DNA from: an uncultured Opitutia bacterium
GTDB taxonomy: Bacteria > Verrucomicrobiota > Verrucomicrobiia > Opitutales > CAJWYM01
Direction of reading: 5' to 3'
DNA length: 61,833 nucleotides
NCBI GenBank assembly: GCA_913049555.1
Contig: CAJWYM010000009.1
Span: 1 to 61,833 of the forward strand
Shown here: positions 1 to 61,833 of the stretch, piece after piece
Layout: each line of letters starts with the position of its first letter
Numbering within the stretch: position 1 is the stretch's first letter
Made by a program: the position numbers and the translations under genes
Notes under the pieces: model-generated
Database searches by the model: none
What the model saw: only the letters and a program-made list of their open reading frames with translations
Told to the model about the DNA's origin: nothing

Positions 1-343
1 ATACATTCCTCTATCGGATATCAATCACCTGTTGACTTCGAAAATATCAATAACTTAATATAAACATATAAGCTTGTTTTAGATCTAAAGTTTTCGAGGG
101 ATATCTCATAAGACCGAGCAAGAGATTGAGCTTGATAATAAATCTGAATACTAAGTGTTTCTTGAAAATTTAGCTGTCTTAGCGATTTCAGCAAGGTGTA
201 ATAGTCCGAATTGGGGACGTTAAAATCAGCTAGAGGGTCAGACGGAAAATCTAAAGAAAATTGATTTGTTAAAGTCCTAATTGATGTCGATAATTTTGAC
301 TGAATTTAGATTGTAAAGTTATTTATATGAAGCATTATATCCA
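1..343. other. leading intergenic stretch, nothing recognised
   Basis: AT-rich sequence before the first gene. I see no ORF of useful length, tRNA, terminator hairpin or riboswitch motif in it. It may hold the promoter of the hydrolase gene that follows, but no convincing -35/-10 pair stood out. Confidence 0.5.
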
Positions 344-391
344 ATGAATTTCAAACACCGTTCGCTAAGTTCGAAAGACAGAAAAAATAAG

Positions 392-1306
392 ATGAAAAAA
401 ACAGGTTCAATTGCAGTATTTTTGCTTGCGACTTTATCAGTATTATCGGCAAATACTGATAATAGACTATGGCGTTTGAAAGATGACAAATCAGTTTATG
501 CTGAACTAGTTAATTATGATGAAGGCACTGGAGATGTTCATTTGCGAATCAATGAAGAGGAGGATATTGTCTATCCTTTTGATCAATTTCAAGTAATCGA
601 TAAAGCTTGGTTAGTCGAGTGGCTTGAGTTTTCTGAGGATTTAAATATTAAGGTTGAAGAGCTTGGTGGGAGTTTATCAAGTTATCAGTCTCAAGGAAAG
701 TACCCAACAGATTTTTATGTTTATGAACCTTCAAATGGTTTAGCTGGGGATGAAAGATCACTGCTAATTTTATTTCATCCGGGAGGAAAGGGAGCTCGTT
801 TATTGAAACGTTTTTTAGAATCATCAGAAGAAACGAAAACAGTAATTGTTGCATGTGATACATTTAGGAATACTGGAAGCAATGTAGAAAAAGAAAAAGC
901 ATTGTATGATCGCTTTGTCGAATTGTTACCTTTTATAGAAGCTACTGTAGTTCATAATTCTACTAAATTATATATGGGAGGAGCTTCTGGAGGTGCTTGG
1001 CGAGCTTTTCATTATGCTGCATGGATAGAACGACCATGGGCTGGAATTTTATCAATGGGAGGCTGGCTTGGAGGAAAAGATTATTATGATCTAGAATATC
1101 CTAAAATGAAAGTTGCGTTTGTTAATGGGAATCAAGATCATGCGGCAAATCAATATGTTGAGCCAGATACTGAAGTGTTAGAGAAAAGAGATTGTGAAAT
1201 TGCAGTCATAGCTTTCGAAGGAGGGCATCAAGTCGCTCCAGTATCAGCACAGATAAAAGCTCTTTATTGGCTAACCAATCAAGAAGAATACTTTCAAGAA
1301 CAATAG
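392..1306 (+). CDS. secreted alpha/beta hydrolase with SHD1-like N-terminal domain
   Basis: A roughly 304-residue exported protein. I chose the ATG at 392 because a signal peptide begins there (MKKTGS, then a hydrophobic run ending SVLSA); the ATG at 344 would add 16 basic and polar residues before it. The first 60 mature residues (RLWRLKDDKSVYAEL, then a segment on how the text of strands ends YPFDQF) resemble the SHD1-like module common in planctomycete and verrucomicrobial secreted proteins. The rest has an alpha/beta hydrolase shape: an LFHPGG oxyanion-type loop, a nucleophile elbow GGASGG near residue 198, an Asp in NGNQDHA and a His in EGGHQ near the C-terminus, a plausible Ser-Asp-His triad. 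Related proteins are annotated as esterase or dienelactone-hydrolase-like; the substrate is unknown. It is separated from the next gene by an attC-like stretch. Confidence 0.7.
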   Translation: MKKTGSIAVFLLATLSVLSANTDNRLWRLKDDKSVYAELVNYDEGTGDVHLRINEEEDIVYPFDQFQVIDKAWLVEWLEFSEDLNIKVEELGGSLSSYQSQGKYPTDFYVYEPSNGLAGDERSLLILFHPGGKGARLLKRFLESSEETKTVIVACDTFRNTGSNVEKEKALYDRFVELLPFIEATVVHNSTKLYMGGASGGAWRAFHYAAWIERPWAGILSMGGWLGGKDYYDLEYPKMKVAFVNGNQDHAANQYVEPDTEVLEKRDCEIAVIAFEGGHQVAPVSAQIKALYWLTNQEEYFQEQ

Positions 1307-1369
1307 GAAAGTTCAAGATCGCAGGCTCTATCTAGGCGACCTGTCACTATTCCTACAAACTTCATTTCG

Positions 1370-1490
1370 GCTTAACAAACGCGTTTATTCACTGCGTCCC
1401 GCGTGCGGGACTTGTTCAACCCTTGCATTTAGCTTTGGGACTTGCAGACTCTAGGAAAAGCCTCTACTTTTCAGACAGACTGCGTTAGAT
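1370..1490 (+). other. attC-like recombination site (candidate, possibly degenerate)
   Basis: The 121-bp stretch starts with GCTTAAC (1370-1376, fits RYYYAAC) followed by AAACGCG, and ends with GTTAGAT (1484-1490, fits GTTRRRY) preceded by TGC. Inside lies a perfect hairpin, GTCCCGC-GT-GCGGGAC (1396-1411), and a direct repeat GGGACTTG at 1407 and 1437. Length and outer boxes resemble long chromosomal-integron attC sites of the VCR type, and the stretch looks richer in G+C than its surroundings. Against it, the arms inside the R boxes pair poorly and no integrase gene is in the window. It could be a decayed site or chance. Confidence 0.3.
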
Positions 1491-1713
1491 AGTTCGGTCA
1501 TTGGTAGTGGATCTCGCAAAGCGGGTTGACTATTCTAATTAAAGATATGCACAGGAATATGGATATGAATAGGGTCAGGTAATATATACTGCTCAAATGA
1601 TGAATCAGTTTTCGTAAAATATTGTTATTATGAACTTTCAGATCCTGGAGCAGATTTTGGTATATTACAGTTTGGTATGGGGTGCGAATGTCCACAAAAA
1701 AAACTAATTAAGC

Positions 1714-1968
1714 ATGGATATCTCTGAAGAAGCACTAGAAAACTTATATGCATTTGAGCGACATATCGCAGATAAAGGTGGCTATTTCTTATTGATAAAA
1801 AAACTTGGAGACGAAATTTCTTTATCTGCTGAACCTGATGATACATTCGATTTAGAACTTAAAAAAATCAAATTAGGGGCGGTTGAAGTCTATGTTGATG
1901 TATATTGTTTTAGCAAACGAATGGACAACTATACTATCGTTTGGGATAATGGCTATGTGTTTCATTGA
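1714..1968 (+). CDS. small hypothetical protein, possibly a broken gene
   Basis: An 84-residue acidic protein starting MDISEEALENLY and ending WDNGYVFH; no family recognised. No good ribosome binding site precedes the ATG. Another frame is open from about 1569 to 1727 and reads as protein-like (it includes YCYYELSDPGADFGILQFG and ends LIKHGYL), but has no ATG at its head and ends in a TGA overlapping the first codons of this ORF. The two frames may be halves of one gene split by a frameshift, or two overlapping short genes. It lies just downstream of the attC-like stretch, the position of a cassette gene. Confidence 0.4.
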   Translation: MDISEEALENLYAFERHIADKGGYFLLIKKLGDEISLSAEPDDTFDLELKKIKLGAVEVYVDVYCFSKRMDNYTIVWDNGYVFH

Positions 1969-2218
1969 AAAAACCATCTGAGAACAAATAAAGACTGATC
2001 TTTTTATTAGTTGATGAATTGTTACAACTTAAAAGAGAGAATTTTTAAAATCGAATTGTCATCGTATGCTTACAAAGTCTTTGTTAAAAATATATAAATT
2101 GTAATGATGAACCAATCTTCAATTCGGTATTCCTGAGTCTAGAGCTTGGGTCTTAATGAGCTTCATGGGTTGGATTTTCAAGAGGAGCCATTTATTTTGA
2201 AAGATGGCATGTGGATAA

Positions 2219-3301
2219 TTACCTTTTATTTTGAGTGGTCTCACGATGCACCAAGTCTACATGAATTTTATCAAAGACCTCTTTTTCCAAATCGTTTTGT
2301 ATGACATGAATCGTTTGGTTGGCCATCTCGACGAAATTTTGTTCAAAGCCGGAAATAGAAAGATTTGAAAATCTGGAAATTTCAGTCACATCATAACCAA
2401 TTACCTGAGTGTCATGAGGAACTTTTTTTCCGAGATTATCTAAACTGTTTGTGACAATTATAGAAGAACGCTCGTCTAAACAGAAGAAAAGCTCAGCATC
2501 GGAGTGTTTTGAGATTTCTTTGTGAAGATGATTGGCATCGTTCAAATAATTTTTACTTTCTAAAACTTCAATGCGAGTTAGATCTTGCAGTAAATTGCCG
2601 CTTTCCATCCAAATATGTTTGAATCCCTCATACCTAAGTTCTTTGTGAATCCAAGGTTTGTTGTTGTCTCTTGAGAACGAAACGATTGCGGCTTTTTTTA
2701 CGGTCGATTTATTTGCATGTCGGGCCGCTTCTTGTCCGCTTTTAAAACTATCAGGATTTATGATGTGGGAACACTTCATAGCATAGTCGACATTGAGACC
2801 CATGATTTTACAAGGGCTGTTTTTGATTCGTTCAAAAACTTCACTTACATCCCCTGTCAGAAGGATTAGATCCTTTTCTTCAAGTTTTTGATAGTCAATG
2901 TTGTCATTTAGGGAATTATAGACTTCGAGTTGAAGTTCTATATCAATGGCTTTCAGCTGTTGCTGTAGACGAAAAAAGAGTTCTTGGTGCCGAGGAAATC
3001 GAATATAGGCAGATCCGTTTGTCACCATAGTTACAGACATGCTTTTAAAAACAAGTTGTTGCACTGAATCCGAGAGACGATACCGGCCATTTTTTTGAGC
3101 GGTGAGCCATTTTTGATTTTCTAGTTCTTTCAGTGCAAGCCAAGTGGTTTGTCTATTAAATTGGAGAATTTCTGAAAAGACTCGAACAGAGGGTAGGTTG
3201 GTTTCTGCTTTTACTGCCCCTGTTTTGATTTGTTTTGCAATGGCATGAATTGCTTTTTGTAAATTCTTTGGCAAATGGGATATTTCAAAGTCAACAGACA
3301 T
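2219..3301 (-). CDS. GntR/LacI-type transcriptional regulator
   Basis: A 360-residue cytoplasmic DNA-binding regulator. Residues about 8-80 form a GntR-type winged helix (AIAKQIKTGAV, LPSVRVFSEIL, then QTTWLALKELENQKWL and the wing NGRYRLSD). Residues about 90-350 look like a periplasmic-binding-protein-type sensor as in LacI/GalR proteins, ending with the DTQVIGYDVTEISRF segment typical of such sensors. The arrangement matches the GntR subclass with sugar-sensing LacI-like domains (AraR type). It is divergent from the sulfatase gene at 3514 and probably controls it in response to a sugar. The inducer is unknown. The shared 200-bp region contains a 12-bp perfect palindrome. Confidence 0.8.
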   Translation of the reverse strand: MSVDFEISHLPKNLQKAIHAIAKQIKTGAVKAETNLPSVRVFSEILQFNRQTTWLALKELENQKWLTAQKNGRYRLSDSVQQLVFKSMSVTMVTNGSAYIRFPRHQELFFRLQQQLKAIDIELQLEVYNSLNDNIDYQKLEEKDLILLTGDVSEVFERIKNSPCKIMGLNVDYAMKCSHIINPDSFKSGQEAARHANKSTVKKAAIVSFSRDNNKPWIHKELRYEGFKHIWMESGNLLQDLTRIEVLESKNYLNDANHLHKEISKHSDAELFFCLDERSSIIVTNSLDNLGKKVPHDTQVIGYDVTEISRFSNLSISGFEQNFVEMANQTIHVIQNDLEKEVFDKIHVDLVHRETTQNKR

Positions 3302-3365
3302 GCAATTAATCTGTCAAATATTCGTCAATTTACAAATATAAAAATGTCAACCTTGGGTTTTATAA

Positions 3366-3377
3366 TTACATATGTAA
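3366..3377. promoter_or_regulatory. palindromic candidate operator between regulator and sulfatase
   Basis: TTACATATGTAA is a perfect 12-bp palindrome, 65 bp upstream of the regulator start and 137 bp upstream of the chosen sulfatase start. Its position in a divergent promoter region suits a GntR-type dimer. In AT-rich DNA such a palindrome can occur by chance, so this is a suggestion only. Confidence 0.3.
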
Positions 3378-3513
3378 GTTATGAGATCTTATAAATCACT
3401 AAAAACTAATAGAAAATAGGATCTATAAATGATTATTCTAATAGGTGGATTTTAAGAATTATTGACATATGCAAATAAACAGCTATCAACATACCATGCA
3501 AAATAGGGACTCA

Positions 3514-4935
3514 ATGAGGAAACCAAATATTTTATTTATTTTGATAGATGATTTGGGTATTAAAGATCTTGGTTGCTATGGAAGTTCTTTTTATGAAACC
3601 CCTCATCTTGATCGATTGGCCTCAGAGGGAATGATCTTTAAACAAGCTTATGCATCCTGTCCAGTATGCTCACCTACGAGAGCCAGCATATTATCTGGAA
3701 AATATCCAGCCAGAATTGGAATGACCCAGTGGATTGGTGGAGATGCATCCGGTAAATTGAAGGATGTTCCTTATTTACATTATTTACCGCTCGAAGAGAA
3801 ATCGATTGCTTTGACTTTGAAAGAAAATGGATATCAGACTTGGCATGTGGGGAAATGGCATTTGGGCGATCAAGATTTTTTCCCAGAGAATCATGGATTT
3901 GAGAGAAACATAGGTGGTTGTCATCAAGGGTCTCCGCATAATGGTTATTTTAGTCCTTGGGATATTGAGGGATTGGAGAATGCTGAGGACGGAACTTATT
4001 TGACGGATTTTCTGACCGATCGGGCTATTGATTTGATTGAAAATCGAGAGGATCGCCCTTTTTTTATGCATTTGTCTCATTATGCAGTTCACACGCCTTT
4101 GAATGCTCCTGAAAATTTAGTTAGGAAATATGAGGAGAAAGCGAGGCGAATGGGTTTAGATTCTATAAACCCGATTGAAGTTGGAGAGCATTTTTGGTGT
4201 TTGCATAAAGAGCATCTAAAGATAGAAAGAAGAACGTTTCAATCTCATCCAATTTATGCAGCAATGATTGAGAACTTGGATACCAATATTGGGCGCACCT
4301 TACTTTCTATAAAGGAGCAAGGTTTGGAAAACAATACAATCGTTGTCTTTACCTCAGACAACGGTGGTCTTTCAAGCGCAGAAGGATCTCCTACTTGCAA
4401 TGCTCCTTACACAGAGGGTAAAGGCTGGAACTATGAGGGGGGCACTCGGGTCTGTCAGCTTATTAAATGGCCCGAGGAGGTTCGGGCGTCTTCTGAATGC
4501 AACCAAGCGGTTACAAGCACAGATTTCTATCCAACTATTTTAGAAGCCTGTGGTCTTGATTTAATGCCCGAACAACATAGGGATGGTGAAAGTTTATTGC
4601 CTTTGTTAAAAGAAAGCGGTGCTTTAGAAAGGAAAACGATTTATTGGCATTATCCCCATTATTCGAATCAAGGGGGAACTCCCTCCTCAAGCTGCGTCTA
4701 TGGAGATTGGAAATTAATCCAATTTTTTGAGGAGGATCGTTTTGAACTTTATAATTTAAAGGACGATCCGAGTGAAAAAATGAATTTAGCGGATCAAGAA
4801 CCGGATCGTCTTCAAGAAATGAGTGCGGACTTGAAAGACTGGCAAGTCCAAATAGAGGCATTGATTCCTGAACCCAATCTAGAGTACAGTAAGCTTACAA
4901 AACGTCCAAAAGTTCCCAATAACTCAACTGTTTGA
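3514..4935 (+). CDS. sulfatase (S1 family, FGly type), no signal peptide seen
   Basis: An alkaline-phosphatase-superfamily sulfatase that hydrolyses sulfate esters, probably on sugars. The N-terminal strand NILFILIDDLG carries the first metal-binding Asp pair. The sequence CSPTR (Cys about residue 52) is the CxPxR motif whose Cys is converted to formylglycine, followed by ASILSGKYPAR. Further family hallmarks are GKWHLGD, a HTP loop and TSDNGG with late metal ligands. The C-terminal part has the usual LYNLKDDPSEKMNLA signature. ATG codons at 3469, 3496 and 3514 are in frame; I prefer 3514, where AGGGA lies just upstream and family homology starts at once. None gives a signal peptide, so the enzyme may be cytoplasmic and act on imported oligosaccharides. 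It is divergent from the GntR/LacI-type regulator. No maturase is in the window. Confidence 0.9.
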   Translation: MRKPNILFILIDDLGIKDLGCYGSSFYETPHLDRLASEGMIFKQAYASCPVCSPTRASILSGKYPARIGMTQWIGGDASGKLKDVPYLHYLPLEEKSIALTLKENGYQTWHVGKWHLGDQDFFPENHGFERNIGGCHQGSPHNGYFSPWDIEGLENAEDGTYLTDFLTDRAIDLIENREDRPFFMHLSHYAVHTPLNAPENLVRKYEEKARRMGLDSINPIEVGEHFWCLHKEHLKIERRTFQSHPIYAAMIENLDTNIGRTLLSIKEQGLENNTIVVFTSDNGGLSSAEGSPTCNAPYTEGKGWNYEGGTRVCQLIKWPEEVRASSECNQAVTSTDFYPTILEACGLDLMPEQHRDGESLLPLLKESGALERKTIYWHYPHYSNQGGTPSSSCVYGDWKLIQFFEEDRFELYNLKDDPSEKMNLADQEPDRLQEMSADLKDWQVQIEALIPEPNLEYSKLTKRPKVPNNSTV

Positions 4936-5098
4936 GGATTTTATTCTTCCAATTGAATCATTAAAATTCTATGCAAACGATTTGTCTCCTGAAAATTTAG
5001 TGGATCGTTGAATGGTTCGATTCGAAAAGAAGATCTGTTATCCTAAATTCCTCAGTTGACTCGCTTATTTATCATCAATCTTATAAACTGCAATAACA

Positions 5099-5146
5099 TA
5101 CGAAAATCTTCGATGTAGCCAGAGGCTACTACTTCAGAATTTCGTA
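5099..5146. repeat. long imperfect palindrome in an intergenic region
   Basis: An 11-bp outer arm (5099-5109) pairs with 5136-5146 with one mismatch, and an inner perfect stem GTAGCC-AGA-GGCTAC (5115-5129) sits in the middle. It lies within the 464-bp gap between the sulfatase and the minus-strand ATPase gene and has no adjoining T-run, so it does not look like a simple terminator. It could be a REP-like element or an RNA structure. Apart from this and the terminator at 5319, I see nothing in the gap. Confidence 0.4.
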
Positions 5147-5318
5147 AGTCATTTCGAATCATAATATGGATGATATTCTCTACTCTCAACTGAGCTATTG
5201 AGGGTTTTAGATGGATTCACTCGTTCTTTTGAATTGGGATTTCCTCTCTTTTTTAAAATCTTTTGGAATTCTTATGAACTTTATATCGCACAAATGAATT
5301 CTTTTGGAAACTCCTCAA

Positions 5319-5350
5319 TAAAAAAAGCGACTCTACATAAGAGCCGCTTT
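5319..5350 (-). terminator. intrinsic terminator of the malK-like gene
   Basis: Read on the minus strand, AAAGCGGCTCT pairs with AGAGTCGCTTT (one mismatch) around a five-base loop and is followed by a run of T. It begins about 50 bp past the stop codon of the ATPase gene. Confidence 0.75.
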
Positions 5351-5399
5351 CGAAAACGAAATGATAGATTTTAAATCTAGTATGTGGGAGAAAAAGCAA

Positions 5400-6533
5400 T
5401 TAGATTCTTGAAAGCAGTTCTTCGCTTTCTGAATCGAATAAGTGGGCTTTTTTAAGATTGACTGCCACTTCTAGCTGACTGTCCATCTCGTATTGAAATG
5501 CGCTTCCAACCCGAGCAATAAATTTGTGCTGATTGGTACTCAAGTAGAGGTAAGTTTCCGCACCCATAGATTCTGAAAGTTCCACTTTGGATTTGATTTT
5601 TGCGAATTCACCATCACTAGGAAGCTCATTTTTGGAGTCGAGTATATCCTCAGGTCTAACCCCTAAAACAAGTTCTTTGGCAGTTGCTGACTCAGCAGCT
5701 TTTGCTAAACGATCGGTAAGTTTGATCTTTGTATCCGAACCTTTTTCTAAAAAGTAAGTTTCTCCACCTTCATTTTGAACGGAACCATAGAAAAAGTTCA
5801 TTGGAGGACTTCCAATAAATCCAGCAACAAACATGTTAGCGGGGTTGTTATAAATTCCCATGGGTGTATCTACTTGTTGGATGCGACCGGTTTTCATGAC
5901 TGTGATTCGATCTCCCATTGTCATCGCTTCTGTTTGATCATGGGTAACGTAGATCATGGTTGCATCCAATTGTTTGTGCAATTTGGTAATTTCAGTCCGC
6001 ATCTGAACTCTCATTTTTGCATCCAAGTTTGAGAGAGGTTCATCAAAAAGAAATACTTCTGGTTGACGAACAATGGCTCGACCGAGTGCCACCCTTTGTC
6101 TTTGACCTCCTGAAAGTGCTTTTGGTTTACGATCCAAGATTTCATCTAAGCCTAGGATTTTAGCCGCATCGTCAACGCGCTTTTTGATTTCAGCTTTTGG
6201 CATTTTTCTTAATTTGAGACCAAAGGCCATGTTATCAAAAAGATTCATGTGGGGATAGAGTGCATAATTTTGAAACACCATGGCAATGTCTCTATCTTTT
6301 GGAAGAACATCATTCACAACCCTTCCACCAATGCTGATTTCGCCTCCAGTTATTTCTTCCAAGCCTGCAATCATTCTAAGCGTAGTTGATTTTGCGCAAC
6401 CTGAAGGGCCAACAAAAACCATAAATTCTTTGTCTCTAATGTCTAGATTGATTCCATGAACTGCCTTAAAATCAGGGGTTTTTGAATCTCCCGGATATAC
6501 TTTATCAAGATTTTTAATTTCTACATTCGCCAT
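5400..6533 (-). CDS. MalK/UgpC-type sugar ABC transporter ATPase
   Basis: A 377-residue cytoplasmic ATPase of the CUT1 sugar-importer class, normally a homodimer driving two permeases. The Walker A region is at 42-49, the Q-loop at FQNYALYPH (87-95), the signature LSGGQ at 140-144, Walker B and catalytic Glu at FLFDEP (D164, E165), and the switch His in YVTHDQTEA. A TOBE-type regulatory domain fills about 240-377. Walker A reads GPSGCAKS: Ala47 stands where the consensus has Gly, while the catalytic-loop Lys48 and Ser49 are kept. No permease or binding-protein gene adjoins it, so it may be a shared ATPase serving several importers, as MsiK or MsmK do elsewhere. It ends in its own terminator. 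It is clearly of the family; malK, ugpC or msmK cannot be told apart here. Confidence 0.9.
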   Translation of the reverse strand: MANVEIKNLDKVYPGDSKTPDFKAVHGINLDIRDKEFMVFVGPSGCAKSTTLRMIAGLEEITGGEISIGGRVVNDVLPKDRDIAMVFQNYALYPHMNLFDNMAFGLKLRKMPKAEIKKRVDDAAKILGLDEILDRKPKALSGGQRQRVALGRAIVRQPEVFLFDEPLSNLDAKMRVQMRTEITKLHKQLDATMIYVTHDQTEAMTMGDRITVMKTGRIQQVDTPMGIYNNPANMFVAGFIGSPPMNFFYGSVQNEGGETYFLEKGSDTKIKLTDRLAKAAESATAKELVLGVRPEDILDSKNELPSDGEFAKIKSKVELSESMGAETYLYLSTNQHKFIARVGSAFQYEMDSQLEVAVNLKKAHLFDSESEELLSRI

Positions 6534-6703
6534 AATATGAGTTCTTTTGTTAAAAGAGTATTATAACGATTTTTAAAAATTATTTAAGATTAATTTGCGG
6601 TATTAATATATTAAAATGCGACAATTTATTTTCTCTACTGGTATCAATTTCACTCAAGGCTTGCTTTCTGATGTAGTATTGTAAATACAGAGTTTTTTAA
6701 AAT

Positions 6704-7858
6704 TCAGGATTCTTTTCGGATTTGAGTGGCGGTTCGATGGAACTCACTTTTTAGATGAGTTGCCATTTGTCCAGGACTGGAGAAGCCAGCCAATTCCGAA
6801 ATGGATGCGATATCCGTTTGGGTTGTTTTCAGTAAATCCAAGGCAAAATTCTTTTGATGTCTTAGGATTTCCTCTTTTGGACTTCGTCCTAGTAGTTCTT
6901 TAAACTTTCTTTCCAGAGTTCTTCGGTGGATCGGAACCTGTTGAAGAATATCATTCACATGAATCCCTTTTTGAAAATTCTCTCGAATATAGTCGATGGC
7001 TTGTCTCACTCTTAAGTCCTGCCCATCTGAAAGTTGTGTTGAAGAGCGCTTGATAAGTGCTTTGGGTGGGATTGGATAGTCTTGAACCGCTGGTATTTTT
7101 TTATTTTGAATCCAGTCAATAACCACCTCAGCTGCTTTTTTGCCGACTTCTTTCCAATCGATCTCGATTGCGGATATCTGAGGGTAAGTCATCTCGCAGA
7201 CGATTGGATCATTGTTAGCAGATAAGATGGCAATTTCCTCAGGAACCTTGATATTTAGATCGTGACAGGTTTCCATTAAATTTCTTGCTAGGGGATCGTG
7301 CGCTGCAAAGATTCCAATTGGTTTTGGAAGAGACTGGATCCACTCTGCAAATTTTTTGTTGGGCCTTTTCCAGTATTCTATGCCTCGCCGAAAGGTTTTG
7401 ATTTTGTCTTCAAAAATAAAAACGGAACTGGAAGGGGCAAACTCTTTGAAGCTGTATTTTAAATTTTCAGCGAGGGGGTCAAAAATGCCATAATAAGCAA
7501 AGTGCTTGTACCCATTTTCTTGAAAGTGTTGCACCGCAATTTTTGCATTTAGAAGATCATCTGCATTCACTTGGCAAGTACCTTCAATGAGAAGTTGACT
7601 TTGGATGAATACAGTGGGTTTGTTTAAAGAAAAGAGGATCTCAGAGATGTAGGGGTGAAATTCACTGATGATCCCACTGGGATTCCACTCCGAGAGCCGA
7701 CTATAAATATCTTCCGGATTTCGGTAGAGATCCAGTTGCCAGAATTCAAGATTTTTCCCCACAAAAGAGGAAAATCCTTTTGAAACCTTCCTCATAAGGT
7801 CTGGAGATATAATAACCGCTATTCTGTCTTGTTTTTTGCTAATGTCGCAAATATACAT
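6704..7858 (-). CDS. XylR-like regulator (LacI-type sensor with AraC HTH)
   Basis: A 384-residue transcription factor. Residues about 10-270 form a LacI/GalR-type sugar-sensing domain (AVIISPDLMRKV at the start, then GIFAAHDPLARNLMETC and IAILSANNDPIVCE, which are typical XylR-sensor segments). Residues about 280-384 form an AraC double helix-turn-helix (RRTLERKFKELLGRSPKEEI, then ISELAGFSSPGQM). This domain order is that of E. coli XylR and its many relatives in Verrucomicrobiota and Bacteroidota, which usually activate or repress sugar catabolic genes. The nearest neighbour is the MalK-like ATPase, 170 bp downstream on the same strand, but there is no firm link. The inducer is unknown. Confidence 0.85.
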   Translation of the reverse strand: MYICDISKKQDRIAVIISPDLMRKVSKGFSSFVGKNLEFWQLDLYRNPEDIYSRLSEWNPSGIISEFHPYISEILFSLNKPTVFIQSQLLIEGTCQVNADDLLNAKIAVQHFQENGYKHFAYYGIFDPLAENLKYSFKEFAPSSSVFIFEDKIKTFRRGIEYWKRPNKKFAEWIQSLPKPIGIFAAHDPLARNLMETCHDLNIKVPEEIAILSANNDPIVCEMTYPQISAIEIDWKEVGKKAAEVVIDWIQNKKIPAVQDYPIPPKALIKRSSTQLSDGQDLRVRQAIDYIRENFQKGIHVNDILQQVPIHRRTLERKFKELLGRSPKEEILRHQKNFALDLLKTTQTDIASISELAGFSSPGQMATHLKSEFHRTATQIRKES

Positions 7859-7967
7859 TACGAGACCGCAATATCAATATAAAAGGTCTGCTCTAAAATC
7901 CTCTTTAAATCCACATTTTTTTGTAGGTGGAGATTCGTGTTGCAAATGGATTCTTTAACTTCTTGGA

Positions 7968-9452
7968 TTAGTTTACTTGAATCCGTGTTCTTTCTACAAG
8001 GGTGCTGTCCAGGTAGTGAAGTTTGTTTCTGGATTTGATGTATGAAATAATCGCTGTAGTGTAGTTGATTTGACTTTGTAACAAGTCTCTTTGAGAGTTT
8101 GCAATATCTGTATTTGTAGCATTGCCGAGTTCAAATTTGATCTCTTGGTTTTTGAGAGACTTGATTCGCAACTTCTTTGTAATGGCTCCAGTTTTAATGC
8201 TCTCTAAATTGGTTTGGCAATCTATGTAAGCCATTCGAACGTCTTGTCCAATTGTTTTGTAAAGATTGTCGAGTGCATAGATCTCCCGTTCTTTTATCAA
8301 TTCACTTCTTCTGTGACGGGCTTTGTCAGCATGTTGGCTGACTGGAAAGCGATAGTTCAATCCAAGTTGAACACTTTGTTTACTGTTATGGGTCTGTCCA
8401 TCACTAACAAATGAGTTGGAGTATTGAGTATTCCCAAGGGAAATGAAAAAATCTAATTTTGGGAGTAAGCCATTTTTAGTCTCCATCCACTCAAGTTCAC
8501 TCTTCTCAATATCAATCTGAGCCTGTTGTATCTCAGGCCTTTTTTGAATTGCAACTTCGAGATAGTTTTGAACCCTTTCAAGTTTTGAGTAAATCTTGGC
8601 TGGATCGGTGTTGGGGAGTATATTTTGCATCCAATCTTCGGATAAAGGGCTGTAATTATGAATAAAGTGGATGAGTTGCAATTTACTTTTGTAAATGAGA
8701 CCCTGTGCTTTTATCAACCTTTCTTTGCGAGAGGAAACTTCTGCTTGCACAATTGCAAGTTCAATTTCGGCAACTTTACCGGTCTCAATAAAGGCTTCAA
8801 CATCCTGTTGGTGTTTGAGCGCAAGCTGGTAAGACTCTTGGAAAACTTTCAGTTTTTCTTTTTCTAAATAATAGTCCCAATAGCGGTTGCTTGTATTGAA
8901 TAAGAGTGTTTCTATAAATCTGCGAACTTGATGTTTCGAATAAGCAGTGTTTAGCCTCGCTTTTTGGACATGGACCCGTGATATTTTGGATCCTCGACCT
9001 TCCAACAAGGGTTGATTGAAAGTAAATTCTGTATCGATAGAATCTGTAAAATCTTGGTTGTCATTGGTGACTCCGGTCGATTCTTCTCTATTTACAGAAA
9101 CATCCACACGCATGGCTCCTCCTGAAAAGGTTCTTTTACTGACACCCAAGGCTGCATTAAAATCTTTGGCACTTCGATCTTGATCACTCGATAGTTTACT
9201 TTCGGTGGATACTTGAGTGGAAGAGGAAAATTCAGGATCAAAAAGAGCATCCTGAATAATTTCTAATTGTTGATTCAATTCAGGAACTATTTTTTGGATT
9301 TTTAAGGATGGATTATTCTTAATTGCAAGAATCAAAGCTTCTTCTAAACTTAATAAAACTGGTGGTTCGTTGTTTGTGTCTTCGACCCATTCAAACCCGT
9401 AGCTTTGTGACGACAGGCATAGAAAACAGATTGTTATAATGGCCTTAATCAT
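7968..9452 (-). CDS. TolC-like outer membrane efflux protein
   Basis: A 494-residue outer-membrane channel component. It has an N-terminal signal peptide (MIKAIITICFLCLSSQSYG), the ALILAIKNNPSL start of the outer membrane efflux (OEP) fold, two long helical repeats, and beta segments such as DTEFTFNQPLL and GLNYRFPVS. It is the last gene of a minus-strand operon with an RND pump and a membrane fusion protein; its ATG overlaps the pump's stop by 4 bp (9449-9452). The likely role is the exit duct of the tripartite exporter. Substrate is unknown. Confidence 0.85.
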   Translation of the reverse strand: MIKAIITICFLCLSSQSYGFEWVEDTNNEPPVLLSLEEALILAIKNNPSLKIQKIVPELNQQLEIIQDALFDPEFSSSTQVSTESKLSSDQDRSAKDFNAALGVSKRTFSGGAMRVDVSVNREESTGVTNDNQDFTDSIDTEFTFNQPLLEGRGSKISRVHVQKARLNTAYSKHQVRRFIETLLFNTSNRYWDYYLEKEKLKVFQESYQLALKHQQDVEAFIETGKVAEIELAIVQAEVSSRKERLIKAQGLIYKSKLQLIHFIHNYSPLSEDWMQNILPNTDPAKIYSKLERVQNYLEVAIQKRPEIQQAQIDIEKSELEWMETKNGLLPKLDFFISLGNTQYSNSFVSDGQTHNSKQSVQLGLNYRFPVSQHADKARHRRSELIKEREIYALDNLYKTIGQDVRMAYIDCQTNLESIKTGAITKKLRIKSLKNQEIKFELGNATNTDIANSQRDLLQSQINYTTAIISYIKSRNKLHYLDSTLVERTRIQVN

Positions 9453-12400
9453 GTTTTTTTCTTAAAAAATGAGTAAATAATTGGAACCAAAACAAGGGTA
9501 ATAAAAGTAGAACTAATCAATCCACCTAATACCGCCCGAGCCATGGGTGCTTGTGCTTCTCCACCATCGCCAAAACCTAGAGCAATTGGAGTAAGACCCA
9601 GTATAGTTGTTGTGGTGGTAATTAAGATGGGACGCAACCTTTGCTTGGCAGCAAGAACAATCGATTCTTTTGCGGATCTTTTAGTTTTACCTATTTCGTT
9701 GGCTTGATGAACCAGTAGAATTGCATTGTTGACCACAATGCCTGCCAACATTACACATCCGATGTTTGATTGCATATTAAAGGTCGTATTTGTGAGGTAT
9801 AAAATCCAGAGAACCCCAATGGCAGCCATAGGAACGGAAAACATAATGATAAATGGATCTATCAGAGATTCAAATTGGGCTGCCATGACCATATATACCA
9901 AAAGGATGACCAAGATTAGGGAGGTAGCTAAATCCCGGTTGGATTCGATTTGCTCTTGGTAATTCCCACCAATTAAAATCCCGAATCCTGCTGGTGTTGG
10001 AAAATCTTGAAGCAATTCTTGGATCTCTTGAACGGTAACAGATTCATTTATAAAATCATTGGTTTCAATTCCTAACCTCAGGATTCGCTGGCGACTGTCC
10101 CGCTCAATCCGGTCTGGTCCAACATAGTCCTCAACTCGGACTAAATTACTCATCATGATAGGTTCCTCATATTTGTTGTAGACAGACATGGACAGGATGT
10201 CTTCTGAAGTCAGGTTCTCATTTTCTTTTGCCTGAATTCGGATTTCATACTCCTCTCCTCGGTCTATTAGCTTTCCACCCTGAAGCCCAGTGGTGAGCGT
10301 CTTAATCTCTGTTGCCAGTGAAGGCAGTGAAAGGCCGAGATCACTTATTTTTTGTCGATCCGCAACAATCAGTTTTTCATTTTTGGTGCGTTCCTCCGGA
10401 ACATTTACTTCTTCAATCCCTTCTAGGGTCTCTAGCCTTTCCTTGAGTTGTAGTGCTATTGGAAAGAAACGGTTGAGGTTGTATCCCCGAATTTCAATGT
10501 CAATATTGTTTCCTGAGCTGTTTGGCATTTTGGGAACAAACGGACTTTTTGGAACTCTTCCAGAAACTTTGACACCGAGTAGTGAATGAAAGCGCTCTCG
10601 AATTTTAGATAGAATTTGTTTCGCACTCATAGATCGCTCCTTTGGACTTACCAAAGAGAGATTGATGAAAGCCCAATTACTTTCTGTGGCATCTCTAATG
10701 TATGCCATAGAGTTCTTAACTTCAGGAAATTCACTTTTAATTACTTGAACCATATGAAGCATGTTCTCTTCCATCACCTCCATGGGCGTTCCCTTACCCA
10801 TATTTGCATACACCCGAACTTCTCCTGGGTCTGCGTAAGGCATGAATTCCGATCCAATTTTCGGAATCAAAACGAGAGCGGATACAAACAATAAAAAACA
10901 GATGAATAGAGTTGAAAAACGGTTTTCAAGAGAGGTTTTTAGGATTTCGTTGTATTTAAAATCCACCCATTCAAAACCTTGTTCAAAAAATCTCCAAATT
11001 CCTTTTTCTTTTATCTTTTCTGTCTTACTGAGTAGGAGCGCTGATAATGTGGGTATTAAAAAGATGGCAACGATCAGAGAAACCAGCATGGAAAAAATAA
11101 TAACAATTGCCAGTTCCTTAAAAAGAAGGCTCGTAACCCCTTGGATGAAAATCACGGGCAAAAAGACAATTAAAGTGGTTATTGTGCTGGCAATCACTGA
11201 GGAACGAACCTCTCTTGGACCTTGAATCGCTGCTTCTAATACACTGAGTCCCTTTTTCCGAAGCCGCATAATGTTTTCTAAAACAACGATTGCATTGTCA
11301 ACCAGCATGCCAATTCCTAATCCTAAACCACCAATGGTCATCAAGTTTAGGGTTAAATCGTTGAAGTAAAGCAGGGCAAAAGTAGCAATCACCGAGATTG
11401 GAATTGAAATCCCAATGACCAAAGTGCTTCTTAAATTGCGAAGGAAAACAATCAAGACCACAATTGCGAGAATCCCTCCGTACAAAACGGAGAATAGAAC
11501 ATTGTTGATTGAGTTCTCGACATAAATGGAAGTATTGAAAATTTCTGTGTAGGAGAATTTTTGGTTTGCCTTGTGGAATCGTTCGATGACTTGAATGGCA
11601 TTCTTTGCTACTTTAACAGTGTTAGACCCCGAACTTTTATAGAGAGCAATTCTTAGACCCCGCTCACCATTTACATAACTGATATGGTTGTTTTTGCGAG
11701 GGATCAATCGAACAGTTGCAATGTCATTGAGGAAAATATTTCCATCATCATTGTTTTTAATTACCAAGTTTCTGAGTTTCCATATTCGGTTGATATCAGC
11801 AGCAATTCTTAGGGTTGTCCGAGTATTTCCAGTCGTGATGGTTCCAGCACTTAAAGTAAAATTTTTCTTTTTTAAAATATTTGCGATTTCCGTGATGCTT
11901 AATTTTAAAGCCTTGAGTTTTTTCAGATCCATGGAGACTTGAACTTCTCTTTCCGTTCCACCCCAAATATCCACATTGGAAACCCCCTCGATTCTCATTA
12001 AGATAGGCAACAATTGGTCTTCCAGTAAGTTGGTTATGTTGGGAATGGAAATTTCAGAGGTAATTCCAAAAACGAGTAAGGGCAGGTCGTTTGCATCGTA
12101 TTTTTGAACAAAAACTTTGGAAGCCTCGGGAGGTAAGTCTTTTTCAATTTTTGCGACTCTTTGTAACACTTCTCTTTGAGCTTCAGAGATATCGACTCCC
12201 CAATCGAATATAAGCCTTATAAAGCAGCGACCGCTCCTAGAACTGGAGGTTATGTTTTTTAGACCTTCCAGAGAACTTAAAGTGTCTTCAATCGGTCGAG
12301 TAATATTCTTCTCGATCTCTGTGGGACTGGTTCCATTCACATTCACTCGAACCGTCAGGGTTGGAACGGTAGTATCTGGCATCAGTTCAATGGGAATTCG

Positions 12401-12490
12401 CAAAAAAGCAATACAGCCCATCAAGACAACGATCAGAGCAATCATAGACACAAAAATGGGCCTAGTAACAATAAATTTTGATACACTCAT
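9449..12490 (-). CDS. RND efflux pump, AcrB/MexB-like (HAE1-type)
   Basis: A 1013-residue inner-membrane proton-driven exporter, close to the family norm of about 1030. It starts VSKFIVTRPIFVSMIALI and has the two halves expected, each with one transmembrane helix, a large periplasmic loop and five more helices. The proton-relay helix reads GMLVDNAIVVLEN, so the usual Asp-Asp pair is Asp-Asn, as in several RND subgroups; the second half carries AGIVVNNAILLV in the matching place. Lack of a Cys/Met-rich metal site argues against the heavy-metal class. It lies 12 bp downstream of the fusion protein gene and overlaps the TolC-like gene by 4 bp. The substrate could be lipids, drugs or bile-like compounds and cannot be read from sequence. 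Confidence 0.9.
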   Translation of the reverse strand: MSVSKFIVTRPIFVSMIALIVVLMGCIAFLRIPIELMPDTTVPTLTVRVNVNGTSPTEIEKNITRPIEDTLSSLEGLKNITSSSRSGRCFIRLIFDWGVDISEAQREVLQRVAKIEKDLPPEASKVFVQKYDANDLPLLVFGITSEISIPNITNLLEDQLLPILMRIEGVSNVDIWGGTEREVQVSMDLKKLKALKLSITEIANILKKKNFTLSAGTITTGNTRTTLRIAADINRIWKLRNLVIKNNDDGNIFLNDIATVRLIPRKNNHISYVNGERGLRIALYKSSGSNTVKVAKNAIQVIERFHKANQKFSYTEIFNTSIYVENSINNVLFSVLYGGILAIVVLIVFLRNLRSTLVIGISIPISVIATFALLYFNDLTLNLMTIGGLGLGIGMLVDNAIVVLENIMRLRKKGLSVLEAAIQGPREVRSSVIASTITTLIVFLPVIFIQGVTSLLFKELAIVIIFSMLVSLIVAIFLIPTLSALLLSKTEKIKEKGIWRFFEQGFEWVDFKYNEILKTSLENRFSTLFICFLLFVSALVLIPKIGSEFMPYADPGEVRVYANMGKGTPMEVMEENMLHMVQVIKSEFPEVKNSMAYIRDATESNWAFINLSLVSPKERSMSAKQILSKIRERFHSLLGVKVSGRVPKSPFVPKMPNSSGNNIDIEIRGYNLNRFFPIALQLKERLETLEGIEEVNVPEERTKNEKLIVADRQKISDLGLSLPSLATEIKTLTTGLQGGKLIDRGEEYEIRIQAKENENLTSEDILSMSVYNKYEEPIMMSNLVRVEDYVGPDRIERDSRQRILRLGIETNDFINESVTVQEIQELLQDFPTPAGFGILIGGNYQEQIESNRDLATSLILVILLVYMVMAAQFESLIDPFIIMFSVPMAAIGVLWILYLTNTTFNMQSNIGCVMLAGIVVNNAILLVHQANEIGKTKRSAKESIVLAAKQRLRPILITTTTTILGLTPIALGFGDGGEAQAPMARAVLGGLISSTFITLVLVPIIYSFFKKKT

Positions 12491-12502
12491 CGCTTTGGAT
12501 TC

Positions 12503-13720
12503 TTACTTTTTAGATTGTTCAAGAAGGGGGTCTACAGTCTCTGTTAAAGCGGATTGTTTGAGTAAAGAGACTTTTTCACCTTCTCTCAGAATGTGTTGAC
12601 CTGTGGATACGATCCATTTGTCATCCAACGCTTCTGGATTTAATATTTCAATTCTTTTGCTTTGGTATTTGCCCAATTGAACTGGCTGGAAACTAGCCAT
12701 CTGTGTTTCTGGGTTGTAGATATAAACCCCGTTTAAATCCTTTCTATTTACAATGCATCTTTTATGCAATGTGGGAACCTCCTTAAAGGATTTGAGATTT
12801 ACTGAGCAGCGAGCAAACATTCCAGGTCTTAATTTAGAATCAGGATTCTGGATCTTAATTTGAACTTTCGCTTGTCGAGTGTTATCATTTATGAAGGGGG
12901 CAATGCGAGAGATGATTCCTACAAATTCCTCTTTTGGATGAGAATCTACTTTAATCTTCACTTTCATTTTATCTCTGAAATTTGGATACTCTTTCTCTCC
13001 TACAAAGATTTCAGCAAAAAGCTCTTTGATATCCAAGATAGAAACAATGGGAGTGTTTGGATTGATTACCGTGCCTTCATCCACAAAACGTTCTCCAACA
13101 ATTCTTGGGTAGGCATTGTCTTTTTCAGCATTGGACCAGAAAGCAGTGATTTTCGTCTGTTGGAGTTTAAAATCAGCTATTTGGACTTCAGTCTGCTGAG
13201 AAGCTAGATTGGCTTTGTCTATTTGATAAGTGATTTTTTCTTGTTCTAGTCTGAATTTAGCTTTCTCTAAGTCCGATTCAGAGATTACTTTTCTATCCCT
13301 GAGAGCTAACATTCGGTTGAATTCATTTTCAGCGAGAGAGATTGCAAGTTCTTTTTGCCTCATTTTAGATTGATTGATTTTGAGGTTTCCTCGGACTTGT
13401 TCATACTCAAGACGTGAAAGAGTGTCTTCTAATTCTGCAATAACAGCTGCATTCTCAATGGGGTCTCCGATGTCATAGTGCAACTTTTTGACTCTTCCTG
13501 AAATACGAGAGGTTACGTTGAACTTTTTGGATGGATAGAGGGTCCCAATATAGTTTTTGTTGATATTAATATCAATTCGCTTTAATTGGGTGACTTCGAT
13601 GACAATCCCAGCCTTTGGTTTTTTGTAACCGGAATTCTTTTTTTTCGCATCTTTGTTGAAATAGAGAATTCCAATCACGATGCAAAGGGCAATGGAAATA
13701 AAAAGGTAACGTTTTTTCAT
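12503..13720 (-). CDS. RND membrane fusion protein (HlyD/AcrA family)
   Basis: A 405-residue periplasmic adaptor linking pump and outer channel. An N-terminal hydrophobic helix (YLFISIALCIVIGILYF) without a lipobox anchors it in the inner membrane. The lipoyl halves are visible at VTSRISGRVKKLHYDIGD and later VDEGTVINPNTPIVSILD, separated by a helical hairpin at about residues 95-185; beta-barrel and membrane-proximal domains follow. The C-terminal end is strongly charged. It is the first of the three efflux genes proper, and its stop is 12 bp before the pump start, so the three are very likely cotranscribed. Confidence 0.88.
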   Translation of the reverse strand: MKKRYLFISIALCIVIGILYFNKDAKKKNSGYKKPKAGIVIEVTQLKRIDININKNYIGTLYPSKKFNVTSRISGRVKKLHYDIGDPIENAAVIAELEDTLSRLEYEQVRGNLKINQSKMRQKELAISLAENEFNRMLALRDRKVISESDLEKAKFRLEQEKITYQIDKANLASQQTEVQIADFKLQQTKITAFWSNAEKDNAYPRIVGERFVDEGTVINPNTPIVSILDIKELFAEIFVGEKEYPNFRDKMKVKIKVDSHPKEEFVGIISRIAPFINDNTRQAKVQIKIQNPDSKLRPGMFARCSVNLKSFKEVPTLHKRCIVNRKDLNGVYIYNPETQMASFQPVQLGKYQSKRIEILNPEALDDKWIVSTGQHILREGEKVSLLKQSALTETVDPLLEQSKK

Positions 13721-13738
13721 GAGTAATTAAAAGGGTTG

Positions 13739-13990
13739 CTATTTGTCTTGGCGCTTTGCTCGATTCCAGGGATTGTTTAGATGGCGAATATACAAGTTCT
13801 CTACTTTTTCTCGTGCCCAAGGAGTTTTTCTTAAAAAGATCAAGCTGGATTTAATACTAGGCTCGTTTTTGAAGCATTTTATACTGACTTTTTCACCCAT
13901 TTTTTCCCATCCATAATGCTCCTCTAAGACTGTTAAAATCTTTTCTAAAGTAATCCCATGAAGAGGGTCTTTGTTGGAATTAGGATTCAT
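13739..13990 (-). CDS. VF530-family (DUF2132) small protein
   Basis: An 83-residue protein with the family pattern [21 protein letters not shown], a central [24 protein letters not shown] and a Tyr-rich tail. VF530 proteins are small helical, putatively DNA-binding proteins of unknown role. Its first codons overlap the end of the upstream flavoprotein gene by 11 bp and it stops 18 bp before the fusion protein start, so it is probably part of the same transcript. Its association with the efflux genes may be only positional. Confidence 0.8.
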
Positions 13991-15599
13991 TTTTTTGAAG
14001 ATTTAAAATATCTTTTGCAATCGCCTCTGCTACCTTAATTCCATCAATAGATGCGGATAGAATGCCACCGGCATATCCAGCTCCCTCACCAGTAGGATAG
14101 AGGCCGATCGTATTGATACTCTGAAAAGTCGAATCACGTTTGATACAGATTGGGGAGGAAGTCCGAGTTTCAATACCGGTCAACAAGGCATCTTTAAGTT
14201 GGAAGCCTTTTATTTTTTTGCTGAATTTCGGAATGGCTTCTCGAATAGCTTCAATCGCGTATTTAGGTAAGCTTTCTGAAAGGTTACAAAGTTTAACACC
14301 TGGAGTGTAAGAGGGGGTAACAGACCCGAATTCAGTCGAGGCTTTGTCCTCCAAAAAATCTCCAAGCAATTGACCTGGAGCTTGATAATTTTTTCCTCCC
14401 AATTCAAAAGCCCTCTCTTCCAGTTTTCTTTGGAATTCTATCCCAGCCAGTGGATCCCCGGGGTAATCTCTTTCTGGAGAAATGCTGCAAACAATTGCAG
14501 AGTTTGCATTGCGCTCATTTCTGGAGTATTGACTCATTCCATTTGTGACGACCCGACCTTTTTCAGAGGTGGCAGCCACCACTGTTCCTCCAGGACACAT
14601 ACAAAAGCTGTAAACGGTTCTTCCGCCTTTGCAATGGTGGACGAGTTTGTAATCTGCAGATCCTAGAATTGGATTCCCTTTGTGAGGGCCAAATCTGGCA
14701 GTATCAATCAATGACTGAGGGTGCTCAATTCTAAATCCAATTGAGAAGGGTTTGGGTTCAATATAAACCCCCTCTTCGTGTAGCATATAAAAAGTGTCTC
14801 GAGAACTGTGTCCCACAGCAAGCGCGACATGATTGCTACCGATTTCTTCTCCAGATTGAAGCGTGACTCCAAGTATTTTCCCTTGCTTTCTATTTATTTT
14901 CTGAACTTTTGCACCAAAGCGGATTTCACCTCCAAGGGATTCAATTTTAGAACGCATTTTTTCAACCATCGAGACGAGGCGAAAAGTTCCAATATGGGGT
15001 TTGCTTAAGTATAAGATCTCATCTGGGGCCCCAGCATCTACAAATTCTTTGAGAACTTTTCTGCTTCTGTATTCAGCATCTTTAACCTGACTGTAAAGCT
15101 TTCCATCTGAAAAGGTTCCTGCTCCGCCTTCTCCAAATTGAACATTGGATTCAACATCTAAAGTGCCATCTCTCCAGAATTGAAAGGTATCTTTGGCTCG
15201 CTCTCGAACTGCCTTTCCCCGCTCGAGGATAAGAGGTTGAAACCCCATTTGAGCTAAAATTAAACCTGTAAACAGTCCTGAGGGGCCCATACCAATTACA
15301 ATGGGCCTAGACTTTAAGGGATCGGGAGCTTTTCCAACAAACCGATATTCCATATTAGGGGTTTTGCGAACATGGGGGTCCTGTTCGAATTTTTTAAGGA
15401 GACTTTCTTCATCGATTAAGGAAAGATCTAAAGTGTAAATGAGGGTGATCTCCTTTTTTTTTCTGGCATCATAACTGCGTTTGAAGATCGAGTAGTTCTG
15501 CAATCGATTGCCGGAGATCTTCAACTTTTTTAGGATGGAAGTTTTCAGGGCATCCTCTTCATGGTCGAGAGGCAGTTTAATTTCAGAGATTCTAAGCAT
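13980..15599 (-). CDS. FAD-dependent oxidoreductase of the COG2509 type
   Basis: A 539-residue flavoprotein. Residues 1-90 form a small alpha/beta domain seen at the start of COG2509 dehydrogenases, then comes the FAD-binding Rossmann motif [17 protein letters not shown]. Family segments follow: [40 protein letters not shown] and [16 protein letters not shown] near the C-terminus. The biochemical reaction of this family has not been firmly established. It is the first gene of the minus-strand run leading through the VF530-like gene into the efflux operon. Confidence 0.85.
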
Positions 15600-15969
15600 A
15601 AATTATGTATCTAAATTGAATACAAATCCAAAGTTCCTTGCGAGGTGGAAATAAGACGTTTTTAATTTCAAATTATTATTTTCAAACAAAATGATTCAAA
15701 CAGGTCGAAACGACTCTAATACTGAAAGTGGATTCCTAGTTTTAAAATAAAAGAAAGGAACCTTTATTCCATTGCCATGCTTTATGAAATTTATAAAGGA
15801 TACGTTGGATTTTGGATTGGATTTTCCAACCCAAAAGCTTGAGCAAAGAAAGAGTTTTTTAATTTTCTATTGCATTTTACAGTTACAAAGATGTGAAAAC
15901 CATTGAATGAATTTAAGAAAATTTAAATCATTAAAGCTTAAGAACTCTGATAACTTTGGATGGGTTTAT
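15600..15969. other. intergenic, nothing recognised
   Basis: A 370-bp AT-rich gap between two minus-strand genes. I see no ORF, tRNA or strong hairpin. It should hold the promoter of the COG2509 gene (near 15600). Confidence 0.45.
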
Positions 15970-17391
15970 TTATAATGCCAGCCTCCTATAAGGGGAAGAT
16001 AAATAGGTGGCCAAATCCTCTTTCTTTGTGGAGACTGTTTTTCTGTGAGTAGAAAAAAGGTCTATATGCTTTGCCTCCGGAGCTAGAGGAATGATTGCAC
16101 GCCAAATATTGGCATCGGTATCGAAGTTCATAAAAGTCTCATTTTCGACAGGGAACAAATCGGTGATGTATTGGCTCGTTCCATCGGGTCCTCGATCAAA
16201 CATCCAAAAAAGTTGACCCGTTTCCGCTTTTTGATCGGGTGCAAAAATTACGGATACTAAAAGTTTGTTGCCCTCTTTTTTACATTCTATCTTGGGAGAT
16301 TTTAATGGTTTTTCAACCTCATCCAAAAAATGTGCATAAAGGAATGCAGGCAAGTTTTGTTGTCTTTTCTCGGCTTTTGGGTGTCCTTTTTTAAAACCAT
16401 GACCCGTGTTGGCTTTTAAATAGATCGGGATTTGTGGATACCTCGAGCTGCCCCATTGGAGATCGAATGCTACGAAATCATGGGTTCCAGGGTGAAATAA
16501 AAGATCCACTCCTCTTTCTTTTAATTGGCCTAAATTTTGAGAAATAAAAACTTGAGGAGCCACTTCATTAGCTAGATTCTGCAAGTCTTTCCAATTGTGT
16601 CCCGCATTCATAGCATCTCGATTGTAAATGGGACCGTAAGTTCCTCCCAAGAAGCGATGATCGCTGTGTTTTTGATTGCGGACGGGAACTTGCTTCCATT
16701 TTTCCCAAGCCTCTGTATCGCACATTCGCAGGGGAGACTCCCATATCGGGGATACGGTTGCAAAGACCGCGGTGATACGCTTGTCGTGGATAACGGCCAC
16801 TGAAGGAGAGGCTCCATTTTTAGAACCTCCAGAGATCGCTATTTTACCGGGTTCAAAGTGTTCTTTCTCGGAGTAGGCTGCTGTAATGGACCTCATGAGA
16901 ATTGCAGGCCAGCCCCAATATTGGATCGAGTATCGAGTGTTTAGAGTTTTAAGAAACTGAGCATTCATTTGGTTTCCTAACTTCTCATCTCCATAACTTT
17001 TTGGGACTTGAACAATGGTATAAACAAGCCCGATTCCTCTGGAAAGAAGTTCTTGCTCAATGGGATTGGGCCGAACAGAATTCTCCAGATGTTTTAATTG
17101 ATGCCCTCCTGTCAACCAAAAGCCTTTCGCTTTAGAATTTGCAGGAACGACAAAACGAACTGGAATCCGAAGCTCTGCTCCCTCCCAAAGGGAACCCACA
17201 CAGATTGTGATTTGTTTTTGCCTTGTTTGAATGCGACCTTTAACAGAATGCCAATCTTTAATGATTTCAGGTTTTAAAGTCTTTTCATTCAAAATCTCGT
17301 CCATGTTAAAAATGGCCTCCGTCGCATTGGAAGAAATAGGGATTAAAGAGAGCATTAGAAAACAAAGAAGATTCGATTTAAGAGTTCGCAT
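15970..17391 (-). CDS. secreted PhoPQ-activated-type alpha/beta hydrolase
   Basis: A roughly 473-residue exported protein. I chose the ATG at 17391 since a signal peptide starts there (MRTLKSNLLCFLMLSLIPISSNA); the upstream ATG at 17463 adds 24 polar residues. It resembles the PhoPQ-activated pathogenicity-related family (PqaA type): IYTIVQVPKSYG-like segment, a nucleophile elbow at ISGGSKNGA, DKRITAVFATVSPIWE after it, and acid and His candidates in LFHPGTHDFVAFD and KANTGHGFKKG. A beta-rich C-terminal region follows (about 390-473), as in that family. The true substrate is unknown; in polysaccharide degraders it may be an esterase. It is unpaired with its neighbours. Confidence 0.7.
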   Translation of the reverse strand: MRTLKSNLLCFLMLSLIPISSNATEAIFNMDEILNEKTLKPEIIKDWHSVKGRIQTRQKQITICVGSLWEGAELRIPVRFVVPANSKAKGFWLTGGHQLKHLENSVRPNPIEQELLSRGIGLVYTIVQVPKSYGDEKLGNQMNAQFLKTLNTRYSIQYWGWPAILMRSITAAYSEKEHFEPGKIAISGGSKNGASPSVAVIHDKRITAVFATVSPIWESPLRMCDTEAWEKWKQVPVRNQKHSDHRFLGGTYGPIYNRDAMNAGHNWKDLQNLANEVAPQVFISQNLGQLKERGVDLLFHPGTHDFVAFDLQWGSSRYPQIPIYLKANTGHGFKKGHPKAEKRQQNLPAFLYAHFLDEVEKPLKSPKIECKKEGNKLLVSVIFAPDQKAETGQLFWMFDRGPDGTSQYITDLFPVENETFMNFDTDANIWRAIIPLAPEAKHIDLFSTHRKTVSTKKEDLATYLSSPYRRLAL

Positions 17392-17667
17392 AATTTTATT
17401 TAAGGGATGTTTTGTTCTATCCAAGTTAGAACGAAGTTTTGGTTCAAATGTTACAAAGTTCAATTAAAAAGTATTATTATATAATGAAGCAACTCATATT
17501 GTCAGGCTTTTGTCCATTTTTTCTTCCCGGGTTAAGGAAATGTGAAAATTTTGATGGCTGAAATTCAGCAACTCATTATTCAAAATTTAAAACAAAAAAG
17601 TCTTAAGACTTTTGCTACTTTGTTGATAAGCTTTTCAATTTAAAGGTCAAAATAGGAGGCTGTAATA

Positions 17668-18912
17668 TCAACGATGCGCAACATAATCTTCGATAATTTT
17701 TGCTGCGCAGGCGGGTCCATTTTCTTTCGCAAGAATCGCTGCAAAACTTTCTGCATTTTGAAGGTATTTTTTTTGTTTTTGAATTTTGCTCACAGCCTCT
17801 GGCAAGAGTTCAGGCCAGTTTTTTTGGGGTACCGATAGACCACAGCTTCTTCTGCAAACTTCTGATGCCCAAAAGTATTGATCCCCAAAATGGGGCACTA
17901 CAATCTGGGGTTTGCCTGCATGAAAAACAGCAGCCGTAGTGCCAGCACCTCCGTGGTGAATCACTACCGAAGCGCGTCGAAAAAGTTGATTGTGAGACAT
18001 TTTACCGATTGTTTTAAATTCATTCCCGAAGCTTTTAAGAGAGAGTCCAGCCCATCCACTTTGAAGAATGATCTTTTTCCCTTTCTCCCAATATTTTTCA
18101 AATCGACTCATCACGCCCTCGATGTGATCGAAGGATACGCTCCCAAAGTTCAAAATGGAGACTTTTTCACCTTGGCAAAATGCATCGAGTTCTTTTTCTA
18201 TTTCTGGGTCATAAGCGGTTTGATTTCGTAAATACCCAACCGTTTTAAATCGCTCCGATACACAAACTCCTTTCATTAGTTCTCGGGATACAGCAACTAT
18301 ACAAAGATCTGCTGGTTTGAGCAGAAAATGTTTCATCTTGGGTAAGTTTTTCTCTCTCAATACTGGATGGATTACTCGGTTCACGGTCATATCTATGATT
18401 CCACTCACCATGCACCAAGCCAAACGATTCCATCTTTCTCGGATCCATTTGGGAAAAGCTCGCAACTTAGGAACAAATTCAGGCGCATTACTTTTAGAGG
18501 GCACCACATTGTGAGAAAAGACAACTACTGCAAAAGGAACTTGATGTTTTTCAGCTAAAACTCCTATATGGGGGAAAACATAAGAGCCGATTACGAGATC
18601 GTGGCCCGCTATATAACGATCCATCCGATCAATGAGCTCTCCCATAAAAGGCAAGCCGCTGCGGTAGATCTGTCTGAGCAACCTCAAAACATTCGGTTGT
18701 CGATCCAGCTCTCGCATACATTCCGTAAAAACTTCCTGTTTCCAATCGGGGGGTAAATGAAGGAATGTGATCCCTGCCTGCTCAATTTCATCTTTAAACA
18801 AAGGTGCGCAAGAAAATCGCACGATGTGTCCATTTTTTAGCAAGGCTTTACCCAGTGCAATGATGGGATAAATATCTCCAGTAGAGCCATGAGAAGTCAG
18901 TAATATTTTCAT
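17668..18912 (-). CDS. GT1-family glycosyltransferase (UGT/MGT-like)
   Basis: A 414-residue GT-B transferase. The N-terminal domain starts ILLTSHGSTGDIYPIIALGKAL, a hallmark of the sterol glucosyltransferase/rhamnosyltransferase group (COG1819). The donor-binding domain carries the classical HHGGAGTTAAVFHAGKPQIV followed by PHFGDQYFWA, which fits the nucleotide-sugar signature. The acceptor could be a lipid, glycolipid or secondary metabolite. It is divergent from a GT4 glycosyltransferase at 19076, which suggests a shared envelope-glycolipid theme, but nothing more specific can be read. Confidence 0.85.
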   Translation of the reverse strand: MKILLTSHGSTGDIYPIIALGKALLKNGHIVRFSCAPLFKDEIEQAGITFLHLPPDWKQEVFTECMRELDRQPNVLRLLRQIYRSGLPFMGELIDRMDRYIAGHDLVIGSYVFPHIGVLAEKHQVPFAVVVFSHNVVPSKSNAPEFVPKLRAFPKWIRERWNRLAWCMVSGIIDMTVNRVIHPVLREKNLPKMKHFLLKPADLCIVAVSRELMKGVCVSERFKTVGYLRNQTAYDPEIEKELDAFCQGEKVSILNFGSVSFDHIEGVMSRFEKYWEKGKKIILQSGWAGLSLKSFGNEFKTIGKMSHNQLFRRASVVIHHGGAGTTAAVFHAGKPQIVVPHFGDQYFWASEVCRRSCGLSVPQKNWPELLPEAVSKIQKQKKYLQNAESFAAILAKENGPACAAKIIEDYVAHR

Positions 18913-19075
18913 GAATTTAAATTTTTATAATTGGCAATTTATCCCATAAGGCAACAAGCATATCGTTTTTAAAGGTTACATTCTTGTGACTTATGTTTCG
19001 AAAAATTTACATTAAATGAATTGCTCAGAACTTGAGTCCAAGACAAATTTATAAAAAACAATAAATTCTGTAATA

Positions 19076-20221
19076 ATGAAATTCTGCTTAGTCACTGAGA
19101 CTTTTCCACCTGAGATCAACGGTGTCGCCATGACGCTCGGAAAACTTAGTTTACTTCTTGCAAAAAGAGGGGTTGAAGTCAGCATCGTAAGACCTCGGCA
19201 AGAAATGGATTCAGCCTCTAGTAAAGCCAATAGTCCCTATCAAGAGTACCTTGTTAAAGGGATGCGAATACCGAGCTATCCAGATTTACAATTTGGCTTT
19301 ACTTCGAAACGATTTCTCAAACAAATTTGGGAAGAGAATCGGCCTGACATCGTTCATGTCACAACTGAGGGGCCTCTTGGCTTATTGGCAATCAGTGCTA
19401 CTCAAAAAATGGGCATCCCAACTACTTCGAGTTTTCATACTAATTTTCATTCCTATGGAAATTACTATTTGTATCGATTCTTAATAAAATCAGTCTTTAC
19501 CTATTTAAAGTATTTTCATAACAGAACGCATGCAACCTTTGTTCCAGATGCAAAGTTGAAAAACACATTGGAAGAAAGTGGTTTCGAACGCGTTCAATTA
19601 TTAAGTCGCGGCGTGGATACCAAACTTTTCTCTAGGCATCGACGTTCAGAGGCTCTTCGTGAAAATTGGGGTGTTTGCCAAGACGATCCAGTGATCCTTT
19701 ATGTTGGTCGAATTGCGCAGGAAAAAAATCTAAAACAACTGGTTTCTATTTATGAAAAGCTCAAACAACACACACCTTCAATTTCATTGGTTATGGTTGG
19801 TGAAGGTCCTTACAGAACTAGCCTGGAAAAAAAACATCCTGACATTCATTTTTGTGGAAGTAAAGTAGGAGAAGATTTGGCAGCGCACTACGCCTCTGGC
19901 GATCTCTTCATATTCCCAAGCACGACAGAAACTTTTGGCAATGTCGTCACCGAAGCTATGGCTTGTGAGCTTCCTGAACTTGCTTTTGACTATGTAGCTC
20001 CGGGCCAATTTATAAAACACAATGTCAACGGATTTTTAGCGCCTTTTGGGGATCATGAAACCTTTATGAAGGAGGCCATCAAACTTATTAACAAGCGTAG
20101 TGAGTGGCAAACTATAGGGGCATCCGCCAGACAACAAATGTTAAAAGTTTCATGGGATGAAGTTGTAGACCAGTTTGTTAAAAATATTGAAGACATTCAC
20201 TGTAACAAAAAGCGAGTTTAA
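19076..20221 (+). CDS. GT4-family glycosyltransferase
   Basis: A 381-residue GT-B transferase. The N-terminus reads VTETFPPEINGVAMTLGKLS, typical of the MgtA/SQD2-like branch of GT4 that builds glycolipids from diacylglycerol or phosphatidylinositol acceptors. The donor domain has GRIAQEKNLKQL, VMVGEGPYR and the E-x7-E type element in FIFPSTTETFGNVVTEAMACE. It begins a run with a tiny membrane protein and an LpxH-like phosphoesterase; GT4 and such phosphoesterases are often neighbours in bacteria, so glycolipid synthesis is a reasonable inference. The ATG at 19076 follows a weak binding site. Confidence 0.85.
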   Translation: MKFCLVTETFPPEINGVAMTLGKLSLLLAKRGVEVSIVRPRQEMDSASSKANSPYQEYLVKGMRIPSYPDLQFGFTSKRFLKQIWEENRPDIVHVTTEGPLGLLAISATQKMGIPTTSSFHTNFHSYGNYYLYRFLIKSVFTYLKYFHNRTHATFVPDAKLKNTLEESGFERVQLLSRGVDTKLFSRHRRSEALRENWGVCQDDPVILYVGRIAQEKNLKQLVSIYEKLKQHTPSISLVMVGEGPYRTSLEKKHPDIHFCGSKVGEDLAAHYASGDLFIFPSTTETFGNVVTEAMACELPELAFDYVAPGQFIKHNVNGFLAPFGDHETFMKEAIKLINKRSEWQTIGASARQQMLKVSWDEVVDQFVKNIEDIHCNKKRV

Positions 20222-20240
20222 AAAAGAAATCATTCCTTTT

Positions 20241-20399
20241 ATGAATCAAAAAAAAGAAGCAATCGATTTTATTTCCCTAGATAAATTTACGTGCAAAATG
20301 TATAAAACAAAGGGAAGAGTAAGTGTTTTTCAAAGTCTCATCCTTGTAGAAGCGATCTGGTTCATGATTTTTTATCTTCTCTATTTTAAAATCTCATGA
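20241..20399 (+). CDS. 52-residue putative membrane protein
   Basis: A short ORF (starts MNQKKEAIDFISL, ends FYLLYFKIS) with one hydrophobic segment at about residues 29-51. It starts 19 bp after the GT4 stop and its TGA overlaps the ATG of the next gene (ATGA, 20396-20399), an arrangement typical of translational coupling. That placement is the main reason to call it a gene. No family recognised; a membrane tether or regulator for the flanking enzymes is possible but unsupported. Confidence 0.55.
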   Translation: MNQKKEAIDFISLDKFTCKMYKTKGRVSVFQSLILVEAIWFMIFYLLYFKIS

Positions 20400-21244
20400 A
20401 GACAGAAACCCTTAAATTCAAAACAATTATTCTTTCAGATATCCACTTAGGCACCCGAGGTTGCAAGATTGATGAAGTCAACCATTTTATCAAACATACT
20501 TGGTCTGAAAAGCTCATCCTTAATGGCGACATCATTGATGGCTGGAGTCTCAGTCGTAAAGGAGGGTGGCAAAAAAAACATACCTACTTTGTTCGTCGGG
20601 TTCTTAAAATAGCTGAAAAAAAGGATACGGAAGTAATCTATCTAGCGGGCAATCATGATGAACTTTTGAGAAATTTCTTGCCTGTCTATTTTGATAAAAT
20701 CAGCATTATGGAAAATTATGTGCACGTATCTGTGAAAGGTATCCGCTATCTTTGTTTGCATGGCGATGTATTCGATACGGTCACAAAACACAGTAAATTT
20801 TTTGCGATCCTCGGGGATATCGGTTACCAAAACTTACTTATGTTGAATCATATGCTAGCAAAATACCGCAAATGGAGGGGATTGGAATATTTTTCATTGA
20901 GTAAATACATCAAAGACCGAATAAAAACTGCAGTGAATAAACTTAGCTCTTTTGAGAAGCACTTAAAATTAATTGCACAAAAGAATAATTGCACGGGTGT
21001 TATTTGTGGACATATTCATACCCCTGAAAACAAAAGGATCGATTTTATTCATTACCTCAATTCGGGAGATTGGGTAGAATCAATGACTGCAATTGTCGAA
21101 GATTTTAAAGGGAATTTTGAGCTTATTAATTACGCCGAATTTTGCAGGCGCATAGGTCATGATCCTTATAATTTTGATGGAGGCGGAGGATTCAGTGAAT
21201 TGGATTTGGAACTATCCGCTTTGCATAAGTCAAGTCCTAGTTGA
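20396..21244 (+). CDS. LpxH-like calcineurin-type phosphoesterase
   Basis: A 282-residue metallophosphoesterase of the UDP-2,3-diacylglucosamine hydrolase-like group (COG2908). Metal-binding motifs occur in order: LSDIHLGTRG, NGDIIDGW, AGNHDE, LHGD and GHIHTPE, followed by NSGDWVES. The protein is longer than E. coli LpxH (about 240 residues) and has a helical insert around residues 135-190. Proteins of this type next to a GT4 gene are common in bacteria; their substrate is often not LpxH's own. Its start overlaps the 52-residue gene by 4 bp. The role in lipid A or another lipid phosphodiester is uncertain. Confidence 0.82.
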   Translation: MKTETLKFKTIILSDIHLGTRGCKIDEVNHFIKHTWSEKLILNGDIIDGWSLSRKGGWQKKHTYFVRRVLKIAEKKDTEVIYLAGNHDELLRNFLPVYFDKISIMENYVHVSVKGIRYLCLHGDVFDTVTKHSKFFAILGDIGYQNLLMLNHMLAKYRKWRGLEYFSLSKYIKDRIKTAVNKLSSFEKHLKLIAQKNNCTGVICGHIHTPENKRIDFIHYLNSGDWVESMTAIVEDFKGNFELINYAEFCRRIGHDPYNFDGGGGFSELDLELSALHKSSPS

Positions 21245-21362
21245 AGGAAATTAAGTGGATAAGGGCTGCTATTTCCCTATGGATCCAAAAAATAAGCCTG
21301 AACTAAAAATTCCTTTCCCAAAAAGACAGCCAATAAGACAGCCAAAAAGAGCAAACGGATGC

Positions 21363-23528
21363 TTATTCCTTTAGATACAATTTGGGTTGAACGAGACTGA
21401 AGTGTCCAGATTGCGACTGGGAGTTGAATTTATCATTCAAAGAGGCTCTACCTCCAGAGTGAGCGTCTCCTAGAGCATTGAGATGTGTGATAGAATCAAA
21501 TAAAAAAGGGCTGTTTAAATCGATAGAGAGAGGAGATAATGGAATTGAGATTTGGTAACTGTAGTACATCTCCGTAACTTTTTGAGCTTCTATTTTAATT
21601 TCTTCAAACTGGTTTGAAAGGTCTCTGATCCCAAAAGAACCTTCTTTTTCTGGAATGATTATTAAGTGAGCAATCTGTTGTTTTTTGTGCAAAGGAGCAA
21701 AAAACAGCTCCGAGCAAGAGCTCTTAGAAGGGTGCGTGTAGTTGGGGCATATATCAGAATCAAGCACCTTCATGCTTATCCTTAAATGTTCTCCATCAGA
21801 GGAGATTTTTCCTTGAGCACATACAAAGCCAGACAAGAAAATTTCAAATTCAGTCTCTCTTTTTTCGTATAAGTGAAGCATATCTCTGGGATTCAGTTGA
21901 GTGCCGACAGCTAATACATGGAGCTCCTCATTTTCAATTTCAACTGAGATCGGATGCTGGATGGGTTTCAAAGTCTCTACTGAAAGCAAATGTTCTTCCT
22001 TAGAGTAAGGAGGGGTGAGGGTCTCTTTAAACCCTCTTTTTATTTGCAATAGATTTGAATCAAAAACGATGTTTTTTCTAAATGTAAAAGGTTTGGATGT
22101 AGGATTTTCTATGGTCAGCCTTATTTCTGATTCGCCACCTTGGGATGCATCGAACGCTTCATTTTCTAGTCTCAATATGATGCGATCTTTAAACCCATTA
22201 GCAGACTTGCCCGTATGCTTTAGAGTGGGTTCAAAATCTTGTAAAAAACCGTTCTTTTGGTGCTCTTCAATCAGATCATCACACATTGCCCAGATCTTAT
22301 CCAATGGGAGGGATACTGAGGTGTGCGGGTCCACCATAGCTGCATGGTAAATATGCTCTCTTCTGGATGAGAGGGCAGCCTCAACGGTGAGTTTCTGTAC
22401 ATTTATATTCGTTTGGCACAGGGCAGCAAGATGGGAGGGTAGGGAACCAATCGAGGTAGGAGAGATTCCATTGGCATCCACTTGGCAGGGAATTTCAATG
22501 CAACAGCCTTGGGGAAGGTTTGAAATATTTCCCTGGTTTGAAATATTTCCATAAATAGTTCGTAGGGTATTGGTTTCTATCGAGTGAATAATGTAGGAAC
22601 CATATTCATGAGATTGAGGACGCACTTCTATTTCTTTTCCGTCTCCTAATAATTCCTTTTCAGATTCCTCCCAAGTAGCGATGATGCTTTTGCAGCGCCT
22701 AAGGTATTCATCGATTGGAATTTCAAATTCTTGAATCATTTTCTCTCCATGATGAATAAAATAGGGGAGATATTCGCTCAAATGCTCACTGGACTCCGTT
22801 ATAAAATAACCGGTTCGTCTCATCATCTCATAGCGAACTTTTTCAAAATTGCGCTCTGGGTCTTCTAAAATCTTAAAGAGCAGTGGATAAGCATCTTGTC
22901 CAAGATACTCAAACTTCAAGAAAAAAGCCAAGTGATTGATTCCTGCAACTGTGTAATTGACATGATCGAAGTTTAGATTTGCGTGCTTAGAAAGCATCCG
23001 AGCCGTTCCAAAAACAGAGTGACAAAGGCCTACATTTTGAATGCCGACGGCTTCGTTGACGGCCCAACAATTCATGGCCATTGGGTTGGAATAATTGAGC
23101 AGTAGGCAATTTGGATGTGCAAAACGTTCTATATCTTTAGCAATTTTGAGAATTTCGGGGATTGTTCGTAGGCCCCTAAAAATACCACCTATACCCAGAG
23201 TGTCTCCAATCGTTTGCTGGAGGCCGTATTTTTTTGGAATTTCAAAATCCGTGAGAGTTGCCGGATCATAACCTCCGACTTGGATGGTGCAAATTACATA
23301 TTTCGCATGGCGGATGGCTTCTACTCGGTCTTGGGTGGATTCAATCTTGGCCTTTACTCCAAGAGCTTGGACTAGTTTCTTCATCATAAGATCCGCGACT
23401 TGAAGTCTTTTAGGATCGATATCCATCAAAGCGATTGTGACCTCTTGCAATTCTTTAAATTGCAAGAGGTCGCCCACTAAAGTTTTAGAGAATACAACGG
23501 ATCCTGCACCAATGAGGGTAATTTTCAT
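21363..23528 (-). CDS. GH4-family glycosidase with long C-terminal extension
   Basis: A 721-residue protein. Residues 1 to about 440 are a GH4 NAD- and metal-dependent glycosidase of the alpha-galactosidase (MelA) branch: NAD motif GAGSVVF, NYSNPMAMNCW (145-155), the metal and catalytic pair Cys169-His170 in GLCHSVFG, then GINHLAFF. GH4 enzymes usually stop near 430-480 residues. Here about 270 more residues follow: a beta-sandwich-like part (about 455-560, EIRLTIENPTSKPFTFRKN) and a part with the features of a family-9-like sugar-binding domain (GRASLNDKFNSQSQSGHF near the C-terminus). No signal peptide, so it should act in the cytoplasm. It stands alone and is divergent from an oppBC-type pair. 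Confidence 0.85.
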   Translation of the reverse strand: MKITLIGAGSVVFSKTLVGDLLQFKELQEVTIALMDIDPKRLQVADLMMKKLVQALGVKAKIESTQDRVEAIRHAKYVICTIQVGGYDPATLTDFEIPKKYGLQQTIGDTLGIGGIFRGLRTIPEILKIAKDIERFAHPNCLLLNYSNPMAMNCWAVNEAVGIQNVGLCHSVFGTARMLSKHANLNFDHVNYTVAGINHLAFFLKFEYLGQDAYPLLFKILEDPERNFEKVRYEMMRRTGYFITESSEHLSEYLPYFIHHGEKMIQEFEIPIDEYLRRCKSIIATWEESEKELLGDGKEIEVRPQSHEYGSYIIHSIETNTLRTIYGNISNQGNISNLPQGCCIEIPCQVDANGISPTSIGSLPSHLAALCQTNINVQKLTVEAALSSRREHIYHAAMVDPHTSVSLPLDKIWAMCDDLIEEHQKNGFLQDFEPTLKHTGKSANGFKDRIILRLENEAFDASQGGESEIRLTIENPTSKPFTFRKNIVFDSNLLQIKRGFKETLTPPYSKEEHLLSVETLKPIQHPISVEIENEELHVLAVGTQLNPRDMLHLYEKRETEFEIFLSGFVCAQGKISSDGEHLRISMKVLDSDICPNYTHPSKSSCSELFFAPLHKKQQIAHLIIIPEKEGSFGIRDLSNQFEEIKIEAQKVTEMYYSYQISIPLSPLSIDLNSPFLFDSITHLNALGDAHSGGRASLNDKFNSQSQSGHFSLVQPKLYLKE

Positions 23529-23812
23529 GCTTAAAATCTACACAACAGTCCTAGAAGAAAAAAGAAAAATATTATTCATGGGTGGAATTCGTATAAGCTT
23601 TAGAGTTCGATTTCAATTCCTTGAGAAAACAGAACCATTTATTGGGAATTTGGAGAATCTAAAATCCTAATAAAAAAGAATTTTCTAAAGGATTCTAGTA
23701 AGGAGAGGATTGTTGGATTGCTTGTAAAGCTTTCTCCATTATTGTAGTGGATTGATTTGGAATGATTGACCGCAATGAATGAGATGGATTACAGAAACCT
23801 TTATTTAACAGA

Positions 23813-24739
23813 GTGAGCTTGTTTTGGTTTATAGTAAAGAGGATCGTTGAGTCTTTGCCTGTTCTATTTGCAATCGTAACCCTCTCTTTCATCATGATCA
23901 AAATGGCTCCGGGAGGCCCTTTTGACGGAGAAAAACAAACCGATCCTCTTGTATTGGAAATGCTGAATGCCCAATATGGATTGGACCAGCCTCTATCTTT
24001 GCAATATGCCCGATTTATTTCCAATTTATTCAAGGGTGAACTTGGGCCCTCAACCAATTATCCCAGCTGGAGCGTTGAGGAGATCATTGCTAGCAAACTC
24101 CCTGTTTCTATCGAGTTGGGTCTTTACTCATTTATTTTAGCTTTATTTTTGGGATCTGGCATTGGGGCTCTATCAGCGGTGCGGCCAAACAGCTTGTATG
24201 ATTACTTACCCATGAGCACCTCTATGCTAGGTATTTGTCTACCAAGCTTCGTGATTGGCCCCTTGTTGCTCTTGGTCTTTTCTCTTCACTTTCAATGGTT
24301 CAATGTTCAAGGTTGGAATTTTCCGCAAGACAAAGTTCTACCGGTTTGCACATTGGCTCTTTTTTACACCGCTTTCATTGCTCGTTTGACTCGTTCCAGT
24401 TTGATAGAAGTTTTGGGCAAAGACTACATAAGAACTGCAATTGCCAAAGGGGTTTCTCCTTTAAGGACAATTGTCGTTCATGGATTGCGAAATGCTTTTT
24501 CTCCTGTGATCTCCTACTTAGGTCCGGCTTTGGCTGGATTGATCAGTGGTTCTTTTGTAGTAGAAACCATTTTTCAATTGCCCGGTTTAGGCAGATTTTT
24601 TGTTCTAAGTGCAATGAATCGGGATGTTTCTCTAACCATTGGGGTGGTTCTCTTTTATGCAGTGCTAATCCTAGCTTTTAATCTAATGGTGGATATTCTT
24701 CTAGTATTTATGAATCCGAAGAGGCGATTTAATGACTGA
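23813..24739 (+). CDS. OppB/DppB-type ABC transporter permease
   Basis: A 308-residue inner-membrane protein with about six transmembrane helices. It starts with GTG at 23813 (LFWFIVKRIVESLPVLFAIVTLSF), has the conserved PGGPFD loop after the first helix and the LGKDYIRTAIAKGVSPLRTI coupling segment (EAA-type) that contacts the ATPase, then LPGLGRFFVLSAMNRD as in peptide and nickel permeases. It overlaps the oppC-like gene by 8 bp. No binding protein or ATPase gene is adjacent. Substrates of such importers include peptides and, in many sugar degraders, oligosaccharides. Confidence 0.88.
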   Translation: MSLFWFIVKRIVESLPVLFAIVTLSFIMIKMAPGGPFDGEKQTDPLVLEMLNAQYGLDQPLSLQYARFISNLFKGELGPSTNYPSWSVEEIIASKLPVSIELGLYSFILALFLGSGIGALSAVRPNSLYDYLPMSTSMLGICLPSFVIGPLLLLVFSLHFQWFNVQGWNFPQDKVLPVCTLALFYTAFIARLTRSSLIEVLGKDYIRTAIAKGVSPLRTIVVHGLRNAFSPVISYLGPALAGLISGSFVVETIFQLPGLGRFFVLSAMNRDVSLTIGVVLFYAVLILAFNLMVDILLVFMNPKRRFND

Positions 24740-25607
24740 AGTCGAACAAGTTACAATCCCTGGTCAATCTTTGTGGAGAGAGGGATTGCTAAGATTGAGG
24801 GCCAATCGCTTTGCCCTGATTTGTGGGTGTGTTGTTTCTTTGATTGCAACCTTTTGTTTTTTATCCCCTGTTTTGCCCATTGCCGATTATGCAGTTCAAA
24901 ACAGAGATCTAGGACCCACTCCTCCATCATTGGATCATTGGCTGGGGACGGATACTCTAGGTCGAGATTTACTCAGTCGGATTTTGTTTGGTGGACAAAT
25001 TTCATTCAAAGTAGGTTTTGTAGCCACCTTTACTGCACTTTTAATTGGGGTGACCTACGGGATGGTTTCTGGATTTATTGGGGGTGCGTTGGATCGATTC
25101 ATGATGCGCTTTATTGATATTTTATATCCTTTACCCTTTACAATTTTTGTCATCCTTCTTCTTTCCATTGTAGAGGAAAGAAGTATGACTCTCATTTACA
25201 TAGCAATTGGAGCCGTGGAATGGTTGTCCATGGCTAGAATTATACGGGGAGAAGTTTTGTCACTCAAAAAGAACGCCTTTATTGAGGCTGCACAATCACT
25301 TGGACAGAGTAATTTTAAGATTCTACTAAAACACATTTTCCCGAATCTTTTGGGAACCATTATTGTTTATACCACTCTAACGATTCCAAGTGTTATGTTG
25401 TTGGAGTCCTTTATTAGTTTTTTAGGATTGGGAGTACAACCTCCGATGACTTCTTGGGGAGATCTAATTAAAAACGGAGCGGATTTTATGGAGGAATACC
25501 CGTGGATGCTGATAGGACCTGCAGTCTTCTTTTCAGTCACTCTCTTTTCTCTCAACTTTTTTGGGGATGCCCTGAGGGATGCTCTAGACCCCAGAAGTGA
25601 AGATTAA
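24732..25607 (+). CDS. OppC/DppC-type ABC transporter permease
   Basis: A 291-residue partner permease. The cytoplasmic N-terminus WREGLLRLRANRFAL precedes the first helix; after it comes a long outer loop with PSLDHWLGTDTLGRDLLSRILFG, the OppC hallmark. The coupling loop EAAQSLGQSNFKILLKHIFPN and the GLGVQPPMTSWGDLIKNGADF element are also present. It should form a heterodimeric channel with the upstream permease. The operon appears to end here: the next gene starts 324 bp downstream and is unrelated. Confidence 0.88.
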   Translation: MTEVEQVTIPGQSLWREGLLRLRANRFALICGCVVSLIATFCFLSPVLPIADYAVQNRDLGPTPPSLDHWLGTDTLGRDLLSRILFGGQISFKVGFVATFTALLIGVTYGMVSGFIGGALDRFMMRFIDILYPLPFTIFVILLLSIVEERSMTLIYIAIGAVEWLSMARIIRGEVLSLKKNAFIEAAQSLGQSNFKILLKHIFPNLLGTIIVYTTLTIPSVMLLESFISFLGLGVQPPMTSWGDLIKNGADFMEEYPWMLIGPAVFFSVTLFSLNFFGDALRDALDPRSED

Positions 25608-25839
25608 TCTTCATTCGCTTCGTTCAATCAAAACTCCCTAATTTTAAGTTTAGGTTAAAATATTTTGACTTTTACAGGTTTTAATTGGCAGGTTCCCTCT
25701 GGATTTCTTGCGATCTCATAAGAAATAGGGAATGGCATTTTTTTTCTTCTAAAAGACCAGATTATGATTGGGAATGAAAACCGATTTTATTGAAGCTGTT
25801 ATAGCTTTTCCTTTATTTATAGCTTGTTCCCAGTATAGT

Positions 25840-25899
25840 AAACATCAGATACCCTTTAAACAAACCTTCATCCAACGCTTTAAGGTTTCACTGATGTTT
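25840..25899. repeat. nested inverted repeats in the leader of the beta-helix gene
   Basis: Outer arms AAACATCAG (25840-25848) and CTGATGTTT (25891-25899) enclose inner arms AAACCTT (25862-25868) and AAGGTTT (25882-25888). The set lies within the 324-bp gap between the permease pair and the beta-helix gene, ending 33 bp before its ATG. It could be an mRNA leader structure or a paired operator. Nothing else was recognised in the gap. Confidence 0.4.
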
Positions 25900-25931
25900 T
25901 GTTTACCTCGTTCCTCATAAAATAAAAATCC

Positions 25932-28205
25932 ATGAAAATTAGAAAATTTTTTACTATGACTCTTCTATTGTGGGGTTTCTTTCCATTTTTGACTCTGTTT
26001 TTATTATCGAAACCAAAAATAAAAGAATCATTGAATCATTTACAAACGATTGAGGATTCAGTTCTGAGTAAAAATACTTATTATTTAGGACCGGATGGGT
26101 CGGATCAAAATATGGGCACTATGGAGAAACCTTTTAAATCAATTAAAAAAGCTTTAGAGGTTCTGAAAGCTGGAGACACTTTATATTTAAAGGAAGGGCG
26201 TTACTTTGATACCCTAGACCTTGGGTCTTTAAGCGGTGGGGACGATTCCCCAATTGTAATTGCCGGGATAAGTCCAGAAAAGGTGGTGATTGATGGAAGA
26301 GATTGTTTGGATTCACAATTGTGGAAGCAGGAGGGAAATGATATTTATTCCATTTCAGTCAACGAACATTTTCATTCTCTGCTAACAAGACAAGATGCCA
26401 TGCTTTTTGTTGAGAATGAACCTTATGTCGAAGCAAGATGGCCAAATATGCGTTACAATGAAAATTGGAACCCTAGGAAAAAGTGGGCTCAATTCGATAA
26501 AAACGCTAGCTCTTATGGAAAGATAATTCAAGAGGAGGTTGCAAAATTAGGTGTGGATTTAACCGGGGCTAAATTACATTTGAAGTATGTTTCTAATTTT
26601 ATCGGAACTCGTAAAATTACCCACCACGAAGCTGGGTCCAATCAAATTTCTTATGAAAAAAAATTGTTTTGGGGAAAACCAGACTATCCAGAATTTGTAC
26701 GAGGCAAAGGGCATTATGAGGAAAAGTTCTTTGTGAGCGGAGCTAGGTCTTTACTCGATTCAAAAGGAGAGTGGCATTATGATCCTGATAAAAGAATTTT
26801 GTCTGTGATCTTTGCCGAGGGCCAATCTCCTAATAAAGATTTTGTTTACATAAAATCTAGGGATTATGGAATTCATTCGATTGATTCCAAAAATTTGCAT
26901 TTGAGAGATTTATTGTTGTTTGCAACCAGTATTCAGCTGGGTGGAGTCCAACAACCCATTTTGGATAAGAAATTAAATCCTAAGTTTAATAAAAAAGGAG
27001 AACCTATTTATCATTTAAGTTTGTGTGATCGACTGAAAATCAAAAACGTTCATGCAATTTACACAAGTGCCTCCAATTCTTATTTTTCTGCTCGAGCCGA
27101 TGTTCTAAGACCTGCCCACAATCCTTTAAACACCTCGCCTCTAGTTGTAGCTCAAAACAGCCGAATTGAGGACTGCGAGTTTGGGTGGTCTTATTACAAT
27201 GGTTTCAGATTGATCGGAAGAGGGAATGTGATGACTCATTGCGTAATCCACAATTCTTCTCTAGACGGATGGATGGCAAAGTCAGGGATCTATCTACGCT
27301 ATGGATACCGAGGCTCTTATACCACGGAACAAGCCAATACAATTGAATCTTGTACCTCTTTCAATTCAGGAGGCGTTGCTATGTACCATTATGGGCCAGG
27401 ACCCAATCACCTCATAAAGAATCATTTTTTCAATGCGGGTATTTATTCTGGAGATATATCTGGAACCTATTTGCCCTACGGGAAACGAGCACAAGGTTCT
27501 ACAATTGCCTACAATTGGGTGCATGCTATTCGGGGAATCGGAATGCGTTGTGATAGCTGGGGCGATGAGATTTATGTTCATCACAATGTAGTCTGGAATG
27601 CTCAGGCGGGTTGTAAGTGGCAGGGGCAAAAACCCTTATTCATTTACAACAATACTTACTTCGTAAACAATCAAAAATCCCCTTTGATGTTAGCAGAAAT
27701 GACCAACCCCAAGGAGGGGGTTATCCAAGGAGCCGATCATGTTGGAAAAACTTGGCATGTAATGAATAATGCTTCTTATGATTTACTCTATCGCTATCCG
27801 GGTTTTTATGTCAAAGAACAACGAACTGTTGGAAATCGTTTGAAAAATTTTTACAGATACCAAGGAAAACAATCCGATCATTTCCATTCAAACAGAACGT
27901 GGAAGGATGGGGACGAGAAAGAACTTTTTGTTTCAACAGATTTAAAGACTATTGATTTAAGACCCAGAGAGGGATCCCCCTTGATTGATAGTGGAAAATA
28001 TGTAGAGGGGATCACTCTTAATACGCTAGATGAACCTGATCAAGGTGCCTATGAGTTTGGTGGAGAATACTGGATACCTGGTGCGAATTGGATGCCTACT
28101 GGATACTCGGTGCCAAAATCAATGGCGGATGCAGTAGAGTTGTCTTCTCAAGCGATTGGCCGTGCTTGGATTTTTTTTCAAGGGGAAGCTTATGCTGATA
28201 AATGA
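25932..28205 (+). CDS. secreted right-handed parallel beta-helix protein
   Basis: A 757-residue exported protein. The N-terminus has a hydrophobic segment (FFTMTLLLWGFFPFLTLFLL) that is either a signal peptide or a membrane anchor. The PDGSDQNMGTMEKPFKSIKKAL segment is the usual opening of beta-helix polysaccharide-binding or -cleaving proteins (pectate-lyase-like and DUF1565-type). Repeated coils with short Asn/Gly-rich turns (RIEDCEFGWSYYNGF, NTIESCTSFNSGG, YNWVHAIRGIGMRCD, VHHNVVWN) cover about 380-620. Family members are lyases, hydrolases or surface adhesins; catalytic residues cannot be assigned here. Its 3' end overlaps the convergent kinase gene by 16 bp. Confidence 0.8.
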   Translation: MKIRKFFTMTLLLWGFFPFLTLFLLSKPKIKESLNHLQTIEDSVLSKNTYYLGPDGSDQNMGTMEKPFKSIKKALEVLKAGDTLYLKEGRYFDTLDLGSLSGGDDSPIVIAGISPEKVVIDGRDCLDSQLWKQEGNDIYSISVNEHFHSLLTRQDAMLFVENEPYVEARWPNMRYNENWNPRKKWAQFDKNASSYGKIIQEEVAKLGVDLTGAKLHLKYVSNFIGTRKITHHEAGSNQISYEKKLFWGKPDYPEFVRGKGHYEEKFFVSGARSLLDSKGEWHYDPDKRILSVIFAEGQSPNKDFVYIKSRDYGIHSIDSKNLHLRDLLLFATSIQLGGVQQPILDKKLNPKFNKKGEPIYHLSLCDRLKIKNVHAIYTSASNSYFSARADVLRPAHNPLNTSPLVVAQNSRIEDCEFGWSYYNGFRLIGRGNVMTHCVIHNSSLDGWMAKSGIYLRYGYRGSYTTEQANTIESCTSFNSGGVAMYHYGPGPNHLIKNHFFNAGIYSGDISGTYLPYGKRAQGSTIAYNWVHAIRGIGMRCDSWGDEIYVHHNVVWNAQAGCKWQGQKPLFIYNNTYFVNNQKSPLMLAEMTNPKEGVIQGADHVGKTWHVMNNASYDLLYRYPGFYVKEQRTVGNRLKNFYRYQGKQSDHFHSNRTWKDGDEKELFVSTDLKTIDLRPREGSPLIDSGKYVEGITLNTLDEPDQGAYEFGGEYWIPGANWMPTGYSVPKSMADAVELSSQAIGRAWIFFQGEAYADK

Positions 28206-28705
28206 TCGAGAACGGACTGGACTCTTTGCTCCAAGTTTCCTTTAAGAGGGATAAAATTAATTTTGTTATTTTCTAATATTTGTTCGAATTTGCATTGCAG
28301 TTGTTCCCTTGCTTTCTGACTTTCTCGTTGTCCAGGGTCGGAGACCCATGGAAAATCTGGTTGACACAAAAAATAAAAATCGTAGCGAGTTTTCCGGAAT
28401 TTCCGATCGATCCAATCGATTTGCTTTTGAAAATAGTGATCCGCGTATAGAATCGAGGAAAGAATATTTGTGTCATGAAATGAGAAGCGATTGGCATTTT
28501 TACAGGCTTTTTGCTCATTGGCAAACTGACCTTTGCCAATGATTTCTAAATCCTTTACTTTTAATTCTCGATTTATCCTTTGCACATATTCCCGAACGTA
28601 TTCATTCGAATAGGGCTCGCCAAATCTTTTAGCAAGCGCTCTTGTAAGGGTGCTTTTACCCGTGCACTCGGCACCTGTAAAAACAATTTTTTTTACTTTG
28701 CACAT
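28190..28705 (-). CDS. NadR-like P-loop kinase (putative vitamin kinase)
   Basis: A 171-residue cytoplasmic P-loop protein with Walker A GAECTGKSTLT and an early EYVREYVQR element, matching the AAA_28/ribosylnicotinamide-kinase-like domain of NadR but without the adenylyltransferase half. It overlaps the pnuT-like gene by 13 bp, so both are almost surely cotranscribed. In NAD salvage such a domain phosphorylates nicotinamide riboside. Here the adjoining TPP riboswitch and TonB receptor point instead to thiamine or a precursor as the substrate, trapping it as the phosphate. That is an inference from context; the alternative is a nicotinamide riboside kinase. Confidence 0.75.
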   Translation of the reverse strand: MCKVKKIVFTGAECTGKSTLTRALAKRFGEPYSNEYVREYVQRINRELKVKDLEIIGKGQFANEQKACKNANRFSFHDTNILSSILYADHYFQKQIDWIDRKFRKTRYDFYFLCQPDFPWVSDPGQRESQKAREQLQCKFEQILENNKINFIPLKGNLEQRVQSVLDHLSA

Positions 28706-29280
28706 GATAGATTGCTGTTTTTTAACTCTTTATTCCAGCTTAGGAAACCTTTAGTGGCTAAAAAGATGAATACAACAAACATAATGACCGTTGCATAATA
28801 ACCCTGAAAACCCCACAAAATTATAAAACAAAGGTCTGCAACAATCCAAAAGATCCAATTTTGAAGGATCTTTTTACCGAGCATCCATTGAGCTATGAAG
28901 GATAAGGTTGTTGCAAAGGCATCTAGATAGGGAAGTGCACTTTTAACAAAGCTAGAAAGAGTGAAGCCAAGAATCAAAGTTCCTAGAATGGCAATTAAAA
29001 TAATTCCGGTCAAATTCTTAGGACTTAAAGACTGGATCGTCGATTTCTCATTGATGGAACTTTTGGATTCATCTTTTAAATTCTTCCATTGAATCCAACC
29101 ATAAATGGATATGGGTATAAAACAGGCGTTGAGAACCATCGCTGCATATAAATCGGCTCGAAAACTAAGAATAATATACACACAATAGCAAATTATAAAT
29201 AGGGGCCAGGCTAAGATTTTTTCTTTGATGCTAAGAGATACACCGACAAGACCGGCGATGGTTCCAAGCCACTCAATCAT
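28693..29280 (-). CDS. pnuT: PnuC-family transporter, likely thiamine-type PnuT
   Basis: A roughly 195-residue inner-membrane protein with about seven hydrophobic helices. I chose the ATG at 29280 because AAGGA lies seven bases upstream; the ATG at 29316 has no such site. The start IEWLGTIAGLVGVSLSIKEKILAW and YCVYIILSFRADLYAAMVL match the PnuC fold of vitamin facilitators. PnuC takes nicotinamide riboside and PnuT takes thiamine; the two are close and the choice of PnuT rests on the neighbouring TPP-riboswitch-controlled TonB receptor. No second riboswitch lies on this gene's own strand, so its control is unclear. It overlaps the kinase gene by 13 bp. Confidence 0.75.
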   Translation of the reverse strand: MIEWLGTIAGLVGVSLSIKEKILAWPLFIICYCVYIILSFRADLYAAMVLNACFIPISIYGWIQWKNLKDESKSSINEKSTIQSLSPKNLTGIILIAILGTLILGFTLSSFVKSALPYLDAFATTLSFIAQWMLGKKILQNWIFWIVADLCFIILWGFQGYYATVIMFVVFIFLATKGFLSWNKELKNSNLSCAK

Positions 29281-29369
29281 GGATGTTTCCTTGAATTGTA
29301 AAATAATTGTTTCCATAAAGGATCATAAGAAATAAAAGACATCGTTCTGTCCATCCTGAAAAATCACTG

Positions 29370-29398
29370 TTGACATCGAATGGATTAAAAAGTCTAAT
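29370..29398 (+). promoter_or_regulatory. sigma70-type promoter of the TPP riboswitch transcript
   Basis: A perfect -35 box TTGACA (29370-29375), a 17-bp spacer and a -10 box TCTAAT (29393-29398, one base from consensus). The expected start point, about 29405, coincides with the 5' edge of the TPP aptamer, so the transcript would begin with the riboswitch. Confidence 0.75.
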
Positions 29399-29402
29399 CG
29401 AG

Positions 29403-29502
29403 TTTCCTTAGGGGTGACCTGTATGGTCTGAGATGTTAAATTGTCCTCCAATTTGCGATCCCTTTGAACCTGATACGGTTGATACCGACGTAGGGAAAGG
29501 AT
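29403..29502 (+). promoter_or_regulatory. TPP riboswitch (THI element)
   Basis: The aptamer's conserved blocks appear in order: GGGGTG near 29411, CTGAGA (29429-29434), then CCCTTTGAACCTGATACGG and the TACCGACGTAGGGAAAGG block. P1 arms TTCCTT (29404-29409) and AAAGGA (about 29496-29501) pair. TPP binding should reduce expression of the TonB-dependent receptor gene starting 70 bp downstream, probably by hiding its ribosome binding site, since no T-run terminator is seen between them. Confidence 0.93.
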
Positions 29503-29571
29503 TGGAATGTTTTAGGGTACACATTCTTCTCTGCGTTGTTATTGACTCAAATTAAATGTGAGTAGCAAGCA

Positions 29572-31689
29572 ATGAAACCGATGAATAAACTTGGAAATGC
29601 AATTACTGGATCGATCTTCCTTATTGGTAGCCTATACGGTCAGTCTGATAATGATCCTCAATACAACGATATCCTTCAATTAGAAGAATCTGTAGTTACG
29701 GGACTTCTATGGGAATCCGAATTACAAAAGACAACTGCGAGTGTATCTGTATTGGAAAAAGAAAGTTTTGAGGCTAGCGGAGCCCAACATTTAGAGGACA
29801 TTGTCAACAATATCTCCAATTTGACTTGGACGGGAGGTACTTCTCGACCCAGATACATTCAAATCCGAGGGATTGGTGAGAATTCTCAATTTGAGGGGGA
29901 GACTCCTGATTCGTCAGTCCGATTCTTGGTGGATGATTTTGACTTTACTGGATTGGGAACGATTGGAAATCTTTTTGATTCCAAGCAAGTTGAAATCTTG
30001 CGTGGTCCTCAAGCAGGATCCTTTGGTGTAAATGCTGCGGGTGGAGTTGTGAAAATTGTGACAGAAGACCCGACTCCTTACTGGACTGGAAAAGTTGAAA
30101 GCACTGTTGGGAGTGATCACTTGCTTGCTGGAGGATTTGCAATTGGGGGACCCATTCTGGACGATCGCTTGACTTTTAGAGCTCACCTTTATCAGTTGAA
30201 TCAAGATGGTTTTAAGAAAAATAGATTTTTGAATAAAGAGGACACAAATAAAAGGGATGAACTCAATTCACAATTAAAAATTCGCTGGAAGCCGAGTGAG
30301 GAATGGACCTTGGATGGCGCTTTTTTCTATGCGGACTTTGACAATGGCTATGATGAATTTGTTCTAAGCAATCATAACGAAAATTCATTTTCTGATCAGC
30401 CTGGAAAAGATCAACAAGAAAGCTTTGGAACAAGCCTTAGAGCAAAGTTTACAGGTTGGGATCTCGCTGCAGTCACCTCTGTTACTCAGTTGAATCATAG
30501 CGATATAGAATATAGCTATGATTCCGATTGGGGAGCTGGAACGAATATATCGGGAGCTGCTAGTAGTGGCTACTCAGGGTTTATGTATCTGGAAAAAGAA
30601 CGGGATGTTTTTTCACAGGAAATTCGATTGGATTCAAGCGACTTAAAAAACAAATTAGAGATAGTAGATCGATGGACCGTTGGTTCCTATTTGAGTCAAA
30701 TGGAAGAAAAAAGTGTTTTTGATTACGTGGATGAGTTTGGAACTGGAGCAGGTAGTTCCAGTTATGAAACAAAATCGATCGCTTTTTTTGGAAAAATTGG
30801 CAAAGACTTTTCCTCTTCCACGAGAATCCAGTTCGGAGCAAGAGCAGAGTATCATGATGTTCACTTACAATCCAAAGTCACTGAAGATTATTATGGATCT
30901 TTGGTCTCAGGAATTGTTGATTCAGGGAAAGAGAATCTCTTATTTGGAGGCAAAATTACTTTGGAACAGGACTTGAATGAGGATCATTTGCTTTTTATAA
31001 GTGCTGCTCGTGGTTACAAAGCTGCAGGAGCTAATAATGGAGGATTCCTGTCAGTCGGTGATTCTAACTCTTATGATGAGGAGACGGTTTGGAATTATGA
31101 GACAGGAATTCGCAGTTCGTTTGCTGAGGGTAAGATTTCCTCTAAATGGACTGCTTTTTACATGGATCGTCAGGATGCACAACTTCGAGATTCCTCAGGA
31201 TCGGGTGGTTTTTTCCGCTATTTTACCTCAAATCAAGGGAGTGCTCAGCATTATGGAATTGAATCCGAGATCCTTTGGTATGCGAATCAAAACTGGTCCT
31301 TCAGTGGAGGGCTAGGTTTGATGGAAACGGAACTAGAGAATACTAAAAGAGAAATCTCAAATTCTCCAAGTTACACCTACAGTTTACGAAGTGATCTTAC
31401 TTTGGAAAATGGGTTTTTTGCGAACCTTGAATACGTAGGCAGTGACAGTTATTTTGAATCCAACAGTCACAATGAAAAAAGAAGTGCTTACAATGTTTTA
31501 AATGGGGCCTTTGGGTATGAATACCAGAACTGGAAATTGACTCTTTGGAGTAGAAACATTCTAGACTTTGACTACGAAGATCGAATCTTTTTGTTCGATA
31601 ATTATGACCCCTTCAATCCTGGTGTTCAAAGATATGAAGGTTCAGCAGCTCCCAGACAGTTTGGTGGCACACTCAATTATGCTTGGTAG
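29572..31689 (+). CDS. TonB-dependent outer membrane receptor, likely for thiamine
   Basis: A 705-residue outer-membrane receptor. After a signal peptide (GNAITGSIFLIGSLYGQS) comes a short TonB-box-like stretch (EESVVTGLL), a plug domain (about 45-165: TTASVSVLEKESFEASG, RYIQIRGIGENSQF, VEILRGPQAGSFGVNAAGGVV) and a 22-strand-type barrel ending in a C-terminal aromatic residue (NYAW). It is preceded by a TPP riboswitch and ends in its own terminator. In Bacteroidota and related groups TPP-controlled receptors import thiamine; the same role fits here. A pnuT-like transporter and a kinase lie divergently next to it. The TonB/ExbBD energiser must come from elsewhere. Confidence 0.88.
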   Translation: MKPMNKLGNAITGSIFLIGSLYGQSDNDPQYNDILQLEESVVTGLLWESELQKTTASVSVLEKESFEASGAQHLEDIVNNISNLTWTGGTSRPRYIQIRGIGENSQFEGETPDSSVRFLVDDFDFTGLGTIGNLFDSKQVEILRGPQAGSFGVNAAGGVVKIVTEDPTPYWTGKVESTVGSDHLLAGGFAIGGPILDDRLTFRAHLYQLNQDGFKKNRFLNKEDTNKRDELNSQLKIRWKPSEEWTLDGAFFYADFDNGYDEFVLSNHNENSFSDQPGKDQQESFGTSLRAKFTGWDLAAVTSVTQLNHSDIEYSYDSDWGAGTNISGAASSGYSGFMYLEKERDVFSQEIRLDSSDLKNKLEIVDRWTVGSYLSQMEEKSVFDYVDEFGTGAGSSSYETKSIAFFGKIGKDFSSSTRIQFGARAEYHDVHLQSKVTEDYYGSLVSGIVDSGKENLLFGGKITLEQDLNEDHLLFISAARGYKAAGANNGGFLSVGDSNSYDEETVWNYETGIRSSFAEGKISSKWTAFYMDRQDAQLRDSSGSGGFFRYFTSNQGSAQHYGIESEILWYANQNWSFSGGLGLMETELENTKREISNSPSYTYSLRSDLTLENGFFANLEYVGSDSYFESNSHNEKRSAYNVLNGAFGYEYQNWKLTLWSRNILDFDYEDRIFLFDNYDPFNPGVQRYEGSAAPRQFGGTLNYAW

Positions 31690-31756
31690 TAGAGTCAATA
31701 GATCCTTAGATCTCAATTGAGGATTCGTTTGAAGAGAACCCTCCTAGATATTTAAA

Positions 31757-31787
31757 AAAGGGGAAGTCCGATGGGCTTCCCCTTTGG
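31757..31787 (+). terminator. intrinsic terminator of the TonB receptor gene
   Basis: AAAGGGGAAG pairs perfectly with CTTCCCCTTT, and the inner TCC and GGG extend the stem around a three-base loop. It lies about 70 bp after the receptor stop; the T tail is short, but A-rich flanks make it work in both directions. Confidence 0.75.
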
Positions 31788-32109
31788 TTTGTAAGATTAA
31801 AAATTTTCACAACTCTTCGGCTATATTGATTTCGCTAGAATAAAAATTTTCAATTTCTGAGAAGATTTCGACCACTTCTGGAAGACCATTGAATGGAGCT
31901 CAGAATCGTGATTATAAAGAGTATGGGGGGGGTTGAACGAAGCCTATCGGTTCCCTCTACGATTGTGTGTTGACTATTGTTAGTTCGGATATTCGCACAA
32001 TTGAGACAAATTCATTTTACTCTTGTTCTTACTCTCAATGATGTATGCTCTAAAGAGCTACAGTCAGGGTCCGTTACAAGCTAAACAACTTTTTAATTCA
32101 ACGATCCTT
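31788..32109. other. intergenic, nothing recognised
   Basis: About 320 bp between the receptor terminator and the convergent argF stop. It holds no ORF worth calling and I see no structured RNA in it. Confidence 0.45.
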
Positions 32110-33066
32110 TTATCTTATAGATCTTTTGGCTTCAGCAAGGATAGCCATGATTGCTTTTTGAGTATGCAATCGATTTTCTGCCTGGTCGTAGAGGATCGCC
32201 CTTGGATTTTCTAGCACAGTCTCCGAGACTTCCCAGCCCGGATGCGTTGGCATGCAATGCATAAAGTAAGCATCTGGCTTTGCTAATGAGAACAGTTCCT
32301 CAGTTACCGAGTACGGTTTCATAAGTTCAATGCGTTCTTCAGACTCTTTTTCTTTACCCATACTGACCCACACATCGGTATAGAGCATATCTGCTTGGTC
32401 TGCAGCTTCTTTAGCATCGGTTGTGAAATGAATCTCGGTATCTAAATTACGAGATTTCATGAATTGGATCGCCTCTTGAGTCGTTTCAAATCCCTCAGGT
32501 CCAGATAGAACCAGCTGAAAGCCAAGTAATTTAGATAGAATCACCCAAGAGTTCGCCATATTGCATGCAGTGTCCCCAAAGAAAGCAATTTTTTTCCCTT
32601 TTAAGTCATCCATCCAGGAATCACTTTGTGGATCGCTCCATCTTTCAAGAAGAGTAAAGATATCCGTAAAGGTTTGGCATGGATGCAACAAGTCTGTTAG
32701 AGCATTGATGACTGGAATACTGCTATGTTTGGCAAATTCTTCAATGATCTCATGTTCAAAAGTTCTAATAATGAGTCCGTGCATATATCTGGACAACACA
32801 TTGGCGGTGTCTTTGATGCTTTCACCTCTTCCAACTTGCATAGTTCTATCATCTAAATACAAGCTTGTGCCTCCTAACTCCCTGACCCCAATTTCAAATG
32901 AAACTCGAGTTCTAGTGCTATTTTTAAAGAAGAGTAACCCCCATGTTTGCTTGTCTAAAACAGGTGGTGTATGGCGATTTCTTAATCTCTTAAAATCAGC
33001 GGCCAATGAGAAGACTTCTTTTATTTCGTGAAGTTGTAAATCGGTAGATCCAAGGAAATGTTTCAT
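32110..33066 (-). CDS. argF: ornithine carbamoyltransferase
   Basis: The enzyme makes citrulline from ornithine and carbamoyl phosphate in arginine synthesis, in the cytoplasm. The ATG at 33066 is chosen because it overlaps the argD stop as ATGA and starts KHFLGSTDL, as in the family; the longer reading begins with unrelated residues. The carbamoyl-phosphate loop STRTR (50-54), HPCQ (about 129) and the ornithine-binding VSMGKE are present. The late motif reads HCMPTHPG where HCLPAHRG is commoner, so the Arg that contacts the substrate is replaced by Pro or displaced. Length, about 318 residues, is normal. It is the second gene of the argD-argF pair. Confidence 0.9.
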   Translation of the reverse strand: MKHFLGSTDLQLHEIKEVFSLAADFKRLRNRHTPPVLDKQTWGLLFFKNSTRTRVSFEIGVRELGGTSLYLDDRTMQVGRGESIKDTANVLSRYMHGLIIRTFEHEIIEEFAKHSSIPVINALTDLLHPCQTFTDIFTLLERWSDPQSDSWMDDLKGKKIAFFGDTACNMANSWVILSKLLGFQLVLSGPEGFETTQEAIQFMKSRNLDTEIHFTTDAKEAADQADMLYTDVWVSMGKEKESEERIELMKPYSVTEELFSLAKPDAYFMHCMPTHPGWEVSETVLENPRAILYDQAENRLHTQKAIMAILAEAKRSIR

Positions 33067-34259
33067 TTTTGTAAGTTTGACAAGGTTTGCTTCATTGTAG
33101 ATAGGGCCCAATCCAGTTGTTCTTGGGTTACGTTCAGTGGAGGCAGTAAACGGATTACATTTCCTCCAGCAGGAACGGTAATCAATTTAGAATTTCTTAA
33201 TTGCTGAATGAAATTTGCCGGGTTTTGTTTACAAACAATCCCAACCATCAAACCTTCACCACGGATATCTTCTATAAAATCATATTCAGCTTTTAGATCG
33301 TGCAATCGAGGAAGCCATCGAGCAGACAACTCTTGAACCTGACTCAGCAGGTTCTGCTCCTCCATGATATCCAAAACAGCCAGAGCTGCAGCAGATGCAA
33401 GGGGGGAACCTCCAAAAGTGGTCCCATGTGATCCCGGCTGGAAAAGATTTGAAAACTCCTCTTTTACCCAGATAGCACCGATCGGGTAACCACCCCCTAG
33501 TCCTTTGGCCAAACCAATTGCATCGGGAACAATTTCAGCTTTTTGATAGGCAAGGAAGTTCCCAGTCCTTCCAATTCCACACTGGACTTCGTCTAAAATT
33601 AGTAGAATTTGATGCTCATCGCACAAAGCTCTCAATTCTCTTAAAAATTCTGTTGAACAAGGATGAATTCCGCCCTCTCCTTGGATCGTCTCCACCATAA
33701 TGGCCGCGGTTTGTTCTGTAATCTTGGAACGAAAACTTCCAATGTCATTCAATTTTGCGAAAGAAAAGCCTTCAAGTAATGGAGCGAATCCATTTTGAAC
33801 CTTTTCTTGAGGGGTTGCGCTCATTCCACCAAATGTCCTGCCGTGGAATGCATTTTCAGCACAAATTACATGGAAATTCTGACCCTCTTTGCCGATTCGT
33901 TTCGCTCCGTGAAGTCTAGCTAATTTTAAAAGAGCCTCATTCGCTTCTGCCCCACTATTGCAAAAAAGCATTTTACCGGGGGCTATGTAATGCACCAATT
34001 TTTCAGCTAAATCTCTTTGTTTTTGAATTCCAAAAAGATTGGAACAGTGAATGAGATCATTCATCTGGCTCGAAACCCGAGAGACAAATTCTGGATTGCA
34101 ATGCCCTAAAGTGTTGACTGCAATCCCAGATGCAAAGTCTAAATATCTTTCACCCAAATGATCCCACACATAAGAACCCTGTCCTTTTATAATGTCAAAA
34201 GGGGCTTCTCCATAATTTGGTATTAGATAAGATTGTTTGGATCTGTTGGTATGATTCAT
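33063..34259 (-). CDS. argD: acetylornithine aminotransferase
   Basis: A 398-residue class-III, PLP-dependent aminotransferase that converts N-acetylglutamate semialdehyde to N-acetylornithine. Family marks: YLDFASGIAVNTLGHCNP, CNSGAEANEALLKLAR, the AFHGRTFG segment, LILDEVQCGIGRTGN, the Lys-bearing IGLAKGLGGGYPIGA and the HGTTFGGSPLAS segment. The stop overlaps the argF start by 4 bp, so the two should be translationally coupled. Dual function with succinyldiaminopimelate aminotransferase is possible in some bacteria and cannot be excluded. Confidence 0.93.
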   Translation of the reverse strand: MNHTNRSKQSYLIPNYGEAPFDIIKGQGSYVWDHLGERYLDFASGIAVNTLGHCNPEFVSRVSSQMNDLIHCSNLFGIQKQRDLAEKLVHYIAPGKMLFCNSGAEANEALLKLARLHGAKRIGKEGQNFHVICAENAFHGRTFGGMSATPQEKVQNGFAPLLEGFSFAKLNDIGSFRSKITEQTAAIMVETIQGEGGIHPCSTEFLRELRALCDEHQILLILDEVQCGIGRTGNFLAYQKAEIVPDAIGLAKGLGGGYPIGAIWVKEEFSNLFQPGSHGTTFGGSPLASAAALAVLDIMEEQNLLSQVQELSARWLPRLHDLKAEYDFIEDIRGEGLMVGIVCKQNPANFIQQLRNSKLITVPAGGNVIRLLPPLNVTQEQLDWALSTMKQTLSNLQK

Positions 34260-34840
34260 GCCAAGGGGTCTATAGTGAAGATTTATTAATAAAATGCAAA
34301 TAGAAAGCTCAGGAACTACCAGTTCTCAAAAAACTTCAAGTTGCTTTGTTTTGACGCAGCAAGAGCGGCAAATTTTAGATCTCAATAAATGTAGAGTAAG
34401 GACCCTTTTAGCCTAAGTAGTTTGATTAAAAAAAAGAACAAATTCAATCCGTTCCTTCTTAAAACATCGCATTTTTAATGGAAGTACTAATGCATCAAAA
34501 AATTCGATTGCTAGAGGTTTGATTTTCCTATTATTAAGCGTTTTTACATTCAATATTTGCAATTTTTGAGATTCTTTATGTTCTACAAAGATCTGTTTTT
34601 AAAAAAGAAACTCTTTAAATAGAAACCCTTTCTCGAATATTTAAGCCTTGGATGACTCTCGAGAAAGCTTCGTAAAATTAAAAATTCATTAGATTCTTAT
34701 TGTTAGATCCTTTTAAAAGGGTTCAAAAAGAAACAAACATTTCATCTTAAATACTCCCAATTCAATTCTTAAAAAGCCGATAAATAATTATAGACCCTTG
34801 ATTTTTATATTAGAGAGGGTAAATTCATAACAAAGAGAAT
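34260..34840. other. long intergenic region with no clear content
   Basis: An AT-rich gap of about 580 bp between argD and the HAD gene, which diverge from it. A possible 40-residue ORF on the plus strand (34294-34416, ends NKCRVRTLLA) has no ribosome binding site and is not called. Short inverted repeats occur (for example GAACTACCAGTTC near 34313) but no terminator or known RNA. It likely holds both genes' promoters. Confidence 0.45.
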
Positions 34841-35338
34841 ATGTTTGGGTTTTTAAAAAATAAAAAGAAAGACGAAATGATCCGTGTGTATGAAGATGCG
34901 GATGATACAGAATACTACGAGGATCAAGTTCAGCACCGATCAAACCTACCCTGGTATGGAGTCGATTTAGATGGAACTTTAGCTACTTCGGAAGGCTTGA
35001 AAAACTTGGAAACTGTTGGGAAACCAGTTCCTCTCATGATGGAGAGGGTAAAGTTGTGGATTGCCCAAGGTCATAAGGTTAAAATAATGACGGCCAGAGC
35101 TTCGGATCCCAACCAAATCCCGATCGTAAAAAAGTGGCTGAAAAAACACAATCTTCCGGATTTAGATGTTACCAATCAAAAGGATTATGATATGGTCGAG
35201 CTTTGGGATGATCGTTGCATACAAGTGCTTCCAGATACCGGTAGACCCGTTTTAAAACCTTCTGCATTTGGAGCTCCGAGTGCACCTCTTCTTAAAGAGG
35301 AGCTTAAAAACAAGACTTTTGTTTTAGAAGAAAAATAG
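34841..35338 (+). CDS. HAD-superfamily hydrolase-like protein
   Basis: A 165-residue cytoplasmic protein with the HAD catalytic motif at YGVDLDGTLATS (Asp42 and Asp44), motif II in IMTARAS and an acidic WDDRC segment that may be motif IV. It lacks a cap domain and a signal peptide. Substrate unknown; small proteins of this type can be phosphatases of nucleotides or sugars. The N-terminal 35 residues are acidic and charged. It is the first of a run of five same-strand genes and its stop overlaps the next gene's possible GTG by one base. Confidence 0.7.
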   Translation: MFGFLKNKKKDEMIRVYEDADDTEYYEDQVQHRSNLPWYGVDLDGTLATSEGLKNLETVGKPVPLMMERVKLWIAQGHKVKIMTARASDPNQIPIVKKWLKKHNLPDLDVTNQKDYDMVELWDDRCIQVLPDTGRPVLKPSAFGAPSAPLLKEELKNKTFVLEEK

Positions 35339-35967
35339 TGCTTCGCACAGATTCTATGGGAGAAGAAGAGGATCTTGATAAAAAAGCTGAAGAGAAAAAA
35401 ATTGAGAAAATCCTAGCTGAAACGGGTGCGCCTACAAATTCTTTTTCGATTCCTCCCTATATTGGAATTGTGCTGTTTGTAGTTTTGGTGGGAAGAGGTT
35501 TTTTTTTACTCTTCAATTTAAAAATTGAAGATACAAATCTTTTAGCATCTACAGAGGTGCTTTATGCGGTTGGCCATTTTCTTTTAGGGGCCATACTGAT
35601 TGCTAAAACCCTAGCTTCAATACTGAGTTGGCCAATTCGCCAATGGGTCTCTATGATTTATGGCGAGAATGGACGCTATCTCTCTCCTCCAGAGAGTGTT
35701 TTTAAATCAGCGGAAAAATTGATTGAAAATGGAGAGCTTGAGGCGGGTTTGTCGATCTATATGAACTTAGTTAGAAATTATAAAAAAGAGGCCCGATCGT
35801 ATGAGCGTTCTATTCAAATTCTGTTAGACAATTATCCTGAAAGACTTGAGGAGGCTATGGATCTTTTCACAAGGGGGAGTAAATTATTTGAAAAAGATTT
35901 AAGACAATCTTTAAAAGTTCGATTGCAATCTCAGGCTCGATTGAAGGGCCTCTCATTTTTAGATTAA
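35338..35967 (+). CDS. hypothetical membrane protein with helical cytoplasmic tail
   Basis: About 209 residues from the GTG at 35338; the ATG at 35356 is an equally good start. A charged N-terminus is followed by two hydrophobic helices (YIGIVLFVVLVGRGFFLLF and VGHFLLGAILIAKTLASIL) and a soluble region of about 110 residues with TPR-like helix pairs (ESVFKSAEKLIENGELEAGL, then NLVRNYKKEARSYERSI). No family recognised. It lies between the HAD protein and a dUTPase in the same run. Confidence 0.65.
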   Translation: MLRTDSMGEEEDLDKKAEEKKIEKILAETGAPTNSFSIPPYIGIVLFVVLVGRGFFLLFNLKIEDTNLLASTEVLYAVGHFLLGAILIAKTLASILSWPIRQWVSMIYGENGRYLSPPESVFKSAEKLIENGELEAGLSIYMNLVRNYKKEARSYERSIQILLDNYPERLEEAMDLFTRGSKLFEKDLRQSLKVRLQSQARLKGLSFLD

Positions 35968-36027
35968 AATCCTGCATACAGGATGTTTTTGTTGTCTCGT
36001 TTGCAACATGATCTATGATTGTTGATT

Positions 36028-36399
36028 ATGGATAAACTAGAAGAAATTTTTAAACTGCAAGAGGAGCTTAACAAACGAATTGGAGTCACTACTAAAGACA
36101 TGAACGAAGAGGAACAAGCCAAATGGCTCCTCAATTATTCTCGCGCCATGCAACAAGAAATGGCCGAATTGATAGACTCGGTTCCATGGAAGTGGTGGGC
36201 CAAGTATCAAGAATTTGACAAACAAAATGCAAAAGTAGAGGTGGTAGATCTTTTCCACTTTTTAGTATCTATGGCCCAAGTTCTCGGTATGGAAGCTTCT
36301 GATATTTACGATGCTTATTTAAAAAAGAATCAGGTCAATCACGATCGTCAAGAAAGCGGCTACGCTTCCAAGGACGAATCTGATTCTCGCCATATTTAA
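36028..36399 (+). CDS. dimeric (MazG-fold) dUTP diphosphatase-like protein
   Basis: A 123-residue all-alpha nucleotide pyrophosphatase that would convert dUTP to dUMP and keep uracil out of DNA. The start at 36028 (ATG) is preferred to the TTG at 36019. The metal-binding ExxE type helix appears in QQEMAELIDS, and the second in EVVDLFHFLVSMAQ, as in dimeric dUTPases of Campylobacter and trypanosomes. The WKWWAKYQ segment also matches. No trimeric dUTPase is in the window. Confidence 0.8.
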   Translation: MDKLEEIFKLQEELNKRIGVTTKDMNEEEQAKWLLNYSRAMQQEMAELIDSVPWKWWAKYQEFDKQNAKVEVVDLFHFLVSMAQVLGMEASDIYDAYLKKNQVNHDRQESGYASKDESDSRHI

Positions 36400-36426
36400 T
36401 AAAACGAACGAAACTATTTTTCTCTC

Positions 36427-37041
36427 ATGCAAATTTGGGTTCTTTGCTTATTGCCTGTAGTGGCAGCTATCATTGGTTATTCTACGAATTATCTTGCTGT
36501 TAAAATGCTTTTTCATCCCCGTGATAAAAAACGCATTTTATTTTTTGACGTTCAAGGAATCTTCCCCAAAAGACAAGAAGCGCTGGGTGCTCGACTCGGG
36601 GAAATCGTTGCTCGAGAGCTTGTATCTGTTGACGACATCTCTGAAAAAATAAAACAAGCGGCCAGTTCTGATCAAATGCAGCAAGCTGTGGATGAGCATT
36701 TGGATAGATTAATTCGAGAAAAGTTGCCGGTGATTTTTCCGATGATGGCTATGTTTTTAAACGATGAACTGATCGTTAAAATAAAAAAAGTTTTTCAGGC
36801 TGAGATTTTAAATATTACGAGTGATTTGACGGATAAAATGAGTGGTAATTTAAAACAGACCTTGAACATAGAGGAAATGGTTCGTGAAAAAGTGGTTCAA
36901 TTTTCCTCGGATAAATTGGAAGCCGTTTTGTTTGAAATCATGAGAAAAGAATTCAAGTTCATTGAAATTGTTGGAGGTATTCTTGGTTTTGTGATTGGAG
37001 TGGTTCAAGTAATGATTGTTTATTTTGGGAATTTAAATTAG
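36427..37041 (+). CDS. DUF445 family membrane protein
   Basis: A 204-residue protein with a short hydrophobic N-terminus (WVLCLLPVVAAIIGYSTNYLAVKMLF) and a hydrophobic C-terminus (VGGILGFVIGVVQVMIVYFG). The start resembles DUF445/YheB-like proteins (GYSTNYLAVKMLFHP is a hallmark). The central region is helical and charged. Function is unknown. It ends 8 bp before the DegT gene, so probably cotranscribed. Confidence 0.8.
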   Translation: MQIWVLCLLPVVAAIIGYSTNYLAVKMLFHPRDKKRILFFDVQGIFPKRQEALGARLGEIVARELVSVDDISEKIKQAASSDQMQQAVDEHLDRLIREKLPVIFPMMAMFLNDELIVKIKKVFQAEILNITSDLTDKMSGNLKQTLNIEEMVREKVVQFSSDKLEAVLFEIMRKEFKFIEIVGGILGFVIGVVQVMIVYFGNLN

Positions 37042-37049
37042 GAGAAATT

Positions 37050-38198
37050 ATGGCTGTACCTTTATTAGAGTTAGTGACTCAGAACAATCAGTTTGTCGAT
37101 GAAGTTGTGGAGGAATTTCGTGAGTTTATTGGCAAAGGTCAATACATACTAGGAGATTATGTTACACATTTTGAAGAGAAAGTGGCCAAACATCTTGGTG
37201 TCAATCATGCAATTGGAGTAAGCTCGGGAACGGATGCACTCGTATTGGCTTTGATGGCATTGGACATCCAACCTGGGGATGAGGTTTTGTGTCCTTCCTT
37301 TTCTTTTTTTGCAACTGCAGGATGTATTTCTCGTTTAGGAGCTATTCCCATTTTTATAGATGTTGATAGAGATAGTTTTAATTTGAATTTAGAGGATGCT
37401 CGAAATAAATTAACAAACAAAACAAAAGCCATCATTCCAGTCCATTTGTTTGGTCAGTCTTGTTCTATGTCCTCATTGTTGGATTTTGCAAAGCAAAACA
37501 ACTTGAAGGTGATTGAGGATACAGCTCAATCTTTAGGATCTAAATACCAAGATTCTTTTGCCGGAACTCTCTCTGACTATGGATGCTATAGCTTTTTCCC
37601 AAGTAAAAACTTGGGGAGTATTGGGGATGCCGGACTTGTGGTGACTAATAATCTAGAATTGGCCGAACGAGCCAAAATATTCCGTTTGCATGGGAGCCAA
37701 CCCAAATATTATCATAAATGGATCGGTGGGAACTTCCGGATCGATGCCTTGCATGCGATGTTTTTAACCAAGAAATTAGATTCCATTTCAAGTTATGAGG
37801 ATGCTCGGGCTAGAAACGCCGCTTATTATTCTAATTGTCTCTTGGCGGATGGTAGATTTGGAGAAAACCAAGGACAAAGCTTCGAAAATGAAAGCAAATC
37901 GGTTTTAGTCCCTTTGGATCTCAAAATGGGCAAACATGTCTGGAACCAATTCACTCTAAGAATCGGCCGGGGTAAAAGGGACGAACTTTGGAATTATTTG
38001 AAGTCGAATGGAATTGGAGCGGAAGTCTATTATCCAGTCAGCTTGCACAAACAAGAATGTTTTAAAAATCTTATACCTTCTCCATGTCCTGTTTCAGAGG
38101 AAATTGCTGGGGAAGTATTAAGTATTCCCGTTTATCCAGAACTGACTGTGGAACAAATGGACGAAGTAATTCAAACCTTACTAAAATTTACTTATTAA
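37050..38198 (+). CDS. DegT/DnrJ/EryC1/StrS-family aminotransferase
   Basis: A 382-residue PLP-dependent sugar aminotransferase or dehydratase for nucleotide-activated sugars. Family marks are GVSSGTDALVLALMALDI, the VHLFGQSCSM segment, IEDTAQSLGSKY and the PLP Lys in FFPSKNLGSIGDAG (Lys about 186). A clear AGGAGA site lies before the ATG. Products are usually amino sugars of glycans or surface polysaccharides. It is the last gene in a run of five. Confidence 0.88.
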   Translation: MAVPLLELVTQNNQFVDEVVEEFREFIGKGQYILGDYVTHFEEKVAKHLGVNHAIGVSSGTDALVLALMALDIQPGDEVLCPSFSFFATAGCISRLGAIPIFIDVDRDSFNLNLEDARNKLTNKTKAIIPVHLFGQSCSMSSLLDFAKQNNLKVIEDTAQSLGSKYQDSFAGTLSDYGCYSFFPSKNLGSIGDAGLVVTNNLELAERAKIFRLHGSQPKYYHKWIGGNFRIDALHAMFLTKKLDSISSYEDARARNAAYYSNCLLADGRFGENQGQSFENESKSVLVPLDLKMGKHVWNQFTLRIGRGKRDELWNYLKSNGIGAEVYYPVSLHKQECFKNLIPSPCPVSEEIAGEVLSIPVYPELTVEQMDEVIQTLLKFTY

Positions 38199-38280
38199 TG
38201 AATTTACTTGGAGTTTGAATCCATTTGATTGTAAAGGGATTTCCTAAAAAGAGTGGATGAGAGACTCTGATTGGAAACCG

Positions 38281-39138
38281 TTATGAGCGCCATTCTTTTG
38301 GAGACTTTCCAAAGTATTTTTTGAATTGACTTGAAAGATGAAAAGGACTGTTAAATCCCAGTTCATCGGCTATTTCAGTAAGACTCATATTGGTATGATT
38401 TAAAAAAAATTTCACCTTATCCAAGCGCACAATTGTGTGGTATTTTTTGGGTGGAATAGCTTCCCTTTGTTTGAAAACTTTTCTTAACAAAGAATAACTT
38501 ATACCATGGGAGCTACTTAGTTTTTCCCAGTCTATAGCTTTGTGGCAATTGTCAGCAATAAACAAACTGATTTGATCTACAAGGTGGGAATATTTGTGCT
38601 CTTTTCGATAAATTTCTTTGGGGTTGCAGAGATCCACGAGGATTTGATGGAGAACTACATTGGCTTGTTCGGTTTGTCCTTGCTTAAAAAATTGCAATAT
38701 TTGTTGGAAAAGAAGGACTAATTTAGAATAGTGGACCCCTTTGAATGCGTCTAAAGCACTTGTAATTTCTCCATTTTTTTGAAGACTATCTGGAATGATT
38801 CCTTTAAAACCAATCCAGTATTCGGTCCAGTCGGAGCTTTTAATTGGCTTGTATCTATGCCAAATATCTGGAAATACGAGGAAAATGAAAGGGGCTTTAA
38901 ATTCTCGAGCTTCTGATTGTCCCTTGCTTTGAAAAAGACCCGATCCTTGAGTGACCAATAATATCTGATATTCATTGATAATCCTACCTTTTGTCCAATT
39001 AAAAACATAGGAGGATGGGTGGTTTTTTGGGGGGTAGGGAGACCCAGCTTGTAAAGATTGCTTGCCTGTATTTAAAATCTCTATGCCCCAGGGATTAGGT
39101 GTCTTTTTGGGAGATCTATATAGGAAATATTTACTCAT
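38281..39138 (-). CDS. AraC-family regulator, probably of rhamnose use
   Basis: About 285 residues from the ATG at 39138, where a sensible start for the AraC family lies (MSKYFLYRSPKKTPNPWGI); an ATG at 39234 would overlap the divergent gene. Residues about 20-150 form a cupin-type sugar-binding domain (YQILLVTQGSGLF). Residues about 185-285 form the double helix-turn-helix (ISYSLLRKVFKQREAIPPK, then LTEIADELGFNSPFHLSSQFKKYFG). It is divergent from rhaA across 99 bp, so it likely regulates that gene. Confidence 0.82.
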   Translation of the reverse strand: MSKYFLYRSPKKTPNPWGIEILNTGKQSLQAGSPYPPKNHPSSYVFNWTKGRIINEYQILLVTQGSGLFQSKGQSEAREFKAPFIFLVFPDIWHRYKPIKSSDWTEYWIGFKGIIPDSLQKNGEITSALDAFKGVHYSKLVLLFQQILQFFKQGQTEQANVVLHQILVDLCNPKEIYRKEHKYSHLVDQISLFIADNCHKAIDWEKLSSSHGISYSLLRKVFKQREAIPPKKYHTIVRLDKVKFFLNHTNMSLTEIADELGFNSPFHLSSQFKKYFGKSPKEWRS

Positions 39139-39237
39139 AAATAAATCAAAAATTGTATGTTTTATGACAAAACGTAAATGGTAAAAGAGCAAACCTAATC
39201 TATAATGATTTTCATTTATAATCCATTGATTCAATTT

Positions 39238-40488
39238 ATGAGTAAAGAATTTGATATAGCTAAAGAGAAGTATGCATGCATAGGCGTAGATGTAGAGAAT
39301 GTCCTAGATAAGTTAGGAAAAACACCGATTTCTATGCACTGTTGGCAAGGAGATGATGTTCGCGGATTTGAAACGGGAGCAGAAGATCTTGGAGATGGAC
39401 TCGCTGTTACTGGTAACTATCCCGGAAGAGCGAATACAATAGAGGAGTTGAAACAAGATCTGGAAAAAGCTATTTCCTTGATTCCAGGGGATCATCGATT
39501 GAATCTACATGCAATTTATGGGGATTTTGGGGGTAAATTTGTGGATCGCGATCAAATTGATTGGAAGCATTTTCAGGGCTGGATGGATTGGTGCAAATCT
39601 CAAAAAATGGGTATGGATTTTAATCCCTCCTGTTTTTCTCATGCGAATGCTAAAAGTGGTTTGACTTTAAGCAGTCCTGATGAGGGTATTCGAAATTTCT
39701 GGATTGAGCATTGTAAGGCAAGCCGAAGAATTGCCGCGAAAGCTGGAGAACAACTGGGTTCTCCATGTGTAACAAACATTTGGATTCCAGACGGGATGAA
39801 GGATATACCTGCGGATCGAAGGGCTTTTCGTAATAGACTGAAGGACTCGCTGGATGATATTTTAACAGAGGAGTTTTCCTCTGAGCATCTTCAAGATGCC
39901 GTCGAATGTAAGTTATTCGGTATAGGCTCTGAAAGCTTTGTAGTCGGCTCCCATGAGTTTTACATGGGGTATGCGATACATAAACAAATGACTCTCTGTT
40001 TAGATGCAGGGCATTTTCATCCGACGGAGGGGATTGCAGATAAAATTTCCTCTGTGATTGATTATATACCACGACTTCTATTGCATGTGAGCAGAGGAGT
40101 TCGTTGGGACAGTGATCACGTTGTCATACAGGATGACGCAACAAAATCAATTTTCGAGGAATTAGTCCGCTCTAATGCTTTGGATAAAACTTCAATTGGT
40201 TTGGACTTTTTTGATGCTAGTATCAATCGAATTGCAGCTTGGGTGATCGGAACAACAGCGGCTCAGAAATGTCTTTTAGCAGCTCTTTTGCAGCCAAGTA
40301 ATGAACTCTCTAAGTTTGAACTTGAGGGGGATTATACCAGTCGTTTGGCTTTATTTGAAGAGTGCAAGTTGTTGCCAGTTGGAGAGGTATGGAATGAGTT
40401 TTGTCTTCGTAAAAATGTCCCTCAAGGAATGGACTGGTTGAAAGAGGTTAAGGAATATGAAAAGACGGTTTTATCTGGTCGTAGTTGA
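39238..40488 (+). CDS. rhaA: L-rhamnose isomerase
   Basis: A roughly 416-residue enzyme converting L-rhamnose to L-rhamnulose in the cytoplasm. Family segments: ISMHCWQGDDVRGFE near the N-terminus, LNLHAIYGDFGGKFVDRD, GMDFNPSCFSHANAKSG with metal-binding residues, NIWIPDGMKDIPADR, the catalytic TLCLDAGHFHPTE and LLHVSRGVRWDSDHV. Start at ATG 39238 (MSKEFDIAKEK) is preferred; the upstream ATG gives a short odd leader. Rhamnulokinase and aldolase genes are not adjacent. It fits degradation of rhamnose-containing sulfated algal polysaccharides and has its own terminator. Confidence 0.93.
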   Translation: MSKEFDIAKEKYACIGVDVENVLDKLGKTPISMHCWQGDDVRGFETGAEDLGDGLAVTGNYPGRANTIEELKQDLEKAISLIPGDHRLNLHAIYGDFGGKFVDRDQIDWKHFQGWMDWCKSQKMGMDFNPSCFSHANAKSGLTLSSPDEGIRNFWIEHCKASRRIAAKAGEQLGSPCVTNIWIPDGMKDIPADRRAFRNRLKDSLDDILTEEFSSEHLQDAVECKLFGIGSESFVVGSHEFYMGYAIHKQMTLCLDAGHFHPTEGIADKISSVIDYIPRLLLHVSRGVRWDSDHVVIQDDATKSIFEELVRSNALDKTSIGLDFFDASINRIAAWVIGTTAAQKCLLAALLQPSNELSKFELEGDYTSRLALFEECKLLPVGEVWNEFCLRKNVPQGMDWLKEVKEYEKTVLSGRS

Positions 40489-40523
40489 CCCACAACTCTA
40501 TTAGATCTTTTATTCAATTTGAT

Positions 40524-40556
40524 AAAAAAGCAGTCCTTTTAAGGACTGCTTTTTTT
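40524..40556 (+). terminator. intrinsic terminator after rhaA
   Basis: AAAAAAGCAGTCCTT pairs with AAGGACTGCTTTTTT around a two-base loop, 35 bp after the rhaA stop. The remaining 280 bp up to the next sulfatase hold nothing I recognise. Confidence 0.88.
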
Positions 40557-40835
40557 GGCATCACCTCTTGATTTAATTTCGGCGTGAAAATAACTTATTA
40601 TTTTAAAGCTTCGACTGCCATTGCTTGAAAAAATGATCCAAAGACCCTTGGGATTCATAGAGAAACCTTTTTATTTTTTGAAATGAATGTTCACTTTTCA
40701 TGAATGCTTTGTGTATCTCTATTCAACTTATAAATCCTTCATATAGATTCCTTAAAACTTTGGACCTTTCATTTTCAACTCATTGAAAGTGGAGGACAAA
40801 CTCGGTTCGTTCAATCTGAACAATTCGCTTTAATT

Positions 40836-42377
40836 ATGAAAAAAAAATGGCAGTTCTTACTCTTTCTTTTAACCAGTGAAATCCTTTTTGCTAAGAATCT
40901 TCCAAATGTTATTCTAATATACGGGGATGATGTAGGTTATGGAGATGTTGGAGCTTATGGATCTACCATGATTCCAACCCCAAACATTGATCGTTTGGCA
41001 TCCGAAGGATTGCTTTTTACAGACGGTCATTGTTCCGCATCCACATGCACCCCTTCTAGGTTTTCAATGCTCACTGGAATCCATGCATTTCGACATAAAG
41101 TGAACATTTTGCCACCCGATGCCCCAATGGTGATTCCAACCAACAAATTGACTTTGCCCGGTCTATTTAAAAAGGCAGGGTATTTCACGGCTTTTATAGG
41201 AAAGTGGCATTTAGGAGTTGGGATGAAAGGAATTAAGAATGATTGGAATGGCGAGCTTAAACCTGGTCCGATGGAAGTGGGTTTTGATTTATCTTTCTCG
41301 CTTCCTTACACGAATGATCGAGTCCCTTGTGTTTATGTCGAAGGGCATCGAGTTTTGAATCTGGACCCCCAAGATCCAATTCATCTGGGTGCAGATTTTA
41401 ACGATCTTCAAACTTTTGAGGGAACGATGTATCCAGACGCTATTAAAAATCCTGAAGCGATGACCTATTATAAAAGCAGTCATTGGCATAACAACAGTGT
41501 GATCCATGGAATCGGTAGAATTGGATACATGCGAGGAGGCAAATCTGCTTTGTGGAAGGATCAAACAATGACGGATGAATTTGTACAACGGATTAAGAAA
41601 GTGATCCAAGAAAAGAGAGAGGAACCTTTTTTTATTTACTACCCCTCTCAAAATATACATGTTCCTCGAGCTCCTCATCCAAGATTTATCGGGAAGAGTT
41701 CATTAGGATTACGAGGCGATGCAATGGTTGAGTTTGATTGGGCAGTAGGAGAAATTATGAATACCCTTGAGGAGAATGGACTTTCAGAAAATACAATGAT
41801 TGTTTTCTCTTCCGACAACGGTCCTGTCTATGATGATGGTTATGAGGATGGAACGACGGTTCTTAAGTCTAACAATGAGACCGATCGGGGGCATGATGGT
41901 TCCGGGATTTGGAGAGGCGGAAAGTATCAGATTTACGAAGGAGGATCTCGGGTGCCATTTATTGTTCGTTGGCCCGACCGTGTGCAGCCAGGAATCTCAA
42001 AAGCAGTTGTGAGCCAGATTGATTTTGTGGCTTCATTTGCTGAATTACTCGGTATTGATCTAAGCCATGAGGAGGCTCCAGACAGCCGTAATCATTTGGG
42101 TGCTTTGTTGGGTGAGGAGGCCATTGGCTCTCCTTACCTTTTGAAACAAGCTGTAAACGAAATTTCTTTCAGGGAAGGCCCTTGGAAATACATAGCTCCA
42201 CTGCCTGGCAAAATAAAGAAAGGAAAACCCGTTGAATTACAGCTTTATAATCTAAGTAACGATCCAAGCGAAAAAAAGAATGTCCTTCAAAAATACCCTG
42301 AAGTGGTCGAATCTATGCAAAAAAAATGGATTCAATTAAAAGCAAAAAATGTAAATCTCAGGCTCTTAAAATTGTAA
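40836..42377 (+). CDS. secreted sulfatase (S1 family, FGly type)
   Basis: A 513-residue exported sulfatase. The signal peptide is QFLLFLLTSEILFA. The mature start NLPNVILIYGDDVGYGDVGAYG has the metal Asp pair; CTPSR in SASTCTPSRFSML is the FGly motif (Cys about residue 71), followed by GKWHLGVG, YPSQNIHVPRAPHP and SSDNGPVYDDGY. The C-terminal part has the LYNLSNDPSEKKNV signature. It probably removes sulfate from algal polysaccharide in the periplasm or outside the cell, and the nearby rhaA suggests rhamnose-containing substrates such as ulvan. No regulator adjoins it. Confidence 0.93.
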   Translation: MKKKWQFLLFLLTSEILFAKNLPNVILIYGDDVGYGDVGAYGSTMIPTPNIDRLASEGLLFTDGHCSASTCTPSRFSMLTGIHAFRHKVNILPPDAPMVIPTNKLTLPGLFKKAGYFTAFIGKWHLGVGMKGIKNDWNGELKPGPMEVGFDLSFSLPYTNDRVPCVYVEGHRVLNLDPQDPIHLGADFNDLQTFEGTMYPDAIKNPEAMTYYKSSHWHNNSVIHGIGRIGYMRGGKSALWKDQTMTDEFVQRIKKVIQEKREEPFFIYYPSQNIHVPRAPHPRFIGKSSLGLRGDAMVEFDWAVGEIMNTLEENGLSENTMIVFSSDNGPVYDDGYEDGTTVLKSNNETDRGHDGSGIWRGGKYQIYEGGSRVPFIVRWPDRVQPGISKAVVSQIDFVASFAELLGIDLSHEEAPDSRNHLGALLGEEAIGSPYLLKQAVNEISFREGPWKYIAPLPGKIKKGKPVELQLYNLSNDPSEKKNVLQKYPEVVESMQKKWIQLKAKNVNLRLLKL

Positions 42378-42398
42378 AAAAGTCGGTATGAGTATAAT

Positions 42399-42476
42399 TG
42401 GTCGGGCCAGAGAGATTCGAACTCTCGACCTTTCGCCCCCCAGGCGAACGCGCTAACCAGGCTGCGCTATGGCCCG
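42399..42476 (-). tRNA. tRNA-Pro, anticodon GGG
   Basis: Minus-strand tRNA with acceptor CGGGCCA/TGGCCCG, D arm GCGC/GCGC, anticodon arm TTCGC-CTGGGGG-GCGAA with GGG anticodon, and T arm GAGAG-TTCGAAT-CTCTC. Discriminator is A and a CCA is encoded at the 3' end (42399-42401). It is all in place for a functional tRNA reading CCC and CCU. It lies between a sulfatase and the RapA-like gene. Confidence 0.95.
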
Positions 42477-42557
42477 ACTTAATTGAAACTTCATAATGGC
42501 GAAAGGTTCTTTGAAAGTCAAAGTAATAGATAAAGTGGATAGATAATTCTGTTTTAG

Positions 42558-45383
42558 TTATTGGAGTAAAATGAGGCGGATAGAATCTAGTCTAAGATGC
42601 GTATCTTTTAAATGATCCTGAGTGTCCTTCAACTTGTTTTCCAATTGATCAATTTCTTTGGAAGAAATGTGGTCATTCACCTTTTGTAAATGGATCAATC
42701 GATCGATCTCCTCGTTCAATTCATCGGAAGCTTGGTCTATGGAATCTTCTATAAGGATTGCTTTGTTCTTACGGGCAATATTACGAGCCTTTTTAATTTG
42801 ATTGGGTATGATTGTTTGTAAGAGCGACTTGTGTTGTTGAAGCAATTGAAGAGGTCCATTTTCCAAATGTAGATTCAATTGTGAGTGATTGAAATCTTGA
42901 GTCACTTCTTCAAACTCATGGTTGACGAGAACTCTAATAGGAGTGGGCGGTAGGAATCTATCAATATGAAGACTTTTAGGAGCTGGGCACTCAGCGATGA
43001 ATACACTCTCTATCAAAAACCCTGGTTTGCCACTTTGAGGGTAGATACAGAAGGAACTGTTGCCTTTTTCCTCTCCTAATAACATTTGAAAAGCACCTAC
43101 TACCATTGGATGATCTGCTGTAATAAATTGTATTTCATCTCGAGTAATGGCTCGCTCTCTTTTAAAGGTTATCAATATTCCCTCATTGGGAATCCCGGGA
43201 AAGGCTTCCATGTATCTTTCAGTGGGGGTCAATTTGTACAAGGAGGCGTCTAATTCCTCTGCCTTAACTCCAAATAATTCAAATAAATCTAACAAAATGC
43301 TTTCCAGCTTTTTGTTGCCATCAAGGGCTCGTATTTCTTTCACTAACAATTTAGCTTTTTTAGAATCATACGAGTTGAGCTCCAACAGTCGATCTCTTCC
43401 CGTTTCTAATTTTACTTGAAGTTCTTTTTTAAACTTTTTGGTTTTCTTAATGAGCTTTTCTAATCCCTTCAAGTCCTTAGATTTGACAATTTCTTTCAGG
43501 GATTCACCAAACTCATTGCTGTAAACACTCCCTCCAGTCAGAATACTTTTAAATGCATTCAAACCTTCGTTGTACCATCGCAATAGATATTCTGCTCCAC
43601 AACCTTGAATATAGGGAACATGGATTTGAATCGTTTCTGTTTGTCCAATCCTGTCCAATCGCCCGATTCTTTGTTCCAACAACTCTGGATTGGTTGGAAT
43701 ATCAAAGAAAATGAGATGATGGGCAAATTGAAAGTTCCGTCCCTCACTTCCAATTTCGGAACAAAGCATAATTTGCGCGCCCTCTTCCTCTGCAAAATAA
43801 GCAGCATTGCGGTCTCGTTGAAGCAGCTCTAAATCCTCATAAAATAATGCAATGTTAATGTTGATTTTATCTTTAATTGCCTCATTGATGGCGAACACCT
43901 TTTCTCGGGTTCTGCAAATTAATAGAGCTTTGGAGTCCTTGTTCTTTCTCAACCAATCTACCAGCCAATCGATTCTATCATCTGCGGAGTAATCGATGTC
44001 AGAGAGCTCCTGATGCGCATGATCGAGGTCAAATTTCAATTCCTCTTCGATATTCTCAATCGTGCTCTTTTTAGCAGAAGTGATTTCATCTAAAACAAGT
44101 TTTCTCTTGGGGAATCCTTTAATAGTAGAACGGGTATTTCTGAAAATAACTCGTCCAGTTCCGTGTTGATCCAAAAGATTTTCTATCAGCTGAGTTCTTG
44201 ATGCGGTTTTCCCGGACTCAGCCTCAGCCAGCAGTTTTTCTATCTTGTGCCTTTCGTGCTTACAAATCGTTAGAAGCAAGTCTTTTTGTTTTTCACTCAG
44301 TGCTTTTTTCTTGATAATTTCATTTGCGATCAGAGCGACCTCGTTGTAATGCAAAACTTCTTCATTGTAGAGCTCCAAGCTGTGAAAGCGGTCTGGATCT
44401 AATAATTGCAGCCTTGCAAAGTGCCCATTACCCCCTAGTTGCTGAGGAGTTGCAGTTAAGAGTAAAAGCCCCTCTGAATCTGCACTGACCTCCTTCACTA
44501 AGTCATATTCCGGACTGCTTTTTTCTGGCTCCCAATCTAGGTGATGGGCTTCATCAACAATGACTAAATCCCATTCTGCATGGATTACTTGATCAGAGCG
44601 TGAAGGATTGTTTGCCAAATAATCAAGTTGTGCAATGACCAATGCATCCTCTAAGAAAGGGTTTGTATCTGGTTGTGTCTCTTGAATGGCATGGCATCGA
44701 TCCTCATCAAAGATCTGAAAATGTAAGTTAAACTTCCGATAGAGCTCGATAAACCATTGATTTATTAAATTTTCAGGAAGTAGAATTAGGACTCGACGAA
44801 CTTGACCACTTATATAGAGGCGGTGAAGAATCAAAGCCGCTTCAATGGTTTTTCCCAACCCGACTTCGTCACAAAGCATGACCCTTGGGATTTGTTTTTC
44901 GGAAACTTCATGTGCAATGTAAAGTTGATGCGGTATTAGGTCAATCTTCGCACCTGTAAATCCTCGGTATTCAGACTCTTGGATTTGTGCATACTCTTGG
45001 TTGATCTTGTAACGAAGTTCAAAAATCTCTTTTTCATCTGTAATTCCTGCAATCAATCGATCTTGAGGCTTGCTGAAACTAATGCTGTCATTGAGCTCTG
45101 TTTCGTGTATCCGAAGGTCTTGATCTGTAAGATAGGTAAAAAGGTCGTTTTCTTCAAGAACGTCCTCAATCAGATGTTCCTTATTAGAATGATCTTTAAT
45201 GTTGTCCCCTTTACTGAATTGAACCCTTTTTAATGGGGTAGAGCTGGTTGAATAGTTTCTGGTTTCACCAGAAGCGGCGAAGTAAATGCAAACAATCCTA
45301 GGATCTACCTCTTTTACTGTTCCCATACCTAATTCAGGCTCCATTTCACTAATCCATCGTTGTCCAGATACGTATTTGATCAT
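42558..45383 (-). CDS. rapA: RapA-like SNF2 ATPase, RNA polymerase recycling factor
   Basis: A 941-residue Swi2/Snf2 ATPase. It starts SGQRWISEMEPELGMGTV, as in RapA, with Tudor-like N-terminal strands, then the helicase core: Walker A DEVGLGKTIEA (about 170), DEAHHLDW (about 277), LLLLTATPQQLGG, and C-terminal helicase motifs in CSEIGSEGRNFQFAHHL, FDIPTNPELLEQRIGRLDRIGQ. The last 300 residues include the RapA C-terminal domain. E. coli RapA (968 residues) releases RNA polymerase stalled on DNA or in tight complexes. It is transcribed divergently from HU and is monocistronic. Confidence 0.9.
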   Translation of the reverse strand: MIKYVSGQRWISEMEPELGMGTVKEVDPRIVCIYFAASGETRNYSTSSTPLKRVQFSKGDNIKDHSNKEHLIEDVLEENDLFTYLTDQDLRIHETELNDSISFSKPQDRLIAGITDEKEIFELRYKINQEYAQIQESEYRGFTGAKIDLIPHQLYIAHEVSEKQIPRVMLCDEVGLGKTIEAALILHRLYISGQVRRVLILLPENLINQWFIELYRKFNLHFQIFDEDRCHAIQETQPDTNPFLEDALVIAQLDYLANNPSRSDQVIHAEWDLVIVDEAHHLDWEPEKSSPEYDLVKEVSADSEGLLLLTATPQQLGGNGHFARLQLLDPDRFHSLELYNEEVLHYNEVALIANEIIKKKALSEKQKDLLLTICKHERHKIEKLLAEAESGKTASRTQLIENLLDQHGTGRVIFRNTRSTIKGFPKRKLVLDEITSAKKSTIENIEEELKFDLDHAHQELSDIDYSADDRIDWLVDWLRKNKDSKALLICRTREKVFAINEAIKDKININIALFYEDLELLQRDRNAAYFAEEEGAQIMLCSEIGSEGRNFQFAHHLIFFDIPTNPELLEQRIGRLDRIGQTETIQIHVPYIQGCGAEYLLRWYNEGLNAFKSILTGGSVYSNEFGESLKEIVKSKDLKGLEKLIKKTKKFKKELQVKLETGRDRLLELNSYDSKKAKLLVKEIRALDGNKKLESILLDLFELFGVKAEELDASLYKLTPTERYMEAFPGIPNEGILITFKRERAITRDEIQFITADHPMVVGAFQMLLGEEKGNSSFCIYPQSGKPGFLIESVFIAECPAPKSLHIDRFLPPTPIRVLVNHEFEEVTQDFNHSQLNLHLENGPLQLLQQHKSLLQTIIPNQIKKARNIARKNKAILIEDSIDQASDELNEEIDRLIHLQKVNDHISSKEIDQLENKLKDTQDHLKDTHLRLDSIRLILLQ

Positions 45384-45528
45384 CCCACTAACATTTCAGA
45401 ATTTCTCAGATTCTGCAATCTCAGCCTTAAAAATAAAGAAATCTCAAATTATTAAGAACTTAATTTATTAATAATTTATTCTTTAAGTACTGATTATGAA
45501 TAGTTTGTAATGTTGTGTAGCTCTTATA

Positions 45529-45551
45529 CCCCGTAAATTGGGGATTTTTTT
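45529..45551 (+). terminator. terminator-like hairpin upstream of the HU gene
   Basis: CCCC (45529-45532), GTAAATT and GGGG (45540-45543) form a short stem followed by A and seven T. It lies between the divergent rapA and HU genes, 105 bp before the HU start, where no known gene ends. It could end a small RNA or act as an attenuator in the HU leader. The short stem keeps the confidence moderate. Confidence 0.5.
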
Positions 45552-45655
45552 AGAGAAATCACTTTCAAGTATTGATTTTAGTGCATTAGCTGTTACTGTC
45601 CTACCTGAATAAGAGTTTATCTCATCTTAACCCTAACAAATCAAAATAAGACTAA

Positions 45656-45970
45656 ATGAATAAAGCTGAATTAATCGTTGAAGTACAAAAACAACTAGGT
45701 GGTGACACCTCCAAAGCTGCTGCCGAAAAAGCATTGAATGCAGTTCTTGAGTCTGTTAAAGTGGCTGTAAAAGGCGCCGGTAAAGATCTTAAGAAAGGTG
45801 TTAAATCTCTTTCTGCTGTTCAATTAGTTGGTTTTGGCACTTTTTCTGTTGCTGCTCGTCCAGCCCGTGAATCCGTAAACCCCCAAAATCCAACTGGACC
45901 CAAAATCAAAATCAAAGCTGGTAAAGTTGTAAAATTCAAACCAGGTTCTACTCTTAAAGACTTAGTCTAA
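45656..45970 (+). CDS. HU-family nucleoid-associated protein
   Basis: A 104-residue basic DNA-binding protein that bends and compacts DNA as a dimer. Residues 1-40 are the usual helices (MNKAELIVEVQKQLGGDTS, AEKALNAVLESVKVAV); the beta-arm core VQLVGFGTFSVAARPARESVNPQNPTG has the conserved Phe-Gly-Phe and arm-tip Pro. It is longer than the typical 90 residues because of a Lys-rich loop (KGAGKDLKKGVKSLSA, about 40-55) before the arm. It ends in a strong terminator and stands alone. Confidence 0.93.
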   Translation: MNKAELIVEVQKQLGGDTSKAAAEKALNAVLESVKVAVKGAGKDLKKGVKSLSAVQLVGFGTFSVAARPARESVNPQNPTGPKIKIKAGKVVKFKPGSTLKDLV

Positions 45971-45990
45971 ATTTTAGAATTTTGATCTAT

Positions 45991-46020
45991 AAAAAGCTCA
46001 CTTTTAAGTGAGCTTTTTTT
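45991..46020 (+). terminator. intrinsic terminator after the HU gene
   Basis: AAAAAGCTCACTT pairs with AAGTGAGCTTTTT around a two-base loop, followed by more T, 20 bp after the HU stop. It may also work for the convergent AraC gene that ends at 46060. Confidence 0.9.
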
Positions 46021-46059
46021 TGGTTTCAAAAACCATTCAGAGCCAAGAGGCCATTCTAT

Positions 46060-46905
46060 TTAAAGAAGATTGTGACGGGTTTCGTGAGTTTTTCGGTATG
46101 AAGTGGCCGACTGATTCGTCTGTCGTTTGAATCTTTTTGAGAAGTAGAGTCTATCTTCAAAATTTAGTTGATATGCAATTTCACTAATAGATAAATTGGT
46201 CTCTACTAAAAGTCGGCGCGCTTCTTGGATTTTTTTATCATTCAAATAGTTTTGTGGAGATTTACCAAAATAGTTTTTCCAATATTTTCTGAATGCTGAG
46301 TAACTAATATTGTGCGCTTTAGCTAGTTCTTGAAAGTTATTAGGCTGGTCTAAATTTTTGTCTATTTTATCTTTTAGTTTTTCAAGTTCATTATAATAGG
46401 GTTTGTTTTCAGATTTAGTTGAAGTTCTTATACTTTCTAAGATGCTATTTTCACAGATTCGATCAATCAAATCGATGACACCTTCCGAATTTCTGTCTTT
46501 TAGTAAGAGGGAAAGCTTTTCAAAATTTTTTTCAACTGCGGTCTCATTTTGAATAGGCCAGTGTTTTCGCCCGCTTTTGTAGAGCCCCGAATCCTCAAAA
46601 ACATCTCTAGTATAGAGTGGATACATGAAATAAACCTCTTTCCATTTTTCTCCTTCACCAGGACCATAACTGTAAGAAAATTGATCACATTGGGTAATTA
46701 AATAGGGAGCTTGGATTGCATAAATTCCTGTTTCATCTCTATAGGTGCCAGAGCCCTCTAGAATAAATGAAAAATTAATTGTATTGAATGGATTTTCGTA
46801 AATGAAATTCTGATTCGTTTTCGAACAAGATCCGATGTTACTGATTTGAAACTTCGAAGGATATTTTCTTTCTAAATGAGCTAAATGGCATGTCAATAAT
46901 TCCAT
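46060..46905 (-). CDS. AraC-family transcriptional regulator
   Basis: A 281-residue regulator. The N-terminal part (FSFILEGSGTYRDETGIYAIQAPYL) has the cupin-like sensor pattern and the C-terminal 95 residues the AraC double helix-turn-helix (ISYSAFRKYWKNYFGKSPQNYL, then ISEIAYQLNFEDRLYFSKRFKRQ). It is divergent from the ThuA-like and Gfo/Idh/MocA gene pair across 82 bp and likely controls them. The inducer is unknown; a sugar is likely. Confidence 0.82.
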   Translation of the reverse strand: MELLTCHLAHLERKYPSKFQISNIGSCSKTNQNFIYENPFNTINFSFILEGSGTYRDETGIYAIQAPYLITQCDQFSYSYGPGEGEKWKEVYFMYPLYTRDVFEDSGLYKSGRKHWPIQNETAVEKNFEKLSLLLKDRNSEGVIDLIDRICENSILESIRTSTKSENKPYYNELEKLKDKIDKNLDQPNNFQELAKAHNISYSAFRKYWKNYFGKSPQNYLNDKKIQEARRLLVETNLSISEIAYQLNFEDRLYFSKRFKRQTNQSATSYRKTHETRHNLL

Positions 46906-46913
46906 ATATTATA

Positions 46914-46967
46914 TCGTATAATCCATTTATATATATTTGTAAATAAATTATATTATCAATTCGTATA
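46914..46967. promoter_or_regulatory. direct repeat TCGTATA in the divergent promoter region
   Basis: TCGTATA occurs at 46914-46920 and 46961-46967, 47 bp apart, in the shared upstream region of the AraC gene and the ThuA-like gene. AraC proteins often bind direct half-sites. In this very AT-rich region the repeat could be chance. Confidence 0.3.
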
Positions 46968-46987
46968 TATTGGATATTTTAAGAATT

Positions 46988-47707
46988 ATGAGGAAAGCAT
47001 TGATTGTTTACGGTGGCTGGGAGGGTCACGAACCCGATAAAATGGCAGCATCTTTTTCCAAGATCTTACAAGCTGAGGACTTTGAGATAGATCTTTCTGA
47101 TAATTTGAAGTCTTTTTCAGATCCGGATTACTTAAGCACATTAGATCTAATCGTTCCAATTTGGACTATGGGAGAAATTGAGTCTACTTGGGTGAATCAT
47201 GTTGCAGAAGCGGTTGCCGATGGAGTTGGAATCGCAGGATGCCACGGAGGGATGTGCGATGCTTTTAGAAAAGAAGTGGTTTGGCAATTTATGACGGGTG
47301 CGAATTGGGTCTGTCACCCAGGTGGGGATCGGGTGAATTATCGGATCCATATTTCTAATACAAGCAGTTCACTCGTGGAGGGAATTCCTGATTTTTCAGT
47401 TTGTAGTGAGCAGTATTATCTTCATGTAGATCCAGCGATCGAGGTATTGGCTACCACCCGATTCCCAAGCGAAAAATGGTATCATTCCTCAAATAAAGAA
47501 GTGGATATGCCTCAAGCATGGACCAAAAAGTGGGGAGTGGGTCGGGTCTACTACAATGCTCTGGGTCACAATGCAGAGATCTTTGATATTCCTGAAGCTA
47601 AAGAAATGATGAGGCGAGGATTTCTATGGGCTGCCCAAGGAAAAGAGCTTGCGATTCGTGAGAATCGGAACGGAGACGAATATCGCAGTGAAGCAAAGGG
47701 GATGTAA
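46988..47707 (+). CDS. ThuA-like (trehalose utilisation) domain protein
   Basis: A 239-residue cytoplasmic protein of the ThuA family (class-I glutamine-amidotransferase-like fold). It begins KALIVYGGWEGHEPDKMAASF and includes IAGCHGGMCDAFRKEVVWQFMTG, NYRIHISNTSSSLVEGIPDF and the GVGRVYYNALGHNAEIFD ending typical of ThuA proteins. ATG 46988 is preferred to the TTG at 46970. ThuA proteins are linked to disaccharide catabolism, often beside Gfo/Idh/MocA oxidoreductases as here (5 bp to the next gene). Reaction unclear. Confidence 0.87.
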   Translation: MRKALIVYGGWEGHEPDKMAASFSKILQAEDFEIDLSDNLKSFSDPDYLSTLDLIVPIWTMGEIESTWVNHVAEAVADGVGIAGCHGGMCDAFRKEVVWQFMTGANWVCHPGGDRVNYRIHISNTSSSLVEGIPDFSVCSEQYYLHVDPAIEVLATTRFPSEKWYHSSNKEVDMPQAWTKKWGVGRVYYNALGHNAEIFDIPEAKEMMRRGFLWAAQGKELAIRENRNGDEYRSEAKGM

Positions 47708-47712
47708 AAAGT

Positions 47713-48729
47713 ATGAAAATAGGAATTATTGGATGCGGAAATATAAGCTCCATTTATTTTAAAAATCTGACCAGTGGAATTTGGCCTCAATTAGATTTGA
47801 TTGCTTGTGCAGACTTGGATTTAGAGAGAGCGAAAAAATCAGCCGATGCTTTTTCTAGAGTCCAAGTCATGGACGTCCAAGATTTGATTGCAAGTTCAGA
47901 GGTAGAATTGGTGGTTAATTTAACCATCCCCCAAGCTCATTATCCGATTGCACTTCAAGTCATTCATGCAGGGAAGCATCACTACTCAGAAAAGCCGATG
48001 GCTTTGTGTGCAAAAGAATCGAAACACCTATTGGTAGAAGCTCTTAAATCTGGAGTTCAAATAGGTTGTGCTCCAGATACTTTTCTAGGAGCTGGTTTGC
48101 AAACGGCCATCGATGCAATTCAATCAGGAAAAATCGGACAAGTCGTCTCTGTAACTGGACAAATGATCTGTAGAGGACACGAGGGTTGGCACCCAAATCC
48201 AGAATTTTATTATCAAAAGGGTGGAGGTCCTTTGTTGGATATGGGTCCCTACTATTTGACAGCTATGGTGGCTATGTTTGGTAAAATCAAAAATGTAAAA
48301 GCATTCAATCGCAAAACTTTTGAGCAAAGAACCATCACCAGCCAAGCAAAAAATGGAACAATCATTCCAGTAGAAATTCCTACTCATACCACTTCATTGC
48401 TCGAGTTTGAATCTGGAGTGATTGGAACGATAGTCACCTCGTTTGATGCTCACCCGAATCCTTCAATGCCGAAAATTTCAGTCCATGGAACCAAGGGGGC
48501 CTTGGAAGTTCCTGACCCAAACACTTTTGGTGGAAAAGTCCTTTTGATCGATGAGAATAAAGAGAAAAAAACTTTAAATCTTGTCAATTCTTTCGATGAG
48601 AATAGCCGAGGCTTAGGAGTTTCAGATATGGTGAATTCTATAGAAAAAGGGGTTCTTCACCAAGCAAGTGGGGAACTTGCATCTCATATTTTGGAAGTCA
48701 TGGAAAAAATCTTATCCGAGGACGAATAG
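47713..48729 (+). CDS. Gfo/Idh/MocA-family oxidoreductase
   Basis: A 338-residue NAD(P)-dependent sugar or cyclitol dehydrogenase. The Rossmann start is KIGIIGCGNISSIYFKNL; EKPMALCAKESKHLL carries the Glu-Lys-Pro cofactor and catalytic motif; GGGPLLDMGPYYLTAM has the catalytic-site signature. The product is likely a 3-keto-sugar, as proposed for related enzymes. It follows the ThuA-like gene by 5 bp and forms a two-gene operon. Confidence 0.9.
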   Translation: MKIGIIGCGNISSIYFKNLTSGIWPQLDLIACADLDLERAKKSADAFSRVQVMDVQDLIASSEVELVVNLTIPQAHYPIALQVIHAGKHHYSEKPMALCAKESKHLLVEALKSGVQIGCAPDTFLGAGLQTAIDAIQSGKIGQVVSVTGQMICRGHEGWHPNPEFYYQKGGGPLLDMGPYYLTAMVAMFGKIKNVKAFNRKTFEQRTITSQAKNGTIIPVEIPTHTTSLLEFESGVIGTIVTSFDAHPNPSMPKISVHGTKGALEVPDPNTFGGKVLLIDENKEKKTLNLVNSFDENSRGLGVSDMVNSIEKGVLHQASGELASHILEVMEKILSEDE

Positions 48730-48798
48730 ACGATTCTGTTTCCGATATTTTAAGTATTTAAAGGAGGTTGGACTTCTGTTTTTTGAGGACAATTATAG

Positions 48799-49263
48799 TT
48801 GATAAAAACTGCACAAGTTTTAACTTATTATGGTATGGGTATACAGAATCCTCTACGTTGTATCATTTTATGGCTTCTTTTGATCGTTGCGATGATCCTC
48901 CATTTCAATTATCATGTAAGTGGAATTTTTTATGGTAAAGACCTGGCTAGACCGGATGCCACTGGGATTGTTCCATTCGGAACTCATTTGATTAGAAATG
49001 TTTTCTATCATTTGCCTATGATATGGATTCTTTTATTGGTTTTTTTCAACCATAAATTCATTCGTATCGGACTTTTTTTGATTTCCATATTGTATTCAAT
49101 TTCTCATTTATTGCATTTGATTGGTGAAATGAAAAATCCTGATTTTTCTCAAATGCCTTTGTTATTATTGACCTTGTTTATTTCAATCATTCTTAGCATA
49201 CAGCATTATAAGTATTCTAGAGTTTCTTCTATAAACAAACCTCCCGTTCTCTCCCTCTCTTAG
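48799..49263 (+). CDS. hypothetical integral membrane protein
   Basis: About 154 residues with four hydrophobic segments (LRCIILWLLLIVAMILHF, FYHLPMIWILLLVFF, IRIGLFLISILYSIS and MPLLLLTLFISIILS). The start is uncertain: TTG at 48799 has GAGGAC about 8 bases upstream, and ATG at 48835 is an alternative. It seems unrelated to the preceding oxidoreductase (69 bp gap). No family recognised. Confidence 0.6.
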   Translation: MIKTAQVLTYYGMGIQNPLRCIILWLLLIVAMILHFNYHVSGIFYGKDLARPDATGIVPFGTHLIRNVFYHLPMIWILLLVFFNHKFIRIGLFLISILYSISHLLHLIGEMKNPDFSQMPLLLLTLFISIILSIQHYKYSRVSSINKPPVLSLS

Positions 49264-49609
49264 ATTTTGTAATTTTTTGGTTTTCAGCCTTTATATTGAT
49301 TCTTGTAAAATCGGGTCTTAATCTTGAAAGGGTTCAACAATCATCCCGATATTAAATTTTTCTATCATATTCGCTATGATTTTGAGAATTTAGCTTAAAA
49401 ATGGATTGCGTGTGCTTGAACTTTTAACCACAACTCAAATCTTAAATTAGATAGACTTTTTTTAAGGTAATTGTTTTGGGTGAACGCTCGTTAAAATGAC
49501 AGATCTTGTTTAATTGCAAAGTATTGTTGCTATTTAGACCTCCAGACCTATTGTAGGATTTTATTATTTTAACAAAATAGAAGGGTCCTATTATTGATCC
49601 AAGAACATT
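49264..49609. other. intergenic, nothing recognised
   Basis: About 345 bp between the small membrane protein and the helicase gene. Presumably holds the promoter and cold-inducible leader of the helicase, but no motif can be named. Confidence 0.4.
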
Positions 49610-51355
49610 ATGATTGATTCTTTTTCTGAACTTGAATTGTCCGAAGAAATTTTAGATGCATTGGCCGATATGGATTATGTGACCCCATCACCCATACAAG
49701 CAAAAGCAATACCCCCACTTGTAGAAGGGAAGGATATTATTGGTCAAGCCCAAACGGGAACTGGTAAAACCGCTGCCTTTGCCCTTCCTTTATTGGATAA
49801 AGTAGAGGTTCAAAAGAAGCACCCTCAAGTACTCGTGCTGGCTCCAACCCGGGAGCTTGCGATCCAAGTATCTGAATCTTTCCAACAATACTCTAAGAAA
49901 AAGAAGGGATTTTTAGTGCTACCCGTCTATGGCGGACAGAGTTATAGCCTTCAATTGAAGGGATTGAGAAGAGGCGCTCAAGTGATTGTGGGCACTCCTG
50001 GTAGAGTCTTGGACCATATGGATCGGGGCACTCTTAAGGTAGATGAGTTGGCCGCTTTTGTTCTAGATGAAGCCGATGAAATGTTGAAAATGGGATTCAT
50101 TGAGGATGTTGAAAAAGTGGTTGCGAATGTTCCACCCACTTGTCAAATCGCCATGTTTTCAGCCACGATGCCCAAGCAGGTGAAAAGGATTGCAACCAAG
50201 TATCTTAAAGATCCTGAGGAAATAAAAATCCAGGCTAAAACAACAACCGTTGAGAAAATTGATCAAAGTTTTATCCGAGTCAATCATAGTCAAAAAGTAG
50301 ATGTTTTGACTCGTATTTTGGAAGCAATTGATTTTGATGGTGTTCTTATTTTTACCAGAACAAAATCTGCTACACTGGAAGTGGCTGAAAAGTTAGAAGC
50401 TCGTGGTTTTTCAGCTGCTGCCTTGAATGGAGATATGAATCAAGTGGCTCGTGAGAGAACCATTCGACAATTAAAAACCAGTAAGTTGGATATGGTTGTT
50501 GCCACGGATGTTGCAGCTAGGGGCTTGGATGTAGATCGACTTTCACTGGTTATCAACTATGACATTCCTCAAGACCCTGAGCCTTATGTTCACCGCATTG
50601 GAAGAACCGGCAGGGCTGGTAGAGAAGGTCGTGCAATTTTATTTGTAACCCCTCGTGAGGGACGGATGCTTTCTATGATTGAAAAATCGATTGGTCAGAA
50701 GATTGAGCCCATGGTTCTTCCCACCTCTGAGGATGTAGAGCTTCGTAGAATGGAGCGCTTTAAGGAAAAAGTAGTGGATGTATTTTCTCATCAGAATATT
50801 GGGTACTTCACAAAATGTGCCTATCGTTTGAGCGAGGAAATGAACATGAGTGTTGAAGAATTAGCACCCGCTTTACTTTATTTGGCACAAGAGGACCAAC
50901 CTTTACAAATACCAAAAGGTCCGGATCTTAAATTGCCCTCGAATAAGAAGGGAGAAGATCGGGGTAGAGATAGAGATCGAGGCAGGGATAGAGATCGGGG
51001 TCGCGACAGAGACTCAGGCAGAGAAAGAGATCGGGATCGTAAAAAAGGTAGAAATGATCGTGATTCGGATCCAAAGCGTTCCAGAAAAACCAAAGAATTT
51101 GGGGGTGGAGAAGACTATGATTACACGACTTATCGCTTGGCGGTTGGAAAAATGGATGACATTCAAGTTGGAAATATTGTCGGTGCGCTTGCAAATGAAG
51201 CGGGATTAGAGAGCCAATACATTAGAAATGTTAAATTGAATAAGTCCTACACACTTGTCGATCTTCCATCTGGGATGCCTAAAGAATTGATGAATCATTT
51301 GAAGGGGGTTCGTGTGGGTCAAAAGAAGATCGATTTGAAAGAATCGAAAGATTAG
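49610..51355 (+). CDS. deaD: DEAD-box RNA helicase, DeaD/CsdA type
   Basis: A 581-residue ATP-dependent RNA helicase. Motifs in order: Q motif in YVTPSPIQAKAIP, Walker A AQTGTGKT, PTRELAIQ, GTPGRVLDH, DEAD in VLDEADEM, SAT in MFSATMP, and the C-terminal ATDVAARGLDV and HRIGRTGRAGR. Residues about 443-490 are a low-complexity Arg-Asp-Gly region (repeats of GRDRDR type) likely to bind RNA. The last 70 residues (YTTYRLAVGKMDDIQVGNI) are a DbpA-like RNA-binding domain. It roles in ribosome biogenesis and cold growth. It heads a likely operon with rnhC 29 bp downstream. Confidence 0.93.
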   Translation: MIDSFSELELSEEILDALADMDYVTPSPIQAKAIPPLVEGKDIIGQAQTGTGKTAAFALPLLDKVEVQKKHPQVLVLAPTRELAIQVSESFQQYSKKKKGFLVLPVYGGQSYSLQLKGLRRGAQVIVGTPGRVLDHMDRGTLKVDELAAFVLDEADEMLKMGFIEDVEKVVANVPPTCQIAMFSATMPKQVKRIATKYLKDPEEIKIQAKTTTVEKIDQSFIRVNHSQKVDVLTRILEAIDFDGVLIFTRTKSATLEVAEKLEARGFSAAALNGDMNQVARERTIRQLKTSKLDMVVATDVAARGLDVDRLSLVINYDIPQDPEPYVHRIGRTGRAGREGRAILFVTPREGRMLSMIEKSIGQKIEPMVLPTSEDVELRRMERFKEKVVDVFSHQNIGYFTKCAYRLSEEMNMSVEELAPALLYLAQEDQPLQIPKGPDLKLPSNKKGEDRGRDRDRGRDRDRGRDRDSGRERDRDRKKGRNDRDSDPKRSRKTKEFGGGEDYDYTTYRLAVGKMDDIQVGNIVGALANEAGLESQYIRNVKLNKSYTLVDLPSGMPKELMNHLKGVRVGQKKIDLKESKD

Positions 51356-51384
51356 ATTTTGGATCGAATTATCCGTGTGAACAG

Positions 51385-52329
51385 ATGGCTAGCAAAACCA
51401 AACTGAAGGAGCCAAAAAAGACAACAATTTACTCCAAGAAACTTTCCATGGATCAATTGGAAACTCTTGGAGAATTACTCCATTCTAAAGGTTGGAATCA
51501 TTATGAGGTAGCCTACAGTCTATTTGCCTACAAAGGAGATAAAGTAAATGTTGTTGGCTATAAAAGTGGCAAATTAGTCGTTCAAGGTAAAAATACTGAA
51601 ACTTTTGTTCAAGATATCATTGAGGCCCAAATTACTCTGGCACCTGAGTTGGGATATGATGAGATCCTTCATCCCAGTTGGTTTGAAGATCATGCTGGTA
51701 TGGATGAAAGCGGAAAAGGAGATGTTTTTGGTCCTTTGGTTGTTTGTACAGTCATTGCAGAAGGTTCTATGATTCGGGAATGGATAGATCAGGGAATTAG
51801 AGACAGTAAAAATGTAAACAGCGATCGCAAAATAAAGAATTTGGCAAAAATCATATCCTCTACAAAGGGAGTTGTTTATAAGACAGGCTACGCCCATATG
51901 CCTAAATACAACCAATTTTATGAAAAAATTGGGAATTTAAATCGAATGTTAGCTTGGTTTCATGCAAAAGCTCTTGAGGATGCCTACAATCGAAAGAAAG
52001 TCCCTTGGGCTCTGTTAGATCAGTTTTCAAAACAACCTCTTGTTCAACGCCAGTTCAATGCTCCAGGTTTTAATTTGCGTATGCAAACGAAAGCAGAATC
52101 AGATCCTGTAGTGGCAGCGGCTTCGATTCTAGCTAGGGCTGTTTATGTTGAGCAGATGGATCGACTTTCAGAAAAGTGTGGTTTGGAACTTTCAAAAGGA
52201 GCTAGTAAGAAGGTCCGAGAGCAAATAGCAGAAATTATTTCTAAACACGGACCCCGTTCTTTGGGAGACTATGCTAAACTCCATTTTAAGCCTTGCAAAG
52301 AAGCTCTAGGGATTCCTTTAGATGGATAA
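51385..52329 (+). CDS. rnhC: ribonuclease HIII
   Basis: A 314-residue RNase that cleaves RNA in RNA-DNA hybrids. The N-terminal 95 residues form the TBP-like substrate-binding domain (MDQLETLGELLHSKGWNHYE). The catalytic domain starts with the HIII hallmark GMDESGKGDVFGPLVV (Asp107, Glu108), with RDSKNVNSDRKI and LLDQFSKQPLV, then ESDPVVAAASILARA later. The sequence is of type HIII rather than HII. It lies 29 bp after the helicase and 15 bp before the WecG-like gene. Confidence 0.92.
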   Translation: MASKTKLKEPKKTTIYSKKLSMDQLETLGELLHSKGWNHYEVAYSLFAYKGDKVNVVGYKSGKLVVQGKNTETFVQDIIEAQITLAPELGYDEILHPSWFEDHAGMDESGKGDVFGPLVVCTVIAEGSMIREWIDQGIRDSKNVNSDRKIKNLAKIISSTKGVVYKTGYAHMPKYNQFYEKIGNLNRMLAWFHAKALEDAYNRKKVPWALLDQFSKQPLVQRQFNAPGFNLRMQTKAESDPVVAAASILARAVYVEQMDRLSEKCGLELSKGASKKVREQIAEIISKHGPRSLGDYAKLHFKPCKEALGIPLDG

Positions 52330-52344
52330 ATTTTCTTTTGAGAC

Positions 52345-53076
52345 ATGTTTGACAGACAAGTTATTTTAGGAGTTTCCTACATACAAGCGGACTTAAAAAC
52401 GATTTGTGAGCAATTGGTTCAAGAGGGTGGACTATTAGTGGCACCTAGTGGGCCGGGTTTGGCTCAAGATTTCCCCGAAGACCCTTCTTATCGGGATGCC
52501 TTATTGCAGGCAGATTATGTGCTTCCTGACAGTGGATACATGGTTTTGCTCTGGAATTTATTACACAAGAAGTCTAAATTGAAGCGAATCTCTGGTTTGA
52601 AATTTCTAAAGTTCTTTCTTGAAAATGATTTCTTGGATGCGGATTCTAGTTTTTGGATAATGCCCCGATTGTATGACATGGAAGAGAACCAAAAATGGTT
52701 GAAATCAAAATCTCATTTTGTGGATGCCTCCCAATCCTACTTAGCCCCTTTTTACAATCGTAGGGGAAAGCTAGAAGACAGACCATTATTAGAGATTTTA
52801 GAATCAGAAAGACCCAAAACAGTCGTGATTAATATCGGAGGAGGCGTTCAAGAGAAATTAGGACATTACTTAATTACGAATTTGTCTTATAAACCCTCTA
52901 TTCTATGCACTGGTGCAGCATTGGCATTTTTATCTGGGGTTCAAGTTTCTATCCCATCATGGGCAGATAAATTTTATTTGGGATGGCTGATCCGATGTAT
53001 TAAAAGTCCTAGGGTATACATTCCCAGGTATTGGAAGTCTTTTTCTCTAGCCTTACGATTGCTAAAAGAGATATAA
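52345..53076 (+). CDS. WecG/TagA/CpsF-family glycosyltransferase
   Basis: A 243-residue GT26-type transferase that adds a sugar such as N-acetylmannosamine to a lipid carrier in surface polysaccharide assembly. Marks are YVLPDSGYMVLLW, VVINIGGGVQEKLGHYL and TGAALAFLSGVQVSIPSWA, then the SPRVYIPRYWKS tail that associates with the membrane. It lies in the middle of a five-gene run; its neighbours suggest cell-envelope work but not a specific polymer. Confidence 0.85.
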   Translation: MFDRQVILGVSYIQADLKTICEQLVQEGGLLVAPSGPGLAQDFPEDPSYRDALLQADYVLPDSGYMVLLWNLLHKKSKLKRISGLKFLKFFLENDFLDADSSFWIMPRLYDMEENQKWLKSKSHFVDASQSYLAPFYNRRGKLEDRPLLEILESERPKTVVINIGGGVQEKLGHYLITNLSYKPSILCTGAALAFLSGVQVSIPSWADKFYLGWLIRCIKSPRVYIPRYWKSFSLALRLLKEI

Positions 53077-53085
53077 TCGAAACAA

Positions 53086-53898
53086 ATGAATGCATCGATC
53101 CGTAAATATTTAGTCCTCTTTCTGGGTTTCTTTTTCGTTCAGTCGTTCTTATTGGGAGCCAACAATATTGAGCGTTTGGAAATTGTTCGAGAAAAAATCC
53201 GAAGTTGGATTCAATTGGAGCAAGCGGCTGCTAAATCAGAGTCCGATTGGAAAGGGCGAAAGATTTTAATGCAAGATGAAATTGCATTGCTAGTGGAGGA
53301 TAATAAAAAACTGCGAATACAAATTTCTGAGGCTACTGACTACCTTTCTAGGTCTAGAAAGGAAAGAGGATCTCTTGCCAGAAATCGAGAGCTTTTGTTT
53401 GATTCTTTAAGATCCTTAGCTCCAAAAATTAGGAATTTAGAACTTCGATGTGCCCAGATGCTTCCATGGATTCCAACGCCCTTGTATGAGCAAATTATGC
53501 CTCAAGTCACGCGTCTTCAATCGCTTCAGAATGAAAGAATTCCAATCGATCAAATCGGAGAGCGTTTTATGGGTGTGCTTAGTATTATGAAGGATGTAGA
53601 TCGCTTTAATAATACCGTTTCTCTTCACCAACAATTGATCTCAGTAGATGGCGCAACAAGTCGTGTCTATTCTGTCATTTACCTAGGATTGGGAGCTGCT
53701 TATTTTATAGATGAATCTAGGCAAAATGCTGGCTTTGGGGTCGTTGATTCCGAGGGGTGGAAATACCACAAAAGAAATGGGTTGATCCAAGAGGTTTCAA
53801 AATTTATAGAAATTTATCAAGGAATTGATCCTGCTGATTTTGTTCGTTTGCCATATCAACTCAGCACGATTGAGGAGTCTTTAAGATATGAGGATTAG
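53086..53898 (+). CDS. DUF3450 periplasmic coiled-coil protein
   Basis: A 270-residue exported protein with signal peptide (YLVLFLGFFFVQSFLLGANN) and a long helical part (about 35-115). It matches DUF3450, found next to ExbB-type channels in some TonB-energising clusters. It overlaps the ExbB-like gene by 11 bp, so the two are likely a unit. Function is unknown; a periplasmic partner of the channel is inferred. Confidence 0.8.
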   Translation: MNASIRKYLVLFLGFFFVQSFLLGANNIERLEIVREKIRSWIQLEQAAAKSESDWKGRKILMQDEIALLVEDNKKLRIQISEATDYLSRSRKERGSLARNRELLFDSLRSLAPKIRNLELRCAQMLPWIPTPLYEQIMPQVTRLQSLQNERIPIDQIGERFMGVLSIMKDVDRFNNTVSLHQQLISVDGATSRVYSVIYLGLGAAYFIDESRQNAGFGVVDSEGWKYHKRNGLIQEVSKFIEIYQGIDPADFVRLPYQLSTIEESLRYED

Positions 53899-55339
53899 AA
53901 AACGACCTTTGAGGAATCGGCTTTTATTATTTCTATTGCTCGTGCTTTCAAATGCTTCTGCTTGGAGCCAAGATTTAAAATCGGATCCAGATCAGTTTTA
54001 CTCGACGGTAAATACTTCTATTGACCTTGATTTAGCCGATAGTAAAGCCAACTATAAGGCCGTTGAGTCTGTTATTCAAAGGGAGAAAACTGGCTTGTCA
54101 CGCCAACTCTTAAGTCTTGAATCAGAGAATCAGACATTGAGAGACTCAGCAAAACAGCTAGGTTTGCAGAGAGATGGAGTTTCTCTGAGTTATGAGGATA
54201 TGAAACAGGAAATGGAGGATTTGCAAAGTTCCGTTGAGTTTATAGAAAACCTGCTAAAAGACTACAGCTCTTCTTTTCATAGAGAAGTTCCAGTGGGGGA
54301 AAAGTCTCTCTACCAAGAGCAAATGACTGCTTTGCTTTCCTTTAAAAATGAAGAGGATGTAGAACTGAAAGTTCAAGACATTGCTCAAGGATTCTTGTTT
54401 TTAGATTCCATTATGGATCGTTCTTTTAATCTGTTCGGTGGCTATTCTTATCAAAATAAAGCCATCCTTCAAAATGGTTTGGAAGCTACCGGTAATTTTG
54501 TTCAAGTGGGGCCTTATGCTTTTTTCAAACCGCTGAATGATAAAGGTGCGGGTCTTATAGATTCTACTCAGAATTATCGAGCAAGGGTGATTTTGCCAAA
54601 ACCGAAAATGAAGGAGGCTGAAATTCAAGAGGTTGTATCTACAAAACAGGGCTGGCTCTATTTTGACCCAACCCTTTACAATGCAATTGAGATTTCTCGA
54701 ATAGAGAGTAATTGGTTGGATGAAATTGAAAAAGGGGGCCTCTGGATTTTTCCAATTTTATTTTTCGCCTTGTTGTCTGTTTTAGTTGCAATTTCAAAAT
54801 TTTTCCAGATTTATACGGTCCGGAGACCTTCTTTGGCTCAGCTTAAAGAACTCTCCGAAAATCTTCAAAAAGGGGATAGAAATACGCTCGAGCAGCTAGA
54901 AGTTCTCAAGATTAAAGGACCGATTGGCGAAATGCTTCAAACTTTTGTAAAATACTCTGGAGAAAGAAAAGAGTTGATTGAAGAGATTCTCTATGAACGT
55001 CTCTTAGAAGCTCAATCTTCTCTAGAGCGGTTTCTACCTTTGATTGCTATTACTATGGCTACTGCTCCTTTACTGGGTTTATTAGGAACCGTTACTGGTA
55101 TGATTGAGACGTTCAAACAGATTATGCTGTTTGGTTCCTCTGATATGGGGAATCTTGCTGGAGGGATTTCGGAAGCTTTGGTTACGACAAAATATGGTCT
55201 GGTTTCAGCGATACCCGCGTTGATAATTCACTCTTTACTGACTCGTAAGGTGCAGGGAATTTTATCAGATATGGAAAAGATGGGCAGTTCATTGTTGAAT
55301 ACGATGCAGGTGAAAGAAAACGCTTCAGTCGACCCTTAA
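53888..55339 (+). CDS. MotA/TolQ/ExbB-type proton channel with periplasmic N-terminal extension
   Basis: A 483-residue membrane protein. A signal peptide (LLLFLLLVLSNASAWS) precedes a coiled-coil and soluble domain of about 240 residues, then the channel core: helix WIFPILFFALLSVLVAISKF (about 280-300), two more helices in FLPLIAITMATAPLLGLLGTVTGMIETF and ALVTTKYGLVSAIPALIIHSLL. The GLLGTVTGM motif is the family hallmark. This long-N-terminal type accompanies DUF3450 in marine TonB clusters. Such clusters usually go on to a second ExbB, ExbD and TonB, but the next gene here is unrelated. Confidence 0.88.
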   Translation: MRIRKRPLRNRLLLFLLLVLSNASAWSQDLKSDPDQFYSTVNTSIDLDLADSKANYKAVESVIQREKTGLSRQLLSLESENQTLRDSAKQLGLQRDGVSLSYEDMKQEMEDLQSSVEFIENLLKDYSSSFHREVPVGEKSLYQEQMTALLSFKNEEDVELKVQDIAQGFLFLDSIMDRSFNLFGGYSYQNKAILQNGLEATGNFVQVGPYAFFKPLNDKGAGLIDSTQNYRARVILPKPKMKEAEIQEVVSTKQGWLYFDPTLYNAIEISRIESNWLDEIEKGGLWIFPILFFALLSVLVAISKFFQIYTVRRPSLAQLKELSENLQKGDRNTLEQLEVLKIKGPIGEMLQTFVKYSGERKELIEEILYERLLEAQSSLERFLPLIAITMATAPLLGLLGTVTGMIETFKQIMLFGSSDMGNLAGGISEALVTTKYGLVSAIPALIIHSLLTRKVQGILSDMEKMGSSLLNTMQVKENASVDP

Positions 55340-55628
55340 ATTTTTACAAATATGGTAATTTTTATCTAAATTACAGAAAGTTTAGATGAGTGCCCGAGGA
55401 GGAATATACAAAAGAGGCCTCTTTAAATTTTCATCTCATTTATTTTTAAAACTCATCTATTAAGGTTCTCTTTTTTATTAGTTTTTAACGGATCTTTGAA
55501 ACTTAGGTTTATGGGTTCTCTCTAGATTTAATTTCTGGATGAGAAGGGAAATTTTCTTATTGTCCTATTGACACAAACCTAGAATGTGTATATATAGTAA
55601 TATTATATTAACTTATTACTATTTTTTC

Positions 55629-58028
55629 ATGAAGCCCCGAACTCTTAAAATTTTATTGATCCTTTTTAGCGTCTTTTTTCTAATTTTAGAGATTTATGGA
55701 GCCGATGTAACTTGGTCGGATTCTGGAACGAATTTTGAAACTTCTGTAAATTGGGGAGGTTCGGTGCCTATCAATGATTTGAGCGCAGATGTAGTGATTT
55801 TCTCATCTACCAACCCCTCCAATCAGCCCACTTTATCAATCGATCGTTCGGTTGGGGGCTTAAATTTATCTGGTGGAGGGTTTACATTAAAGACCGATGG
55901 GGGTTCTGCGGATACTTTGACTGTCGGTGGAAGTAATATTTTGGTCAGTGGTAGCAGTGGAGCGAATTCTATCGAATTGAATCTCTCAGGGACTGCAAAT
56001 TTAAACAAGTCGGGCACTTCCAATCTAACCCTTTCAGGCAATAACTCTTACAGTGGGGGAACGATTGTAAGCAATGGTCTGCTATTCATTGGGAGCAACG
56101 ATGCATTGGGAACTGGGACTGTCACCTTGGATACTGCCAATTCATGGAATGGACTCAGGTTCAATACAGATGGAACTTCATTGGGCAATGCCTTTGACAT
56201 TCAAGATGCGACTAGGTTCGGAGGGCAATCTGCAACCATCGCCGGAGCGATTACTTTTTCTGAATCTTCAGGAACAGTGCTTGAGTTTGATCAGTCGGGC
56301 GGCGACATCATTGAATTCTCGGGGGTTCTTCAAGACGGTGGCAGTCATGCAGGAAAAAGTGTTTCATGGAGATCGGAAACCGATGGTCCTGTTCGATTCT
56401 CTGGCAATTCGACCAACTCGCATACGGGGATTTTTCAATTTCAAGAGGGCAACTATATTGCAAATAAAAATAGCTCTGAATCTGTGAATATTAATTCTGG
56501 AAATGTTCAAGTCGCCACTTCAAGAGGAGCGGTTACCCTAACTTATCAAGCATCGAATCAAATCCATGACAATAAAAATTTGAGTTTTGGGGCTGTAGGT
56601 GGTTCTCAAGGAACCGTCAATTTGTCTGGTTCTTATTCTGAAAAAGTAAATCTAATTTCAATAAATTCAGACAGTATCTTAGACTTTGGTTCAACTGGAA
56701 CCGCCAATTATTTCCTCTTCAGTAATGATGACAATGACCCTGATGGAACCTTGACTATTAAAAATTATGAATTGGGAAGCGATGTATTTGCTGTCAGTAA
56801 TGGGCACAATGTAGATACCGATTTCTTGGAAAATATTCAGTTTGAGGGATACATTGCAGGTGCCTCTACGGGATCCACAAATCAAAGTGTCGGCAGTTAC
56901 TCTGGAACTTGGGATTCTATTGTCCCGTTTACGGCAAATGCTACTTGGGACGGGAGCTCAAATACAGATTTCAATACGGCCACTAATTGGGCCACCGATG
57001 CCAATCCAGCAAGTTCCACGACCTCTTATATAAAGTTTAGTGGAAATACGAATACAACTGTGGATTTAGACAGTGATTACACACTTGCAGTTATAGAAAT
57101 GGATTCGGATGCCTCTCAGTCCTTTACTATCAGTTCCTCTAACAACAGTGCTTTTACATTGAATAATTCAAACCCAGGACAAAATGCCAAGATCGTTCAA
57201 AATGATGACAATGACCATACGATCCAGACAAACCTAGTCTTAGGAGAGGACCTTACAATAGAGGGAACAGGATCGGGATTGATGAACCTCAGCGGTGTTG
57301 TTTCTGGGAGTACTTCCAATTGGATCAAAAATGATTCTTCCACCTTTATTATAAGTGGTGTCAATACTGCGACCGTCACTACCACAACAATCAGGGAGGG
57401 GGAACTCAGAATCAATGGGGAATGGATCAGTGATGTGATCGTTGATGGAGGAACACTCTCGGGAACTGGAATCATCAAAAAGGTTGGAGCAAGTGGAGAC
57501 ATTCAGGTCAATTCTGGCACTCTTTCCGTTGGAAATGGTACCGATTCAATTGGAATTCTTAACTTCCAAGGAACGGGCACCTCTTCTTTTAATGATGGCT
57601 CCAGCTATGTTTGGGAAATTAGTGATACTACTGCTGGAGGCGTTGATTCTAACGCTGGAACTAAGTGGGATTCTATGAGTTTTTCCGGAACCCTTGATTT
57701 TGGTTCTTTGAGCTCTGGCGGATTTACTATCAAAATAGAAAATATAGGATCCACCGGAATTAACTTTGGAAAATCCCCAGGATACAATCAATCCTACAAA
57801 ATTCTTGAGGCAGGAAGCCTGTTAAATTTTGATGAATCTTATTTCAATTTGGACAGTTCTCATTGGACCGATGGAGGAAATTGGTGGTACCATTGGAGTC
57901 TTACTAAAAGTGGAAATGCACTTTATCTGAATTATGAGGCCGTTCCAGAAGCTGGGACTTATTTTTTTGTGATTGGAATTGTTTTTATATTGGTTTTTAG
58001 AGGGTACTCCAAATTCAAAGCAAAATAA
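55629..58028 (+). CDS. PATR-repeat surface protein with VPE-type C-terminal anchor
   Basis: A roughly 799-residue exported protein. I chose ATG 55629 (PRTLKILLILFSVFFLILEIYG signal peptide). The body is made of Ser/Thr/Gly/Asn-rich beta repeats of the autotransporter-associated type, best seen in LTLSGNNSYSGGTIVSNGLL and FIISGVNTATVTTTTIREGEL. The C-terminus is VPEAGTYFFVIGIVFILVF followed by RGYSKFKAK: a VPE motif, a transmembrane helix and a basic tail, i.e. a PEP-CTERM-like sorting signal with VPE-A in place of VPEP. It is probably anchored or exported by an exosortase-type system not in this window. Role could be adhesion or matrix. Confidence 0.8.
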   Translation: MKPRTLKILLILFSVFFLILEIYGADVTWSDSGTNFETSVNWGGSVPINDLSADVVIFSSTNPSNQPTLSIDRSVGGLNLSGGGFTLKTDGGSADTLTVGGSNILVSGSSGANSIELNLSGTANLNKSGTSNLTLSGNNSYSGGTIVSNGLLFIGSNDALGTGTVTLDTANSWNGLRFNTDGTSLGNAFDIQDATRFGGQSATIAGAITFSESSGTVLEFDQSGGDIIEFSGVLQDGGSHAGKSVSWRSETDGPVRFSGNSTNSHTGIFQFQEGNYIANKNSSESVNINSGNVQVATSRGAVTLTYQASNQIHDNKNLSFGAVGGSQGTVNLSGSYSEKVNLISINSDSILDFGSTGTANYFLFSNDDNDPDGTLTIKNYELGSDVFAVSNGHNVDTDFLENIQFEGYIAGASTGSTNQSVGSYSGTWDSIVPFTANATWDGSSNTDFNTATNWATDANPASSTTSYIKFSGNTNTTVDLDSDYTLAVIEMDSDASQSFTISSSNNSAFTLNNSNPGQNAKIVQNDDNDHTIQTNLVLGEDLTIEGTGSGLMNLSGVVSGSTSNWIKNDSSTFIISGVNTATVTTTTIREGELRINGEWISDVIVDGGTLSGTGIIKKVGASGDIQVNSGTLSVGNGTDSIGILNFQGTGTSSFNDGSSYVWEISDTTAGGVDSNAGTKWDSMSFSGTLDFGSLSSGGFTIKIENIGSTGINFGKSPGYNQSYKILEAGSLLNFDESYFNLDSSHWTDGGNWWYHWSLTKSGNALYLNYEAVPEAGTYFFVIGIVFILVFRGYSKFKAK

Positions 58029-58199
58029 TTCTGAGCTTTGAATTGATTTTTTTGATCCTCAGATTTTCAACTCTAATACTGTTCTTTATTTTAAAAAGTA
58101 CCCAAGGTTAAGGACGGATCCTCTTCGAGTTTGACCATTGTTTGAAATTAAGATAATTTGAAACTTTATGAGATTTACTGAAAACCCCCGTGTAAATTT

Positions 58200-58763
58200 A
58201 TGAGTTTGGAAAAAAAATTACAAAAAGATTATGGGACTACGTCTCGTGCTAATAATTTCTATAAAAGACAGGTTTTAGATCATCTCAACAATCGTATGAC
58301 TGACTTTATTGCTCATATGGATATGATGTTTATAAGCACTGCGGACAATTCGGGCAATTGTGATAGTTCGATTCGGGTGGGAAATCCTGGGTTTTTAAAA
58401 ATTCTGGATGAAAAACGAATTGCCTATCCTGAGTATCGTGGAAATGGTGTGTATGCCAGCTTAGGGAATATCGCTGAAAATCCACATATTGGATTGTTGA
58501 TGGTCGACTTTTATAGAACCACGGTGGGACTTCATATCAACGGAAAAGCAGAAATTGTTGAAAAAATAGAGAAGTTCGAAGATCCGCTTGCCGAAAGGTG
58601 GGTTTTAGTAGAGATTGAAGAGGCTTACATTCAATGCTCCAAGCATATCCCTTTGATGGAGCGAAAGGATAAAAAGATTGTATGGAATACAGACGATGAA
58701 AAGCTTAAAGGAGGGGATTTCTTTGGAATTACAACCAAAAAGAACCCTCCATTTAAATCCTAA
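58200..58763 (+). CDS. PPOX-class FMN-binding protein
   Basis: A 187-residue protein of the pyridoxamine 5'-phosphate oxidase-like split-barrel fold: DMMFISTADNSGNCDSSIRVG, YRGNGVYASLGNIAENPHIGLLMVD and GLHINGKAEIVE. Such proteins bind FMN, heme or F420 and have mostly unproven redox roles. No metabolic partner adjoins it. It is distinct from true PdxH, lacking the C-terminal PLP-biosynthesis motifs. Confidence 0.82.
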   Translation: MSLEKKLQKDYGTTSRANNFYKRQVLDHLNNRMTDFIAHMDMMFISTADNSGNCDSSIRVGNPGFLKILDEKRIAYPEYRGNGVYASLGNIAENPHIGLLMVDFYRTTVGLHINGKAEIVEKIEKFEDPLAERWVLVEIEEAYIQCSKHIPLMERKDKKIVWNTDDEKLKGGDFFGITTKKNPPFKS

Positions 58764-58900
58764 TGGCACCCATATCCATAGAAACGTTTTTAACTTACAA
58801 TTCCATACGTTGTTTACAATTTTCATTTCAGGGCTTCAAGGAGACCTAGCTCGCTTAAAATCTTATGAAGTTCTATACAAAGTAAGAACCCTTCTTTTAC

Positions 58901-59926
58901 TTAAAATGTTTTTTGATAGGCTTGGAATAAGCGTTTTCCAATCCTAGTCTGACCTTCAGAAGTAAAATGAATCCCTTCATAAGTGGGAAGATCATCGACT
59001 TCAATCATAAAGGTTTTTGGTCTTTGTTCCAAAGTCTCAATAAGTTTTGATCGCATCTGACCCGTTATATGAAATTGAGTCAATGAAGAGAGGTTTCTAC
59101 CAACTGCCTTCATGTATAATTCCTTAAATTCTTCTTGGCTGATATTGGAGAGCCCCATTGCCGATTGTAAACGTTCGGCGGTTGTCTCGGTACTTTCGTG
59201 TGTCAGGATTTTGATTTGTTCCATCAGCTGTTCCGTGTAAGGAGTTTCTATTCTTTTGGAAAAATAGTGAGGCTCCATGATATAAATGGGTAAATCTTTA
59301 GAAGCTCCAATGTCCTCAAATAAATGATGGGCTAGTTCAATCACTCTTTTAGACCATTCAACGGCTGTCTTTATATGGTGAGAGTCTCTTTCATTTTGAA
59401 ACCACAAAAAACCGCAGATCTCATAGGGATCTTTTAACTGAGACAACCCTTCTTTGACTGTATTTAGAAGCACTGGATAGAGTGGATCTCGCTTGCGTTT
59501 CCCCTCTGGATCATGACCAGCCAAGATCATATTTTTGAGCCAATCTTCACTTTTATAATCTTTATCCCAGGCAACTACAGAAGTCCCCCCTTTCGCTTGT
59601 TTAATAATAGCGAATTGCTGCTTTGGATAGTGAGACCGAAGCTCTCTACCGAAAACAAGCTCTGGACCAAAGGCAAGTTTATCGATTCCAAATTTCTCAG
59701 CTATGCGAGGGTAGGGAGCGAGAGGTCTCCAAGCTCTTGTTCCTTGAATTTGAGTGAATTGTTGAATTCCTGGGTCGTTGATTTTGTATTTTTCTTCCAA
59801 GAGCTCTCCATTTCCTCCCCCTGCGCAATTGGATTGACCCGATAGTATGAATACTTTTGTTTTTTGGATTCCGTAGGATAAAGAGGGAATGATACATATA
59901 AAAAGAATTACTAGAAATTGAAACAT
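58901..59926 (-). CDS. secreted SASA-type carbohydrate esterase
   Basis: A 341-residue exported SGNH-fold hydrolase of the sialate O-acetylesterase-like group (DUF303/SASA). After a signal peptide (FQFLVILFICIIPSLSYG) comes VFILSGQSNCAGGGNGE with the nucleophile Ser, then FGPELVFGRELRSHYP, QAKGGTSVVAWD, and WFQNERDSHH. The tail has GIHFTSEGQTRIGKR with the catalytic Asp/His area. Such enzymes remove acetyl or similar groups from polysaccharides and fit the sulfatase-bearing lifestyle. It is unpaired. Confidence 0.82.
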   Translation of the reverse strand: MFQFLVILFICIIPSLSYGIQKTKVFILSGQSNCAGGGNGELLEEKYKINDPGIQQFTQIQGTRAWRPLAPYPRIAEKFGIDKLAFGPELVFGRELRSHYPKQQFAIIKQAKGGTSVVAWDKDYKSEDWLKNMILAGHDPEGKRKRDPLYPVLLNTVKEGLSQLKDPYEICGFLWFQNERDSHHIKTAVEWSKRVIELAHHLFEDIGASKDLPIYIMEPHYFSKRIETPYTEQLMEQIKILTHESTETTAERLQSAMGLSNISQEEFKELYMKAVGRNLSSLTQFHITGQMRSKLIETLEQRPKTFMIEVDDLPTYEGIHFTSEGQTRIGKRLFQAYQKTF

Positions 59927-60283
59927 AAGATTTTTTGGCTTAGGAGATGGTTGAACGAGTCATGAAAATTTGAAAATACAATCAACGACCCCTCTTGTAA
60001 ATTTATTTAACCAATGATTTCTCATTAAAAAGGGCTTTACTGCAAAATAGAACAAGGGTTCTTATTCAGAAACGGAAAAGTTTTTTGAGTAATTATGCAA
60101 TGGACAGGTAGTATATTGTAAATTTCCAACGTGACCCCTTTTTGATAAGCAAATGAATCATTTTTAACTTTAAATTAAGATAGAAGACAAAAATTGAATA
60201 GTATTTGGATTGATTAAAATTTAATATTATTTATTTTGAATAATTTAATGAAGTATGTATTCTAATAATTTATGGTAAATATT
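59927..60283. other. intergenic upstream of azurin, nothing recognised
   Basis: About 357 AT-rich bases between two divergently placed genes. No ORF or strong hairpin was seen. The azurin promoter should lie near its right end. Confidence 0.4.
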
Positions 60284-60709
60284 ATGAAAAAAACAACAAT
60301 CCTATTATCGCTCCTTTTAACATCGATCTGCTTCGGTAAGCAAATCGTTGTAACTTCCGACGATACAATGAAATTCAATGTTTCCGAAATTACAGTTGAA
60401 GCTGGTTCCGAAAACAAATTATTACTCAAAAACGTGGGTCAGATGCCTAAGAGCGCTATGGGCCACAATTTGGTAATTCTAAAAGCTGGAACGGACATCA
60501 ACAAATTTGGGATGGCAGCAATGACAGCTGCGGCAAGCGCTTATATCCCCCAAGATTCCAATAAAAGCGACGTAATTGCCCACACCAAGATCTTGGGTCC
60601 TAATGAATCTGATGAAATTACTTTCACACTTTCTAAAGGTGAATACCCATTCATTTGTTCATTCCCAGGTCATTATGCAATGATGAAGGGCATTATAATC
60701 AGCAAATAG
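60284..60709 (+). CDS. azurin-like blue copper protein
   Basis: A 141-residue periplasmic cupredoxin that carries single electrons. The signal peptide is MKKTTILLSLLLTSICFG (ATG at 60284 preferred over 60272). Copper ligands can be placed: His in GHNLVIL, and Cys, His and Met in CSFPGHYAMMKG. The ligand set matches azurin (Cys, two His and an axial Met), as do MKFNVSEITVEAG and KSAMGHN. Electron donors and acceptors are not in the window. It ends in its own terminator. Confidence 0.9.
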   Translation: MKKTTILLSLLLTSICFGKQIVVTSDDTMKFNVSEITVEAGSENKLLLKNVGQMPKSAMGHNLVILKAGTDINKFGMAAMTAAASAYIPQDSNKSDVIAHTKILGPNESDEITFTLSKGEYPFICSFPGHYAMMKGIIISK

Positions 60710-60730
60710 TTTTCAATTATTTATCACCCG

Positions 60731-60764
60731 AGCCGACAATTCTTAATGAGTTGTCGGTTTTTTT
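60731..60764 (+). terminator. intrinsic terminator after azurin
   Basis: CCGACAA (60733-60739) pairs with TTGTCGG (60751-60757) around an AT-rich loop, then a run of seven T. It lies 22 bp after the azurin stop. Confidence 0.88.
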
Positions 60765-60811
60765 GAGCTTATTCAACGAAAAAGACCTGAATTGCCTAAA
60801 AAAATTTTAAA

Positions 60812-61240
60812 CTAAAGACAAAGAATTAAAGATTTTAATGACCAAAGAATGGTTCGGATCCAATTGGTTTTTACCAATTGATCAATGGTTTGTGAGTCTT
60901 TCCCTAGGGACAATTTTTTATGACACGGAACGCTCAAAGTAAAGGTGGATATCCAAATGAATAAAACCACCAAAAAAAGAAATGAATACAAGGGCGAAAA
61001 TTCTGTCAAATATAAGAAAGCTATTGAAAGAAATAGCTCTGCAATCATTAGAGGAGCAACCACCCAAGAGATTTTTGTTGAATGAAATTTTTCGAACTTA
61101 CTAAATTCATTTTCATTTATAAAATGAAAGGATGGGTAATGCACCAATTGAATTGTCCAGATCAATCCAAAAAGTGCGAACGTTACAAATTGATGAATCG
61201 AGACTAAAAGAGGCAAAAGATGAAAATTGCTTTCTACCAT
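60812..61240 (-). CDS. hypothetical four-helix membrane protein
   Basis: A 142-residue protein with four hydrophobic segments (FALFGLIWTIQLVHYPSF, ISWVVAPLMIAELFLSIAFLYL, LYSFLFLVVLFIWISTF and IRTILWSLKSLIL). The first helix carries the HYP motif and the third is followed by PCHKKLS, resembling the pattern of short cytochrome-like or DUF1772-type membrane proteins. No firm family. It is transcribed towards azurin. Confidence 0.65.
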   Translation of the reverse strand: MVESNFHLLPLLVSIHQFVTFALFGLIWTIQLVHYPSFHFINENEFSKFEKFHSTKISWVVAPLMIAELFLSIAFLYLTEFSPLYSFLFLVVLFIWISTFTLSVPCHKKLSLGKDSQTIDQLVKTNWIRTILWSLKSLILCL

Positions 61241-61540
61241 ACCAGATAAAATTAGAAATTTTGAATTTTAGAATTAAATATTACAGATAAGGTTATAACT
61301 GTAAAAATTCTTTTCAACTCCTAATGAGAGCTTTCATTGTACGATTTTTTGAATGTTCGCTTCAATTCTTACATTCTTCATGAAAAATAAATTATTATTT
61401 AAGATATTTTAATTCAATCATTTAAGGACATTATTACTGCCTTACAATCGAATGATACATAATTTCACATTCAATCTATTGGACGAAACGCTTCTATTAA
61501 AGAATCCTTTGGGTTTTCTTAAAATTTTGGATAAAAAAGA

Positions 61541-61566
61541 TTTTCAATAGACCCATCTATTGAAAA
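61541..61566. terminator. perfect 11-bp hairpin, probable terminator
   Basis: TTTTCAATAGA (61541-61551), loop CCCA and TCTATTGAAAA (61556-61566) form a perfect stem. On the minus strand it is followed at once by TCTTTTTT, which would make a terminator for a gene lying to the right; on the plus strand a T-run begins eight bases later. The stem is AT-rich. No gene in the window clearly ends here. Confidence 0.5.
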
Positions 61567-61702
61567 GGATGGTGTTTTTTTCCTTAAGAAATTGCGATGG
61601 ATTTTATGAGTCTTGATTGTTTTCAAGAAAACGATTCGATTCGCAATAAGAGTAATCTTTGATTCAAACTTTCAAATTTATGTTTTGAATCAATTCTTAT
61701 CC

Positions 61703-61833
61703 TGACAACTAGAAAATCCTCATTTCATTAGCCATCTTTTAAGCAAAATTTCCTTTTTGACAAAATCAGCTGTCACTAAGCGTTTCAAAACGGTCCACTT
61801 ATAAGCGTTCAAAACGGGCCACTTTTTAGAATG
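61703..61833 (+). mobile_element. left end of a probable IS21-family element (truncated by window)
   Basis: The stretch starts TGACAACTAGAAAATCC, similar to IS21-family tips, and ends with two imperfect direct repeats that carry the CAAAACGG-CCACTT signature commonly seen between the tip and istA of that family. The final three bases of the window, ATG, could be the istA start. No transposase sequence is visible, so the family call rests on the end repeats from memory. Confidence 0.5.
61778..61824 (+). repeat. tandem imperfect direct repeats at the IS21-like end
   Basis: AAGCGTTTCAAAACGGTCCACTT without one base (23 bp at 61778-61800) is repeated at 61803-61824 with one deleted T and one T-to-G change. 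Such multiple repeats near the tip are transposase-binding sites in IS21 elements. Confidence 0.65.

Follow-up and report, generated by a model that had tools for sequence, protein, structure and literature searches.

In work of Jaehme dating from 2018, which is cited in PMC7749635 and PMC7221760, the PnuT carrier of Shewanella woodyi reportedly allows facilitated diffusion of thiamine, and Pnu carriers reportedly depend on phosphorylation to trap what they carry. In Bacteroides thetaiotaomicron a thiamine route is made up of OMthi, PnuT and tnr3, the last a gene of the thiamine pyrophosphokinase (TPK) type (PMC5613172), and the enzymes listed for the salvage of vitamin B1 are ThiK, ThiM and ThiN (PMC6593275).

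The locus described here lies in a stretch of 61,833 nucleotides (the window) from an uncultured Opitutia bacterium (contig CAJWYM010000009.1). As in the Bacteroidetes OMthi-pnuT-tnr3 loci, of which split versions also occur, a TPP riboswitch, a TonB receptor, a Pnu carrier and a putative thiamine-phosphorylating gene are brought together (PMC5613172). Unlike those loci, it has no thiamine pyrophosphokinase gene and would use instead a ThiL-dependent P-loop kinase of the NadR family, and its genes are divergent, with the riboswitch over the receptor only. The carrier resembles PnuT of S. woodyi in its Pnu family, in its thiamine context and in the metabolic trapping expected of it. The kinase is like the ribosylnicotinamide kinase domain of NadR (8x7f, 1lw7, 6gye) in fold, in its P-loop GxExxGK and in its DT motif; unlike NadR, it stands alone without an NMN adenylyltransferase domain, carries a motif of its own (HDTN..S...YA..YF) and is found in a thiamine context. 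With enterobacterial ThiK (YcfN) it would share the proposed reaction, from thiamine to thiamine monophosphate (TMP) followed by ThiL, but ThiK belongs to an unrelated, choline-kinase-like family (TIGR02721).

We consider it highly probable, from genome content and comparison, that the locus gives a thiamine auxotroph its complete route for taking up and trapping the vitamin, in which a NadR-family kinase makes TMP. The TonB receptor, for which we propose the role of a thiamine receptor like OMthi/Omr1, would take thiamine across the outer membrane, and the Pnu-family carrier would allow its diffusion through the inner membrane; the kinase would then convert thiamine and ATP to TMP, so trapping it, and ThiL, encoded elsewhere, would convert TMP to TPP. 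Binding of TPP to the aptamer would reduce receptor synthesis, most likely at the level of translation, by way of a hairpin that covers the ribosome-binding site, and the carrier and kinase would be transcribed from a promoter of their own, outside the riboswitch. The route as such is known, and what is new is the enzyme that would phosphorylate thiamine; earlier mention of it in databases or in older comparative genomics is possible. A literature search, made largely outside subscription journals, found no paper joining a NadR-like kinase with thiamine, or NadR with PnuT.

Layout of the locus and probable control of the receptor

The aptamer and the three genes named in the initial annotation were recovered by profile searches. 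On the plus strand, a TPP riboswitch aptamer at 29400-29513 (RF00059, 73.3 bits against a gathering threshold of 54.3, E 1.5e-12) precedes the gene for a TonB-dependent outer-membrane receptor of 705 aa at 29572-31689 (Plug domain PF07715, E 1.3e-14). Back to back with these, on the minus strand, lie the genes for a Pnu-family inner-membrane carrier of 207 aa, the proposed PnuT, at 28693-29316 (PF04973 NMN_transporter, E 1.2e-49) and, overlapping its end by 13 bp, for a NadR-like P-loop kinase of 171 aa, the proposed thiamine kinase, at 28190-28705 (AAA_28, PF13521, E 3.4e-35). The end of the kinase gene overlaps tail to tail, by 16 bp, a gene for a large right-handed beta-helix protein at 25932-28205.

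The promoter of the receptor occupies 29370-29398 on the plus strand (TTGACA at 29370-29375, 17 bp, TCTAAT at 29393-29398), and the expected transcription start, at about 29404, falls just inside the 5' end of the aptamer. The claim of a near-consensus promoter starting on the aptamer is supported by the alignment, in which TTGACA at the -35 position is invariant in all eight leaders; a rule-based promoter scan passed over this promoter because its rule calls for A as the second base of the -10 element. The aptamer is the sole riboswitch in the window and the sole TPP riboswitch in the whole genome, and a search of the minus strand of the window for a TPP aptamer found none, so that within the window the receptor alone is under the riboswitch, as had been supposed. 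A TGGACA box on the minus strand at 29348-29353, kept in most of the aligned leaders, is a possible -35 element for the transcript of carrier and kinase.

A candidate expression platform, found by eye, is a hairpin at 29542-29568 on the plus strand, UUG-ACUCA...UGAGU-(AG)-CAA, which spans the GAG ahead of the receptor AUG. The leaders of nearly all of 19 relatives likewise end in a hairpin right before the start codon, with the common form GGAUCUCAA/UUGAGAUCC, in which 93% of cells are paired and, in single lineages, both partners of three pairs have changed; three such pairs were also reached in 5 of 500 shuffles. The 5' arm of this hairpin, CCGGAUC, can instead pair with GAUCCGG of the aptamer (97% of cells, near perfect in the 19 relatives), and since the arm is shared the two states would be exclusive. 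As an established switch this alternative pairing was set aside and is kept as a suggestion, for its covariation is weak and its letters are lost in the window, where the hairpin occupies the same place as in the relatives with other letters. No intrinsic terminator was found in a search for one. The conserved hairpin before the start codon and the alternative pairing in the relatives make translational repression of the receptor by TPP, with a hairpin closing off the ribosome-binding site, the likely mode of control.

Occurrence of the locus in other bacteria

With an alignment of the kinase, 330 relatives were found among 84,980 species genomes, and 80 of them were retained. A survey of neighbourhoods for the pair and TPP aptamers, which the initial annotation had suggested, brought to light the divergent arrangement of riboswitch and receptor against carrier and kinase in eight loci (L127, L128, L129, L131, L132, L133, L135 and L136) and one single run in an acidobacterium. 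The hosts of the eight are Opitutaceae ANT-100, Puniceicoccaceae K14, Opitutales SI072_bin25, Verrucomicrobiae DG1235, Opitutales UBA5694, two Pelagicoccus and Opitutales MAG.200, and their receptors, at the same place, are 44-52% identical to that of the window; receptors behind a TPP riboswitch elsewhere in other Opitutales are 39-56% identical over the stretch seen. In the acidobacterial MAG (L180) a riboswitch at 3034-3126, a TonB receptor, a Pnu carrier and the kinase follow one another on one strand in one apparent operon, which ties the carrier and kinase, beyond the receptor, to TPP. The L180 kinase has DTD instead of HDTN and falls outside the well-supported clade described below. The relatives in Bacteroidota and spirochaetes (L175-L179, L181-L206) were not counted as thiamine kinases, as no TPP riboswitch was seen nearby and three are fused to NMNAT.

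Within the order, 177 Opitutales genomes were searched with the kinase, and 30 match at E 1e-8; in all 20 neighbourhoods drawn from the stronger matches the kinase is beside or near a Pnu gene. The close kinase type is present in 15 genomes, including that of the window. A TPP riboswitch was found in every one of 20 Opitutales genomes searched, and wherever the contig continues in close-type genomes, a TPP riboswitch precedes a receptor homologous to that of the window. Nine further genomes, 94-99% complete (G111, G010, G132, G064, G161, G078, G142, G170 and G099), each have ThiL, one TPP riboswitch and a carrier-kinase pair elsewhere in the genome; in all seven whose contig runs on past the riboswitch, a receptor homologous to that of the window follows it, and in G132 and G161 the contig stops there. 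In family f11 of the Opitutales the carrier-kinase pair lies behind thrH and a gene for a Dabb-domain protein, with no riboswitch nearby. Many relatives have the pair in a thrH operon apart from the riboswitch, which supports the earlier suggestion that carrier and kinase may be controlled differently from the receptor. Examples of this conserved run, in the order thrH (phosphoserine phosphatase/homoserine phosphotransferase), Dabb gene, pnuT and kinase, are L034 4380-6448, L037 6676-8751 and L038 4506-6614. Three genomes with a thrH-linked pair (G032, G048 and G089) have thiC. Others, such as G034, G113 and G040, have a riboswitch-controlled receptor, but their sole carrier-kinase pair comes from other branches; G034 (L050, L118), a complete genome, gave no match to ThiC, ThiE, ThiL or TPK.

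The carrier and the kinase clade

The carrier is the only Pnu-family gene product of its genome. Its structural model (pLDDT 89) has PnuC (4qtn, TM 0.77) as the sole significant match in the PDB, and the PnuC sequence model TIGR01528 matches it with 99 bits against a cut-off of 42. It thus has the Pnu fold and the family profile (PF04973) expected of PnuT, and its gene is linked to thiamine genes and to a TPP riboswitch, which adjoin it here and in the eight named relatives. From this context we infer that the carrier is a PnuT with specificity for thiamine. The D of a W..W...D motif in the carrier was discarded as a thiamine marker, since it is also found in Bacteroidota and in a pair with NAD genes as neighbours.

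The match of the kinase to NadR covers only the kinase half (positions 162-318 of TIGR01526), with 92 bits against a cut-off of 341 for the full-length protein, and is not fused to an NMN adenylyltransferase domain. It has the RNK-domain fold and a P-loop; its model (pLDDT 92) is closest in the PDB to the NadR kinase domain 8x7f (TM 0.92), followed by 1lw7 and 6gye/6gzo. It belongs to PF13521 and does not match the ThiK profile TIGR02721. In a maximum-likelihood tree, nine kinases linked to a TPP riboswitch fall within a set of 12 rows (support 100/100), itself nested in a set of 51 rows (100/98) of kinases linked to a pnuT-type carrier. NadR references, NMNAT fusions and kinases in a PncA context, among them the NAD-context pair discussed below, lie outside the set of 51, and neither the tree nor the clade residues group the window kinase with NAD-pathway kinases. 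In the clade motif HDTN..S...YA..YF, HDTN occupies residues 77-80 of the kinase; H77, D78, T79, N80, S83, Y87, Y91, Y108, C114 and Q126-R127 are common to all 48 members of two close groups. H77, N80, S83, Y87, Y91 and Y108 differ in the NAD-type set, chiefly at 77 (C, I or L), 80 (D or S) and 83 (T, A or V). HDTN was not retained as a universal thiamine marker and is limited to the Opitutales-type clade, the riboswitch-linked L180 kinase having DTD. An HDTN-type kinase with a Pnu carrier, and no TPP riboswitch nearby, was also seen outside Opitutales in an uncultured proteobacterium (L169) and in another bacterium (L170). A search of plasmids gave only about 29-34% identity among the matches listed.

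Thiamine and NAD genes and the proposed substrate of the kinase

The genome that holds the window, of a marine-type bacterium, is a 3.1 Mb assembly and 95% complete. Profile searches gave no match to ThiC or ThiD in it, and the organism should therefore rely on imported thiamine; the check for missing thiamine biosynthesis that had been called for left a single orphan ThiE/TenI-like gene, with 126 bits below the ThiE cut-off of 145. That gene (contig C4 of G000, 43247-43882; L114) overlaps a gene for a Fur-like regulator. ThiL is present above cut-off, and ThiK (TIGR02721) gave no match in this genome; TPK (PF04263) was found neither there nor in 20 relatives by profile searches of draft genomes, and a TPK gene could lie in the missing part, about 5%, of the host genome. 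With ThiL and neither TPK nor ThiK, the NadR-like kinase is the only known candidate for the step from thiamine to TMP (EC 2.7.1.89) in an auxotroph that keeps ThiL. It is also the one clear NadR-like kinase of the genome, where other matches are weak and partial. The nine further Opitutales genomes agree, profile searches having found ThiC, ThiE, TPK and ThiK in none of them, and ThiL is kept in every examined genome with a clade kinase.

It might be argued that the pair is an ordinary PnuC with a nicotinamide riboside kinase, serving NAD salvage and lying by chance beside a thiamine receptor, while other proteins handle thiamine. Sequence models do name the two proteins PnuC and NadR-like, the nearest solved structures are of PnuC and NadR, and in many relatives the pair is unlinked to a TPP riboswitch. 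However, ten genomes of thiamine auxotrophs would then all be without any known thiamine kinase, and the linkage to the riboswitch recurs in the eight named relatives and in the acidobacterial single run. NadA is present throughout, and its presence in the host genome indicates de novo NAD synthesis, so that the organism should not need to take up nicotinamide riboside. Moreover, G032 and G048 have, besides a close-type pair, a second and distant carrier-kinase pair, orthologous between the two genomes, which in G032 (L048 2825-6215; L082 in G048) adjoins nicotinamidase-like, NUDIX hydrolase and ADP-ribosylglycohydrolase-like genes and whose kinase has DTS where others have DTD or DTN. NAD salvage thus exists beside the proposed thiamine route, each with a carrier-kinase pair of its own. 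A carrier falling inside PnuC with NAD genes had been named beforehand as what would count against a thiamine route. The window carrier is not such a case, and the NAD-context pair of these two relatives proved to be a different, distant paralogue. We therefore regard NAD salvage as an unlikely function of the pair.

Action of the kinase on a precursor or breakdown product of thiamine (HMP or thiazole), for salvage of precursors and not of intact thiamine, is very improbable. It would give a place to the ThiE/TenI-like gene that the host genome keeps, but there is no ThiD in that genome, and in the nine relatives with the same pair, which lack ThiE, the joining of phosphorylated precursors would be impossible. 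The fold of the kinase is like that of nucleoside and nucleotide kinases, whereas ThiD and ThiM have the ribokinase fold. That the kinase is a thiamine pyrophosphokinase, forming TPP in one step as a full replacement for TPK, is hardly credible, for although it sits where tnr3 does in the Bacteroides locus, NadR-type kinase domains transfer one phosphate, and the ThiL retained alongside the clade kinase would be dispensable. The outer-to-inner membrane thiamine route with trapping by a NadR-like kinase, as first put forward, is supported by the auxotrophy, by ThiL in a genome with neither TPK nor ThiK and by NadA; the divergent relatives, the L180 run and a kinase clade separate from both NadR and the NAD-salvage pair also point to it.

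We think it probable that stand-alone NadR-family kinases of Opitutales and, separately, of Acidobacteriota provide a third bacterial entry for thiamine besides ThiK and TPK, unscored in surveys of B1 dependence. Such surveys of gut and marine bacteria score ThiK, ThiM, ThiN or listed transport genes (PMC6593275, PMC12236431, PMC10881298), and the marine papers among these place Verrucomicrobiota among the B1 producers. If our reading is right, annotation would assign a thiamine kinase to NAD metabolism and call its carrier PnuC, and thiamine-dependent Verrucomicrobiota could be misread in such surveys. It offers a candidate enzyme for the missing step, a motif by which to recognize it and, since Pelagicoccus and Coraliomargarita are in culture, relatives in which it can readily be tested. 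In Pelagicoccus SDUM812005 (L133 2032-5239), genes for a second TonB receptor and for one membrane protein are inserted between the two halves of the locus.
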